Positions 1-44,907 of a stretch of DNA of 44,907 nt are shown here, piece after piece. Below the pieces are notes generated by a model that was given only the letters and a program-made list of their open reading frames with translations, did no database searches and was not told the origin of the DNA. The DNA lies in contig JAQURX010000015.1 of assembly GCA_028715415.1 (NCBI GenBank), positions 1 through 44,907 of the forward strand, read 5' to 3'. The stretch comes from Candidatus Omnitrophota bacterium. Its GTDB lineage: Bacteria > Omnitrophota > Gorgyraeia > Gygaellales > Profunditerraquicolaceae. Each line of letters begins with the position of its first letter. Positions within the stretch are counted from its first letter, which is position 1. The translations under genes were made by a program, and so were the position numbers.

Positions 1-621
1 ACATTACTTGGTTGGTTTGGGACGGCAAGCTCTGTTTGTACTTTAATTGCAATTTCTTTAACTACTTGGATTTCCACAAAGCTTGGAAAGCGCAAGACAT
101 TTTTACTTGCCATGTGCCTTGCTATTGTCGGTTACGCTTTAAAATGGGTAGGATATAATCCTCAGCATCCCTATTTACTGATGATTGCTGTTCCATTTCT
201 GGCATTCCATTTGGGGGCGCTCTTTACCATGGTTCCGTCCATGGTCGCTGATGTATGTGATTTAGACGAGTTGAACTGCGGGACTCGTAGAGAAGGGATG
301 TTCAGCGGTATTTACTGGTGGATACAAAAGCTCGGGCAGGCAGGTGCATCTGTTCTTGCAGGAATCTTGCTTAATGTGACTGGTTTTAATATAGTATTAG
401 CCGCAAATCAGACTCCGAAGGCTTTGTTGTATATGCGGCTTTGCGATATTGGTATCCCGATAGTAACTACTTTAATTGCTATTTTTATTATTATGACTTT
501 TGATATTTCAGAATCCAGGGCTTATGAGATTCGTGCGCAAGTAGAGAGGCGAAGAGGGGAAAGAAGAAGCCAGGAGAAGCAGGTAGAAGCAGACAGGCGT
601 AAAGGCGATAGAAGGGAATAG
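1..621 (+). CDS. Sugar:cation symporter, GPH/MFS type (5' end outside window)
   Basis: Frame 1 is open from the first base, so the gene starts upstream and only about the last 206 codons are seen. The fragment holds several hydrophobic segments separated by short polar loops, including the segment after FHLGALFTMVPSMVADVCD and the GMFSGIYWWIQKLGQAGAS stretch, a pattern typical of the glycoside-pentoside-hexuronide (MelB-like) branch of the major facilitator superfamily in the inner membrane. The last ~30 residues form a very basic/acidic tail rich in RR, ending DRRKGDRRE. It lies one base before a secreted glycosidase gene, so uptake of sugars released by that enzyme is the likely job. Substrate and coupling ion cannot be read from the sequence. 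Confidence 0.8.
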   Translation, partial: TLLGWFGTASSVCTLIAISLTTWISTKLGKRKTFLLAMCLAIVGYALKWVGYNPQHPYLLMIAVPFLAFHLGALFTMVPSMVADVCDLDELNCGTRREGMFSGIYWWIQKLGQAGASVLAGILLNVTGFNIVLAANQTPKALLYMRLCDIGIPIVTTLIAIFIIMTFDISESRAYEIRAQVERRRGERRSQEKQVEADRRKGDRRE

Positions 622-622
622 G

Positions 623-2968
623 ATGATGATGCAGGTTTCAGGTTTCAAGTCACAAGTTTCAAGTCACAAGCCACAAGGAAAAGACAAAAAATTGTTTTTG
701 CTTTTACTTGTGCTCTTGTGCTCTTGTGCTCTTGTGCCTTATGCATTTGCTCAAGAGAAGCCCTCTTCTACAGAATTAATTAATAAAGCTTGGGAAGCGC
801 ATGGCAATGGTGATATTGAGGCAACCTTTAAATATACACAGGAGTGCATTGATCTTTATAAGGCAGAAGCGGATAAAATGCAGGCCGGTTTAAAAGAGTT
901 TCCCCGCGGCAGAAAAGATATTGAGGCTGTTGGGCCGTTAAATGATGTGGCAACCGCATATTTTATTCAGGCAGAGTCTTTTCGCAAGCAAGGCAAGAAT
1001 GAAGATGCTATTAAAACTTTTAAATTGATTATCGGAAAATATCCTTATGCTCAGGCTTGGGATCAGCGTGGTTGGTTTTGGATAGTAGCAAAAACTTCCA
1101 AAGAAAGCTTAGCGCAGTTTGAAGGAGAAAAGGTTAAGCCGCAGGAGTTGCCAAAACCTAAAGTAAGCCAGCTTGCGACAAAAGTTATTTTGTATGATTC
1201 AGGCAAAGAAGAGATTGTTGATTATGAGAAATACGGAGAGTTCCAAAATGTCGGCACAAAAGATTATAAATATGTGATTAAAGATCAGGAAGGTTTGAGT
1301 AGCGCTGTCGGAGAAGGGATCTACCCGAATACGACGTCTATACGCTGGGATCCGGAATATAAAAAAGCTTTGAAGGAAAAACGGCTTGAAGGCAGCCATT
1401 GGGATTTTCTGCAGTCTCCTGATTTAGAGGCAGCGTTTTTAAAATGGGCTACTGCTTCTGAGCCTCAGGGAGTTAAACTTTTTTATACAGGGCTCGTTTT
1501 GGAAAAGGCAGGGTTAATTGAAGAAGCGATTAAATGTTATTATGCAATAGTGGTAAATTTTCCGGGCACTTACGGCTGGACTTATTGGCATACTCCTTGG
1601 TATATAGGGCAAGCTGCTATTGCAAAGATAGACTTTCTTTTGCGCAAGAATCCCGGTATCGGTTATCGTTTGATTGATGCTAATATAAGGATAATAAACG
1701 GCTACGATATGGATGTCGCCAATGATATCGTGGTTACAAACCCGGGGAAGTTCGTTAAGATAAGCCCGTTGGAAAAACTAAAGCCTCGCCCTTCAAAAGA
1801 CTTTTTGAGTATTAAGAAACGCCGTGGTAAGGGTAAGGTGAGGCTTGTGCAGTATGAAACTGGCGATTGGGAATTGTTGGTTAATGATAAGCCTTACATG
1901 GTTAAAGGAATAACTTATACCCCGACTAAAGTTGGGCAATCTCCAGATGATGGCACACAGACTAATTGGATGGAGGATGATTTTAATTGTAACGGAAAGA
2001 TTGATGGCCCATATGATTCCTTCGTTGATAAAAATGGGAATAATATACAGGATAAAAATGAGCCTGCAGTTGGCGATTTTAAGTTAATGAAGGATATGGG
2101 TGTTAATACTATAAGGCTTTATCATCAGCCATTTGCGGTTAATAAAGAATTATTGCGCGAGCTTTATGAAGAGTACGGGATTATGGTTATCATGGGGGAT
2201 TTCTTCGGCAAATACGCTATTGGTTCGGGCGCCTCATGGAATCCGGGGACAGATTATAATAATGAAGAGCATAAAAAGAAAATGCTTGAGTCAGTCAAAG
2301 AAATGGTAGAGGAATTTAAAGATGAACCGTATATTTTGTTCTGGCTCTTAGGCAATGAGAATGTTTACGGCTATGCCTGTAATGCAGATAAGGAGCCGGA
2401 AGCATTCTTTAAATTCGCTAACGAAGCAGCCATTATGATAAAATCAATTGATCCTGACCATCCTGTTGCAATTGGTAACGGGGACATTCTTTTCTTAGAT
2501 AGATTTGCAAAGAATGCCCCTGAGGTAGATATATTCGGTACGAATGCTTATAGAGGAGAATATGGATTTGGCTCTATCTGGAGACAGGTGAAAGAGGAAG
2601 CTGATATTCCAGTTTTGATTACTGAATACGGCTGTCCTGCGTATGCCCAAGATTCTTCTTTAGAGGTTGCAGAAGAATTACAAGCAGAGTATTTGCAGAA
2701 TAGCTGGGAAGATATAGAAGGAAATGCGGTATTTAACAGAGGCGTAGGCAATTCCATAGGCGGCGTTCATTTTGAATGGCTGGATGAATGGTGGAAGGGA
2801 TATGAGCCGGCACAGCATGATATGAAAGGTTTGTGGAAAGGGCCGTTTCCCGACGGATATATGCATGAGGAATGGCTTGGTGTTTCAGGCCAGGGTGATG
2901 GTAAATTTAGCCCTTTCTTAAGGCAACTCAGGAAATCTTATTATATGTATAAAAAATTATGGAGATAA
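623..2968 (+). CDS. Secreted TPR-containing clan GH-A-like glycoside hydrolase
   Basis: A 781-residue exported protein. A signal peptide (Leu/Cys-rich core around residues 24-43) is followed by a helical TPR-like part (about 45-340) and a TIM-barrel glycosidase domain (about 405-781) resembling the catalytic domain of GH2/GH5-type enzymes. The candidate acid/base is E579 in FWLLGNEN and the nucleophile E668 in LITEYG, in the expected order for clan GH-A. An insert at about 453-480 has two DxNxNG-type calcium-loop sequences (DFNCNGKID and DKNGNNIQD) not found in the paralogue at 4211. Three ATGs in a row begin the ORF, so the exact start is uncertain by one or two codons. Probably a periplasmic or surface enzyme acting on a glycan; specificity unknown. 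Confidence 0.75.
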   Translation: MMMQVSGFKSQVSSHKPQGKDKKLFLLLLVLLCSCALVPYAFAQEKPSSTELINKAWEAHGNGDIEATFKYTQECIDLYKAEADKMQAGLKEFPRGRKDIEAVGPLNDVATAYFIQAESFRKQGKNEDAIKTFKLIIGKYPYAQAWDQRGWFWIVAKTSKESLAQFEGEKVKPQELPKPKVSQLATKVILYDSGKEEIVDYEKYGEFQNVGTKDYKYVIKDQEGLSSAVGEGIYPNTTSIRWDPEYKKALKEKRLEGSHWDFLQSPDLEAAFLKWATASEPQGVKLFYTGLVLEKAGLIEEAIKCYYAIVVNFPGTYGWTYWHTPWYIGQAAIAKIDFLLRKNPGIGYRLIDANIRIINGYDMDVANDIVVTNPGKFVKISPLEKLKPRPSKDFLSIKKRRGKGKVRLVQYETGDWELLVNDKPYMVKGITYTPTKVGQSPDDGTQTNWMEDDFNCNGKIDGPYDSFVDKNGNNIQDKNEPAVGDFKLMKDMGVNTIRLYHQPFAVNKELLRELYEEYGIMVIMGDFFGKYAIGSGASWNPGTDYNNEEHKKKMLESVKEMVEEFKDEPYILFWLLGNENVYGYACNADKEPEAFFKFANEAAIMIKSIDPDHPVAIGNGDILFLDRFAKNAPEVDIFGTNAYRGEYGFGSIWRQVKEEADIPVLITEYGCPAYAQDSSLEVAEELQAEYLQNSWEDIEGNAVFNRGVGNSIGGVHFEWLDEWWKGYEPAQHDMKGLWKGPFPDGYMHEEWLGVSGQGDGKFSPFLRQLRKSYYMYKKLWR
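631..738 (+). repeat. Tandem and inverted short repeats inside the signal-peptide coding region
   Basis: The 14-mer TTTCAAGTCACAAG occurs twice head to tail (643-656, 657-670), followed by CCACAAGG. Downstream the octamer CTTGTGCT occurs four times in tandem (707-714, 715-722, 723-730, 731-738 with a final C). The CACAAG and CTTGTG cores are inverse complements, so the two blocks can pair as a hairpin. The repeats are translated: they encode the QVSGFKSQVSSHK leader and the LVLLCSCALV hydrophobic core. A related block starts the glycosidase gene near 4240. Confidence 0.8.
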
Positions 2969-3060
2969 CGAAACAGAAAGGAGGAACACAAATTAAAAAA
3001 ATCAAATTTAAAGATTGGCAACTCAATGTTAATTTTAAAATAGAAAAAGGAGGAATCAAG

Positions 3061-4230
3061 ATGAAGCGAGTAATTGCTATGGTGATGGCTGCTATCTGTG
3101 TTTTCGCGTTTACAGGGCTGACTATCGCAGAAGAAACAGCAGCTCCGGCTGCGGCTACGCAGGAAAAAGTATTTAATGTTTACACGGACAAGAAGTCTCC
3201 TGATAATCACTTTATCCCTTCAGGTTGGATGGGGGATACGGGGGATATCAAAATGAACGATCAAGCAACAACAAATCCCCACGGCGGGACAACTTGCCTT
3301 GAATTTACTTATTCTGCTAAAAAAGCACAAGGACAAGGTTGGGCAGGTGTTTATTGGCAAAATCCGGCAAATAACTGGGGTTCTAAAAAAGGCGGGTTTG
3401 ATTTAACCGGCATGACCAAGATTACTTTTTGGGCAAGGGGTGCAAAAGGCGGCGAATTAATCCAGAAATTTGTTATCGGTGGTGTTAAAGGCCAGTATCC
3501 AGATTCTTCAACAATTGAGATGGGGCCGGTTGAGTTAACTGATACTTGGAAAGAATATACAATTAATTTAGCAGGTAAGGACCTTTCCTATATTAGCGGT
3601 GGTTTCGGCTGGGTTACAAACGCTGACCTTAATCCAGATGGGGCTGTTTTTTATATTGATGACATAAAGTATCAGGCTGACGCATCAATGAAGCCAGAGA
3701 GCAAAAAGCAGGAAGAAGTGCCATTCTATGTTTATCTAGATGGATCTTCGTCTAAGAATCATTTCATAGCGTCTGGTTATATGGGTGATTACAGTGATGT
3801 AAAGTTAGATGCTCGGTCAAAAGAAGACCCATATTTGGGAGATACCTGTATAAAGGTAGTTTATAATAACAAGGCTACTCAAGGATCCCGTTGGGTTGGG
3901 GTTTATTGGCAGAATCCAGCGAACAATTGGGGGACTGTTGATGCCGGGTTTGACCTTTCAAAAGCCACCAAGGTTACTTTTTGGGCACGCGGCGAAAAAG
4001 GCGGAGAGAGGATTGAAGAGTTCAAGATTGGCGGCATCATGGGAGAATATTCCGATTCTGATTCTGCTGCTATCGGGCCGGTAATATTGAATAAAGAATG
4101 GACACAATACACCATTGATTTAAAAGGTAAGGATATGTCTTATATCATTGGTGGTTTTGCATGGTCAAGCAACCTTGATGTAAATCCTGAGGGTGCAGTA
4201 TTTTATCTTGATGAAATTAAATACGAATAA
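3061..4230 (+). CDS. Secreted protein with two tandem carbohydrate-binding-like beta-sandwich repeats
   Basis: I place the start at 3061, where AAAGGAGG lies at good spacing before ATG and a clean signal peptide follows (MKRVIAMVMAAICVFAF...AEE), giving 389 residues; an in-frame ATG at 2959 would bury the signal. The mature protein is two homologous units of about 180 residues (about 38-205 and 220-389). Both carry the identical stretch GVYWQNPANNWG, a FWARG strand and a closing GAVFY[IL]D[DE]IKY strand, the look of a jelly-roll carbohydrate-binding module. No catalytic motif is seen. It sits between two glycosidase genes, so glycan binding or surface tethering is a fair inference. A second orphan Shine-Dalgarno-like AAAGGAGG at about 2979 has no ATG at proper distance. 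Confidence 0.75.
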   Translation: MKRVIAMVMAAICVFAFTGLTIAEETAAPAAATQEKVFNVYTDKKSPDNHFIPSGWMGDTGDIKMNDQATTNPHGGTTCLEFTYSAKKAQGQGWAGVYWQNPANNWGSKKGGFDLTGMTKITFWARGAKGGELIQKFVIGGVKGQYPDSSTIEMGPVELTDTWKEYTINLAGKDLSYISGGFGWVTNADLNPDGAVFYIDDIKYQADASMKPESKKQEEVPFYVYLDGSSSKNHFIASGYMGDYSDVKLDARSKEDPYLGDTCIKVVYNNKATQGSRWVGVYWQNPANNWGTVDAGFDLSKATKVTFWARGEKGGERIEEFKIGGIMGEYSDSDSAAIGPVILNKEWTQYTIDLKGKDMSYIIGGFAWSSNLDVNPEGAVFYLDEIKYE

Positions 4231-5533
4231 TAAAAGTTTCAATTTGCAAGTTTCAGGTTGCAAGTCTGACAAGGCACGAGGGCACAAGCTTAAAACTTGT
4301 GCTCTTGTGTCTTGTCTTCTTGTGTCTTTTCTTTTTCCTCTCCCTGCAATGGCTGCGAAACAAAAGGCCTCTGTCTATGTAAAAAAATTCAAGAACAGCC
4401 GGTATGAATTAATCGTAAGCGGTAAACCATATATTATTAAAGGAGTTTGTTATAATCCAATCCCCATTGGCCAAAATCATGAATATGATTGGTGGTCTGA
4501 TCCAAATAAACCATGGATAGCTGATGGAAAACTAATGAAAGAAATGGGGATAAATACAATTCGTCTTTATCAGTCGCATGAAAATATAGAAGAGGTTAGA
4601 GCAGTCATACGTGATTTTTATGAGCTTTATGGGATTAGGACAATTATGGGCAGCTGGCTTGGTTTTTGGCAATACCCCTGCCCTTTTTATGCAGATAAAA
4701 TCTTTCAGGATAAAGTCAAAAGAGAAGCTGTTGATATGGTCAACCAACTGAAAGATGAGCCGGGAGTCCTCTTGTGGATCTTAGGAAATGAAAATAATTA
4801 TTCTTGTTTAGGCAGAGTAAATCCGTGGACGAGTGAGGATATAGATAAAGAGCCGGATCCTCAGAAAAAGAATTTATTACGCGCAAAAATTTATTATTCT
4901 TTTGTCAATGATATAGCAAAAGAGATCCATCAGATTGATACAAAACATCCTGTTGCAATTGGCAACGGTGAATTAGTCGGCCTTGAAAGTGCAAACCTAT
5001 ACTGTCCGGACATAGATATCGTAGGTTGCATTATTTACCGCGGGAGGACTTTTGGTAATCTTTTCAAGTCTTTGAAATCGGTGTTTGACCGGCCAGTTTT
5101 TTTTGCTGAATTTGGCGCTGATTGTTACGATGCTTATTTAAAGAAGGAAGACCAGAATATGCAGGCTTTTTTTCTTGAATCGCAATGGCGGCAGATTTAC
5201 GAAAACTTAAACAGCAATAAAAAAGAAGGGGAAGGGAACTGTATCGGTGGAACAATGTTTGAGTGGATAGATGAATGGTGGAAGCATGATGAAAGTAGTT
5301 CTGATAGTTGGAAGGTTCAAGATACCGAATCAAATTGGAACAATGGGAATTATTATTTTGATATTAAAGCTGAAGGCAATAAGAATATGAATGAAGAATG
5401 GTTTGGAATTGTAGCATTGTCTACTGAAATGGAAAACGGGTTAAACAAAAGAATCCCAAGAAAAGCTTATTATGTGATTAGAGAATTCTGGAAAAAACCA
5501 AATATAGATATTAAAAAGGCGAAAAAGAAATGA
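4211..5533 (+). CDS. Secreted clan GH-A-like glycoside hydrolase (paralogue of the enzyme at 623)
   Basis: About 440 residues: signal peptide (core CALVSCLLVSFLFPLPAMAA) and a single TIM-barrel domain. The acid/base candidate is E194 in WILGNENN and the nucleophile E300 in FFAEFG (numbering from ATG 4211). It shares YELIVSGKPYIIKGVCY, GINTIRLY, HPVAIGNG and FEWIDEWW with the C-terminal domain of the upstream enzyme but lacks its TPR part and calcium-loop insert. The start is uncertain: GTG 4193, ATG 4211 (overlapping the upstream stop by 20 bases) and TTG 4244 are in frame and none has a good Shine-Dalgarno. Its 3' end overlaps the next gene by four bases (ATGA). Substrate unknown. Confidence 0.75.
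   Translation: MKLNTNNKSFNLQVSGCKSDKARGHKLKTCALVSCLLVSFLFPLPAMAAKQKASVYVKKFKNSRYELIVSGKPYIIKGVCYNPIPIGQNHEYDWWSDPNKPWIADGKLMKEMGINTIRLYQSHENIEEVRAVIRDFYELYGIRTIMGSWLGFWQYPCPFYADKIFQDKVKREAVDMVNQLKDEPGVLLWILGNENNYSCLGRVNPWTSEDIDKEPDPQKKNLLRAKIYYSFVNDIAKEIHQIDTKHPVAIGNGELVGLESANLYCPDIDIVGCIIYRGRTFGNLFKSLKSVFDRPVFFAEFGADCYDAYLKKEDQNMQAFFLESQWRQIYENLNSNKKEGEGNCIGGTMFEWIDEWWKHDESSSDSWKVQDTESNWNNGNYYFDIKAEGNKNMNEEWFGIVALSTEMENGLNKRIPRKAYYVIREFWKKPNIDIKKAKKK
4238..4327 (+). repeat. Second copy of CAAG/CTTGTG inverted-repeat block in a signal-peptide coding region
   Basis: Sequences such as CAAGTTTCAGGTTGCAAG precede a hairpin with arms GAGGGCACAAG (4278-4288) and CTTGTGCTCTT (4296-4306), 11 pairs including two G-T, with a 7-base loop; further CTTGT-type units follow. 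Encoded peptide QVSGCKS parallels QVSGFKS at the start of the gene at 623, so the two leaders share this repeat. Confidence 0.7.
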
Positions 5534-7158
5534 TTACAAAACAAATTTTAAAAACACGGGTTAGTAAAGTAGTCTTAATTTTAACTTTTTGTTTTCTTAG
5601 CAATACCTGTTTTGCAGAGGAGACAGCTGTAAGTAATAATGTGGTGGAATTAACAAAGCAGATTATGGACGCAAAAGAAATTGATAGTTGTTTCCCAAAA
5701 CTTGAGGAGTTGAAGAATATATATATAAAGGAAGGCAAGTATTCTGAATTTGTAGATTTCTTAAAATCTCTGATTGCAAAGAAAGACGCTATAGCCCCTT
5801 ACGCAAATTATTATATTGCACTTTCCCGCTTTGAGCATATTGTGGCTTTGGAAGAGAAGCAGGATTGGAATGAATATTTCTCTAAAGTAGAAGAATATAG
5901 GAAAGATATTATTGATTATGCTCAGAAAGCCATTGATGCAACTACTCCTCAGAATTCAGTAAATATTCTAAGCCGCCTTATCCTTTGGGAGTTTCATCGC
6001 CAACAGCAGGATGCTTTTGTTGAACAGTCTCTGGCTGATTTAATGAATTCGGTTTTAGAGTTTGGAAAGGATACTACTGATACGAAGACTTTAAAAGAAG
6101 TTGCTGATAAGCTTTTAGCTGCAGATGAAAAAAATAAATCAAGGCAAGTCTATAAAATCTATGTTGAGAAAATTTCTGCTTCTCAAGTGAAAGAAAAAGA
6201 ACTTAAGGATATAGCTTTTGGTTTCTTTAATGAAGGGAATTTAGAGCTGTCAGAGGCTGTTTATGATTCTTATGTTGAGAGAATTACAAAGTCAATGTCA
6301 AAAACGCAGCTAAAGAATTCATTGTTAGAGCTTGCGAAACTATTTTCTTATAAAGATTCTGGAAATAACGACCCAATATATGCCGAATCCATTTTTAAAA
6401 AAGCAGAAGATGCCTTTGGAAAGAATTTCTTTAATCAGGAAACAATGTACTTAAGGGCGTTTAATTTAGAGAAAGCGAAAGAATTTGAAGGCGCAAAAAA
6501 TGTATATATTGAGTTCTTAAATCGTTTCAAAGATGATGTTAATTTTGACAAAGCTGCTTTTAAAGTCGGGATAATTTATGCTTATGTCCTAAAGGATATT
6601 GAAAAGAGCAAAGAGTATTTTGAGAATTTAGCAAAAAAAGAAAAAGTCAGCCCTCAGGCCATTTCAAGTTTATATCAATTAGGCCTCTTAAGCCAGTGGG
6701 GGGAAGATCTGGACAAGGCGAAAGAATATTATAATAATCTTTTGGAGAAAGCAGGAGATGATTTTGCGGAAACTGTCAATTTGGCTAAAGAAAGATTATC
6801 TGAAATTGAACAAGGAAAGCCCATGGAAAATAATCAAAAGGTTTTCTTGGATGCCGCGTTAAATAAAAATAATCCCGCGCTTGATATGAAGAGATTAGGC
6901 TTAAAGGTTAGCCCTTCTGAGGCTAAGCCCGGCCAGAGCGTAAGTATAAAGTCAGCAGCCTATACACCAGAAAGTGGTTGTATGCAAGTTGAGATACAAT
7001 ATGTATGGGCCGGAGATTTGGCTGGAGCGAAACCGGCAAATAATAGCTCTTCATTGGATATTGCTTATCCCGGAGCAGGAACTAAGGTCGTTTGTTTGGT
7101 TGAAACATCCCCCTCGGGAGTAATTGATTACAATATTGATTTTGCAGACATTTATTAA
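5530..7158 (+). CDS. Secreted TPR-repeat protein, function unknown
   Basis: A 542-residue protein with an N-terminal signal peptide (hydrophobic VVLILTFCFLSNTCFAEE). Residues of about 40-430 are mostly amphipathic helices with TPR spacing, for example the run around YFENLAKKEKVSPQAISSLYQLGLL and AKEYYNNLLEKAGDD. The last ~90 residues (from about 455) change to beta-rich sequence starting RLGLKVSPSEAKPGQSVSI, like a small immunoglobulin-type or adhesin domain. The gene overlaps the glycosidase gene by four bases, so the two are translated together, and the product probably serves as an exported scaffold or binding partner in the same sugar system. No enzymatic motif is seen. Confidence 0.65.
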   Translation: MITKQILKTRVSKVVLILTFCFLSNTCFAEETAVSNNVVELTKQIMDAKEIDSCFPKLEELKNIYIKEGKYSEFVDFLKSLIAKKDAIAPYANYYIALSRFEHIVALEEKQDWNEYFSKVEEYRKDIIDYAQKAIDATTPQNSVNILSRLILWEFHRQQQDAFVEQSLADLMNSVLEFGKDTTDTKTLKEVADKLLAADEKNKSRQVYKIYVEKISASQVKEKELKDIAFGFFNEGNLELSEAVYDSYVERITKSMSKTQLKNSLLELAKLFSYKDSGNNDPIYAESIFKKAEDAFGKNFFNQETMYLRAFNLEKAKEFEGAKNVYIEFLNRFKDDVNFDKAAFKVGIIYAYVLKDIEKSKEYFENLAKKEKVSPQAISSLYQLGLLSQWGEDLDKAKEYYNNLLEKAGDDFAETVNLAKERLSEIEQGKPMENNQKVFLDAALNKNNPALDMKRLGLKVSPSEAKPGQSVSIKSAAYTPESGCMQVEIQYVWAGDLAGAKPANNSSSLDIAYPGAGTKVVCLVETSPSGVIDYNIDFADIY

Positions 7159-7198
7159 TCCTCTTTAAACTCCACACGCCATTACTCCTTAAAATAAC

Positions 7199-7227
7199 TT
7201 GACTTATAATTTTTTTAGTAGTATAAA
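7199..7227 (+). promoter_or_regulatory. Sigma-70-type promoter of the ROK regulator gene
   Basis: TTGACT (7199-7204) and TATAAA (7222-7227) are separated by 17 bases in the 145-base gap before the ROK gene. Confidence 0.7.
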
Positions 7228-7231
7228 TAAT

Positions 7232-7287
7232 ATGATAATTAATCATTTTATTAAGTGCAGTTTCATGTTTTTCTAATATATTATTAG
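7232..7287 (+). promoter_or_regulatory. Two AT-rich 15-bp dyads, candidate operators
   Basis: ATGAT-AATTA-ATCAT (7232-7246) begins five bases after the -10 box and CTAAT-ATATT-ATTAG (7273-7287) lies just upstream of the start codon. Both have 5-bp arms around a 5-bp centre. Their position in the 5' leader suggests self-repression by the ROK protein; the AT richness of the region lowers certainty. Confidence 0.4.
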
Positions 7288-7303
7288 GGAAGAAATAAGC
7301 AAA

Positions 7304-8539
7304 ATGAAATCATTGGATTTTCAAAAAGAAGAACTCAGCGAGAAAGAAAAGCGTAATATTGATATTTTGGAGATTTTAAGAAAACACGGGCCCATCAGCC
7401 GGCCTGATATTTCAAAGCAGATAGGGACAAATGTTGTTACTATCTCAAATTATATTGATGAATTTATAAAGCGTAATCTCGTCTATGAAAAAGAATTTGA
7501 TGTTTCCGAAGGTGGAAGAAGGCCGCTTTTATTAGATTTAAATCCGCAGTCCGGGTTTGTGATTGGCGTTGGTTTGAATTTGATGAATATGGTTGGCCTT
7601 TTGGTTGATCTTAAAGGGAACATTATCACCAAGACTCAAATCGCCCGCCCAAAAGCTTCCGTCAGGGATGTCTCCGAGTCACTCTTGCAGATTGTCCGTG
7701 AAATCTTAAGGCGCTCAAAGGATTTTACTCCTAATATTAGAGGCATTGGAATCGGGATTGCCGGTCTAATAAATAAAGAAAATGGTTCTATCCATTGGCC
7801 GCAAAAGATGGATAACTATTACACATATTCTTCTGTTGACCTTCCACTAAGAGACTTATTAGAGAAAGAATTTAACCTGCCTGTTTTAATTGAGAATGAT
7901 GCCACAGCAGCTTGTTTTGGCGAGCATTGGATGGATTTAGAGTATGGGGCAAAAAATATTATTTATATGTTCTCAGGAGTCGGCTGCGGGATTATGATTG
8001 ATGGAAAGATCTATCGTGGTTCTCAGGGTTATGCCGGAGAAACATCTATTTATAATTATAAGCGCGACGATTATTTTAATTGCAAGGCCGGAAAGCCTTG
8101 TTTTGCTAAGCGTTGGGAAGTTGATTTAGGGATTGTCTCCGATATAAAAGAAAAACTAGCCAGCGATAAACAAAAGGCAGAGCTTTTTTTCAACCTTACA
8201 TCAAGTACGATTGAAAATGTAGACTTAAAAAGTGTTTTCATTGCTGCCCGGGCAAAAGACGAATTGGCTCTTTCGGCGCTGGAAGATGCAGGAGAAAGGC
8301 TCGGGATTAAAGTTGCTTCTTTAGTAAATTTGCTTAATCCTCAGGTTGTCATTATCGGGGGAGGGTTTGAAGAAGCAGGGGATGTCTTTTTAAATAAGGT
8401 TAATGTGACAGTAAGGGAATGGGCTTTCAGAGAGGCAACTGATAATTTGAAGATTGCGTATTCTCAACTGCGAGAAAATGCGGTTGCTTTAGGTGCATCA
8501 AGTTTAGTGATGCAAAAAGTTTTTGCTCAATTATGGTAA
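7304..8539 (+). CDS. ROK-family transcriptional regulator with degenerate zinc motif
   Basis: A 411-residue protein: winged helix-turn-helix at about 18-65 (ILEILRKHGPISRPDISKQIG) followed by an actin/hexokinase-fold ROK domain. GIGIGIAGL, IENDATAACFGE (about 196-207) and GGGFEEAGDVF are family motifs. The family zinc site, normally a His after GxAGExG followed by CxCGxxGC, is mostly gone: residues 242-248 read GYAGETS with no His following, and only C260 and C266 remain. So it is a repressor/inducer-sensing protein rather than a kinase, probably answering to a sugar or sugar phosphate. It follows the secreted glycosidase genes and has its own promoter. Confidence 0.85.
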   Translation: MKSLDFQKEELSEKEKRNIDILEILRKHGPISRPDISKQIGTNVVTISNYIDEFIKRNLVYEKEFDVSEGGRRPLLLDLNPQSGFVIGVGLNLMNMVGLLVDLKGNIITKTQIARPKASVRDVSESLLQIVREILRRSKDFTPNIRGIGIGIAGLINKENGSIHWPQKMDNYYTYSSVDLPLRDLLEKEFNLPVLIENDATAACFGEHWMDLEYGAKNIIYMFSGVGCGIMIDGKIYRGSQGYAGETSIYNYKRDDYFNCKAGKPCFAKRWEVDLGIVSDIKEKLASDKQKAELFFNLTSSTIENVDLKSVFIAARAKDELALSALEDAGERLGIKVASLVNLLNPQVVIIGGGFEEAGDVFLNKVNVTVREWAFREATDNLKIAYSQLRENAVALGASSLVMQKVFAQLW

Positions 8540-8581
8540 ATGGGTCTTGAAGGTTAGTCTCGTCATTTAAGGGGGGAGAGC

Positions 8582-9742
8582 ATGGAGCAAAAGATTAAAT
8601 ATATTCTTGTTGGCCTTATCGGTTTATCTTTAGTTTTTCTTTTTCTTTTTGTTTCAACCTTAACTTCAAAGCAGCAAATTATCCAGCAGAAAGATGAGTT
8701 GGAGAAAAATCTTGCCAGTAAAGAAGAACAACTAACCGGGCTTGAAAACAAACTACGTAAGGCGGAAAATGAATCAACTGCTATCAAGGGAGACCTGAAC
8801 AAAGCTCTTGAAGACAGGCAGGAATTAGAAAAACAGCTGGAGATGTTAGCTAAAGCAAAAGACGAGCTTATGCTGAAATTAAAAGAACGCCAGGCTCAAC
8901 AAATACAGGAAGTTTCGCAGATTCCTGTTACTTCGGATGCGTATTGGGCAGGGATTTTAAAGAATAAAACTGATTTGGAATTTCAGTTATCCAATATACG
9001 TAATGAATTAAAAACGATGCAGATTAATAATGAGCAATTGTTGAGGGAAAAAACCTCAATGGATTTGGATTTGAATACATTAAAGCGGGAAAAAGAAGAC
9101 TTAAGCAGGCAATTGGATTACAATCAGAAGATAATGGATAGCATCAGCCAGGAATTAGTCAGAGAAAGAAATGATAAAATTCAGATTCAATCCACATTTA
9201 AGTCTTTAAGAAATGAGAATACTATCCTCTCAAGGCAATTAAAGAGTTTAAATAGCCGTAAGATTACTCTTGAGCGCAAGGTTCAAACGCTTCAAGAGGA
9301 TAAAGCCGGTATTGAGCGCAGGCTCAATGAGATGGAAACAATGCTTACTGACAGGCTTTCTCAGGTGAATGATCTTAAGGATGAAATTGACGCTATCCGT
9401 AATAATAAACTCGCCTCTTCTCCTAAGCCAGCAGCTGATAAAGATGAGAATGTGGAATTGTCTCCGATTGTTGTCAGGCCTTATTCTGATAAATCAAGCT
9501 CCTCTCATCAGGATACCAGCGTAATCGGAAGAGTACTTGCAGTTAACAGAGATAATAAGTTTGTTGTTGTTGATTTGGGCGAAGAAGCTGGAGCAAGGGC
9601 AGGGGATACCTTCTATGTTTATAGGCAGGATGAGCGGATAGGCACGATAGAGGTAATAAAGACGAGCAAGAGTGTTTCGGCATGCGATATCAAGAAAGAA
9701 AGAAAAGACATGCCAATCAAAAAAGACGATACTATCAGGTAA
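8582..9742 (+). CDS. Membrane-anchored coiled-coil protein
   Basis: A 386-residue protein with one transmembrane helix near the N-terminus (YILVGLIGLSLVFLFLFVST, about residues 7-26), then about 270 residues of strongly charged heptad-patterned coiled coil (EKEDLSRQLDYN, ERKVQTLQEDKAGIERRL). The last ~75 residues fold differently: VIGRVLAVNRDNKFVVVDLG, GDTFYVYR and IGTIEVIK look like a small beta-barrel of the kind found at the end of flagellar/cell-envelope coiled-coil proteins. A strong Shine-Dalgarno (GGGGGGAG) precedes the ATG. Function is not recognised; an envelope spacer or scaffold is the most that can be said. Confidence 0.6.
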   Translation: MEQKIKYILVGLIGLSLVFLFLFVSTLTSKQQIIQQKDELEKNLASKEEQLTGLENKLRKAENESTAIKGDLNKALEDRQELEKQLEMLAKAKDELMLKLKERQAQQIQEVSQIPVTSDAYWAGILKNKTDLEFQLSNIRNELKTMQINNEQLLREKTSMDLDLNTLKREKEDLSRQLDYNQKIMDSISQELVRERNDKIQIQSTFKSLRNENTILSRQLKSLNSRKITLERKVQTLQEDKAGIERRLNEMETMLTDRLSQVNDLKDEIDAIRNNKLASSPKPAADKDENVELSPIVVRPYSDKSSSSHQDTSVIGRVLAVNRDNKFVVVDLGEEAGARAGDTFYVYRQDERIGTIEVIKTSKSVSACDIKKERKDMPIKKDDTIR

Positions 9743-9766
9743 TCTTTTATTCATAAATTTATTTAA

Positions 9767-10789
9767 ATGACTCGCACCAAGAAAAGCCCTTCCAAGACTA
9801 TCTCTATTGAAGATGTTGCTAAGCTTAGCGGCGTATCAATCACCACAGTCTCTCGCGTAATTAATAAATCTGCGTCTGTTAAGGATAAAAACCGTTCAAA
9901 AGTCTTAAGCGCAATAAAACAACTTAAATACCAGCCTTCAGTTTTTGCCCAGCGCCTTGCTACAGGGAAAAGCAGCGTTGTTGCTTTAATCATCCCTCGT
10001 TACGAAGGAGTATTCTATTCGTTTTATGCCCTTGAGCTTATCCGTGGAGTCGGTACTCTTTGCGAGGCTTTGAAACTTGATTTGTTATTGCATTTAACTG
10101 ATAGCCGTTCTGTTTTAAATCTGCGGGGAGTTGGAGGAATAGTTTTTGCGGATATAATCGGCAATCGCCATCAATTGGAAGACGCTCTTAGCGCTGGAAT
10201 CCCTTGTGTTGTGATTAATAATTATATTGAAGATTTAAATGTCAGTTGTATTACTATTGATAATACCGGCGGGGCTGAGAACGCGGTAAATTATTTAATT
10301 AGTTTGGGCCACAAAAGAATTGCGCATATTACCGGTGATTTAAGTACGCAGGCAGCATTCTCTCGTTTTGAAGGTTACAAATTAGCTTTAAAAAAAAATA
10401 ATATTGCTTTAGACGAGAAGTATGTTTTTAAAACTGATTATTCGCGCGGGCAAGCAAGGGCTTCGGCGGAACAATTAGTAAAAATGCCCAATCCTCCTAC
10501 TGCGGTTTTTGTTGCGTCAGACTCTATGGCTTTGGAAGTAATGGCTGTAGCAAGAGAATTAGGCAAAGATATTCCTAAAGACTTATCTATTGTAGGTTTT
10601 GATGATAATCCTTCCGGGCTTTACGGTCCGGTTGCCTTAACTACTGTCAGGCAGCCATTAATTAAGATGGCAGAAGAAAGCATCAAAGAATTAAACCGCC
10701 TTATGAGTGCAGGTGAAGGCGCGCAGGTCAAAAAAATAGCCCTGCCAACAGAGTTGGTAATAAGAGATTCCTGCAAACCGCTTAAATAA
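9767..10789 (+). CDS. LacI-family transcriptional regulator
   Basis: A 340-residue protein. The N-terminal LacI helix-turn-helix (ISIEDVAKLSGVSITTVSRV, about 12-31) and hinge helix (PSVFAQRLATGKS) are followed by a periplasmic-binding-protein-like sugar sensor domain with IVGFDDNPSGLYGPVALTTVRQP, a family hallmark near the C-terminus. It lies 24 bases after the coiled-coil gene without a clear Shine-Dalgarno. As the last gene of the sugar locus it probably controls carbohydrate genes in answer to a sugar ligand; the operator was not identified. Confidence 0.85.
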   Translation: MTRTKKSPSKTISIEDVAKLSGVSITTVSRVINKSASVKDKNRSKVLSAIKQLKYQPSVFAQRLATGKSSVVALIIPRYEGVFYSFYALELIRGVGTLCEALKLDLLLHLTDSRSVLNLRGVGGIVFADIIGNRHQLEDALSAGIPCVVINNYIEDLNVSCITIDNTGGAENAVNYLISLGHKRIAHITGDLSTQAAFSRFEGYKLALKKNNIALDEKYVFKTDYSRGQARASAEQLVKMPNPPTAVFVASDSMALEVMAVARELGKDIPKDLSIVGFDDNPSGLYGPVALTTVRQPLIKMAEESIKELNRLMSAGEGAQVKKIALPTELVIRDSCKPLK

Positions 10790-10861
10790 AAGTAACAAAT
10801 TCTTTCGTTCTTTCGCTTTTCTAGTCGGAGCACAATAAGTAGTATGCCTTTAAACCAAATA

Positions 10862-10877
10862 ACACAATATATTGTAT
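10862..10877 (+). promoter_or_regulatory. NrdR-box-like palindrome
   Basis: The 16-mer ACACAATATATTGTAT matches the known NrdR box pattern acaCwAtATaTwGtgt at 15 of 16 positions and contains the perfect 12-bp palindrome ACAATATATTGT. It lies seven bases upstream of the -35 box of the ribonucleotide reductase promoter. A weaker match (ATACAATATTTTAAAC, 10920-10935) lies just after the -10 box. Confidence 0.65.
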
Positions 10878-10883
10878 TTTTTG

Positions 10884-10912
10884 TTGACAAGGAAATTAGA
10901 TGATGATATACT
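10884..10912 (+). promoter_or_regulatory. Consensus sigma-70 promoter of nrdJ
   Basis: TTGACA (10884-10889), 17-base spacer, TATACT (10907-10912); transcription would start near 10919, about 40 bases before the start codon. Confidence 0.8.
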
Positions 10913-10957
10913 TTTTTGCATACAATATTTTAAACCTTTTTATCTTGCGAGGAAAAA

Positions 10958-13252
10958 ATGGCGCCTAAACTGTCAGAGAATGCTTTGAAGGTTTTGGAGA
11001 GAAGATACCTTAAGAAAGATGAACAGGGAAAAGTAGTAGAGACTCCGGAAGAATTATTCCAGAGAGTCGCAGGCGCAATCGCCTTAGCCGATAAACAATA
11101 TGGCAAGAGCGATAAAGAAATTAATGATTTAACAAGCGCCTTTTACAAGATTATGAGCAATTTGGAATTCCTTCCAAATTCTCCCTGCCTGATGAATGCG
11201 GGAAAAGATTTGGGGCAACTTTCCGCATGCTTTACTCTTCCTATTGATGATTCAATGGAATCCATTTTTGAAACTCTTAAAGTAACAAGCCTCATCCATA
11301 AATCCGGGGGCGGCACTGGTTTTTCTTTCTCAAGGTTACGCCCAAAGAACGCGGTTGTAAAAACTACCGGGGGAATAGCTTCAGGGCCGATTTCTTTTAT
11401 GCGCGTTTATGACGCAGCAACCGAAGCGGTAAAGCAGGGCGGAACGCGCAGAGGCGCAAATATGGGGATATTAAGAGTTGACCATCCTGATATTATGGAG
11501 TTTATCACCTGCAAAGAAAATAACAAGCATATTACAAACTTTAACATCTCCGTCGCGATGACCGATGAATTTATGAAGAAATTAAAAAACGGCGAAGACT
11601 ATGATGTTATTGACCCACATACCAAGAAACCCGTGGTACGTCTTAATACAAAAGAAGTTTTTAATTTAATTGTAAAACAAGCTTATAAGAATGGAGAGCC
11701 GGGAATTATATTTATTGATAGGGTTAATGAGTATAATCCAACGCCGAACTTAGGCAAGATTGAAAGTACCAACCCTTGCGGGGAGCAGCCGCTTCTTCCT
11801 TATGAGAGCTGCGACTTAGGATCAATTAATCTTGATCAGATGTGTAAGTTAACGAACGGAAAGCTTGAGATTGACTGGGATAACTTAAGAAATGTCACCC
11901 GTTTGGCAGTTCACTTTCTGGATAATCTTATTGATGTGAACAGGTTTCCCCTTGAGCAGATTGAGAAAGCAACAAAATTAACCAGAAAAGTCGGCTTAGG
12001 AGTTATGGGTTGGGCAAGCCTTTTAATCCGCCTAAAGATTCCTTACAATAGCGAAGAAGCAGTTAGCCTTGCCGAAAAAGTAATGTCATTTATCTTAAAT
12101 GAAGCGAACAAAAAATCTTTAGAGCTCGGGAAGGAAAAAGGAGTTTTCCCTGCTTTTAAGGGAAGCATCTATGATAAAAAAGATGGTTCAACAAGGATGC
12201 GAAACGCCACTCTTACGACTATCGCTCCGACGGGGACAATCAGCATAATCGCAGGCCCTTGCTCTTCAGGTATTGAGCCGCTCTTTGCCATTTCCTATTA
12301 TCGCAACGTAATGGATAATGATAAGTTGGTAGAGGTTGAGCCATTGTTTGAAGAAGTAGCGAAGGAAAGAAATTTCTATAGCCGCCAACTCATGGAAAAG
12401 ATTGCGGAAAATGCCTCTATCCAGAATATTAAAGAAATTCCCGAAGACGTGCGTAAGGTATTTGTTACGTCACATGATATTTCTCCTGAATGGCACGTGC
12501 GTATGCAGGCTGCCTTTCAGAAATATGTCCATAACGCGACATCAAAAACCATAAATTTTCCGCATGATGCGAGCATTGAAGATGTCAGGAAGGCGTATTT
12601 ATTAGCGTATGATTTGGATTGCAAAGGGATTACTATTTACCGCGATGGCAGCCGTGAAGAGCAGGTTTTAAATGTCGGTAAACCGGTTGAATCAAAAGAA
12701 AAAGCAGTAGCTGCAGAGTCAAAGAAAGAGATTGCTCCCCGGCCTCGTCCCGAGGTAATTATCGGGACAACTACTAAGGTTGCAACCGGATGCGGGAATC
12801 TTTATGTAACAATAAACGTTGATGAAGAGGGCAAACCATTTGAATTATTTACCCAGATGGGAAAAGCCGGTGGCTGTGCCGGATCGCAGTTAGAGGCAGT
12901 TGGCAGGCTTGTTTCTTTGGCTTTTCGCGCAGGAGTGGAAGTTAAGTCTATTATTGAGCAGCTGCGTAATATTAGATGCCCCAGCCCTTCATGGGAGAAG
13001 GGACAGCGGATATTTTCTTGTGCCGACGCAATTGCCCGGGTTATTGAAAGAAGGCTGGTAAATAATCAAACTGTTAAAGCTAATTTAGAAGTAGCGGAAT
13101 TGGCAATGAAGCATTCTAGTGATGATGAGAACGCCTTATCTGATTTTGTTGATAATGCAGAGATAGTAGGTGTTTGCCCTGATTGCGGGGGCGCGCTTCG
13201 TCATGAAGAAGGCTGTGTCAAATGCCATGCCTGCGGCTTCTCTAAGTGCTAA
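10958..13252 (+). CDS. nrdJ: Adenosylcobalamin-dependent ribonucleoside-diphosphate reductase (class II)
   Basis: Reduces ribonucleotides to deoxyribonucleotides using a B12-derived radical, with or without oxygen. The 764-residue protein has the class II core: C91 (SACFTLP) and C285 (YESCDLGSINL) as the redox pair, C274 in NPCGEQPL as the thiyl radical site with N272 and E276, and the APTGTISIIAGPCSSGIEP loop. The spacings 91-274-285 match those of characterised class II enzymes. About 590-700 is a TSCPD domain (GCGNLYVTINVDEEGKPFE), and the C-terminus is a zinc-ribbon with CPDCGG and CHACGFSKC that likely relays electrons. GAGGAAAAA lies upstream of the ATG. Transcription starts from a consensus promoter with a NrdR-like box. 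Confidence 0.95.
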   Translation: MAPKLSENALKVLERRYLKKDEQGKVVETPEELFQRVAGAIALADKQYGKSDKEINDLTSAFYKIMSNLEFLPNSPCLMNAGKDLGQLSACFTLPIDDSMESIFETLKVTSLIHKSGGGTGFSFSRLRPKNAVVKTTGGIASGPISFMRVYDAATEAVKQGGTRRGANMGILRVDHPDIMEFITCKENNKHITNFNISVAMTDEFMKKLKNGEDYDVIDPHTKKPVVRLNTKEVFNLIVKQAYKNGEPGIIFIDRVNEYNPTPNLGKIESTNPCGEQPLLPYESCDLGSINLDQMCKLTNGKLEIDWDNLRNVTRLAVHFLDNLIDVNRFPLEQIEKATKLTRKVGLGVMGWASLLIRLKIPYNSEEAVSLAEKVMSFILNEANKKSLELGKEKGVFPAFKGSIYDKKDGSTRMRNATLTTIAPTGTISIIAGPCSSGIEPLFAISYYRNVMDNDKLVEVEPLFEEVAKERNFYSRQLMEKIAENASIQNIKEIPEDVRKVFVTSHDISPEWHVRMQAAFQKYVHNATSKTINFPHDASIEDVRKAYLLAYDLDCKGITIYRDGSREEQVLNVGKPVESKEKAVAAESKKEIAPRPRPEVIIGTTTKVATGCGNLYVTINVDEEGKPFELFTQMGKAGGCAGSQLEAVGRLVSLAFRAGVEVKSIIEQLRNIRCPSPSWEKGQRIFSCADAIARVIERRLVNNQTVKANLEVAELAMKHSSDDENALSDFVDNAEIVGVCPDCGGALRHEEGCVKCHACGFSKC

Positions 13253-13274
13253 ATTGAATTTTAGATTCGAGATT

Positions 13275-13311
13275 CGGGGTCAGATTTTAACGTAAATTAA
13301 ATCTGGCCCCG
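13275..13311 (+). repeat. REP-like inverted repeat / possible terminator
   Basis: Arms CGGGGTCAGATTTTAA and TTAAATCTGGCCCCG pair with one G-U and one extra base, around a short centre, between nrdJ and the next gene. The GGGGTCAGATTT type of sequence recalls dispersed palindromes seen in many uncultured-bacterial genomes (recall, not searched). Only weak T-richness follows (GTTTACTTTT), so a terminator role is uncertain. The right arm ends ten bases before the next start codon, leaving no room for a normal Shine-Dalgarno. Confidence 0.6.
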
Positions 13312-13320
13312 TTTACTTTT

Positions 13321-14601
13321 ATGAAAAAAATAATTTATATAGTTTTGGATGGGTTGGGAGATAATCCGATAAAGGAGTTAAACAATAAAACTCCTCTTGA
13401 GGCGGCTCTTACGCCTCATATGGATAGCCTTGCCAAAGAAGGCAAGGTTGGGTTAGTCTATCCTGTGGGTAAAGGAATAGTCCCGGAATCCGATACCGCG
13501 GTAATCAGTCTTTTGGGTTACGACGTAAAGAAGTATTATACCGGCCGTGGGCCATTAGAGGCTTTTGCGGAAGGTATTACGGTTAGCGAAGGCAATGTTG
13601 CATTAAGGGTAAATTTTGCAAGCCTTGGGGAAGACGGGAAAACTATTTCCGACCGCAGAGTAGGAAGGACTCTTACTCAGGAAGAGACAGATGGCTTTGC
13701 CAAAGAAATCAATTCTAAGATTTCGCTTTCAAGCGCTACCTTTGAATTTGTAAATACAGTCGGGCACAGGGGTGTTTTGGTGCTTCGTCCAATGCATAAT
13801 AAATTATCCCCTTGGATTACTAATACTGATTCTGCCTATGGGAGGCATGGGATTTTTGGAGTAACAAGAGAAAGGTGTGATAATTATTTGCTTCAGTCAG
13901 TCCCTATGCGCGGGCATGAAAATTCTTTTGATGCGAAAGAGACAGCGCTTATTTTAAATGAGTTTACCCAGAAGTCTCTAAAAGTTTTAAGTGAATCATA
14001 TATAAACAAAAAACGTATTTCTGAGGGAAAGCTTGCCGCGAATGCAATCTTATCAAGAGATGCGGGAAGCTCTCTTCCTAAATTTCCAAATGTTCAGTCG
14101 CTTTATCGTTTAAGCTTTGGAGCTTTTGTTGAAATGCCGGTTGAGCGGGGGATTGCTTTATTAACAGGGATGGAGATAATTGAGGTGCCGAATAAAACAG
14201 GGCACTTGGATGTGGATTATGCTGTCTGGGCAAAAATAGCGTTAGATGCGATTGATAAATTTGATTGCCTTTATGTGCATATAAAGGGCCCGGATGAACC
14301 AAGCCACGATGGAGATTTTAAAAAGAAGATAGAGATTATTGAATTAATAGATAAATTTTACTTTGGCAGCCTTCTCTCAAGCTTAAACATGAAAGAAACT
14401 GTTGTAGCGGTTACCGCGGATCACTCTACGGTTTGCGCAACTTCCACTCATTCCAGCGGCCCTGTGCCTCTGCTTATTTCCGGAGGAAATAATAAGCCTG
14501 ATAAAATTAGCAGTTTCTCCGAGCGCTCCGCAGACAAAGGGTCATTAGGTAAGGTTTTAGGAAATAGCCTCCTGCCATTACTTGTAAAATTAGCTAAATA
14601 A
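13321..14601 (+). CDS. apgM: Cofactor-independent phosphoglycerate mutase, archaeal type
   Basis: Interconverts 3- and 2-phosphoglycerate in glycolysis with two metal ions and a phosphoserine intermediate. The 426-residue length and the sequence fit the ApgM branch of the alkaline-phosphatase superfamily: metal-binding D10 in IVLDGLGD, the nucleophile serine in PESDTAVISLLGYD, YTGRGPLEAFAEGI, and the late metal motifs HIKGPDEPSHDG and TADHSTVCATSTHSSGPVP. It starts directly after the inverted repeat without a visible Shine-Dalgarno. A second, unrelated phosphoglycerate mutase (gpmA) is encoded about 21 kb downstream. Confidence 0.93.
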   Translation: MKKIIYIVLDGLGDNPIKELNNKTPLEAALTPHMDSLAKEGKVGLVYPVGKGIVPESDTAVISLLGYDVKKYYTGRGPLEAFAEGITVSEGNVALRVNFASLGEDGKTISDRRVGRTLTQEETDGFAKEINSKISLSSATFEFVNTVGHRGVLVLRPMHNKLSPWITNTDSAYGRHGIFGVTRERCDNYLLQSVPMRGHENSFDAKETALILNEFTQKSLKVLSESYINKKRISEGKLAANAILSRDAGSSLPKFPNVQSLYRLSFGAFVEMPVERGIALLTGMEIIEVPNKTGHLDVDYAVWAKIALDAIDKFDCLYVHIKGPDEPSHDGDFKKKIEIIELIDKFYFGSLLSSLNMKETVVAVTADHSTVCATSTHSSGPVPLLISGGNNKPDKISSFSERSADKGSLGKVLGNSLLPLLVKLAK

Positions 14602-14620
14602 GAGTATATTTATAACTATT

Positions 14621-16483
14621 ATGGATAAATACGATATTATAGTTATCGGTGCTGGCCATGCCGGCATTGAAGCGTCTCTTGCAGCCAGCCGCATGGGTTG
14701 TAAAACTCTCATGCTTACTTTGGATAAAAAGAGTATTGGCCTTATGAGTTGCAATCCTGCTATCGGCGGCGTTGGGAAAGCGCAGTTGGTAAGAGAGGTT
14801 GATGCCTTGGGTGGTGAAATGGCAAAAGCAGCTGATACCTGCGGCATTCAATTTAGAATCCTTAATGCTTCCAAGGGTCCGGCAGTGCAATCCTCCCGCG
14901 CGCAGATAGATATGGCGTTTTATAACAAATATATGTGCGATGTTGTAAATGCTCAGGAGAATTTATTTGTTAAAGAAGTTGAAGTTAAAAAGCTTCTTGT
15001 TGATGGCCCAAAAGTAATAGGCGTTGTTACTGATAAGCCCGAAGAGATTTCTGCGAAAGCAGTAATAATCTGCCCCGGGACTTTTTTGGACGGCTTAATC
15101 CATGTTGGGCTTAATCATCATAGCGGAGGAAGGATCAATGAGAAAGCTTCTATTGGCCTTGCAGATAACCTAAAAGAATTAGGCTTTAATCTGCTCAGGT
15201 TTAAAACCGGAACCTGCCCACGGCTTGATAAGAATACAATAGATTTTTCTAAGCTTATCGTGCAAGAGGGAGATAATCCGCCGCAGCCATTTTCTTTTTC
15301 TACCAGAAAGATTGAACAAAAACAAATCCCTTGCCATATTACTTATACTAATAAAATAACGCATAAAATTATTCTGGATAACCTTAAGCGTTCTCCGCTT
15401 TATGCGGGGATTATCAAATCTACAGGTGTCAGGTATTGCCCTTCTATTGAAGATAAAATTGTAAAATTCTCGGATAGAGAGAGGCACCAGATATTTTTGG
15501 AACCGCAAGGTTTAGGAACTGATGAGATCTATCCAAATGGGATATCAACGAGCCTTCCCGAGGACGTGCAATTAGATCTGATCCATTCTATCGCCGGCCT
15601 TGAGAATGCAAAAATAATCCGTTTTGGCTATGGTATAGAGCATATGGTAGTTGAGCCAACACAGTTATTCCCGACGCTTGAGGCAAAAATAATTAAGGGT
15701 CTGTATTTAGCAGGGCAGATTAACGGGACAACCGGATATGAAGAGGCGGCGGCTCAGGGGTTAATCGCGGGGATTAACGCTGGAAAGCGGATAAAAAATA
15801 AAGATGAGCTTGTTTTGGACCGCTCAAGCAGCTACATCGGAGTTCTAATTGACGACTTAACTACAAAAGGAACGCCCGAGCCATATAGGATGTTTACTTC
15901 GCGTGTTGAATACCGTTTGGTTATCCGTCAAGACAACGCGGATTTACGCCTTGGCAAAATCGGGCATGATTTAGGTTTGGTTAAAAAAGAAGATTTCAAC
16001 AGGCTTAGTAAAAAAATAGAAGCAATTAAAGAAGCAGGGGAATTTTTAAAGAAAACATTTGTTAAGCCGTCAAAAGAAGTAAATGATAAGCTTAAGGAAT
16101 TTAATTTCTCTGCGCTTAAAAAATCCATTTCTCTGGAAGAACTTTTAAGAAGGCCGCAGATAAATTTAAATAATTTAACAGAGCTTTCAGGAGTTAAATT
16201 AGATTTCCCGGAAAGTGCTTTGCGGGAGGTTGAAATTGAGGTAAAATATGCTGGGTTTATCCAGAGGCAGCTTAAGGATGTGGAAAGGTTTAAGAATCTG
16301 GAAAAAATTAAACTGCCGCTCGATTTGGATTATTCTCAAATTTCCGGTTTATCCCGGGAAATAAAAGAAAAGCTGATTAGATTTAAGCCGATTAATCTGG
16401 GGCAGGCCTCAAGGATTTCAGGGGTTACTCCGGTTGCGATTTCACTTCTTATGATTTATTTAAAGAAGATTTCACATGCCTAA
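14621..16483 (+). CDS. mnmG: tRNA uridine-5-carboxymethylaminomethyl modification enzyme MnmG (GidA)
   Basis: With MnmE, this FAD enzyme modifies the wobble uridine of tRNAs reading purine-ending codons. The 620-residue product has the N-terminal FAD-binding VIGAGHAGIEASLAASRMG (about 7-25), the family signature SCNPAIGGVGKAQLVREVDALGG, the GPAVQSSRAQ loop, the second family signature region LYLAGQINGTTGYEEAAAQG (around 365-385) and the C-terminal helical domain needed for MnmE and tRNA binding. Length matches the full-size bacterial family. It is followed two bases later by a QueG-like gene, another tRNA wobble-modification type protein. Confidence 0.96.
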   Translation: MDKYDIIVIGAGHAGIEASLAASRMGCKTLMLTLDKKSIGLMSCNPAIGGVGKAQLVREVDALGGEMAKAADTCGIQFRILNASKGPAVQSSRAQIDMAFYNKYMCDVVNAQENLFVKEVEVKKLLVDGPKVIGVVTDKPEEISAKAVIICPGTFLDGLIHVGLNHHSGGRINEKASIGLADNLKELGFNLLRFKTGTCPRLDKNTIDFSKLIVQEGDNPPQPFSFSTRKIEQKQIPCHITYTNKITHKIILDNLKRSPLYAGIIKSTGVRYCPSIEDKIVKFSDRERHQIFLEPQGLGTDEIYPNGISTSLPEDVQLDLIHSIAGLENAKIIRFGYGIEHMVVEPTQLFPTLEAKIIKGLYLAGQINGTTGYEEAAAQGLIAGINAGKRIKNKDELVLDRSSSYIGVLIDDLTTKGTPEPYRMFTSRVEYRLVIRQDNADLRLGKIGHDLGLVKKEDFNRLSKKIEAIKEAGEFLKKTFVKPSKEVNDKLKEFNFSALKKSISLEELLRRPQINLNNLTELSGVKLDFPESALREVEIEVKYAGFIQRQLKDVERFKNLEKIKLPLDLDYSQISGLSREIKEKLIRFKPINLGQASRISGVTPVAISLLMIYLKKISHA

Positions 16484-16485
16484 CT

Positions 16486-17160
16486 ATGGACAAAAGTAAA
16501 AATTATTTAACCTTAAAGAAATATTGCCTTACGCAGGGATTTGATTTATTCGGTGTTGCCGACATAACTGGATTAAAAAAAGAATTTTTCATTTCCGAGA
16601 GTGCTTTAGAAAAAATTGACAGGGCGATTTGCCTTGCAGTGCGTTTGTCCAAAGGCGTACTTAAAGAGCTTGATAATGCGCCTACAAGGCTTTATTTCCA
16701 TCATTACCGCACAGTAAATACCTTTATTGATCAGACAGCATTAAAGATTTGTAGTTATTTACAGAAGAAAGGTTTTACCGCAATACCAATTCCTGCTTCG
16801 CAGATTGTTGACTGGCAGAAACAGACAGCGCATTTATCTCATAAAAAACTGGCTGTTGAAGCCGGCCTTGGATGGATTGGAAGAAATAATCTTTTGGTGA
16901 ACAAAGATTTGGGAAGCCAGTTTAGGTTGGTGACAATTCTTACCGATATGCCGTTAAAAACAGATAAACCGGTAGAATTTGGCTGTGGAGAATGCAGATT
17001 GTGTATGAATGCCTGTCCGGCTCAGGCGATAAAGGATAAACCTGCTGAATTTGAACATCTGTTATGTTTTGAAAAATTAAAGGAATTCCAAAAACAGCGC
17101 CTCGTTGACCAATTTATCTGTGGGGTGTGTGTTAATTTATGCAAAGGTAAAAAGAAATGA
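16486..17160 (+). CDS. QueG-like double [4Fe-4S] protein, short form
   Basis: A 224-residue protein resembling the core of epoxyqueuosine reductase QueG, which uses a corrinoid and two Fe-S clusters to finish queuosine in tRNA. Visible are the conserved KLAVEAGLGWIGRNNLLV segment (about 123-142), CGECRLCMNACPAQAI and C...FICGVCVNLC cluster ligands. QueG of model bacteria is about 380 residues with a C-terminal HEAT-like tRNA-binding part that is absent here, and the segment around HYRTVNTFIDQTALKI differs from the usual QueG YARGxDYH pattern. So the QueG reaction is not assured; it may be a QueG-related Fe-S/corrinoid protein. Its end overlaps the phoB-like gene by four bases (ATGA). Confidence 0.7.
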   Translation: MDKSKNYLTLKKYCLTQGFDLFGVADITGLKKEFFISESALEKIDRAICLAVRLSKGVLKELDNAPTRLYFHHYRTVNTFIDQTALKICSYLQKKGFTAIPIPASQIVDWQKQTAHLSHKKLAVEAGLGWIGRNNLLVNKDLGSQFRLVTILTDMPLKTDKPVEFGCGECRLCMNACPAQAIKDKPAEFEHLLCFEKLKEFQKQRLVDQFICGVCVNLCKGKKK

Positions 17161-17852
17161 CAAAAGAAAAAATCCTGATTGTTGAAGATGAAAAAGATAT
17201 CAATAAAATGCTAGATTACAATCTTCAAAAGGAAGGTTTTAGGACTATCTCCTGTCGCGATGGGGAGGATGCTTTGGATTTGGCGAATAAAGAGCATCCG
17301 GATTTAATTCTTTTGGATCTTATGCTTCCCGGGATTGACGGGCTTGAGGTGTGTAAGAGCCTTAAAAAAGAAGATAAGACCGCAGTTATACCTATTATTA
17401 TGCTTACTGCAAAAAGCCAGGAATCGGATAAAATTGTCGGCCTTGAATTGGGGGCCGACGATTATGTAACCAAGCCGTTTAGCCCAAAAGAGCTGATTGC
17501 GCGGGTAAAGGCAGTGCTTCGGAGAAGCAAAGAAAAAGATAAAGCGCCTGTTATAACTAAAATTGGAGATTTAACAATTGATTATTCTAAGATTTCGGTC
17601 ATGGTTAAAGAAAAGCCTGTTGAGCTTACATCAAAAGAATTTGAGTTATTAACTACGTTAATTAAGGCTAAGGGAAGGGTGCTTTCAAGGGATTTTCTGT
17701 TGGATAATATCTGGGGATTTGACCATGCGATGGAGATTCAAACTCGGACAGTGGACGTGCACATAAGGACACTGCGCAAGAAATTAAAGAGCGAGGCAGA
17801 GCGTATTGTTACTGTGAAAAATTACGGATATAGGTTCGAGGCAGAAGAATAA
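17157..17852 (+). CDS. phoB: OmpR/PhoB-family response regulator
   Basis: A 231-residue two-domain DNA-binding regulator. The receiver has the acidic pair E10/D11, phospho-acceptor D54 in LLDLMLPGIDG and the TKPF lysine; the C-terminal winged helix (about 130-231) contains the typical LTSKEFELLTTLI and QTRTVDVHIRTLRKKL. It overlaps the preceding gene by four bases and is two bases from the histidine kinase gene. The PhoB assignment rests on the closely following kinase of PhoR type, the pst genes 4 kb downstream and 11-bp repeats before pstS and before the orphan receiver. Confidence 0.85.
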   Translation: MTKEKILIVEDEKDINKMLDYNLQKEGFRTISCRDGEDALDLANKEHPDLILLDLMLPGIDGLEVCKSLKKEDKTAVIPIIMLTAKSQESDKIVGLELGADDYVTKPFSPKELIARVKAVLRRSKEKDKAPVITKIGDLTIDYSKISVMVKEKPVELTSKEFELLTTLIKAKGRVLSRDFLLDNIWGFDHAMEIQTRTVDVHIRTLRKKLKSEAERIVTVKNYGYRFEAEE

Positions 17853-17854
17853 AA

Positions 17855-19057
17855 ATGTTATTTTCCGCTAAAGACAAACAAATTGATGAAATAATTACTG
17901 TTTTAAATAATATTGGTTCGGGTGAACCCGGGCGAAGAACGCATATTCTGTCATCCGGTAAGATAACCGAGCTTGCCGAGGCGATAAACAAGGCTGTTTC
18001 GGCGCTTGAAGAAAAAATTAATTTACTTGAAAAAGAAAAGCAGCAGGCTTTAACCATACTTAATAATATGGTTGAAGGGGTTGTTGTGGTTGATAATGAT
18101 TCAAGGATCAAGTCATTGAACCCAAGCGCTAAGAGAATATTTAATGTCCCTTCGGCTGAGGTTGTTGGCCGGTTATTATTAGAGGCTTTTCGTAATAACG
18201 GCCTTTCAGAGATAGCAGCTGATGTTTTAAAGAACGGGAAAGTTGTCTTAAAAGAGTTAAATGTGGTTTGGCCTGAGCAGAGGGTGTTTCAGGTTAATGC
18301 ATCTCCAATCTTTGAAAAAAACATTGCCAGTGGATGCCTTCTGGTTATTCACGATGTTACAGAAATGCGCAAATTAGAGACAATGCGCCGTGATTTTGTA
18401 GCCAACGTCTCCCATGAATTAAAAACACCGCTTACCTCTATTAAGGGTTTTGTGGAAACCCTTTTGGAAGGGGCAATAGATGATAAAGAAAACAATCTTA
18501 ATTTCCTGAAGATTATTCAAAACCATGCACAAAGGTTGGATAATTTGGTAAATGATTTATTGGATTTGTCGTATGTTGAGTCAAAAGAAGCATCTATAAA
18601 TAAAGAAAATATTAATCTAAAAGAAATTTCTGAAGAGATGTTGCTGAGTTTTAAATCCAAGGCAAAAAAGAAGAACATTGAGGTTAAAAATGAATTGCCT
18701 TCTGATGTATTGGTTGTCGGGGATAAAGGAAAAATAGGGCAGGTATTTACTAATCTTATTGATAATGCTGTTAAATTTAACAAAGAAAATGGGTTTGTGC
18801 GTATTTATTGCGAAGAGATGAAAGATAAACTAAAAGTGATTGTAGAAGATTCAGGTGTTGGAATCCCAAGAAAAGACCTGTTAAGGATTTTTGAACGGTT
18901 TTATAGGGTAGACAAGGCGCGTTCAAGAGAATTAGGCGGTACAGGGTTAGGTTTATCCATTGTTAAGCATATTATTGAGTTGCATGGAGGAGAGGCCGGG
19001 GTGGAGAGTGTTGAAGGCTCCGGTTCAAAATTCTGGTTTACTTTATTAAGAGGATAA
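17855..19057 (+). CDS. phoR: PhoR-like sensor histidine kinase without transmembrane segments
   Basis: A 400-residue kinase. Order: short N-terminal part with HAMP-like helices (about 35-65), PAS domain (about 67-170; NNMVEGVVVVDNDSRI), dimerisation/phosphoacceptor domain with H187 in FVANVSHELKTPLTSIKG, and ATPase domain with NLIDNAVKFN, DSGVGIPR and GGTGLGLSIVKHI. The PhoR-type H-box is clear. Unlike classical PhoR there is no hydrophobic segment long enough to cross the membrane, so the protein should be soluble or recruited by partners such as PhoU. It partners with the regulator immediately upstream. Confidence 0.88.
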   Translation: MLFSAKDKQIDEIITVLNNIGSGEPGRRTHILSSGKITELAEAINKAVSALEEKINLLEKEKQQALTILNNMVEGVVVVDNDSRIKSLNPSAKRIFNVPSAEVVGRLLLEAFRNNGLSEIAADVLKNGKVVLKELNVVWPEQRVFQVNASPIFEKNIASGCLLVIHDVTEMRKLETMRRDFVANVSHELKTPLTSIKGFVETLLEGAIDDKENNLNFLKIIQNHAQRLDNLVNDLLDLSYVESKEASINKENINLKEISEEMLLSFKSKAKKKNIEVKNELPSDVLVVGDKGKIGQVFTNLIDNAVKFNKENGFVRIYCEEMKDKLKVIVEDSGVGIPRKDLLRIFERFYRVDKARSRELGGTGLGLSIVKHIIELHGGEAGVESVEGSGSKFWFTLLRG

Positions 19058-19059
19058 AT

Positions 19060-19530
19060 ATGAATGAAATTTACTTAACAAAAAAAGGTTATCAGAAGTT
19101 AGCAGAGGAATTAGAGCATTTAAAGAAGGTAAAAAGAAAAGAGATCTCTAAGGCGATTGGCAAAGCAAGAGAGCATGGAGATATCTCGGAGAACGCGGAT
19201 TATGATGCGGCAAAAGATGCCCAAGCTCATAACGAGAAACAAATTGCAGAATTGGAATCTAAAATAGCCGGAGCACGTATTATCGATGATGAAAACATTC
19301 CTAGCGATGAAGTCCTGATTGGCGCAACAGTTAAGCTTAAAGATATGGATACGGATGAAGAGCTTGAATATACCCTTGTTTCAGAGGTGGAGGCGGATTA
19401 TTCTCAAAATAAGATCTCCGTTACTTCTCCGGTAGGCAGCGGGCTTTTAAATCATAAGGAAAACGAAGTTGTTGAAATCAAGATTCCAGCAGGAATATTA
19501 AAGTATAAAATATTAAAAATTTCAAGGTGA
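19060..19530 (+). CDS. greA: Transcription elongation factor GreA
   Basis: Rescues backtracked RNA polymerase by stimulating transcript cleavage. The 156-residue product has the N-terminal coiled coil with the acidic tip GDISENADYDAA (D41 and E44, the catalytic tip positions) and the C-terminal FKBP-like domain with TVKLKDMDTDEELEYTLV and SPVGSGLLNHKENEVVEIKIP. Length matches the family. It starts two bases after the kinase gene, so it is co-transcribed with the phosphate two-component pair. Confidence 0.95.
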   Translation: MNEIYLTKKGYQKLAEELEHLKKVKRKEISKAIGKAREHGDISENADYDAAKDAQAHNEKQIAELESKIAGARIIDDENIPSDEVLIGATVKLKDMDTDEELEYTLVSEVEADYSQNKISVTSPVGSGLLNHKENEVVEIKIPAGILKYKILKISR

Positions 19531-19537
19531 GGAGCGT

Positions 19538-19909
19538 ATGAAAAAATTAATATTGATACTAGTTGTTTTGTTTTTGGCAGGGCTAGTTTCTTGGACAGTG
19601 CTTTTAAACAATGTTGAATATGTTAAATCAAAGAATATAGCTTCAAGCAATACAAAGAACCTTTCCAAAGTTTCAATCGGCATGAGTAAGGTTGATTTAA
19701 TAAAGACTATGAATACTCCTTCAAGAATTGAAGTGTATTCGTTAGGTAACCATGTAATAGAGTTTTTGTTTTACAGGACCCGCCCTTTAAATGCTTTTCT
19801 AAAAGATAACGATATTAATTTTATACCTGTTGCAATTTCTAACGACACTGGAAACGTACTCAGCCTGCAAAGAGATTTCTACGAGCAAGTAATAGCCTCA
19901 AAGAAATAG
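19538..19909 (+). CDS. Small membrane-anchored DUF3192/BamE-like protein
   Basis: A 123-residue protein with an N-terminal hydrophobic anchor (LILILVVLFLAGLVSWTVLL) and a small domain starting LSKVSIGMSKVDLIKTMNTPSRIEVY. The GM(S/T)K.xvi..mgtP pattern is typical of DUF3192 and the wider SmpA/OmlA (BamE) fold. No lipobox cysteine is seen. It has a Shine-Dalgarno (GGTGAGGAGCGT) and follows greA by eight bases. Function unknown; an envelope-located small domain is inferred. Confidence 0.6.
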   Translation: MKKLILILVVLFLAGLVSWTVLLNNVEYVKSKNIASSNTKNLSKVSIGMSKVDLIKTMNTPSRIEVYSLGNHVIEFLFYRTRPLNAFLKDNDINFIPVAISNDTGNVLSLQRDFYEQVIASKK

Positions 19910-19930
19910 CAGACCCTTCTCTTAATAGAC

Positions 19931-19984
19931 TTAACCCACATTTTACATTTCGTTCATCCGGATTTAATCCCCTTATTTTATACT
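19931..19984 (+). promoter_or_regulatory. Pho-box-like 11-bp repeats and -10 box
   Basis: Four heptamers recur at exactly 11-base steps: TTAACCC (19931), TTTACAT (19942), TTCATCC (19953), TTAATCC (19964). A -10 box TATACT follows at 19979-19984 and no good -35 is seen, as expected for an activator-dependent promoter. The array resembles PhoB/PhoP binding sites. It lies 5' of the orphan receiver gene. Confidence 0.65.
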
Positions 19985-19990
19985 TTAGCC

Positions 19991-20119
19991 ATGATAAAGA
20001 AAAATAGAAATAGGCTAAAGAAAATATCCAAATTTTTCGCTTCAATCTTAAATTATTTGAAGACGGTAATTGATGATGAATTGAGCGTATTGGATATTTA
20101 CTATGGCCAATACGCCTAA
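19991..20119 (+). CDS. Possible 42-residue small protein in the Pho-controlled leader
   Basis: An ATG at 19991 opens 42 codons ending TAA at 20117-20119. The peptide is basic at the start (MIKKNRNRLKK) and acidic later (VIDDELSVLDIYYGQYA). There is no Shine-Dalgarno; the ATG falls seven bases after the -10 box, so it would be at or next to the transcription start and would need leaderless translation. The 3' part overlaps a 9-bp hairpin. It may be chance. Confidence 0.25.
   Translation: MIKKNRNRLKKISKFFASILNYLKTVIDDELSVLDIYYGQYA
20085..20115 (+). promoter_or_regulatory. Hairpin in the leader of the receiver gene
   Basis: Perfect 9-bp arms GCGTATTGG (20085-20093) and CCAATACGC (20107-20115) around a 13-base loop, 36 bases before the downstream start codon. 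No immediate T run follows, so it is not a simple terminator. Confidence 0.45.
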
Positions 20120-20151
20120 AGTATGATTTTTAAGAAAAAGGAGAGATTGAA

Positions 20152-20586
20152 ATGATAGAAAACGAAAGCAAAGTTTTGGTAGTGGAAGACGATAAAGACA
20201 TTAGTGAGTTAATCTCATATAACTTGAAGAAAGAGGAATTTGTTGTTACTCAGGTTTTTGACGGGTTTAATGCGCTTAAAATGTTAAATCAGGAGTTTTT
20301 TAATATTGTGATTCTTGATCTTATGCTTCCGGGAATTGACGGTTTTGATATCTGTAAGAAAATTAAAGAAAACAAATCCGCCTTTAAAACTTTTATCATT
20401 GTTGTAAGCGCAAAGAACAGCAATCAGGATAAGCTATACGCTCATATCCTAGGAGCTAATTGTTATTTAACAAAGCCGTTTAATATGGGTGATCTGAAAC
20501 AGATTACAAAAGAAGCGGAAAGTATGCAAAACAGGGAATTTATTGTAGAGAAAATAGCGAAAGGAGGAAGAAAAATGCATAATTAA
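20152..20586 (+). CDS. Single-domain response regulator (orphan receiver), PhoB-receiver-like
   Basis: A 144-residue receiver without an output domain: acidic pair D13/D14 in VVEDDKD, phospho-acceptor D56 in VILDLMLPGIDG and the conserved K of TKPF. Its sequence is close to the receiver of the PhoB-like protein at 17157 (SYNLKKEEF against DYNLQKEGF; both LDLMLPGIDG), so it may come from that gene by duplication and loss of the DNA-binding part. A good AAAAAGGAGAG precedes the ATG. It lies behind Pho-box-like repeats, so it may act as a phosphate sink or modulator of the PhoR-PhoB pathway; that is inference. Confidence 0.8.
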   Translation: MIENESKVLVVEDDKDISELISYNLKKEEFVVTQVFDGFNALKMLNQEFFNIVILDLMLPGIDGFDICKKIKENKSAFKTFIIVVSAKNSNQDKLYAHILGANCYLTKPFNMGDLKQITKEAESMQNREFIVEKIAKGGRKMHN

Positions 20587-20652
20587 TTTGTTTTGAATAG
20601 GGGATTTTATGTAATAATATGATAAATGAATCTTAAAATAGGGAGAAAGAAA

Positions 20653-21321
20653 GTGAAAACACATATTTTTGAAATCTTAATTTCAGGATTACTGGCAGTT
20701 GGTTTTTTAAGTAACGCCTATGCTTTTGATGATGGGGATTTTCAAGTTTGGCATACTGAACAACAGGAATGGAAAATTAATAACAAATTTAAGGCGACCA
20801 TGGAAGAAGAGCTTCGTTTAGGAGATGACGGAGGCAATCTTTATTACCAACATTATGATGTAGGGATAGTCTATGCTGCACAGAAATGGCTGGATTTAGG
20901 CTTAAACTACAGGCAGATATATGAAAAGAAAGGATCGGATTTTAAGGAAGAAAACGAGCCGCATATCAACGCTACTATAAAATGGGCTTTGGCAGGTTTT
21001 ACGTTTGACGACCGCAACCGCCTTGAATACCGGCATTATGATTGGCAGGAGGATTCCTGGAGATACCGGAATAAATTTAACGTAAAACTTCCTTGGAAGT
21101 TTACAAAGTTTGAAATCCAGCCGTATTTTGCTGATGAAATATTCTTGAATTTAAACGGCATAGATTTGAACAAAAATAGATTTTATTCAGGGTTAGGTTT
21201 TACTTTAACTAAGAATTTAAAAGGTGAGATTTATTATATGCTCCAAAGCTCTAAAGCTTCCGGGACCGGGATATGGGCTGATGCGAATGTGTTAGGGACC
21301 AAGCTAAAAGTCTCATTCTAA
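20653..21321 (+). CDS. Outer-membrane beta-barrel protein, DUF2490-like
   Basis: I prefer the GTG at 20653, which has AGGGAGAAAG upstream and opens directly into a signal peptide (ILISGLLAVGFLSNAYAF); an ATG at 20626 has no ribosome site. The mature ~200 residues alternate polar and aromatic residues in strands (QVWHTEQQEWKINNKFKATM, YQHYDVGIVYAAQKWLDLGLNYR) and end with phenylalanine (GTKLKVSF), the usual C-terminal signal of barrel proteins. The pattern matches DUF2490. Placed between the phosphate-controlled receiver and pstS, it may help phosphate or phosphoester cross the outer membrane; this is inference. Confidence 0.65.
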   Translation: MKTHIFEILISGLLAVGFLSNAYAFDDGDFQVWHTEQQEWKINNKFKATMEEELRLGDDGGNLYYQHYDVGIVYAAQKWLDLGLNYRQIYEKKGSDFKEENEPHINATIKWALAGFTFDDRNRLEYRHYDWQEDSWRYRNKFNVKLPWKFTKFEIQPYFADEIFLNLNGIDLNKNRFYSGLGFTLTKNLKGEIYYMLQSSKASGTGIWADANVLGTKLKVSF

Positions 21322-21324
21322 GAT

Positions 21325-21362
21325 TTAACATACATTTTACATTAATTTAATCTAAATATAAT
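21325..21362 (+). promoter_or_regulatory. Pho-box-like 11-bp repeats and -10 box before pstS
   Basis: Heptamers TTAACAT (21325), TTTACAT (21336) and TTAATCT (21347) repeat at exactly 11 bases, followed by a perfect -10 box TATAAT (21357-21362). TTTACAT is identical to the second unit of the array at 19931. Confidence 0.7.
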
Positions 21363-21407
21363 ATAGTTATTGTACTATTAATTAAAGCAAATAGATAAGG
21401 AGCGAAA

Positions 21408-22259
21408 ATGTTAAAAAAAGGATTATTAGTTTTGATTTCGGTGCTTATGTTTAGTTCTGCATTTGCCGCCAAAGAAAGTAATTCAATCCAAGTTAAAGGT
21501 TCTGATACTATGGTTAACCTCGGGCAGGCTTGGGCGGAAAAGTATATGGAAAAGAATGCCGCTAATTTTATAGCTGTAACCGGAGGAGGTTCAGGGACTG
21601 GTTTTTCCAGCCTTATCAGCGGGACATGTGATATCGCAATGAGTTCAAGGAATATAAAAGAAAAAGAAATAGCTTTGGCAAAGCAAAAGAATGTCGATCC
21701 CTTTGAAGTTAAAGTTGCTTTAGATGGATTGGCTGTTGTTGTTAATCCAAAGAATCCAATTTCTAAGCTCACCACCGGCCAGCTGGCAGGAATTTTTACA
21801 GGAAAGATCAACAATTGGAAAGAGTTTGGCGGAAAGGATGAAAGAATTGTTATTTTGTCCCGGGAAGTTAATTCCGGAACCCATGTTTATTTTAAAGAAC
21901 ACGTATTAAGAAAAGGGGATCCTAACGGCAAAGAAGAGTTTGCTCCTTCAGCATTGCTTTTATCCTCCTCCCAAGCCATTGCTGATGAAGTCGCGACAAA
22001 TCCTTCTGCAATCGGCTATTATGGCATGGGTTATATTTCTGCAAAACAAAAAGCTATTTCAGTAGCCAAGGATGAAAAAAGCGAATATATTTTTCCGACA
22101 ATAGAAAATGTTATAAATGGGAAGTATCCGATTTCAAGGCCACTTTTACTGTATACAAATGGTGAACCGAAAGGCATTGTGAAGGATTTTGTTGATTTTA
22201 CGCTTTCCAAAGAAGGGCAGGATATTGTAGTAAAGACGGATTTTGTGCCGGTGAAATAG
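21408..22259 (+). CDS. pstS: Phosphate ABC transporter, substrate-binding protein
   Basis: A 283-residue exported protein with a signal peptide (MLKKGLLVLISVLMFSSAFAA) and no lipobox cysteine, so periplasmic and soluble. It has PstS ligand-loop motifs: VKGSDTMVNL near the mature N-terminus, VTGGGSGTGFSSLISGTCDIAMSSR (about 60-85) and SREVNSGTHVYFKEHVL (about 150), which bind phosphate by main-chain and Ser/Thr/Arg/Asp contacts. A strong AAGGAG precedes the ATG and a Pho-type promoter lies upstream. First gene of the pst operon. Confidence 0.95.
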   Translation: MLKKGLLVLISVLMFSSAFAAKESNSIQVKGSDTMVNLGQAWAEKYMEKNAANFIAVTGGGSGTGFSSLISGTCDIAMSSRNIKEKEIALAKQKNVDPFEVKVALDGLAVVVNPKNPISKLTTGQLAGIFTGKINNWKEFGGKDERIVILSREVNSGTHVYFKEHVLRKGDPNGKEEFAPSALLLSSSQAIADEVATNPSAIGYYGMGYISAKQKAISVAKDEKSEYIFPTIENVINGKYPISRPLLLYTNGEPKGIVKDFVDFTLSKEGQDIVVKTDFVPVK

Positions 22260-22265
22260 GAGCAC

Positions 22266-23129
22266 ATGCGAAAATTTAAAGAGTTTATTATAGAGAAGCT
22301 AATCCAAATTTGCGGGTTAGCTTCAATATTCTTTGTTGTGTTAATTTTTTTATTCCTGCTAAAAGAGGGTTTAGCGCTTTTTAAAATTGAAACCCCTTTA
22401 AAATTTATTTTTGGCAGGAGTTGGTATCCAATATCCGAGCCTCCCCAATTAGGGATTTTCCCTCTTATTTTAGGCTCACTCTTAGTTACTTTTGGAGCCG
22501 CGATTATCTCTATTCCTATTGGAGTTGCCTGTGCTCTTTATATCGCGGAAGTTGCGCCTTCCAAAATTAAGGATTTACTTAAAACAGGGATTGAATTATT
22601 GGCTGCCATCCCAAGTGTTGTTTTGGGTTTTATCGGTATGATAACGCTTGTCCCAATGGTAAAGAATATTTTTAAACTCCCCACCGGATTAACTGCTTTA
22701 TCAGGTTCGATTATGCTTGCTTTTATGGCTATGCCGACTATTGTTTCAATTGCGGAAGACGCACTTTATTCGGTCCCCAAGAATTACAAAGAAGGTGCAT
22801 TTGCGTTAGGGGCAACCCACTGGCAGACAATCTGGCGGGTAATGCTTCCGGCAGCGTCCTCTGGTATAGTAGCTGCAGTTATGCTTGGAATTGGAAGGGT
22901 AATCGGAGAGACTATGGCAGTTATGATGATTACTGGTAACTCTGCCGTGATTCCGACAAGCATTCTACAGCCTGTCCGGACATTAACTGCTACTATCGCT
23001 GCAGAGATGGGAGAGGCAGTAGTAGGAAGTGAGCATTTTTTTGCACTCTTTGCAATAGGTATAGTTTTATTTATCATAAGTTTTGCAATTAACGTAACGG
23101 CAGATTTATTTCTGCACAAGAAACAATAA
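22266..23129 (+). CDS. pstC: Phosphate ABC transporter permease PstC
   Basis: A 287-residue inner-membrane permease with about six transmembrane helices. The cytoplasmic EAA-type loop that docks on the ATPase reads AEDALYSVPKNYKEGAFALGATHWQTIWRVMLPAASSG (about 158-195, key residues A, G and P in place). GRVIGETMAVMMITGN follows as in the family. It is preceded by TAGGAG and forms a heterodimeric channel with PstA. Confidence 0.95.
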   Translation: MRKFKEFIIEKLIQICGLASIFFVVLIFLFLLKEGLALFKIETPLKFIFGRSWYPISEPPQLGIFPLILGSLLVTFGAAIISIPIGVACALYIAEVAPSKIKDLLKTGIELLAAIPSVVLGFIGMITLVPMVKNIFKLPTGLTALSGSIMLAFMAMPTIVSIAEDALYSVPKNYKEGAFALGATHWQTIWRVMLPAASSGIVAAVMLGIGRVIGETMAVMMITGNSAVIPTSILQPVRTLTATIAAEMGEAVVGSEHFFALFAIGIVLFIISFAINVTADLFLHKKQ

Positions 23130-23132
23130 AAT

Positions 23133-23981
23133 ATGCGTAATCCGCACAGGACACAAAATATCGCTTTTTTCTTTTTACTCCTTGCAACTCTTTTAATAGT
23201 TGTTCCGGTTGGATTAATTGTTGTAGTTATTTTTCAAAAAGGCCTTCCTGCGATAAATTGGCAATTTCTAACTGACATACCTCGTCAAGGGATGCGTTCA
23301 GGCGGGATATTCCCGGCAATCGTTGGCACAGTTTATCTTGTAATGGGCGCGATTATTTTTGCTCTTCCTATTGGTTTGCTTGCGGCAATATACCTAAGCG
23401 AATATTCAAAAGATAATTTCTTAACAAGGATAATCAGGCTTGCGATAGTTAACTTGGCAGGAGTTCCTTCTGTTGTGTACGGTCTTTTTGGCTTGGCTTT
23501 ATTTGTGGTGTTTCTTAAGTTCGGCGCTTCAATCCTTTCCGGTTCTCTTACTTTAGGAATTATGATTCTTCCTATAATTATTACTACGTCGCGGGAGGCC
23601 TTGGAGAGTGTTCCACAATCGTTTAGAGAAGTTAGTTTATCTTTGGGCGCAAGTAAGTGGCAGACGATAAGGCATATTGTCCTTCCTAATGCAATCCCCG
23701 GGATACTAACCGGAACAATTTTAGGTTTAGGAAGGGCAGCAGGAGAGACAGCGCCTATTCTTTTTACTGTCGCGGCTTTTTACCTACCGCGGCTTCCCCA
23801 GTCCATTTTTGATCAGGCAATGGCTTTGCCGTATCACCTTTATGTTATTTCCACACAGGTGCCTAATGTTGACGAGAAGATTCGTTACGGGACAGCCCTG
23901 GTTTTGTTGGTGATGGTTTTATTTATGAATCTGGTTGCCATAATCATTAGGTCTAAATTCAGGAAGAGAAAGAAATGGTAA
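23133..23981 (+). CDS. pstA: Phosphate ABC transporter permease PstA
   Basis: A 282-residue permease partner of PstC. Family marks are IPRQGMRSGGIFPAIVGT, the docking loop TSREALESVPQSFREVSLSLGASKWQTI (about 150-177) and GLGRAAGETAPILFTVAAF. It starts three bases after pstC. The stop TAA at 23979-23981 lies inside ATGGTAAT, the junction at which the GIY-YIG element has inserted: an ATG at 23975 overlaps the pstA stop and would have been the original start of the ATPase gene. Confidence 0.95.
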   Translation: MRNPHRTQNIAFFFLLLATLLIVVPVGLIVVVIFQKGLPAINWQFLTDIPRQGMRSGGIFPAIVGTVYLVMGAIIFALPIGLLAAIYLSEYSKDNFLTRIIRLAIVNLAGVPSVVYGLFGLALFVVFLKFGASILSGSLTLGIMILPIIITTSREALESVPQSFREVSLSLGASKWQTIRHIVLPNAIPGILTGTILGLGRAAGETAPILFTVAAFYLPRLPQSIFDQAMALPYHLYVISTQVPNVDEKIRYGTALVLLVMVLFMNLVAIIIRSKFRKRKKW

Positions 23982-23982
23982 T

Positions 23983-24281
23983 CCCCCACACCAACTCCAA
24001 TGAAAGTATGTTTTATGTATATATTCTAAAAAGCAAGAAAGATGAAAATTTTTATATTGGCTCTACTAATGACTTGGACAGGAGATTAAATGAACACAAT
24101 AGCGGGTTAGTATTCTCTACAAAGTCTAGAAAGCCTTTTGGCCTAGTCTACTACGAAGCTTATAAATCAGAGAAAGATGCAAGAAAAAGAGAGCATAATT
24201 TAAAATTAAGATCGCGAGCTTTTATTCAGTTAAGAAAGAGAATTAATGAAAGTATTGTGATTTAAGGAGTTGGTGTGGGGG
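23983..24281 (+). mobile_element. 299-bp GIY-YIG mini-element with 16-bp perfect terminal inverted repeats
   Basis: Left end CCCCCACACCAACTCC (23983-23998) and right end GGAGTTGGTGTGGGGG (24266-24281) are exact reverse complements. TAAT directly precedes the left end (23979-23982) and directly follows the right end (24282-24285), as a 4-bp target duplication would. The only gene inside is a solo GIY-YIG nuclease whose stop codon abuts the right repeat. Deleting 303 bases (element plus one TAAT) restores ATG-GTA-ATA-TTT-AAT in frame with the downstream ATPase gene. Mobility itself is inferred; no other copy is in the window. Confidence 0.75.
24008..24265 (+). CDS. Solo GIY-YIG nuclease domain protein
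   Basis: An 85-residue protein from ATG 24008, being only a GIY-YIG domain: YVYIL near the N-terminus (GIY part), FYIGSTNDLDRRLNEH (YIG part with the conserved Arg), and DARKREHNLK with the catalytic-type Glu. It is of the YhbQ/UPF0213-like small class. The reading frame is also open from the ATG at 23975, the presumed old start of pstB, which would add MVIPHTNSNES; that extension is encoded partly by the left repeat and is probably an accident of insertion. The stop codon touches the right inverted repeat. It may nick or cut DNA, possibly driving its own spread; unrelated to phosphate transport. Confidence 0.85.
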   Translation: MFYVYILKSKKDENFYIGSTNDLDRRLNEHNSGLVFSTKSRKPFGLVYYEAYKSEKDARKREHNLKLRSRAFIQLRKRINESIVI

Positions 24282-25024
24282 TAATATTTAATATAAATAA
24301 TCTTAATATCTGGTTTGGGCAAGCCCATATTTTGAAACAGGTAAACATGGAAGTTAACGCCCATGAAATATTAAGCATAATTGGCCCGTCAAATAGCGGG
24401 AAGACTACTTTTTTAAGGATGCTTAACCGCTTAAATGATTTGCAGCCAAGTTTTAGAATGACTGGTTTTGTTGAATTTGATAGGAAAGATATTAAAAAAA
24501 TAGATGTGGAATTACTGCGCAGAAAAATTGGCATGGTTTTTGCCCTTCCTCTGCCTTTACCGCTGTCAATATTTGAAAATGTTGCCTATGGCGTAAGGAT
24601 GATTGGGGAGAAGAATAAAAAAATAATTGAAAATAGAGTTGAAGAATCCCTAAAGAAGGCTTATCTCTGGGAAGAAGTAAAAGATAGGATGGATTCCTCA
24701 GCTTTTAAATTATCCGGTGGCCAGCAGCAGCGATTGTGTATCGCGCGCACCCTTGCAGTTGAGCCGCAGGTAATTTTATTTGATGAGCCGTGTTCCGGCC
24801 TTGATCCTATTTCAACCGCAAAAGTTGAAGAAGCAATGCTTAAATTAAAGAAAACTTATACAATAATTCTGGTTACAAATAATGTTAAGCAGGCAGCCCG
24901 CGTAGGAGATAAAACCGCGTTTTTCCTCAGCGGTGAGCTTGTTGAGCTTGATAAGACAGATAAAATCTTTACCGCACCTACCGATAAACGCACGGATGGG
25001 TATATTAGTGGGAAATATGGATAA
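24275..25024 (+). CDS. pstB: Phosphate transporter ATPase PstB, copy 1, with lost Q-loop Gln and switch His
   Basis: A 249-residue ABC ATPase. Walker A GPSNSGKT (37-44), signature LSGGQQQR (146-153) and Walker B VILFDE (166-171) are intact. Two usually fixed residues are changed: the Q-loop reads MVFA at A90 in place of MVFQ, and the switch region reads VTNN with N202 in place of His. The start is GTG 24275, inside the right inverted repeat of the GIY-YIG element, with GGAG (24266-24269) from the same repeat as ribosome site. It overlaps the second pstB by eight bases. With PstB2 it probably makes a heterodimer in which its own ATP site is degenerate. Confidence 0.92.
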
Positions 25025-25772
25025 AATAAAAGTTAATAAATTAGATTTGTGGTATGGCAATTTTCAGGCTTTAAAAGAAGTAAATACTTCTTTTGGAGAG
25101 AAAAAGATTACCGCGATTATCGGGCCATCTGGATGCGGGAAGTCAACATTGCTGCGTGTTTTTAACCGCATGAATGATTTGGTTGAAGGAGTGCGCACTG
25201 CAGGCGAAGTTCTGGTTGATGGCGAAAACATTCTTGATAATAAAGCTGATTTAGTGGTATTAAGAAAAAAAGTCGGAATGGTTTTTCAAAGGCCTAATCC
25301 GTTCCCGTTATCAATTTACGAAAATATTGTTTTCGGTGAAAGAGTCCATGTAAATATGACAAGCCGAAGTAAGCTTGATGAAATAGTAGAGGAGAGCTTA
25401 AAATCGGTTTTATTATGGGATGAATTAAAAGATAAATTAAAAAAATCTGCTTTAAGCCTTTCTCTGGAACAAAAACAAAGGCTTTGTATCGCAAGATTGA
25501 TTGCGGTTAAGCCGGATGTGCTTCTAATGGATGAGCCATGCTCAACTTTAGACCCGCAGGCGACATCCAGGATTGAAGAATTAATGCGTGAGCTTAAGAA
25601 TAATTATACTATAATAATAGTTACGCATAACATGCAGCAGGCAGCACGCGTTTCCGATGATACAGGTTTTATGCTTTTAGGCGAGTTAATAGAATTTGGC
25701 CAAACGCATCAAATATTTACTGCACCAATAGATAAAAGAACAGAAGATTATATAACTGGAAGATACGGTTAA
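25017..25772 (+). CDS. pstB: Phosphate transporter ATPase PstB, copy 2, with degenerate signature motif
   Basis: From ATG 25017 (overlapping copy 1 by eight bases) this is a 251-residue ATPase, the normal PstB length; an upstream in-frame ATG at 24933 lies within copy 1 and is not used. Walker [10 protein letters not shown] (36-44), Q91 of the Q-loop ([12 protein letters not shown]), Walker B VLLMDE (168-173) and H204 ([10 protein letters not shown]) are intact, but the signature reads SLSLEQKQR (147-155): both glycines of LSGGQ are replaced by Leu and Glu. The defects complement those of copy 1, so one complete ATP site can form only between the two proteins. Confidence 0.92.
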
Positions 25773-25786
25773 TCCGGAGGAATGAA

Positions 25787-26455
25787 ATGCAAAGGCACAT
25801 AGACGAAGAATTAAAAGAATTACACAAAGAAATTCTTAAAATGGGAGTTTTAACGCAGGAATCAATCTTTAAATCAATCGAAGCACTGAAAGACCGAAAT
25901 AGGGCTCAAGCGCAAGAAGTAATAGATGCTGATAATAACATTGATGAGTTGGAGTTATCAATTGATGAGAGGTGCATTGATTTAATCGCGCGTTACCAGC
26001 CTATGGCAGGGGATTTGCGTTTTATTACAACGGGAATGAAGATAAACGCGGAATTGGAACGTATCGCGGATATTGCAGTTGACATTTCAGAGAGGGTATT
26101 GGAGTTAGTGGATAAACCATTATTAAAGCCTCTTATTGATATACCTAAATTATCTGCCATCGCTCAAAGAATGGTTAATGATGCCATTAATGCTTTTGTC
26201 AATAAGGATGTTGCGTTGGCAAGAAAAGTTGTTTTATCAGATTCCGAGGCGGATAAATTGCGCGATTTGGTACAGAGTGAGCTGGTGAATGATTACATGG
26301 CCCGCGATGCCTCAACCGCTGACCGTGCAGTATCTTTATTGCTTATCGCCCGGTACTTAGAGCGTATCTGCGACCATACGACAAATATAGCGGAAGATGT
26401 GATCTATATGGTAGAAGCAAAAGTTGTGAAGCACCATCCTGAAGAGTTGGAATAG
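25787..26455 (+). CDS. phoU: Phosphate transport regulator PhoU
   Basis: A 222-residue all-helical protein made of two PhoU three-helix repeats, with family metal-binding type sequences (DNNIDELELSIDERCIDLIARYQPMAGDLRFI at about 47-78 and the repeat near RAVSLLLIARYLERICDHTTNIAEDV). It links the PstSCAB transporter to the PhoR kinase and limits the Pho response when phosphate is plentiful. CCGGAGGAAT precedes the ATG. It closes the pst operon, before a promoter-terminator unit. Confidence 0.95.
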   Translation: MQRHIDEELKELHKEILKMGVLTQESIFKSIEALKDRNRAQAQEVIDADNNIDELELSIDERCIDLIARYQPMAGDLRFITTGMKINAELERIADIAVDISERVLELVDKPLLKPLIDIPKLSAIAQRMVNDAINAFVNKDVALARKVVLSDSEADKLRDLVQSELVNDYMARDASTADRAVSLLLIARYLERICDHTTNIAEDVIYMVEAKVVKHHPEELE

Positions 26456-26474
26456 ATTTGCAAGAAAATAATTA

Positions 26475-26503
26475 TTGACAGGGAAACTAAACAAATATAG
26501 AAT
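26475..26503 (+). promoter_or_regulatory. Near-consensus promoter of a short transcript
   Basis: TTGACA (26475-26480), 17-base spacer, TAGAAT (26498-26503), in the gap after phoU. Transcription would begin near 26510. Confidence 0.75.
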
Positions 26504-26509
26504 AAGTCA

Positions 26510-26582
26510 CATTCAATAAAGTTTGCTTAAGTATGAGACAAAGACGTCCATATGAAATTCTTAGAGGACGTCTATTTTTTTT
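26510..26582 (+). ncRNA. Putative ~70-nt small RNA or attenuated leader
   Basis: The stretch between the predicted start and the terminator T run is about 73 nt and has no ORF of note. It could be a free small RNA or a leader whose termination controls nfnA-nfnB-gdhA downstream. Confidence 0.45.
26542..26582 (+). terminator. Intrinsic terminator
   Basis: Arms AGACGTCC (26542-26549) and GGACGTCT (26566-26573) with a 16-base loop, followed by A and eight T. It can end both the pst transcript and the short transcript from 26510. Confidence 0.75.
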
Positions 26583-26589
26583 CTTATGT

Positions 26590-26608
26590 GTGCCTAAAAA
26601 TTAGGCAC
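26590..26608 (+). promoter_or_regulatory. Small perfect hairpin after the terminator
   Basis: GTGCCTAA-AAA-TTAGGCAC, an 8-bp perfect stem, with a further TTAGCCTAA sequence nearby (26611 on). It lies about 50 bases before nfnA and may be part of its leader; it has no T run. Confidence 0.45.
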
Positions 26609-26661
26609 GCTTAGCCTAAAAGATATTCAAAAGCGCGTAAATAATAGCGGAGAATAATCGC

Positions 26662-27489
26662 ATGAAAGTATTAAATAAGGAAGTTTTAACGGAAAATCAG
26701 GGGGTTCGTGTAGTAAAGCTCATAATACTGGCCCCGGATATCGCCCGCAAAGCCAAAGCAGGGCAATTTGTTGTTTTGATGGTCAAAGAAGAAGGGGAAA
26801 GGATCCCTCTAACTATTGTTAATACTGACATCGTTAAAGGCACAATTACAATTATCGCTCAAGAAGCAGGTTTTACTACAAAACTTTTAGCAAGAGCTGC
26901 TGAGGGCGAATCATTATATTCAATAGTCGGGCCATTAGGGCATCCAACTGAGATTAAGAAATATGGCAAGGTTATATTAGTAGGGGGCGGAGTTGGTATT
27001 GCCGAAATTTATCCTGTAGCCAAGGCAATGAAGCAAGCAGGGAATTTTGTTACAGCTATTATAGGATCTCGTTCAAAAGAACTATTGATTCTTGAGAGAG
27101 AGTTAAAAGAAGCGTGCGATGAATTGATTGTTATGACAGACGATGGCTCCTATGGCCGTAAAGGATTTGTAACCGAAGCACTCAAAGAATTACTGGAAAA
27201 ATCAAAACAAGATTTGGTTTATGCTGTTGGCCCCATTCCTATGATGAAAGCAGTTTCCATGGTAACAAAGCCTTTTGGCGTACATACTTTAGTTTCCTTG
27301 AATGCACTTATGGTTGATGGGACCGGTATGTGCGGCTGCTGCAGGGTAAGCGTAGGAGGAAAAGTTAAGTTTAGCTGTGTTGATGGCCCTGAATTTGAGG
27401 CAAGTGAAGTTGATTGGCAGGAACTCCAGAAGCGTAATAGTGTTTATAACGAAAAAGAAAAACATATTTGCCAACTTAAAAAGTTATAA
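26662..27489 (+). CDS. nfnA: Ferredoxin:NADP oxidoreductase (NfnA / sulfide dehydrogenase SudB) subunit
   Basis: A 275-residue ferredoxin-reductase-type flavoprotein. An FAD-binding barrel (about 1-98, with KAGQFVVLMV and RIPLTI) is followed by a nucleotide-binding domain starting VILVGGGVGIAEIYPVAKAMKQAG (about 105) and a C-terminal [2Fe-2S] site with MCGCCRVSV and FSCVDGPEFEASEVDW. This matches the small subunit of the NfnAB electron-bifurcating transhydrogenase and of SudB. The next gene encodes the partner, so the pair is expected to link NADH, NADPH and ferredoxin pools. Confidence 0.9.
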   Translation: MKVLNKEVLTENQGVRVVKLIILAPDIARKAKAGQFVVLMVKEEGERIPLTIVNTDIVKGTITIIAQEAGFTTKLLARAAEGESLYSIVGPLGHPTEIKKYGKVILVGGGVGIAEIYPVAKAMKQAGNFVTAIIGSRSKELLILERELKEACDELIVMTDDGSYGRKGFVTEALKELLEKSKQDLVYAVGPIPMMKAVSMVTKPFGVHTLVSLNALMVDGTGMCGCCRVSVGGKVKFSCVDGPEFEASEVDWQELQKRNSVYNEKEKHICQLKKL

Positions 27490-27499
27490 CGGATAAATT

Positions 27500-28921
27500 A
27501 TGAAAAAGCAACCGGTAAGCGTTAAGGAACAAGATAGCGCAATAAGAGCGAAGAGTTTTGAAGAAGTAGTCTTAGGTTTTTCAGAAGAGAATGCCCTTGA
27601 AGAGGCAAGCCGCTGTATTCAATGTAAAGAGCCGAAGTGTATTTCAGGCTGCCCTGTTGGTATTAATATCAAGGGATTTATAAAAAAGATAACTGAAAAA
27701 GATTATGATGGGGCATATTTTACTATTAGAGAGAAAAATAATTTTCCTTCTATCTGCGGAAGGGTCTGTCCTGCTGAATATCAGTGCCGCAGGGTGTGCG
27801 TATTTACAAAAAAAGGCGAACCCTTTGCTTCTAAGGAAGCGATAAATATCCATTTTCTTGAAAGATTCGTTGGAGACCATGGAGCAAAAAAATCTCTCCA
27901 GGTAAAAGCAGATAATGACGCTAAGTTATCAAAAATGAAAGTTGCTGTTGTAGGCTCCGGCCCGGCAGGTTTATGTTGTGCAGGAGAGCTTGCAAGGCGC
28001 GGCATAAAGGTAGTTATTTTTGAAGGCCTGCATAAAACAGGCGGAGTTTTGCGTTATGGCATCCCGCCTTTCAGGCTTCCAAGAAACATTCTTGATTCCG
28101 AAATCAATTCATTAAAAAAACTTGGTGTTGAGATAAATACTAATTATATAGTTGGAAAAGCAAAAACAATTGATGAGCTGTTTAAAGAAGGCTATTCTGC
28201 GATTTTCTTAGGCCTTGGTGCAGGTATCCCATCTTTTATGGGAATTCCGGGGGAGAATTTGTGTAATATTTATTCTGCTAATGAATTCTTAACCAGAGTC
28301 AATCTTATGTCAGCGGAGAAATTCCCAGAGTATCATACGCCGGTTACAATCGGTAAGCATATAGTTGTTATCGGAGGAGGAAATACGGCGATGGATGCTG
28401 CCCGTGTCGCTATAAGATTGCAAAATATGAATGGGATTAAGCCTGATACTACAATCGTGTATAGGCGGACTGAAGTGGAGATGCCGGCACGCAGGCTTGA
28501 AATTGAGCATGCAAAAGAAGAGGGTGTTAAATTTGATCTTTTGGTCAAACCGGAAGAATTTGTTGGAGATGAAAAAGGTTTTGTCAAAAAAATGCGCGCA
28601 TCAAGATGCAAACTTGGAGAGCCGGATGCCAGCGGTAGGCGCAGGCCGGAAGTTATTCCAAATAGTTCTTTTGAAGTTGATTGCGATGAAGCGGTGGTGG
28701 CAATAGGATTAGGCGCAAACAAAATACTTACTAGTGTTACTCCGGAGTTAACTACGGATAAGTACGGCGATGTAACGGTTAATCCAGAGACCATGGCAAC
28801 TTCTATTAAGGGAGTTTTTGCCGGAGGAGATATTGTTGGAGGGGAGGGAACAGTAATTGAGGCGATGGGGATGGCTAAGAGAGCGTCAGTCGCTATTGTT
28901 GATTATTTATTAAAATTGTAA
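27500..28921 (+). CDS. nfnB: NfnB / GltD-like NADPH-binding flavoprotein subunit
   Basis: A 473-residue protein. An N-terminal Fe-S domain has CIQCKEPKCISGCPVGI (about 40-56) and CGRVCPAEYQCRRVC (about 85-99), followed by an FAD domain (VAVVGSGPAGLCCAGELARRG, about 150) and a NADPH domain (IVVIGGGNTAMDAARVA, about 292). GVFAGGDIVGGEGTVIEAMGMAKR closes the FAD site. The same architecture is used by the small subunit of glutamate synthase, but the adjoining NfnA-type gene and absence of a GOGAT large subunit favour the bifurcating complex. Ten bases after nfnA and followed by gdhA, for which it can supply NADPH. Confidence 0.88.
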   Translation: MKKQPVSVKEQDSAIRAKSFEEVVLGFSEENALEEASRCIQCKEPKCISGCPVGINIKGFIKKITEKDYDGAYFTIREKNNFPSICGRVCPAEYQCRRVCVFTKKGEPFASKEAINIHFLERFVGDHGAKKSLQVKADNDAKLSKMKVAVVGSGPAGLCCAGELARRGIKVVIFEGLHKTGGVLRYGIPPFRLPRNILDSEINSLKKLGVEINTNYIVGKAKTIDELFKEGYSAIFLGLGAGIPSFMGIPGENLCNIYSANEFLTRVNLMSAEKFPEYHTPVTIGKHIVVIGGGNTAMDAARVAIRLQNMNGIKPDTTIVYRRTEVEMPARRLEIEHAKEEGVKFDLLVKPEEFVGDEKGFVKKMRASRCKLGEPDASGRRRPEVIPNSSFEVDCDEAVVAIGLGANKILTSVTPELTTDKYGDVTVNPETMATSIKGVFAGGDIVGGEGTVIEAMGMAKRASVAIVDYLLKL

Positions 28922-28946
28922 AAAATAACTTACAGGAGGAACAAAG

Positions 28947-30281
28947 ATGAAGAAAGTTAGCGGGATAATGGAAGAGGTGATTAGCAAAAATCCGGGACAG
29001 CCGGAGTTTCATCAGGCAGTAAGCGAAGTTGTAGAGTCAATCGGACCTTTTATTGATAAAAATCCAAAGTATAAAGAAGCAAAGATTCTTGAAAGAATGG
29101 TGGAGCCGGAGAGGCTTGTAATGTTTCGCGTTCCATGGCTTGATGATAAAGGCGAGATCCAGATTAATAGAGGTTATCGCATAGAGATGAATAGCGCTAT
29201 TGGCCCATATAAAGGCGGTATTAGATTTCATCCGAGCGTGAATTTAAGTATTTTAAAGTTTCTTGCTTTTGAGCAGGTTTTTAAAAATAGTTTGACGACA
29301 CTTCCAATGGGTGGTGGCAAGGGCGGATCAGATTTTGACCCAAAGGGAAAGTCTGATAATGAAGTAATGAAATTTTGCCAGAGTTTTATGAGTGAGCTTT
29401 TTAGGTATATTGGCCCTGATACAGATGTTCCTGCAGGGGATATTGGAGTTGGCGGGCGTGAAATCGGGTTTATGTTCGGCCAATATAAAAAGCTGAAGAA
29501 TGAATTTACCGGAGTTTTGACCGGTAAAGGTTTAAGTTGGGGTGGAAGCCTTATAAGGCCAGAAGCAACAGGTTATGGCTGTGTTTATTTTGTAGAAGAG
29601 ATGTTAAAGGCGCAAGGTAAATCGCTTAAAGGTAAAGTCTGCGCAGTTTCCGGAGCAGGTAATGTTGCCCAGTATACAGTTGAGAAATTGCTTGAGTTGG
29701 GTGCAAAAGTAGTTACCATGTCTGATTCCGACGGGTTTATTTATGATGAAGACGGGATTGACCATAAAGAATTAAAATGTGTGCTTGACTTGAAGAATGT
29801 CCGCCGCGGCCGCATCAAAGAATGCTCAAAAGAATTTAAGTGTAAATATTTTGAGAGCAAAAGGCCTTGGCAGGTTAAGTGCGATGTAGCTTTCCCATCA
29901 GCAACTCAGAATGAGATCTCAGGGGAAGATGCTAAAACACTTGTGAAGAACGGTTGTATTGCTATTGGTGAAGGCGCAAATATGCCTACAACTCCCGAGG
30001 GTATAGAAGTATTCCAGAATGCAAAGATTCTTTATGCTCCCGGTAAAGCAGCAAATGCAGGTGGGGTAGCAACTTCCGGGCTTGAAATGAGCCAGAACAG
30101 CATGAGGTTGTCATGGACGCGTGAAGAAGTTGACAGAAGGCTTCACGATATTATGATTAATATCCATGAAAATTGCGTTCGCTATGGAAAAGAAGATAAA
30201 TATGTCAATTATGTAAAAGGTGCAAATATTGCAGGGTTTGTAAAAGTAGCTGATGCAATGCTTGCTCAAGGGTTAGTATAA
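28947..30281 (+). CDS. gdhA: NADP-type hexameric glutamate dehydrogenase
   Basis: Makes glutamate from 2-oxoglutarate and ammonium. At 444 residues it fits the bacterial hexameric small class. Visible are the substrate-binding NSAIGPYKGGIRFHPSV (about 82-98), the catalytic lysine segment LPMGGGKGGSDFDPKG, the GPDTDVPAGDIGVGGREIG loop with its Asp, and the Rossmann domain with VCAVSGAGNVAQYTVEKLLELG. A strong ACAGGAGGAAC ribosome site precedes it, and an intrinsic terminator follows. Together with glnN it gives two ways of ammonium assimilation. Confidence 0.95.
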   Translation: MKKVSGIMEEVISKNPGQPEFHQAVSEVVESIGPFIDKNPKYKEAKILERMVEPERLVMFRVPWLDDKGEIQINRGYRIEMNSAIGPYKGGIRFHPSVNLSILKFLAFEQVFKNSLTTLPMGGGKGGSDFDPKGKSDNEVMKFCQSFMSELFRYIGPDTDVPAGDIGVGGREIGFMFGQYKKLKNEFTGVLTGKGLSWGGSLIRPEATGYGCVYFVEEMLKAQGKSLKGKVCAVSGAGNVAQYTVEKLLELGAKVVTMSDSDGFIYDEDGIDHKELKCVLDLKNVRRGRIKECSKEFKCKYFESKRPWQVKCDVAFPSATQNEISGEDAKTLVKNGCIAIGEGANMPTTPEGIEVFQNAKILYAPGKAANAGGVATSGLEMSQNSMRLSWTREEVDRRLHDIMINIHENCVRYGKEDKYVNYVKGANIAGFVKVADAMLAQGLV

Positions 30282-30293
30282 GTTAAAACCAGT

Positions 30294-30335
30294 AAAAAGG
30301 CCCGTCTCTTATATAGAGATGGGCCTTTTTTATTG
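30294..30335 (+). terminator. Intrinsic terminator after gdhA
   Basis: Arms AAAAAGGCCCGTCTCT (30294-30309) and AGAGATGGGCCTTTTT (30315-30330) pair over 16 bp with one G-U, five-base loop, T run included. Confidence 0.9.
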
Positions 30336-30338
30336 CAT

Positions 30339-30449
30339 AAGTTTATATCCCAGCGGGGGTGACGCCGAGACGGGGCAACCCCACCGGCGCAGTGGGCGAG
30401 CACGGTGGGGTTGTCTCGGCGGCAGGACCCGCGCTGGGTAGAGAAACTT
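30339..30449. repeat. 111-nt GC-rich imperfect palindrome of unknown type
   Basis: Outer arms AAGTTT...CCCAGCG and CGCTGGG...AAACTT enclose an inner stem in which CGCCGAGA (30363-30370) and CAACCCCACCG (30376-30386) pair without mismatch with CGGTGGGGTTG (30403-30413) and TCTCGGCG (30414-30421), leaving a five-base bulge CGGGG on one side and a 16-base terminal loop. The base composition is far more GC-rich than the surroundings. It is a separate structure from the terminator just before it, and ends ten bases before the -35 box of the next promoter. Confidence 0.75.
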
Positions 30450-30458
30450 AATATCCGC

Positions 30459-30486
30459 TTGACCCCCTCTTTAATTATGATATTAT
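30459..30486 (+). promoter_or_regulatory. Promoter of the orphan receiver gene
   Basis: TTGACC (30459-30464), 16-base spacer, TATTAT (30481-30486). Confidence 0.55.
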
Positions 30487-30532
30487 ATAAAAATAGAAGT
30501 TTTCAGCTTGTCTAACTGCAAATTTTGATTTT

Positions 30533-30928
30533 ATGAGAGCAAAAAAAGCCAAAATACTTGTAATTGATGATCAGGAAGAAATTTGTGAATTGACCAAGGC
30601 CTTTTTGCTTAAAAAAGACCATATTGTATTTACAGCTACAACTCAAGAAGAAGCGTTAAAGAACCTGATAAAAGAGAAGCCGCATATTATTTTGTTAGAT
30701 ATGATTTTAGGTGAGATATCGGGCCTGGATGTTCTTGCTAAGATCAGAGAAATTGATAAGAAGGTCAAAGTTATAATAGTCACCGGTTTATATGATGATG
30801 ACGCTATCAGCAAGGCTAAGGCAATGGGCATTGACGATTATATTGTTAAACCATTTACCGCTGATTTCTTAAACAATTTAATTCTGCAAAAACTTTTTGG
30901 AGCCAGCCCGAAACCGGAAATAAAATAA
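30533..30928 (+). CDS. Single-domain response regulator (CheY-like receiver)
   Basis: A 131-residue receiver: VIDDQEE acidic pocket, phospho-acceptor D56 in IILLDMILGEISG, the Thr of VTGLYDD and the Lys of IVKPF. No output domain and no adjacent kinase. There is no visible Shine-Dalgarno before the ATG. It is followed by an Lrp-type regulator, with which it may be co-transcribed; its kinase and target are unknown. Confidence 0.85.
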   Translation: MRAKKAKILVIDDQEEICELTKAFLLKKDHIVFTATTQEEALKNLIKEKPHIILLDMILGEISGLDVLAKIREIDKKVKVIIVTGLYDDDAISKAKAMGIDDYIVKPFTADFLNNLILQKLFGASPKPEIK

Positions 30929-30956
30929 TAAATACATTAGCGGAGGAAAATTTAAA

Positions 30957-31442
30957 ATGGATGAAATCCTGGAAATTTTGCAAAAAGACGGTAAGGCAAG
31001 CGCAGAAGATATTGCGAAAATGCTAAAGAAGAAGCCCGGAGCTGTAAAAGAATCAATTAAAAAATATGAAAGGCAAGGCGTTATATTAAAATATAAAGCA
31101 GTGATTAATAAGGATTTGGTGAAAAATTCAGGCACTGAAGTAAGGGCGCTTATCGAAGTTAATATTCTTCCGCAAAAAGATTTAGGTTTTGAAAAAATTG
31201 CTGAGCGGATTTATTCTTTCCCGGAGGTTACCAGCTGTTATCTTGTTTCCGGGACGTATGATTTGCTTTTGGTTGTGGAGGGAAAAGATTTGCATGCGGT
31301 AGCAAGGTTTGTCGCCGAGAAATTGTCGCCTTTAGAGAATATTAGAGGGACGGCAACACATTTCTTGCTTAAGAAATATAAAGAAGACGGGGTAGTCTTA
31401 AAACATAAAGAAGAAAATAAGAGGATAGCAATATCATATTAA
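30957..31442 (+). CDS. Lrp/AsnC-family transcriptional regulator
   Basis: A 161-residue protein: winged helix-turn-helix in the first ~50 residues (EILQKDGKASAEDIAKMLKK) and a RAM ligand-binding domain (about 60-140; VRALIEVNI, FPEVTSCYLVSGTYDLLLVVEGKD). GCGGAGGAAA precedes the ATG. It is six bases before an aminotransferase gene, a pairing common in bacteria and archaea, and probably senses an amino acid to control that gene. Confidence 0.9.
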   Translation: MDEILEILQKDGKASAEDIAKMLKKKPGAVKESIKKYERQGVILKYKAVINKDLVKNSGTEVRALIEVNILPQKDLGFEKIAERIYSFPEVTSCYLVSGTYDLLLVVEGKDLHAVARFVAEKLSPLENIRGTATHFLLKKYKEDGVVLKHKEENKRIAISY

Positions 31443-31448
31443 TATAAG

Positions 31449-32603
31449 ATGAAAAACATCGTTTCTAAAAAAGTTCAGGTAATGCAGCCATCGGGAATCC
31501 GTGCTTTTTTTGATTTAGTGCTCGGTATGAAAGATGTTGTTTCTCTTGGGGTAGGTGAGCCGGATTTTGTTACCCCCTGGCAGATCCGGGAGGCAGGGAT
31601 CTATTCTTTAGAGCAGGGCTTTACTTCCTATACTTCAAACAAGGGTTTGTATAAATTAAGGTTAACGCTTAGCCGGAATCTTAAACAGAAGCATAATCTG
31701 GATTATTCTGCTGATAATGACATCCTTATTACTGTAGGGGTAAGCGAAGGCTTGGATTTGGCACTTAGGGCAATTATAAATCCGGGAGATAAGGTAATAG
31801 TGCTTTGCCCAAGCTATGTTTCTTATGGCCCGGTTGCAGAATTAGCAGGAGGAGTTGCAGAATATATTGATACAACGCCTCACGGCTTTAAGCTTACGCC
31901 AAAAATACTGGAAAAGCATATTGATAGTAAAACTAAGGCGATTATCTTTAATTATCCGGCTAATCCTACAGGGGTTTCTTATAACAAAAAAGAGTTAAGC
32001 GAAATCAATAAGGTTTTAGTAAAGCACAAAGTCCTTTGTATTTCCGACGAGTGTTATGATGAACTAACCTATGATTTTGCACATACTCCTTTTGCGACTT
32101 TAAAAGGCGCAAAAGAAAATACAATCTATCTTAACGGTTTCTCAAAAAGTTATGCGATGACCGGATGGCGTATCGGCTGGGCATGCGGGCCGTCTGAAAT
32201 TATCGCTGCAATGACTAAAATTCATCAATATACGATTATGTGCGTCCCAATTACAAGCCAGATGGCTGCTTGTGAGGCGCTTGAGATTGGAAAGGGTGCA
32301 GTTGAAGAAATGAAACTGGAATATAAAAGAAGAAGAGAGTTTATCATCAAGGAGTTAAACCGTATTGGCCTTAAATGCCGCCTGCCACAAGGGGCTTTCT
32401 ATGCCTTTGCTTCTATAAAAAATACAGGGTTAAGCTCAATTGATTTCTGTCAGAAATTATTGAAAGAACAGAAAGTTGCAGTTGTCCCGGGGACGGCTTT
32501 TGGCAGTTGTGGAGAAGGATACGTAAGAATTTCTTATGCTTCCAGCCTTGAAAGTATAAAAGAAGCCTTAAGTAGAATAAGCTTATTTCTTAAAAATAGG
32601 TAG
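31449..32603 (+). CDS. PLP-dependent aminotransferase, class I/II
   Basis: A 384-residue fold-type I aminotransferase. N172 in NYPANPTG and D200 in CISDECYDEL contact the cofactor, K233 in NGFSKSYAMTGWRIGW is the Schiff-base lysine, and the Arg in GYVRISYA binds the substrate carboxylate. Sequence is close to the aspartate/alanine/aromatic aminotransferases of the AspC-like I-gamma group; the amino donor cannot be fixed from sequence. It lies with gdhA and the Lrp-type regulator, so glutamate is a likely partner. Confidence 0.92.
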   Translation: MKNIVSKKVQVMQPSGIRAFFDLVLGMKDVVSLGVGEPDFVTPWQIREAGIYSLEQGFTSYTSNKGLYKLRLTLSRNLKQKHNLDYSADNDILITVGVSEGLDLALRAIINPGDKVIVLCPSYVSYGPVAELAGGVAEYIDTTPHGFKLTPKILEKHIDSKTKAIIFNYPANPTGVSYNKKELSEINKVLVKHKVLCISDECYDELTYDFAHTPFATLKGAKENTIYLNGFSKSYAMTGWRIGWACGPSEIIAAMTKIHQYTIMCVPITSQMAACEALEIGKGAVEEMKLEYKRRREFIIKELNRIGLKCRLPQGAFYAFASIKNTGLSSIDFCQKLLKEQKVAVVPGTAFGSCGEGYVRISYASSLESIKEALSRISLFLKNR

Positions 32604-32658
32604 ACGGCTTTTAGGTGAACCCTCAAAGTACCAAGCAGACAATCATTTGAATAATAAA

Positions 32659-33381
32659 ATGGCTAAGAAGAAAGATAGTTACGATATTTATATTAAGCAG
32701 ATTAATGCATTATCAAAAGTAGCAAGCTTGATTACTTCAGGCTTGTATGTTGAAGAGCTTTTGCGTTTGATCGTTCAGGTTACTGCTGAGATAATGGATT
32801 CTAAAATCTCCTCGCTTATGCTGCTTGATCCACAGAAGAAAGAATTAGTGATTAAGGCGACTCAGTCTATTTCGGAAGCATATAACAAAAAACCAAATAT
32901 CAAGTTGGGGGAAGGTATTGCTGGGATAGTTGCCAAGCAGAATAAAGCAGAGACAATTTTGGATGTTAAAGAAGATGAACGTTATCTAAACCGCGATATT
33001 GCGAAAAAGGAAGGTTTGTGTTCTTTGGCAAGCGTGCCCTTGGCAGTCAAATCAAGAGTTATCGGTGTGCTTAATTGCTATACTTCAAAAAAACATAAGT
33101 TTACGAAACATGAGTTGGATTTGCTTACTGCTTTGGCAAGCCAGGCGGCAGTTGCTATAGAAAACGCTGAATTGCATTTAAGGGCTGTAAGCGCTGAAGA
33201 GGCGTTAACCACCCGTAAGCTCATTGAAAGGGCAAAAGATATACTTGCGCAGGAAGCCAATATTTCATTTTCCGAGGCCTTTCGTTTAATCCAGAAACAA
33301 AGCATGGATTCGCGTAAATCCATGCGTGAGATTGCCGAGGCGATAATTCTGGCAAAGGATGTAAGAGAGCAAAAGAAGTAG
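32659..33381 (+). CDS. GAF-ANTAR regulator, putative RNA-binding antiterminator
   Basis: I take ATG 32659; a TTG at 32647 in the same frame adds four residues. The ~240-residue protein has a GAF sensor domain (about 12-170; ITSGLYVEELLRLIVQVTAEIM, LGEGIAGIVAKQ, SVPLAVKSRVIGVLNCY) and a C-terminal ANTAR domain (about 180-235; TRKLIERAKDILAQEANISFSEAFRLIQKQSMDSRKSMREIAEAI, conserved Ala and Arg/Met positions visible). ANTAR proteins bind paired hexaloop hairpins in leaders and block termination, often of nitrogen genes. Here it sits among nitrogen and NAD genes. No receiver domain is present, so GAF binding of a small ligand should be the switch. Confidence 0.85.
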   Translation: MAKKKDSYDIYIKQINALSKVASLITSGLYVEELLRLIVQVTAEIMDSKISSLMLLDPQKKELVIKATQSISEAYNKKPNIKLGEGIAGIVAKQNKAETILDVKEDERYLNRDIAKKEGLCSLASVPLAVKSRVIGVLNCYTSKKHKFTKHELDLLTALASQAAVAIENAELHLRAVSAEEALTTRKLIERAKDILAQEANISFSEAFRLIQKQSMDSRKSMREIAEAIILAKDVREQKK

Positions 33382-33398
33382 CAGTTTGGAGAGTTTTA

Positions 33399-35078
33399 AT
33401 GAATACGAATTTAAGGATCGGCCTTGCCCAGATTAATAGCACAGTCGGGGATCTTTTTGGCAATTGTGAAAAGATTAAAGAATATTTATCTAGAGCTGTC
33501 AAGCTGGGAGTTGATATTGTTTCTTTCCCCGAATTAGCAGTCACAGGATACCCTCCGGAAGACCTATTACACAAGCAAAAGTTTGTAAGAGATAATTTAG
33601 CGGCTTTAAAAGAGATAGCCGTTGGAACAAAAGGATTGACTGCGATTGTTGGTTTCGTGGATAAAGGCAAAAACGGCCTTTATAATGCTGCAGCAATAAT
33701 TTCTGAAGGAAAAATCAAAGGTGTATATCATAAAATGCTTCTGCCTAATTATGGGGTATTTGATGAGAGGCGTTATTTTCAGGCGGGAGATAAGCCTTTG
33801 GTGTTTAGGATTGGAAAAGTAGTTTTTGGAGTTAACATCTGCGAGGATGTCTGGCATATGTGCGGCCCTACAGTTTCCCAGGCAAAAGCGGGAGCCGGGA
33901 TTATTTTTAATATTAATGCTTCGCCGTTTTCTGCAGGAAAAGTAAAAGAAAGAGAAGAGATTGTAAAGAAACAGGCGCGTTTGAATAAAGTTTTTTTAGC
34001 CTATAATAATTTAGTAGGCGCACAGGATGAATTGGTTTTTGACGGGCAAAGCATGGTAGTAGGTAGCCAGGGCAAGGTGATTGCAAGGGCAGAGGCTTTT
34101 AAAGAGGATTTATTGGTCTTGGATTTGAATGTCCCTGAAACAAAACTTAATAATGCAAAAAAAGCTGTTGTTGTGCAGTCAGCACTGCCACTTAAAGATA
34201 AAAAGAGTATTGAAAACAAGATTGTCAAAACATTAGATTATGTCCCGGAAGTTTATAAGGCTTTAGTTTTAGGTTTAAGCGATTATGTTTGTAAAAATGG
34301 TTTTAAAAAAGTAGTCATTGGTTTAAGCGGCGGTATTGATTCTGGGATTGTTGCGGCTTTGGCAAAAGAAGCCTTGGGAAAAGATAATGTGGTAGGCGTG
34401 TTTATGCCTTCACGTTATTCTTCCGGGGATTCCAGGCAAGACGCAGTCCAATTAGCGGATAATTTGGGGATTAAATTCTTAGATATCCCTATAGAAGATG
34501 TATATAAAACATACCTATTAATTTTAGAGCCGCATTTTGCAGGGAGAAATCCTAATATTGCAGAGGAGAATCTCCAGGCGCGCATAAGAGGGAATATCTT
34601 AATGGCGCTTTCTAATAAATTCGGCTGGCTTGTATTAACTACTGGAAATAAGTCAGAGATGTCTACCGGTTACGCCACTCTTTACGGAGATATGGCAGGT
34701 GGTTTTGCCGTGATTAAAGATGTGCCGAAGACGTTGGTTTATAAATTAGCCGCATATATTAATACAAACTCCAACGTTATCCCGCAGCGCATGATTACTA
34801 AAGAGCCTACGGCAGAGCTTAAACCAAACCAGAAGGATAGCGATACTCTTCCTAAATACGAGGAATTGGATCCAATTTTAAAGGCTTATGTGGAAGAAGA
34901 TAAGGAGCTGGAAAAGATTGTCAATTTAGGTTTTGATAGAGAAGTTGTTTCTAAAGTTCTGCTTATGGTAGACAATAGTGAGTATAAGCGCAGGCAATCT
35001 CCCCCGGGGATTAAAATCACCCCTAAGGCGTTTGGCAGGGACAGGAGAATGCCGATTACTAATAGGTATAGAGGTTAA
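33399..35078 (+). CDS. nadE: Glutamine-dependent NAD+ synthetase
   Basis: The last step of NAD biosynthesis. The 559-residue protein fuses a nitrilase-type glutaminase (E45 in SFPELAVTGYPPEDLL, K112 in YHKMLLPNYGVFDERR, C148 in NICEDVW) to the ATP-dependent synthetase (SGGIDSG P-loop around residue 310, then the TTGNKSEMSTGYATLYGDMAGG segment and PPGIKITPKAFGRDRRMP near the end). Because it carries its own glutaminase, it draws ammonia from glutamine made by the GlnN type enzyme downstream. GGAGAG precedes the ATG. Confidence 0.96.
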   Translation: MNTNLRIGLAQINSTVGDLFGNCEKIKEYLSRAVKLGVDIVSFPELAVTGYPPEDLLHKQKFVRDNLAALKEIAVGTKGLTAIVGFVDKGKNGLYNAAAIISEGKIKGVYHKMLLPNYGVFDERRYFQAGDKPLVFRIGKVVFGVNICEDVWHMCGPTVSQAKAGAGIIFNINASPFSAGKVKEREEIVKKQARLNKVFLAYNNLVGAQDELVFDGQSMVVGSQGKVIARAEAFKEDLLVLDLNVPETKLNNAKKAVVVQSALPLKDKKSIENKIVKTLDYVPEVYKALVLGLSDYVCKNGFKKVVIGLSGGIDSGIVAALAKEALGKDNVVGVFMPSRYSSGDSRQDAVQLADNLGIKFLDIPIEDVYKTYLLILEPHFAGRNPNIAEENLQARIRGNILMALSNKFGWLVLTTGNKSEMSTGYATLYGDMAGGFAVIKDVPKTLVYKLAAYINTNSNVIPQRMITKEPTAELKPNQKDSDTLPKYEELDPILKAYVEEDKELEKIVNLGFDREVVSKVLLMVDNSEYKRRQSPPGIKITPKAFGRDRRMPITNRYRG

Positions 35079-35171
35079 AGCAGTTTTTGATTTGTATTGA
35101 ATTATAGAGTGGTTGTGCTAAACTTGTTTAGTTAAAAAAAAGCATTAAAAATCAATTGAGAAAGGTTTAAA

Positions 35172-35918
35172 ATGAAAAAAATAGTACTTCTAAGGCATGG
35201 AGAAAGCACCTGGAATAAAGAAAACCGTTTTACCGGCTGGACTGACGTAGATCTTTCCGATAAAGGCAAAGAAGAAGCCAAAGCCGCGGGCGTAGTTTTA
35301 AAAAAAGAAGGTTTTGTGTTTGATATCGCCTATACTTCTGTATTAAAAAGGGCGATTAGGACGCTTTGGATGGCTCTTGATGAATTGGATTTGATGTGGA
35401 TACCCGTTTATAATTCCTGGAGATTGAATGAAAGGCATTATGGCAGCCTTCAGGGTTTGAATAAATCAGAGATGGCGGCAAAATACGGCGAGGATCAGGT
35501 TTTAATCTGGAGAAGAAGCTATGATATCCAGCCTCCGGCATTAGAAGCAAAGGACCCAAGATTCCCCGGGCATGACCCCAGGTATAAGTCGTTAGATAAA
35601 AAAGATGTTCCTTATACAGAATGTTTAAAAGATACCGTAGCCAGATTCCTGCCTTATTGGCATGAAGTTATTGCACCAAGTATAAAAGAAGGTAAGAGAG
35701 TTATTATCGCAGCTCATGGCAATAGTTTGCGCGCATTGGTAAAATACCTTGATAATGTTTCTGATGAGGAAATTGTAAAATTAAATATTCCAACCGGGAT
35801 CCCGCTTGTGTACGAGCTGGACGATAATTTAAAGCCGATTAAACATTATTATTTAGGCGATCAGGACGAGATAAAAAAAGCTATGGATAAAGTTGCAAAT
35901 CAGGGGAAAGCTAAATAA
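35172..35918 (+). CDS. gpmA: 2,3-bisphosphoglycerate-dependent phosphoglycerate mutase
   Basis: A 248-residue histidine phosphatase superfamily enzyme of glycolysis. H9 in LLRHGEST is the phosphorylated residue, followed by [15 protein letters not shown], the acid in [16 protein letters not shown], and the second His in [17 protein letters not shown] (about residue 181). Length matches the family. It duplicates in function the unrelated ApgM encoded at 13321. The 93-base gap before it holds only a weak CTAAAC-TT-GTTTAG dyad and no clear promoter. Confidence 0.95.
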
Positions 35919-35929
35919 GGAGAGGCAAG

Positions 35930-38122
35930 ATGGGCTTAAGACAAGAGCTGTTATTTGAAATTAAAGCAGTTGAGTTTAACAAAAAAGAATCTCCTAAAAA
36001 AGTCTCAAGCTATTTTGGCGAAAATACTTTTAGCATGTCTACAATGCAAAAGTATATCTCTAAACCCACTTTTCAGGCTTTTAAACGCTGGATGTCCGAA
36101 GGTGTTATTATCAGTTTGCAGCAGGCAAATGAGATTGCCGATGCGATGAAAGAATGGGCGATGTCTAAGGGCGCAACATATTACACCCATTGGTTCCAGC
36201 CGATGACCGGGTTAACAGCAGAAAAGCACGATAGTTTCATTTCTTTTGTAGATAATGGCAAGGTGATTGAGAAGTTTTCTGGGTCGAAGTTAATCCAAGG
36301 CGAGCCCGATGCTTCAAGTTTTCCTTCAGGTGGTATCCGTGCAACATTCGAAGCAAGAGGATACACTGCATGGGATCCTTCAAGCCCCGCATTTATCATT
36401 GAAAGCACATTAGGTAAAACACTTTGTATCCCTACGATTTTTATCTCATATCATGGTGCTGCTCTTGATAAGAAATTACCACTCATCCGTTCTGACGAAG
36501 CACTAAATAAGGCAGCAGTTGGTTTGTTAAAGCTTTTCGGCCATAAGGATATTAAAAAAGTATTTTCTACCTGTGGTCCGGAACAGGAATATTTTTTGAT
36601 TGATAAACATTATTATAATTTACGTCAAGATTTGGTTATGGCAGGGCGTACTTTAGTCGGTGCCCCATCCCCCAAGGGCCAGCAATTAGAAGATCAGTAT
36701 TTCGGCACAATCAAAGAACGCGTAGTTAATTTTATGTTTGAAGTTGCCGAAGAAGCCTACAAATTAGGTATCCCGGTAATGACAAGGCATAATGAAGTAG
36801 CCCCTCATCAGTATGAATTCGCTCCAATCTTTGAGGAATCTAATATCGCAGCTGACCATAACCAATTATTAATGGATTTGATGAAGAAAGTAGCGCTTAA
36901 ACATAATTTGGTTTGTCTTTTGCATGAAAAACCTTTTGCCGGAGTTAACGGAAGCGGGAAACATCTTAACTGGTCATTAGCTGATGATAAAGGGAATAAT
37001 TTACTAAACCCCGGGGAAACTCCGGAAGATAATCTACAGTTCTTGGCTATTTTAGCTGCTGTGTTGCGTGCAGTGTATCTACATTCTGATCTTTTGAGAG
37101 CAAGTGTCGCTATGGCAGGAAACGAACATCGTTTAGGCGCCAATGAAGCTCCTCCTGCGATTATGAGTGTTTTCTTAGGTGATCAGCTTACTTCTATTCT
37201 TGATACAATAGAAAAAGGAGCAAAGACCAAGGTTTCAAAGCGCGATATTATTGATTTAGGTATTGCAAGATTGCCTAAGTTTAATAAAGATTCAACTGAT
37301 AGGAACCGTACTTCGCCTTTTGCTTTTACTGGAGCAAAGTTTGAATTCCGTGCAGTCGGTTCATCGCAGAATATTTCAACACCTATCGCAGTAATTAATA
37401 CTATTATTGCTGAGAGTTTAGATTTTGTTGCGGAGATGATTAATAAAAATGGTTCAGGCAAGGATTTTAATACAAAAGTGCTGCAGGTAATTGCAAAAAT
37501 TATTAAAGAAACTAAAGATATCCGTTTTGAAGGGAATAACTATTCTCCGGAGTGGGTAAAAGAAGCTAAAAAGAGAGGTCTTCCTAATGTTGCTTCAACT
37601 GCCGAGTCTTTAGAAGCCCTGACAAGACAAAATAATATCGCCTTATTTGAGAAATATAAAGTTTTCTCTAAGGAAGAACTTGTCGCAAGATATCATATCT
37701 GGGTACATACCTATAATCTGGTTTTAGAGATAGAAGCAAATACTTTAAATGAAATGGTTAACGCAAGCATAGTTCCCGCTGGCAGCGAGTACGAAAACTT
37801 ATTGGCCAGTAACTTAGTCAGGCTTACCCGTTTAAAGAAAGAGGCTGGTTTGAAGTTTGAAGCAGCAGCGCTCAATGATCAGAAGGAGCATTTAAGCGAT
37901 GTAGTTTCTAAAATTTACTATGTCAGGCGTAATACTAAAGAGATGATGAAGCTTCTTAGCAAGGCTGGGAAGTTAGATGGTAAAGCTCGCGCAAAAATCT
38001 ATTTTGGCCAGCTTAAACCATTAATGGAGCATATCAGGAAGCACGCGGATGCTTTGGAATGCGTGGTCTCTGATGAGCATTGGGACCTGCCAAAGTATAG
38101 AGAAATGCTGTTTGTAAAATAA
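35930..38122 (+). CDS. glnN: Glutamine synthetase type III
   Basis: Makes glutamine from glutamate, ammonium and ATP. The 730-residue length is the mark of the dodecameric GlnN class, against about 450 for GlnA. Family features are the N-terminal FGENTFSMSTMQKYISK, FPSGGIRATFEARGYTAWDPSSPAFI, the metal-binding CGPEQEYFLID, the ATP/glutamate region HNEVAPHQYEFAPIFEESNIAADHN, KPFAGVNGSGKHLNWSL and NRTSPFAFTGAKFEFRAVGSS. It has GGAGAGG upstream and is 11 bases after gpmA. With GdhA and NadE it forms the nitrogen/NAD core of this part of the window. Confidence 0.96.
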   Translation: MGLRQELLFEIKAVEFNKKESPKKVSSYFGENTFSMSTMQKYISKPTFQAFKRWMSEGVIISLQQANEIADAMKEWAMSKGATYYTHWFQPMTGLTAEKHDSFISFVDNGKVIEKFSGSKLIQGEPDASSFPSGGIRATFEARGYTAWDPSSPAFIIESTLGKTLCIPTIFISYHGAALDKKLPLIRSDEALNKAAVGLLKLFGHKDIKKVFSTCGPEQEYFLIDKHYYNLRQDLVMAGRTLVGAPSPKGQQLEDQYFGTIKERVVNFMFEVAEEAYKLGIPVMTRHNEVAPHQYEFAPIFEESNIAADHNQLLMDLMKKVALKHNLVCLLHEKPFAGVNGSGKHLNWSLADDKGNNLLNPGETPEDNLQFLAILAAVLRAVYLHSDLLRASVAMAGNEHRLGANEAPPAIMSVFLGDQLTSILDTIEKGAKTKVSKRDIIDLGIARLPKFNKDSTDRNRTSPFAFTGAKFEFRAVGSSQNISTPIAVINTIIAESLDFVAEMINKNGSGKDFNTKVLQVIAKIIKETKDIRFEGNNYSPEWVKEAKKRGLPNVASTAESLEALTRQNNIALFEKYKVFSKEELVARYHIWVHTYNLVLEIEANTLNEMVNASIVPAGSEYENLLASNLVRLTRLKKEAGLKFEAAALNDQKEHLSDVVSKIYYVRRNTKEMMKLLSKAGKLDGKARAKIYFGQLKPLMEHIRKHADALECVVSDEHWDLPKYREMLFVK

Positions 38123-38140
38123 TGTAGCTGGTAATACCCC

Positions 38141-38168
38141 TTGACATAGGCCTATTTTTTGGTATACT
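38141..38168 (+). promoter_or_regulatory. Promoter of the membrane oxidoreductase operon
   Basis: TTGACA (38141-38146), 16-base spacer, TATACT (38163-38168). Start expected near 38175, about 97 bases before the first gene. Confidence 0.8.
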
Positions 38169-38173
38169 AAATC

Positions 38174-38201
38174 AACTTCACTCTTATATTAGAGTGAAGT
38201 T
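38174..38201 (+). promoter_or_regulatory. Hairpin at the very 5' end of the operon transcript
   Basis: AACTTCACTCT (38174-38184) and AGAGTGAAGTT (38191-38201) pair perfectly over 11 bp with a six-base loop, then TTCATTT. It begins at the predicted transcription start, so it would cap the mRNA; the weak T run leaves early termination possible. Confidence 0.65.
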
Positions 38202-38271
38202 TTCATTTATAGCCGTAAGTTCTTAATTATCTGAAAAGAAACTAGTTAAGAGCCAGCATAAAACTAATAAA

Positions 38272-39717
38272 ATGAAACCGGAATCAGCGCTTCTATATAT
38301 TATATTTATTCCAGTGGCAGGAGCATTTATTCTGCCTTTAGCCGGTAAAGTTTCTCTGCGTTTGAGGAATTTTCTGGCGCTTTTGTTTGTCGCCGCATCA
38401 TTCCTGCTGTCTTTGTCACTCTTACCCTACGTTTTATCATCAAAAACAATCACCGTTTTTAAGCAGTTACCCTTAGGTTTTAATTTCAGTTTTACAGCTG
38501 ATGCCTTGGCTGTTTTTATGGCCATGGTTTCTTCATTTATCAGTACTATCATTGTTTTGTTTTCATTTGGCTATATCAGCCACTATGAGAACCAGAATGA
38601 GTATTACTCTATGGTGGTTTTATTCTTAGGGGCAATGATGGGGTTGGTTTTTTCTGCCAATTTAATCTTATTGTATATTTTTTGGGAAATTACCGGTATC
38701 ACAAGCTGGCGCTTGATAGGTTTCTTTAGAGAGAAGACCCATGTAATTAAGGCAGACAAAGCTTTTCTTGTAACGGTTTTCGGAGCTTTACTTATGTTGC
38801 TTGGGTTTATCAGCATATTCCAGCAGACCGGTTCATTTGAACTTTCTGTGATAAAAGATTTTGGTAAGCTGCATTCTATTTCAACTTTAGCAATGGTTAT
38901 GATATTAGCCGGAATCTTCTCTAAGTCGGCGACCTTACCTTTCCATACCTGGCTTCCCGACGCAGGTGTAGCTCCTTCTCCGGTAACAGCTTTACTGCAC
39001 GCCGCAGTGCTTGTTAAAATCGGTGTTTATGTATTTGCCCGTCTTTTTATTGTGACTTTTCCAATTGACCAGGTTTTATCGGTTGCAGTGCCTGTGATTG
39101 CGGCAATAAGTACGCTTGTTTCAGCCGGGGCAGCTCTTGTTGAAACGGATTTAAAGAGGATTATCGCTTATTCAACTATCAGCCAGATAGGTTTTATTTT
39201 CTTTGGGCTTTCAACGGGAAATACCGTTGGAGTTGCCGGGGGGCTGTTATATATTTTAATGCACGGGATTTCAAAAGCAGGGTTGTTTCTTTGTGCAGGC
39301 GTTGTTGAGCAGAATACAAAGACCAAAGACATTACTAAACTTGGCGGGTTAATTAAAACAATGCCGATAACCGCTTTTGCATTCTTGTTTTGCGCTTTTT
39401 CAGTAATGGGTGTTCCTCCTTTCGGAGGATTCTTTAGTAAATATTTTGTATTTGATGGGGCAATCCAGGCTAAGCAATTAATAATTTCAGGGGTATTCTT
39501 GTTCGGCGCATTTTTGACTATTTTATATCTTTTAAGAGTTTTTAATCTTGTATTCTTAGGGGATGCGCAATTGCCGGGGGTAAAAGAGGGGAGCAGGTTG
39601 ATGGTTTTTTGTGTGGCATTATTAGGTTTTCTTTCTCTTTTAGGCGGCATTTTAATATTCTACCCGCATAACTTTGCTCTTCTTGCGGCGCGTCAGATGT
39701 TAGGGTTAGTAAAATGA
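38272..39717 (+). CDS. Proton-pumping antiporter-like subunit (NuoL/NuoM family), first copy
   Basis: A 481-residue inner-membrane protein with about 13-14 transmembrane helices. It has the family glutamate in IFWEITGITSWRLIGF (helix 5), the lysine-containing FSKSATLPFHTWLPDAGVAPSPVTALLHAAVLVKIGVYVFARL stretch with its proline-broken helix, and DLKRIIAYSTISQIGF. MGVPPFGGFFSKY follows. Such subunits move H+ or Na+ in complex I, Mrp antiporters and group 4 hydrogenases. First gene after the promoter; its end overlaps the next gene by four bases. Confidence 0.88.
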   Translation: MKPESALLYIIFIPVAGAFILPLAGKVSLRLRNFLALLFVAASFLLSLSLLPYVLSSKTITVFKQLPLGFNFSFTADALAVFMAMVSSFISTIIVLFSFGYISHYENQNEYYSMVVLFLGAMMGLVFSANLILLYIFWEITGITSWRLIGFFREKTHVIKADKAFLVTVFGALLMLLGFISIFQQTGSFELSVIKDFGKLHSISTLAMVMILAGIFSKSATLPFHTWLPDAGVAPSPVTALLHAAVLVKIGVYVFARLFIVTFPIDQVLSVAVPVIAAISTLVSAGAALVETDLKRIIAYSTISQIGFIFFGLSTGNTVGVAGGLLYILMHGISKAGLFLCAGVVEQNTKTKDITKLGGLIKTMPITAFAFLFCAFSVMGVPPFGGFFSKYFVFDGAIQAKQLIISGVFLFGAFLTILYLLRVFNLVFLGDAQLPGVKEGSRLMVFCVALLGFLSLLGGILIFYPHNFALLAARQMLGLVK

Positions 39718-41552
39718 CAATAAATATCTTACTTTTACCTATATTAATTCCATTTATTGCAGGTTTATTCATTTTTATCCTTCCAAAGAATCTGCGCGGG
39801 GTAAAAGAATTCGTTACTCTTTTGATAACATTAGCAAATTTGTTATTAACGATATTCTTATTTAATAAAAACATCGTTTTTTCTTTACCGTGGCTTGGAA
39901 CTGGATTTGATTTTTCCTTAAGGCTTTATCATTTTAGCGCTTTTATAATTTTGGCAGTAGCAGGCTTTGCTTTCTTAGTTAGCTTGTATTCAAGTGTTTT
40001 TATGCTGGGAAGAGAAGGTTTAAAGCAGTTCTACGCCTATCTTTTGATTACTGTTGCTTTTGTAAACGGCGCAGTGCTGGCGGATAACCTTATTATATTG
40101 TTGTTTTTCTGGGAAGGTTTGCTCTTAACGCTCTTTGGGATGATTGCGATAGGAGGTAAGGCTTCATTTAAAACCGCGACCAAGGCTTTTATTATTATGG
40201 GTGTTTGCGATTTATGTATGATGTTCGGAATTATTCTTACAGGGGTTATTGCAGGTACGCTTACCATGTCAAAAATCAACCTGCCATTAAATACTTTAGG
40301 TTCAATTGCTTTTATATTTCTTATGATTGGCGCAATCTCCAAGGCCGGATCAATGCCGTTTCATTCTTGGATCCCTGATGCAGCAAACGACGCTCCTCTT
40401 CCTTTTATGGCTTTTCTGCCAGCTTCTTTGGAAAAGCTTTTAGGGATTTATCTTTTAGCACGTATCTCGCTTGATCTATTTCAATTAAATGCTTCTTCAT
40501 GGGTAAGCACGCTTTTAATGACGATAGGGGCAATTACGATTCTTTTAGCGGTAATGATGGCTTTAATTCAGAAGGATTACAAAAGGCTTTTGTCGTATCA
40601 CGCCATCAGCCAGGTTGGATATATGATTTTAGGAATAGGCACTGCGGTTCCCGCGGGGATTATCGGCGGGCTGTTTCATATGATCAATCACGCGATGTAT
40701 AAGAGCGGGCTTTTTCTTACGGGTGGTTCAGTAGAAAAACAAGCCGGGACTACTATCCTTGATAAACTCGGCGGCTTAGGTAAAAAAATGCCCCTTACAT
40801 TTATTTGTTTCTTAATTACTGCAGCCTCAATCTCCGGAGTTCCTCCATTTAACGGTTTCTTTTCAAAAGAGCTTATTTATGACGGAGCTTTAGAAAGAGG
40901 TTGGATTTTCTATATTGCAGCAGCTCTCGGTTCTTTTCTTACCGCAGCTTCATTCTTGAAGCTCGGGCACAGTGCATATTTAGGAAAACTTAATGAAAAT
41001 AATAAGAATGTAAAAGAAGCTCCTTTAAGAATGCTTGTCCCTATGATTGTTATTGCGTCTTTTTGTATATTCTTCGGAGTATGCAATTGGTTTCCTATAA
41101 ATAAATTAATTGCTCCGATATTAGGAGTAGAAAGATTAGAAGGGCATAGTTTTGCTGGTATGCCTACAAACATAATGATTGTTGTAGTTACTTTTGTAGT
41201 TTTAATAGCTGCTTTTCTTAATCATATCTTTGGAGTTAAGGCTGGAGGGAGTGCTCTTAAAGCAGCAGACCACATTCATTATGCACCTGTTTTATCCATT
41301 TTTTATAACCGTGCGGAAAAAAGATTTTTTGATCCGTACGATATAGGATTAAAGATTACGGGCAGTTTTTCTAAGGTAGCTTTTTGGATAGACAGATTAT
41401 TTGATGCTTTGGTTGATAACTTGACGGTGTTCGTATCTAATACTTTAAGTAAAGAAATCAGGCGCCAGCATAATGGCAACTATTCGGTTTACCTTGTTTG
41501 GTCCATGGTAGGGATGTTTTTGGTGATTATATTTTTAATGTATTCGGGTTAA
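39714..41552 (+). CDS. Antiporter-like subunit, NuoL/HyfB-like, second copy
   Basis: A 612-residue membrane protein, longer at the C-terminus than the first copy, as NuoL-class proteins are; the last ~110 residues contain PYDIGLKITGSFSKVAFWIDRLFDALVDNL and a final hydrophobic anchor (VWSMVGMFLVIIFLMYSG). Core motifs: LLFFWEGLLLTLFGMIAI, SKAGSMPFHSWIPDAANDAPLPFMAFLPASLEKLLGIYLLARI, DYKRLLSYHAISQVGYMILG and ISGVPPFNGFFSKEL. The middle segment TAL-H of other members is replaced by MAFLPASLEK, so the usual helix-8 His is missing. Part of the same ion-pumping arm. Confidence 0.87.
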   Translation: MTINILLLPILIPFIAGLFIFILPKNLRGVKEFVTLLITLANLLLTIFLFNKNIVFSLPWLGTGFDFSLRLYHFSAFIILAVAGFAFLVSLYSSVFMLGREGLKQFYAYLLITVAFVNGAVLADNLIILLFFWEGLLLTLFGMIAIGGKASFKTATKAFIIMGVCDLCMMFGIILTGVIAGTLTMSKINLPLNTLGSIAFIFLMIGAISKAGSMPFHSWIPDAANDAPLPFMAFLPASLEKLLGIYLLARISLDLFQLNASSWVSTLLMTIGAITILLAVMMALIQKDYKRLLSYHAISQVGYMILGIGTAVPAGIIGGLFHMINHAMYKSGLFLTGGSVEKQAGTTILDKLGGLGKKMPLTFICFLITAASISGVPPFNGFFSKELIYDGALERGWIFYIAAALGSFLTAASFLKLGHSAYLGKLNENNKNVKEAPLRMLVPMIVIASFCIFFGVCNWFPINKLIAPILGVERLEGHSFAGMPTNIMIVVVTFVVLIAAFLNHIFGVKAGGSALKAADHIHYAPVLSIFYNRAEKRFFDPYDIGLKITGSFSKVAFWIDRLFDALVDNLTVFVSNTLSKEIRRQHNGNYSVYLVWSMVGMFLVIIFLMYSG

Positions 41553-41574
41553 TTTAACTAAAAAAAAAGAACAT

Positions 41575-43008
41575 ATGCATCAATTATTAATTTTACTTCC
41601 ATTCCTTAGTATTATAATCTTAAACCTTCCTTTTAAATCAATTCTTAGGAAGTTAGCATTCTTGTTTGGGGTGTCACTTTGTTTATTCCAGATAGCTTTT
41701 GTATTTTTTCCGGCTTTGCGTTTTTCGTCAGCACAGTTTGAATTACTCAGCTCATTTTTAAAATTTAATCTTCTGGTTGATAATTTGACTTTGGTGATGC
41801 TGCTTTGTATCGGAATTGTTTCTTTTGTTTCTCTTCTTGCGGCTAAACGCCTCATACCGGAAGAGAGAGCGCTTTTTAATTTTACCAATGTTTTGATTAT
41901 TGCTTTAGCCGGGTTAAACGGTATTGTAATGGTAAAAGATATTTTCTCCCTGTATGTTTTTCTTGAGATTACAGCTGTTGCATCATTTATCCTGATTGTC
42001 TTGCATAAAGATATCTTTGCTTTTGAGGGGGCTTTTAAGTATCTTATCCTTTCAACGATAGCAACCACGCTTTTGCTTTCTTCTATTGCATTATTTTTGC
42101 TTGTTTCAGGCTCAACTGAATATTCGGCAATAAGCGCCGGACTTAAAAACTCTCCAAACAGCCATATTATGATGCTTGCGATAGGGTTATTCTTAAGCGG
42201 AGTTTTCATTAAGGCAGGGCTTATGCCTTTTCACGGATGGGTCCCTGATACATATTCATCAGCACCTGCACCTGTATCAATATTCCTTGCGGGGATAGTT
42301 ACAAAAACTGTTGGAGTTTATACTCTGATAAGAATAGTAACTACTGTGACAGGTTTTACAGCTCCTATTAGAAATGTACTTTTATTTGTCGGGGCATTTA
42401 CAATTGTCATTGGTGCTTTTGCTGCTCTTGGGCAGAATGATTTTAAAAGAATGCTTAGCTATTCAAGTATAAGCCAGGTTGGTTACATTGTCCTTGGTTT
42501 GGGAAGCGGGACGATGTTGGGAGTTGCAGGGGCAGCGTTCCATCTTTTTAATCACGCAATCTTTAAATCACTTTTATTTGTTAATGCGGCAAGCGTAGAA
42601 TCAGCAACCGGCTTAAGGGATATGAATAAGATGTCTGGGTTGTCAGCCCGTATGCCTCTTACGGGAGTCAGTTCTTGTTTGGCAAGCCTTTCAACCGCGG
42701 GTGTTCCTCCGCTGTCGGGATTTTGGAGCAAGCTTGTAATAATTGTTGCGTTATGGATGTCGGGAAGGCGTGTTTACGCGTTAATTGCTGTTTTAGCAAG
42801 CGTTGTTACTCTGGCTTATTTTCTTTCCATGCAAAGAAGGGTATTTTTTGGAAAATTGGGCGTTGAATTTGCTAATATCAAAGAGCAGGGTTTTGCCTTG
42901 GGATTTGCAGCAGTGTTGCTTTCTTTAATAGTAATAGGCGTTGGTTTATTTTTTCCGTTTGTTTTAAATTCTTTTATATTGCCGGTTGGCAATATTTTCG
43001 GAGGTTAG
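41575..43008 (+). CDS. Antiporter-like subunit, NuoN/MrpD-like, third copy
   Basis: A 477-residue membrane protein with about 13 transmembrane helices. Motifs: LYVFLEITAVASFILIVLH (helix-5 Glu), FIKAGLMPFHGWVPDTYSSAPAPVSIFLAGIVTKTVGVYTLIRI and DFKRMLSYSSISQVGYIVLGLG, AGVPPLSGFWSKL. It is closest in look to NuoN/MrpD-type subunits. Three such proteins in a row give the complex three potential ion channels. It begins 22 bases after the second copy. Confidence 0.87.
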   Translation: MHQLLILLPFLSIIILNLPFKSILRKLAFLFGVSLCLFQIAFVFFPALRFSSAQFELLSSFLKFNLLVDNLTLVMLLCIGIVSFVSLLAAKRLIPEERALFNFTNVLIIALAGLNGIVMVKDIFSLYVFLEITAVASFILIVLHKDIFAFEGAFKYLILSTIATTLLLSSIALFLLVSGSTEYSAISAGLKNSPNSHIMMLAIGLFLSGVFIKAGLMPFHGWVPDTYSSAPAPVSIFLAGIVTKTVGVYTLIRIVTTVTGFTAPIRNVLLFVGAFTIVIGAFAALGQNDFKRMLSYSSISQVGYIVLGLGSGTMLGVAGAAFHLFNHAIFKSLLFVNAASVESATGLRDMNKMSGLSARMPLTGVSSCLASLSTAGVPPLSGFWSKLVIIVALWMSGRRVYALIAVLASVVTLAYFLSMQRRVFFGKLGVEFANIKEQGFALGFAAVLLSLIVIGVGLFFPFVLNSFILPVGNIFGG

Positions 43009-43009
43009 A

Positions 43010-43498
43010 TTGCAAATTAATTTGATTATTCTTGTTGCATTGATATTGGCAGCAGTCTGGACGGTTATGACGAGAAGTTTGCTCCGTGCAGGCATAGGGC
43101 TTGCCTTGGTTAGTGTTTTATTGACTATTGTCATATTTAGGCTCAATTCGCCGCTTGCCGCGGTCTTTGAGCTTTCTGTGTGTGCCGGATTAATTTCAGT
43201 TTTATTTGTAAGCACTATCAGTATGGCGCAGCCGCTTTCCAGGAAAGAGGCTATCCAGCATATGAAGATAAGATTTGCCAGGTATTGGTATCTGCCGATA
43301 ATTGTTGTTTTATTGGGAGTGGTATTACTTTTGATAAATGTAAAACTTGATATTTTACTTCCAACTCCCGAGAAAATCAAAGATGCCCGTTTGGTAATCT
43401 GGAATTCAAGGCCGATTGATTTATTGGGGCAGATTATAATCTTATTGACCGGAGTTTTTGGGGTTGTGATTTTATTTAAAGAAAGGCTTAAGAAATAA
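43010..43498 (+). CDS. NuoJ-like membrane subunit (TTG start)
   Basis: The best start is TTG 43010, five bases after GGAGG (43000-43004); an ATG at 42986 lies inside the previous gene and has no ribosome site. The product is 162 residues with about four to five transmembrane helices. MTRSLLRAGIGLALVSVLLTIVIFRLNSPLAAVFELSVCAGLISVLFVSTISM (key residues G, E and S in helix three) resembles NuoJ and the MbhD/DUF4040 module of Mrp-type complexes. It overlaps the NuoK-like gene by one base. Confidence 0.75.
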   Translation: MQINLIILVALILAAVWTVMTRSLLRAGIGLALVSVLLTIVIFRLNSPLAAVFELSVCAGLISVLFVSTISMAQPLSRKEAIQHMKIRFARYWYLPIIVVLLGVVLLLINVKLDILLPTPEKIKDARLVIWNSRPIDLLGQIIILLTGVFGVVILFKERLKK

Positions 43499-43815
43499 TG
43501 GGCATTCATTTAAGTTTATTCTGGATGTTTGGGATTGTTTCAATTTTGCTTTTTGTAATTGGCATTTATTGCATTCTTGTTACTTATAATTTAATAAGGG
43601 TTTTAATCGGCATAGAAATTTTAATTAAAGCAGTTACGCTTTTGATAATCGTGGCAGGATATATTACGGGGCATGAAGCCCTGGCTCAAAGCATGGTAAT
43701 TACACTTATTGTTATTGAAGCGGTAGTGGTAACAGTGGCGGTTGGCATAGTTTTGGGGATACACAGCCATCATAATTCATTGGACCTTAGGAAAATAAGG
43801 CAATTAAAAGGTTAA
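43498..43815 (+). CDS. NuoK/MrpC-like membrane subunit
   Basis: A 105-residue protein of three transmembrane helices, the size of NuoK. The helix-two and helix-three glutamates (IGIEILIKAVTLL and LIVIEAVVVTVAVGIVLGIH) match the conserved carboxylates of NuoK that line the proton path. Confidence 0.85.
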   Translation: MGIHLSLFWMFGIVSILLFVIGIYCILVTYNLIRVLIGIEILIKAVTLLIIVAGYITGHEALAQSMVITLIVIEAVVVTVAVGIVLGIHSHHNSLDLRKIRQLKG

Positions 43816-43818
43816 TTT

Positions 43819-44151
43819 ATGCATAGAATATTACTTAGTCCACCGGTCGCTTTTATAATACTTTTTTTAGTGATAGTTATTTTTACAGCGTTATTATCGC
43901 GCTTGGCTTTTCGCGTCAAGAAGGTTAAGGAAGGCACGGGGAAATCATATGCCTGCGGTGAGAATAATTATGACAACATGGCGCAGCCTGATTATTCAAA
44001 TGTTTTTCCGTTTGCTTTCTTTTTTACGCTGGCCCATGTAGCAACATTGATTATTGCCACTGTTCCTCTGGCAACCGTTGGAACATTTATCATGGTTTCT
44101 TTGTATATATTAGGGGCTTTTATCGGTTTATCTATTCTTTTTAGGAGATAA
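43819..44151 (+). CDS. NuoA-like membrane subunit
   Basis: A 110-residue protein with three transmembrane helices. The loop YACGENNYDNM between helix one and two resembles the NuoA loop with its conserved Cys (YECG in complex I), and FAFFFTLAHVATLIIATVP matches helix two. NuoA-type subunits are found in complex I but not in the simple Hyc/Ech hydrogenases, a point of interest here because the next gene looks hydrogenase-like. Confidence 0.75.
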   Translation: MHRILLSPPVAFIILFLVIVIFTALLSRLAFRVKKVKEGTGKSYACGENNYDNMAQPDYSNVFPFAFFFTLAHVATLIIATVPLATVGTFIMVSLYILGAFIGLSILFRR

Positions 44152-44156
44152 CTTTT

Positions 44157-44612
44157 ATGGGGTTTGCGAAAAAAATAGTCAACTGGGCAAGGATTAAATC
44201 TCCGTGGATATTGCATTTTAATACCGGAGCTTGTAATGCCTGTGATATTGAGATTATTGCAGCACTTACTCCGCGTTACGATTTAGAGCGTTTCGGCGTT
44301 GTATTGAAAGGAACACCGAGGCACGCGGATATACTTGTTTGTTCAGGCCCTGTGACAAAACAGATTGAAGATAGATTGGTTAGAATTTACGAACAGATGT
44401 CTGAGCCAAAGTTTGTCGTTGCGGTGGGCACTTGTTCTTGTTCAGGAGGAGTTTTTCAGGGCTGTTATAATGTTAAGTCCGGGATTAATGCTGCTATCCC
44501 GGTTTCCGCGTATATACCCGGATGCCCAGCAAGCCCAAAGGCAATTATTGATGGTGTTGTGAAATTATTGATGAGCTTGGAAGAAAAAGAATCAAAGCAG
44601 GAGGGAAAATGA
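44157..44612 (+). CDS. Small Fe-S subunit of hydrogenase type (HycG/EchC/NuoB-like)
   Basis: A 151-residue soluble subunit holding the cluster next to the active site. Cluster ligands C26 and C29 (TGACNACDIEI), C93 (GTCSCSGGVF) and C123 (PGCPASP). Complex I NuoB has a tandem CC at the first position, while group 4 [NiFe] hydrogenases have CxxC as seen here; LTPRYDLERFGVVLKGTPRHADIL is also of the HycG/HyfI kind. The gene overlaps the NuoC-like gene by four bases. The large subunit that would decide between hydrogenase and a hydrogenase-related complex lies outside the window. Confidence 0.88.
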   Translation: MGFAKKIVNWARIKSPWILHFNTGACNACDIEIIAALTPRYDLERFGVVLKGTPRHADILVCSGPVTKQIEDRLVRIYEQMSEPKFVVAVGTCSCSGGVFQGCYNVKSGINAAIPVSAYIPGCPASPKAIIDGVVKLLMSLEEKESKQEGK

Positions 44613-44907
44613 CTCCATGTGAAAAAATTATAGAGGAATTAACAAAGAAATTTGATTATTTTGCAACTTGCGCAAAGATAGTCCGCCCAAGACGGATTAG
44701 TATAGAGGTTAAACAGGAGAATTTTCTGGAAGTGTTTGTTACTTTGTCAAAACAATTAGGCTTTTCGCATTTATGCACTATTACCGGGCTTGATGAAGGA
44801 GAGGTTTTAAGTTTTATCTATCATTTAGCCGATACTACGGGTATTTTGATTAATTTAAAGACCAGTGTTCCTAAAGAAAGGCCTATTTTAAAAAGTGTAA
44901 TCTCTTA
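44609..44907 (+). CDS. NuoC/EchD-like subunit (3' end outside window)
   Basis: An ATG at 44609 opens a frame that stays open to the window end (99 codons). The start MTPCEKIIEELTKKFDYF is followed by RRISIEVKQENFLEVFVTLSKQLGFSHLCTITGLDEGEVLSFIYHLAD, which has the NuoC/30-kDa subunit pattern (Y/L-GF-x-L-x-x-I-T-G-x-D). GGAGGG precedes the ATG, from the end of the upstream gene. Incomplete, so fusion to the 49-kDa-like large subunit cannot be excluded. Confidence 0.75.
   Translation, partial: MTPCEKIIEELTKKFDYFATCAKIVRPRRISIEVKQENFLEVFVTLSKQLGFSHLCTITGLDEGEVLSFIYHLADTTGILINLKTSVPKERPILKSVIS

Follow-up and report, generated by a model that had tools for sequence, protein, structure and literature searches.

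A GC-rich palindrome of 111 nt, which lies between two genes in the 44,907-nt stretch of DNA analysed here (the window), is probably one copy of a dispersed family of short, non-coding and non-autonomous mobile elements, approximately 60-170 nt in length, that would be recognised as folded single strands. That the elements are mobile is established by comparison of genome sequences; our best inference is that recognition acts on the base of the hairpin (the foot) in a folded strand. Short palindromic repeats are ubiquitous in bacteria and, to our knowledge, neither their movement nor the part that is recognised is known for most classes. The initial annotation of the window had left the palindrome as a non-autonomous repeat, a structured RNA or a recombination site. 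The first of these is now strongly supported (there are many copies, they move between sites, they are non-coding, and relatives have empty sites), while the other two are not favoured.

The hairpin and its setting

The bulged palindrome is real, with outermost arms AAGTTT/AAACTT, a 16-nt loop and an inner stem of 7 + 11 pairs, designated P2 and P3 (Table 1). A one-sided bulge had been taken for the only break in the stem; the bulge (ACGGGG) is present, but a second internal loop, with GA at 30361-30362 on the 5' side facing GCAGG at 30422-30426 on the 3' side, had been missed, and it is this loop that proves to belong to the conserved part of the family. Folded as RNA, the + strand reaches -71.2 kcal/mol, compared with -43.4 ± 3.6 for dinucleotide shuffles (z = -7.6; 0 of 200 shuffles as good), and when the whole 45 kb is scanned in 111-nt segments at 10-nt steps the element is by far the most stable (-69.9 versus a mean of -21.0, sd 6.0). 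GC content is likewise far above that of the surroundings, as had been noted: 67% for the element and 77% for its core, against around 39% in the region.

On its upstream side, the nearest gene, which is glutamate-dehydrogenase-like, ends in a stop codon that is followed by a terminator-like hairpin with a T run (approximately 30295-30332); on its downstream side, a sigma-70-like site (TTGACC-16-TATTAT, 30459-30486) stands ahead of a response-regulator gene. A strict terminator scanner called no terminator, we think because part of the T tract is taken up in the hairpin stem. Strong GC hairpins between genes might themselves be bidirectional intrinsic terminators. We give this reading next to no credence, in agreement with the initial annotation, given that the window copy stands after a separate terminator and that base runs around the family hairpins are reversed. 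They are T-rich before the hairpin and A-rich after it (positions 4-9 after the foot are 9-27% T and 31-46% A), so that no U tract follows on either strand. The window copy would have settled where transcription is absent, downstream of a terminator and ahead of the promoter that follows. This position, which the annotation had suggested as a possible regularity, is specific to the window copy, others being found at divergent, convergent and operon junctions.

Table 1. Coordinates of the hairpin and its parts in the window.
Feature	Position	Strand	Remarks and basis
Whole element, including copy-specific outer arms	30339..30449	+	111-nt palindrome, fold, genome copies
Core, covariance models R1/R2	30353..30434	+	74.6 bits, E 1.3e-13; sole match in the window
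Left outermost arm AAGTTT	30339..30344	+	pairs with 30444-30449; copy-specific, other copies without it
Left arm CCCAGCG	30349..30355	+	pairs with 30432-30438; partly copy-specific
Conserved foot, left half GGGTGAC	30357..30363	+	R = A at 30362; covariation, R/R' count
Stem P2, left strand CGCCGAG	30363..30369	+	pairs with 30415-30421; fold, covariation
One-sided bulge ACGGGG	30370..30375	+	5' side, opposite a single T
Stem P3, left strand CAACCCCACCG	30376..30386	+	pairs with 30403-30413; fold, covariation
Apical loop GCGCAGTGGGCGAGCA, 16 nt	30387..30402	+	sequence; comparison with relatives
Stem P3, right strand CGGTGGGGTTG	30403..30413	+	fold, covariation
Stem P2, right strand CTCGGCG	30415..30421	+	fold, covariation
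Conserved foot, right half GGCAGGACCCG	30421..30431	+	R' = G at 30422; 11-mer and R/R' counts
Right arm CGCTGGG	30432..30438	+	sequence, fold
Right outermost arm AAACTT	30444..30449	+	sequence, fold

Copies, foot and interiors

A DNA search of the genome from which the window derives (1.85 Mb in 39 contigs) recovered eight clear copies. A ninth (L009) keeps the loop and has different stem sequences with pairing intact. A first covariance model, built from these nine, added a tenth copy of another subtype on contig C26. The own-genome copies are intergenic, occur in operon as well as divergent contexts, and lie in both orientations. The nine-copy model also found elements in 44 of the 117 genomes of the order. 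Rebuilt from 53 copies, the model detected them in 97 of 384 genomes of the phylum, all genomes compared being metagenome-assembled drafts; the distribution is patchy, with usually several elements per genome and a maximum of 12. The exact 16-mer of the loop, by contrast, occurs among the 384 genomes only in the window's own, and when this loop was extended by three bases and searched in genome_contigs and viral_contigs, the matches were no more than chance hits in GC-rich DNA that lacked the fold. The exact loop is thus a local variant, and a covariance model was needed to find relatives. None of the element types A to D described below matches Rfam (E up to 1; none above the gathering threshold), a literature search returned no description of the family, and an autonomous version did not come to light.

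Two observations concern the extent of individual copies. In the own genome, an isolated right half, GGCGGCAGGACCCGC, lies directly 3' of a TonB-like gene (L010:1495-1528; G000:C19:23346-23372) and is probably a decayed copy. In genome G190 (L143-L149), approximately 200-300 bp of further repeated, probably structured sequence lies 5' of the elements, and the hairpin may there be one domain of a longer repeat.

The invariant part of the family is the base of the hairpin, with the foot CGGGTG-R-C...G-R'-CAGGACCCG. Among 99 distinct elements, R/R' is A/G in 43 and G/A in 44, whereas A/A (5), G/G (2) and other combinations (5) are rare; the two purines of the pair may change places but not become alike. 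As modelled, the foot folds into a CGGGT/ACCCG helix followed by a loop of two nucleotides (G R) against five (R' C A G G), from which P2 starts with a C-G pair. The 11-mer GRCAGGACCCG occurs 40 times in G108 (2 times for the reversed control), 20 times in G143 (0) and 8 times in the own genome (0). The roughly 40 feet in G108 bear four different interiors: A is the type found in the window, B and C measure 62 nt each, and D is branched and approximately 160 nt long. All four fold on one common foot, and the length enclosed by feet ranges from 60 to 170 nt. The one-sided CGGGG bulge, which the initial annotation had regarded as typical of elements recognised as folded DNA, therefore is not diagnostic of the family: interiors vary, and it is the foot at the stem base that is kept. 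Indeed, the foot with its A.G/G.A swap pair is the sole feature kept across the phylum, the four interior types and a phage. It is unusual for interiors to be exchangeable on a constant foot, which suggests that selfish hairpins evolve in a modular way, and the foot makes the recognition of such hairpins as folded strands testable with short oligonucleotides.

To what extent is the fold itself maintained? Pairing holds in 93% of cells for a set of 47 distinct sequences and in 91% for a set of 72, and 19 and 21, respectively, of the 26 pairs have changed on both sides. Covariation scores are 0.48 and 0.54, compared with 0.145 after shuffling (0 of 500 shuffles reach the score), and fall below 0.08 when the 3' partner is slid by one column. 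Rows were aligned by the model itself, which biases the alignment towards structure; the effect is nonetheless so large, and its loss on sliding the partner so complete, that there is no doubt that the covariation is real. Compensatory change is strong in all stems, and covariation and copy number together exclude what the annotation had named as the contrary case, a single copy without conserved structure. Where mismatches are flanked by Watson-Crick pairs, G.U outnumbers A.C by about 4:1 (61 versus 15) on the modelled strand, which identifies that strand as the one that folds. In relatives, the apical loop consists of GCGCGCA, a small variable hairpin that is often GNRA-like, and GAGCAC, the outer two segments being conserved.

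RNA-like covariation, GNRA-type apical loops and the excess of G.U would also be expected if the elements were structured RNAs (regulatory leaders, small RNAs or processing signals) kept at each site for a host function, and one junction, queA-tgt, holds a copy in four genera. We consider this unlikely. The slight sense excess relative to flanking genes (28:19) is not significant (p = 0.24) and yields no orientation rule, on which ground a strand-specific RNA function was rejected. Furthermore, divergent and convergent junctions are occupied too, neighbouring genes are unrelated, sister species lack the element at the same junctions, and stubs and broken stems occur.

Movement, decay and flanks

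We compared orthologous junctions across 27 genomes of one genus. Between cysS and tmk, a type-A element is present in G329 and G223, its TAG providing the cysS stop codon; G135 and G051 carry other variants, G142, G391, G283, G145 and G255 have relatives of 180-210 nt, and G369, G388 and G174 have no element. A copy shared by G388 and G250 at a second junction is inverted in G405; there, a type-C element takes its place in G223 and G067 (inverted) and in G399 and G397 (direct), and at least seven genomes are empty. The empty sites that the initial annotation had proposed looking for thus exist at several orthologous junctions. Identical cores also turn up in unrelated surroundings, a mark of recent movement. 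One 62-nt core is found unchanged at six places in G108 with different flanks, and in G219 and G383, which belong to different families, a 150-bp unit with the core at its centre occupies 11 places at 97-100% identity, again with unrelated flanks.

A further copy resides in a phage. The IMG/VR contig IMGVR_UViG_3300036760_000384, which is GC-rich, carries an intergenic type-A element (L420:2916-3011) within a tail module (phrog_584, 290, 4204); it scores 43.7 bits against R2 (E 5e-7) and has a 7-bp P2 of its own sequence and a G/A foot. The remaining long-spacer matches to the foot pattern in viral contigs lack P2 and are due to chance, and BLAST of phage and plasmid collections returned no element. 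Related species differ at a given junction in whether an element is present, of which type and in which orientation; together with the recurrence of unchanged cores among unrelated flanks and with the phage copy, this implies that the element is mobile.

Once in place, copies decay, as stubs in G250 (TAGCGGCTGATACGG) and G399 (TTGGCAGACAGGACCCGCAA) indicate. The orthologous copies of G388 and G250 are identical at 76 of 82 positions, with P2 broken in one of them, and their flanks are 91-94% identical; a resting copy enjoys no visible protection.

Two side observations bear on the junctions themselves. At L084, L066, L086 and L346, the initial TAG of the element doubles as the stop codon for the gene before it, which is cysS, queA or a third gene. 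In G145 and G401 (L335, L339), a different palindrome, TGTCATTGCGAGGAGC...GCTCGCAATGACA, occupies a gene junction that holds hairpins in sister species; this junction is a hot spot for repeats of several families.

Outside the foot, flanks are complementary to each other well above the level of randomly dealt flanks, out to about nine positions, and inverted words between flanks average 4.60 versus 3.84 when shuffled. No target-site duplication was found, direct words between flanks averaging 3.91 versus 3.72 when shuffled. In G108, identical cores carry differing paired arms (TTTTTAG/CTAAAA, TTTTG/CAAAA, TTCAG/CTG), and long paired arms occur in L187 (TCTAGAGCTAA...TTAGCTCTAGA) and L239 (TCCTCATT...AATGAGGA); those of the window copy are AAGTTT...AAACTT. 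Insertion may be directed to existing palindromes or may itself give rise to them; pairing of the arms could also stem from selection on the fold, independently of how the element inserts.

Might the outer arms instead be the terminal inverted repeats of a MITE, moved by a DDE transposase of the IS630/IS5 type, with the hairpin as passive filling? MITEs and other small mobile sequences of bacteria are, like our elements, non-autonomous, able to fold and present at many intergenic sites (PMC2229807). The 150-bp unit of G219 and G383 (L132-L142), with its central core, has 19-nt inverted ends, TAGAACTTRTCCCAAAATT, in a Y-TA...TA-R context, and IS-like fragments with similar ends are present in G219 (C32, C47, C71). 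Elsewhere, however, outer arms differ between identical cores, as in G108, direct repeats at the ends are at background level, and what is invariant is the inner foot, not the ends. As an account of the family we therefore regard this as improbable: unlike MITEs, it has no target duplication and apparently no constant terminal inverted repeat outside the G219/G383 lineage. In that lineage, the element has acquired, or joined, a TA-flanked unit that looks like an ordinary MITE and that a DDE transposase may move.

Candidate movers and related systems

For the reading we prefer, a non-autonomous mobile hairpin recognised at its foot, the sequences suggest the following course. A putative enzyme, supplied in trans, would recognise the foot on one folded strand. 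The features it reads would be the CGGG/CCCG helix and the 2x5 internal loop (G-R / R'-CAGG), which contains the purine-purine pair, and the strand could be single-stranded DNA folded into a hairpin or an RNA that is later reverse-transcribed. The strand would then be inserted between genes without duplication of the target, at or beside palindromic sequence that often consists of a T run or an A run. The interior would need only to fold, which would account for compensatory change between active lineages and for the decay of old copies. Recognition as a folded single strand, already proposed in the initial annotation, fits the covariation, the G.U excess and the purine swap in the foot. A more ambitious version is a tentative possibility: a new type of bacterial mobile element, retro- or ssDNA-based, that has no genes, consists of a folded strand of 60-170 nt and is defined by its foot alone, with exchangeable interiors, a putative folded-strand enzyme that writes into palindromic junctions and makes or chooses the paired flanks, and defence genes that would travel between close copies.

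Overall, the family works like other palindromic mobile repeats but lacks what defines a REP or an attC site and, in most lineages, what defines a MITE. REPs and GTAG- and CGTC-tagged repeats, including the Rickettsia palindromic elements, are short (20-40 bp), palindromic, mostly intergenic and gene-less, and no dedicated transposase is known for the CGTC class (PMC3733652). Our elements resemble them in being short, palindromic, mostly intergenic, dispersed and gene-less. Mobilisation as a REP-type repeat by a RAYT (a Y1 tyrosine transposase) would also fit the lack of target duplication, and Y1_Tnp genes are present in 21 of 26 element-bearing genomes, with two in the own genome. We nevertheless judge it very unlikely. 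No element lies within 1.5 kb of any of 30 Y1_Tnp loci, or within the shorter flank left by a contig end; several of the Y1 genes at L013 and L089-L116 are flanked by a different palindrome, GGGACGGTTC/GAACCGTCCC, likely their own REP-like family; and G143, 94% complete and with at least 11 elements, has no Y1_Tnp gene at all. A GTAG or CGTC tag occurs within 8 nt 5' of the foot in only 2 of 111 cases. Unlike REPs, moreover, the family is 60-170 nt long and combines a constant foot and 2x5 internal loop with four interchangeable interiors.

Integron attC sites are imperfect hairpins with one-sided extrahelical bases, conserved in structure rather than sequence, that a tyrosine integrase recombines as a folded bottom strand. 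The family shares the imperfect hairpin, the one-sided extra bases and the conservation of structure, and accessory, defence-like genes sometimes lie between its copies. An attC-like folded site, at which a tyrosine recombinase moves gene cassettes, would thus fit folded-strand recognition and the absence of target duplication. This, too, has little chance of being correct, as the two boxes (RYYYAAC / GTTRRRY) occur together at none of 111 elements and copies are dispersed in both orientations, with neither arrays nor a linked integrase.

Mobile GC clusters and hairpin elements of mitochondria also invade AT-rich intergenic DNA as GC-rich sequences, with no known enzyme (PMC4464245, PMC2800124). 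The family shares this GC-rich hairpin character in AT-rich intergenic DNA but differs in sequence and host, and for the family a constant foot and a covarying interior have been demonstrated. HEARO (IscB-associated) RNAs and DUF3800 RNA motifs are structured, non-coding and present in many copies, as are our elements, but types A to D stand apart from these and from IS605-associated RNAs in having no Rfam match. DUF3800 itself was considered as a mover, the lead being a gene between two elements in G223 together with the DUF3800 RNA motifs; it was rejected, since only 4 of 36 genomes have it and the own genome is negative.

Finally, small accessory genes are enclosed by two elements, in many cases an inverted pair, at several loci (L069:1652-3668, L070:1626-3480, L075:1463-3922, L071:1456-2573 and L066/L243). 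The enclosed genes resemble defence genes: HEPN_AbiU2 with NYN, XRE, an nSTAND NTPase, HepT-like and DUF3800.
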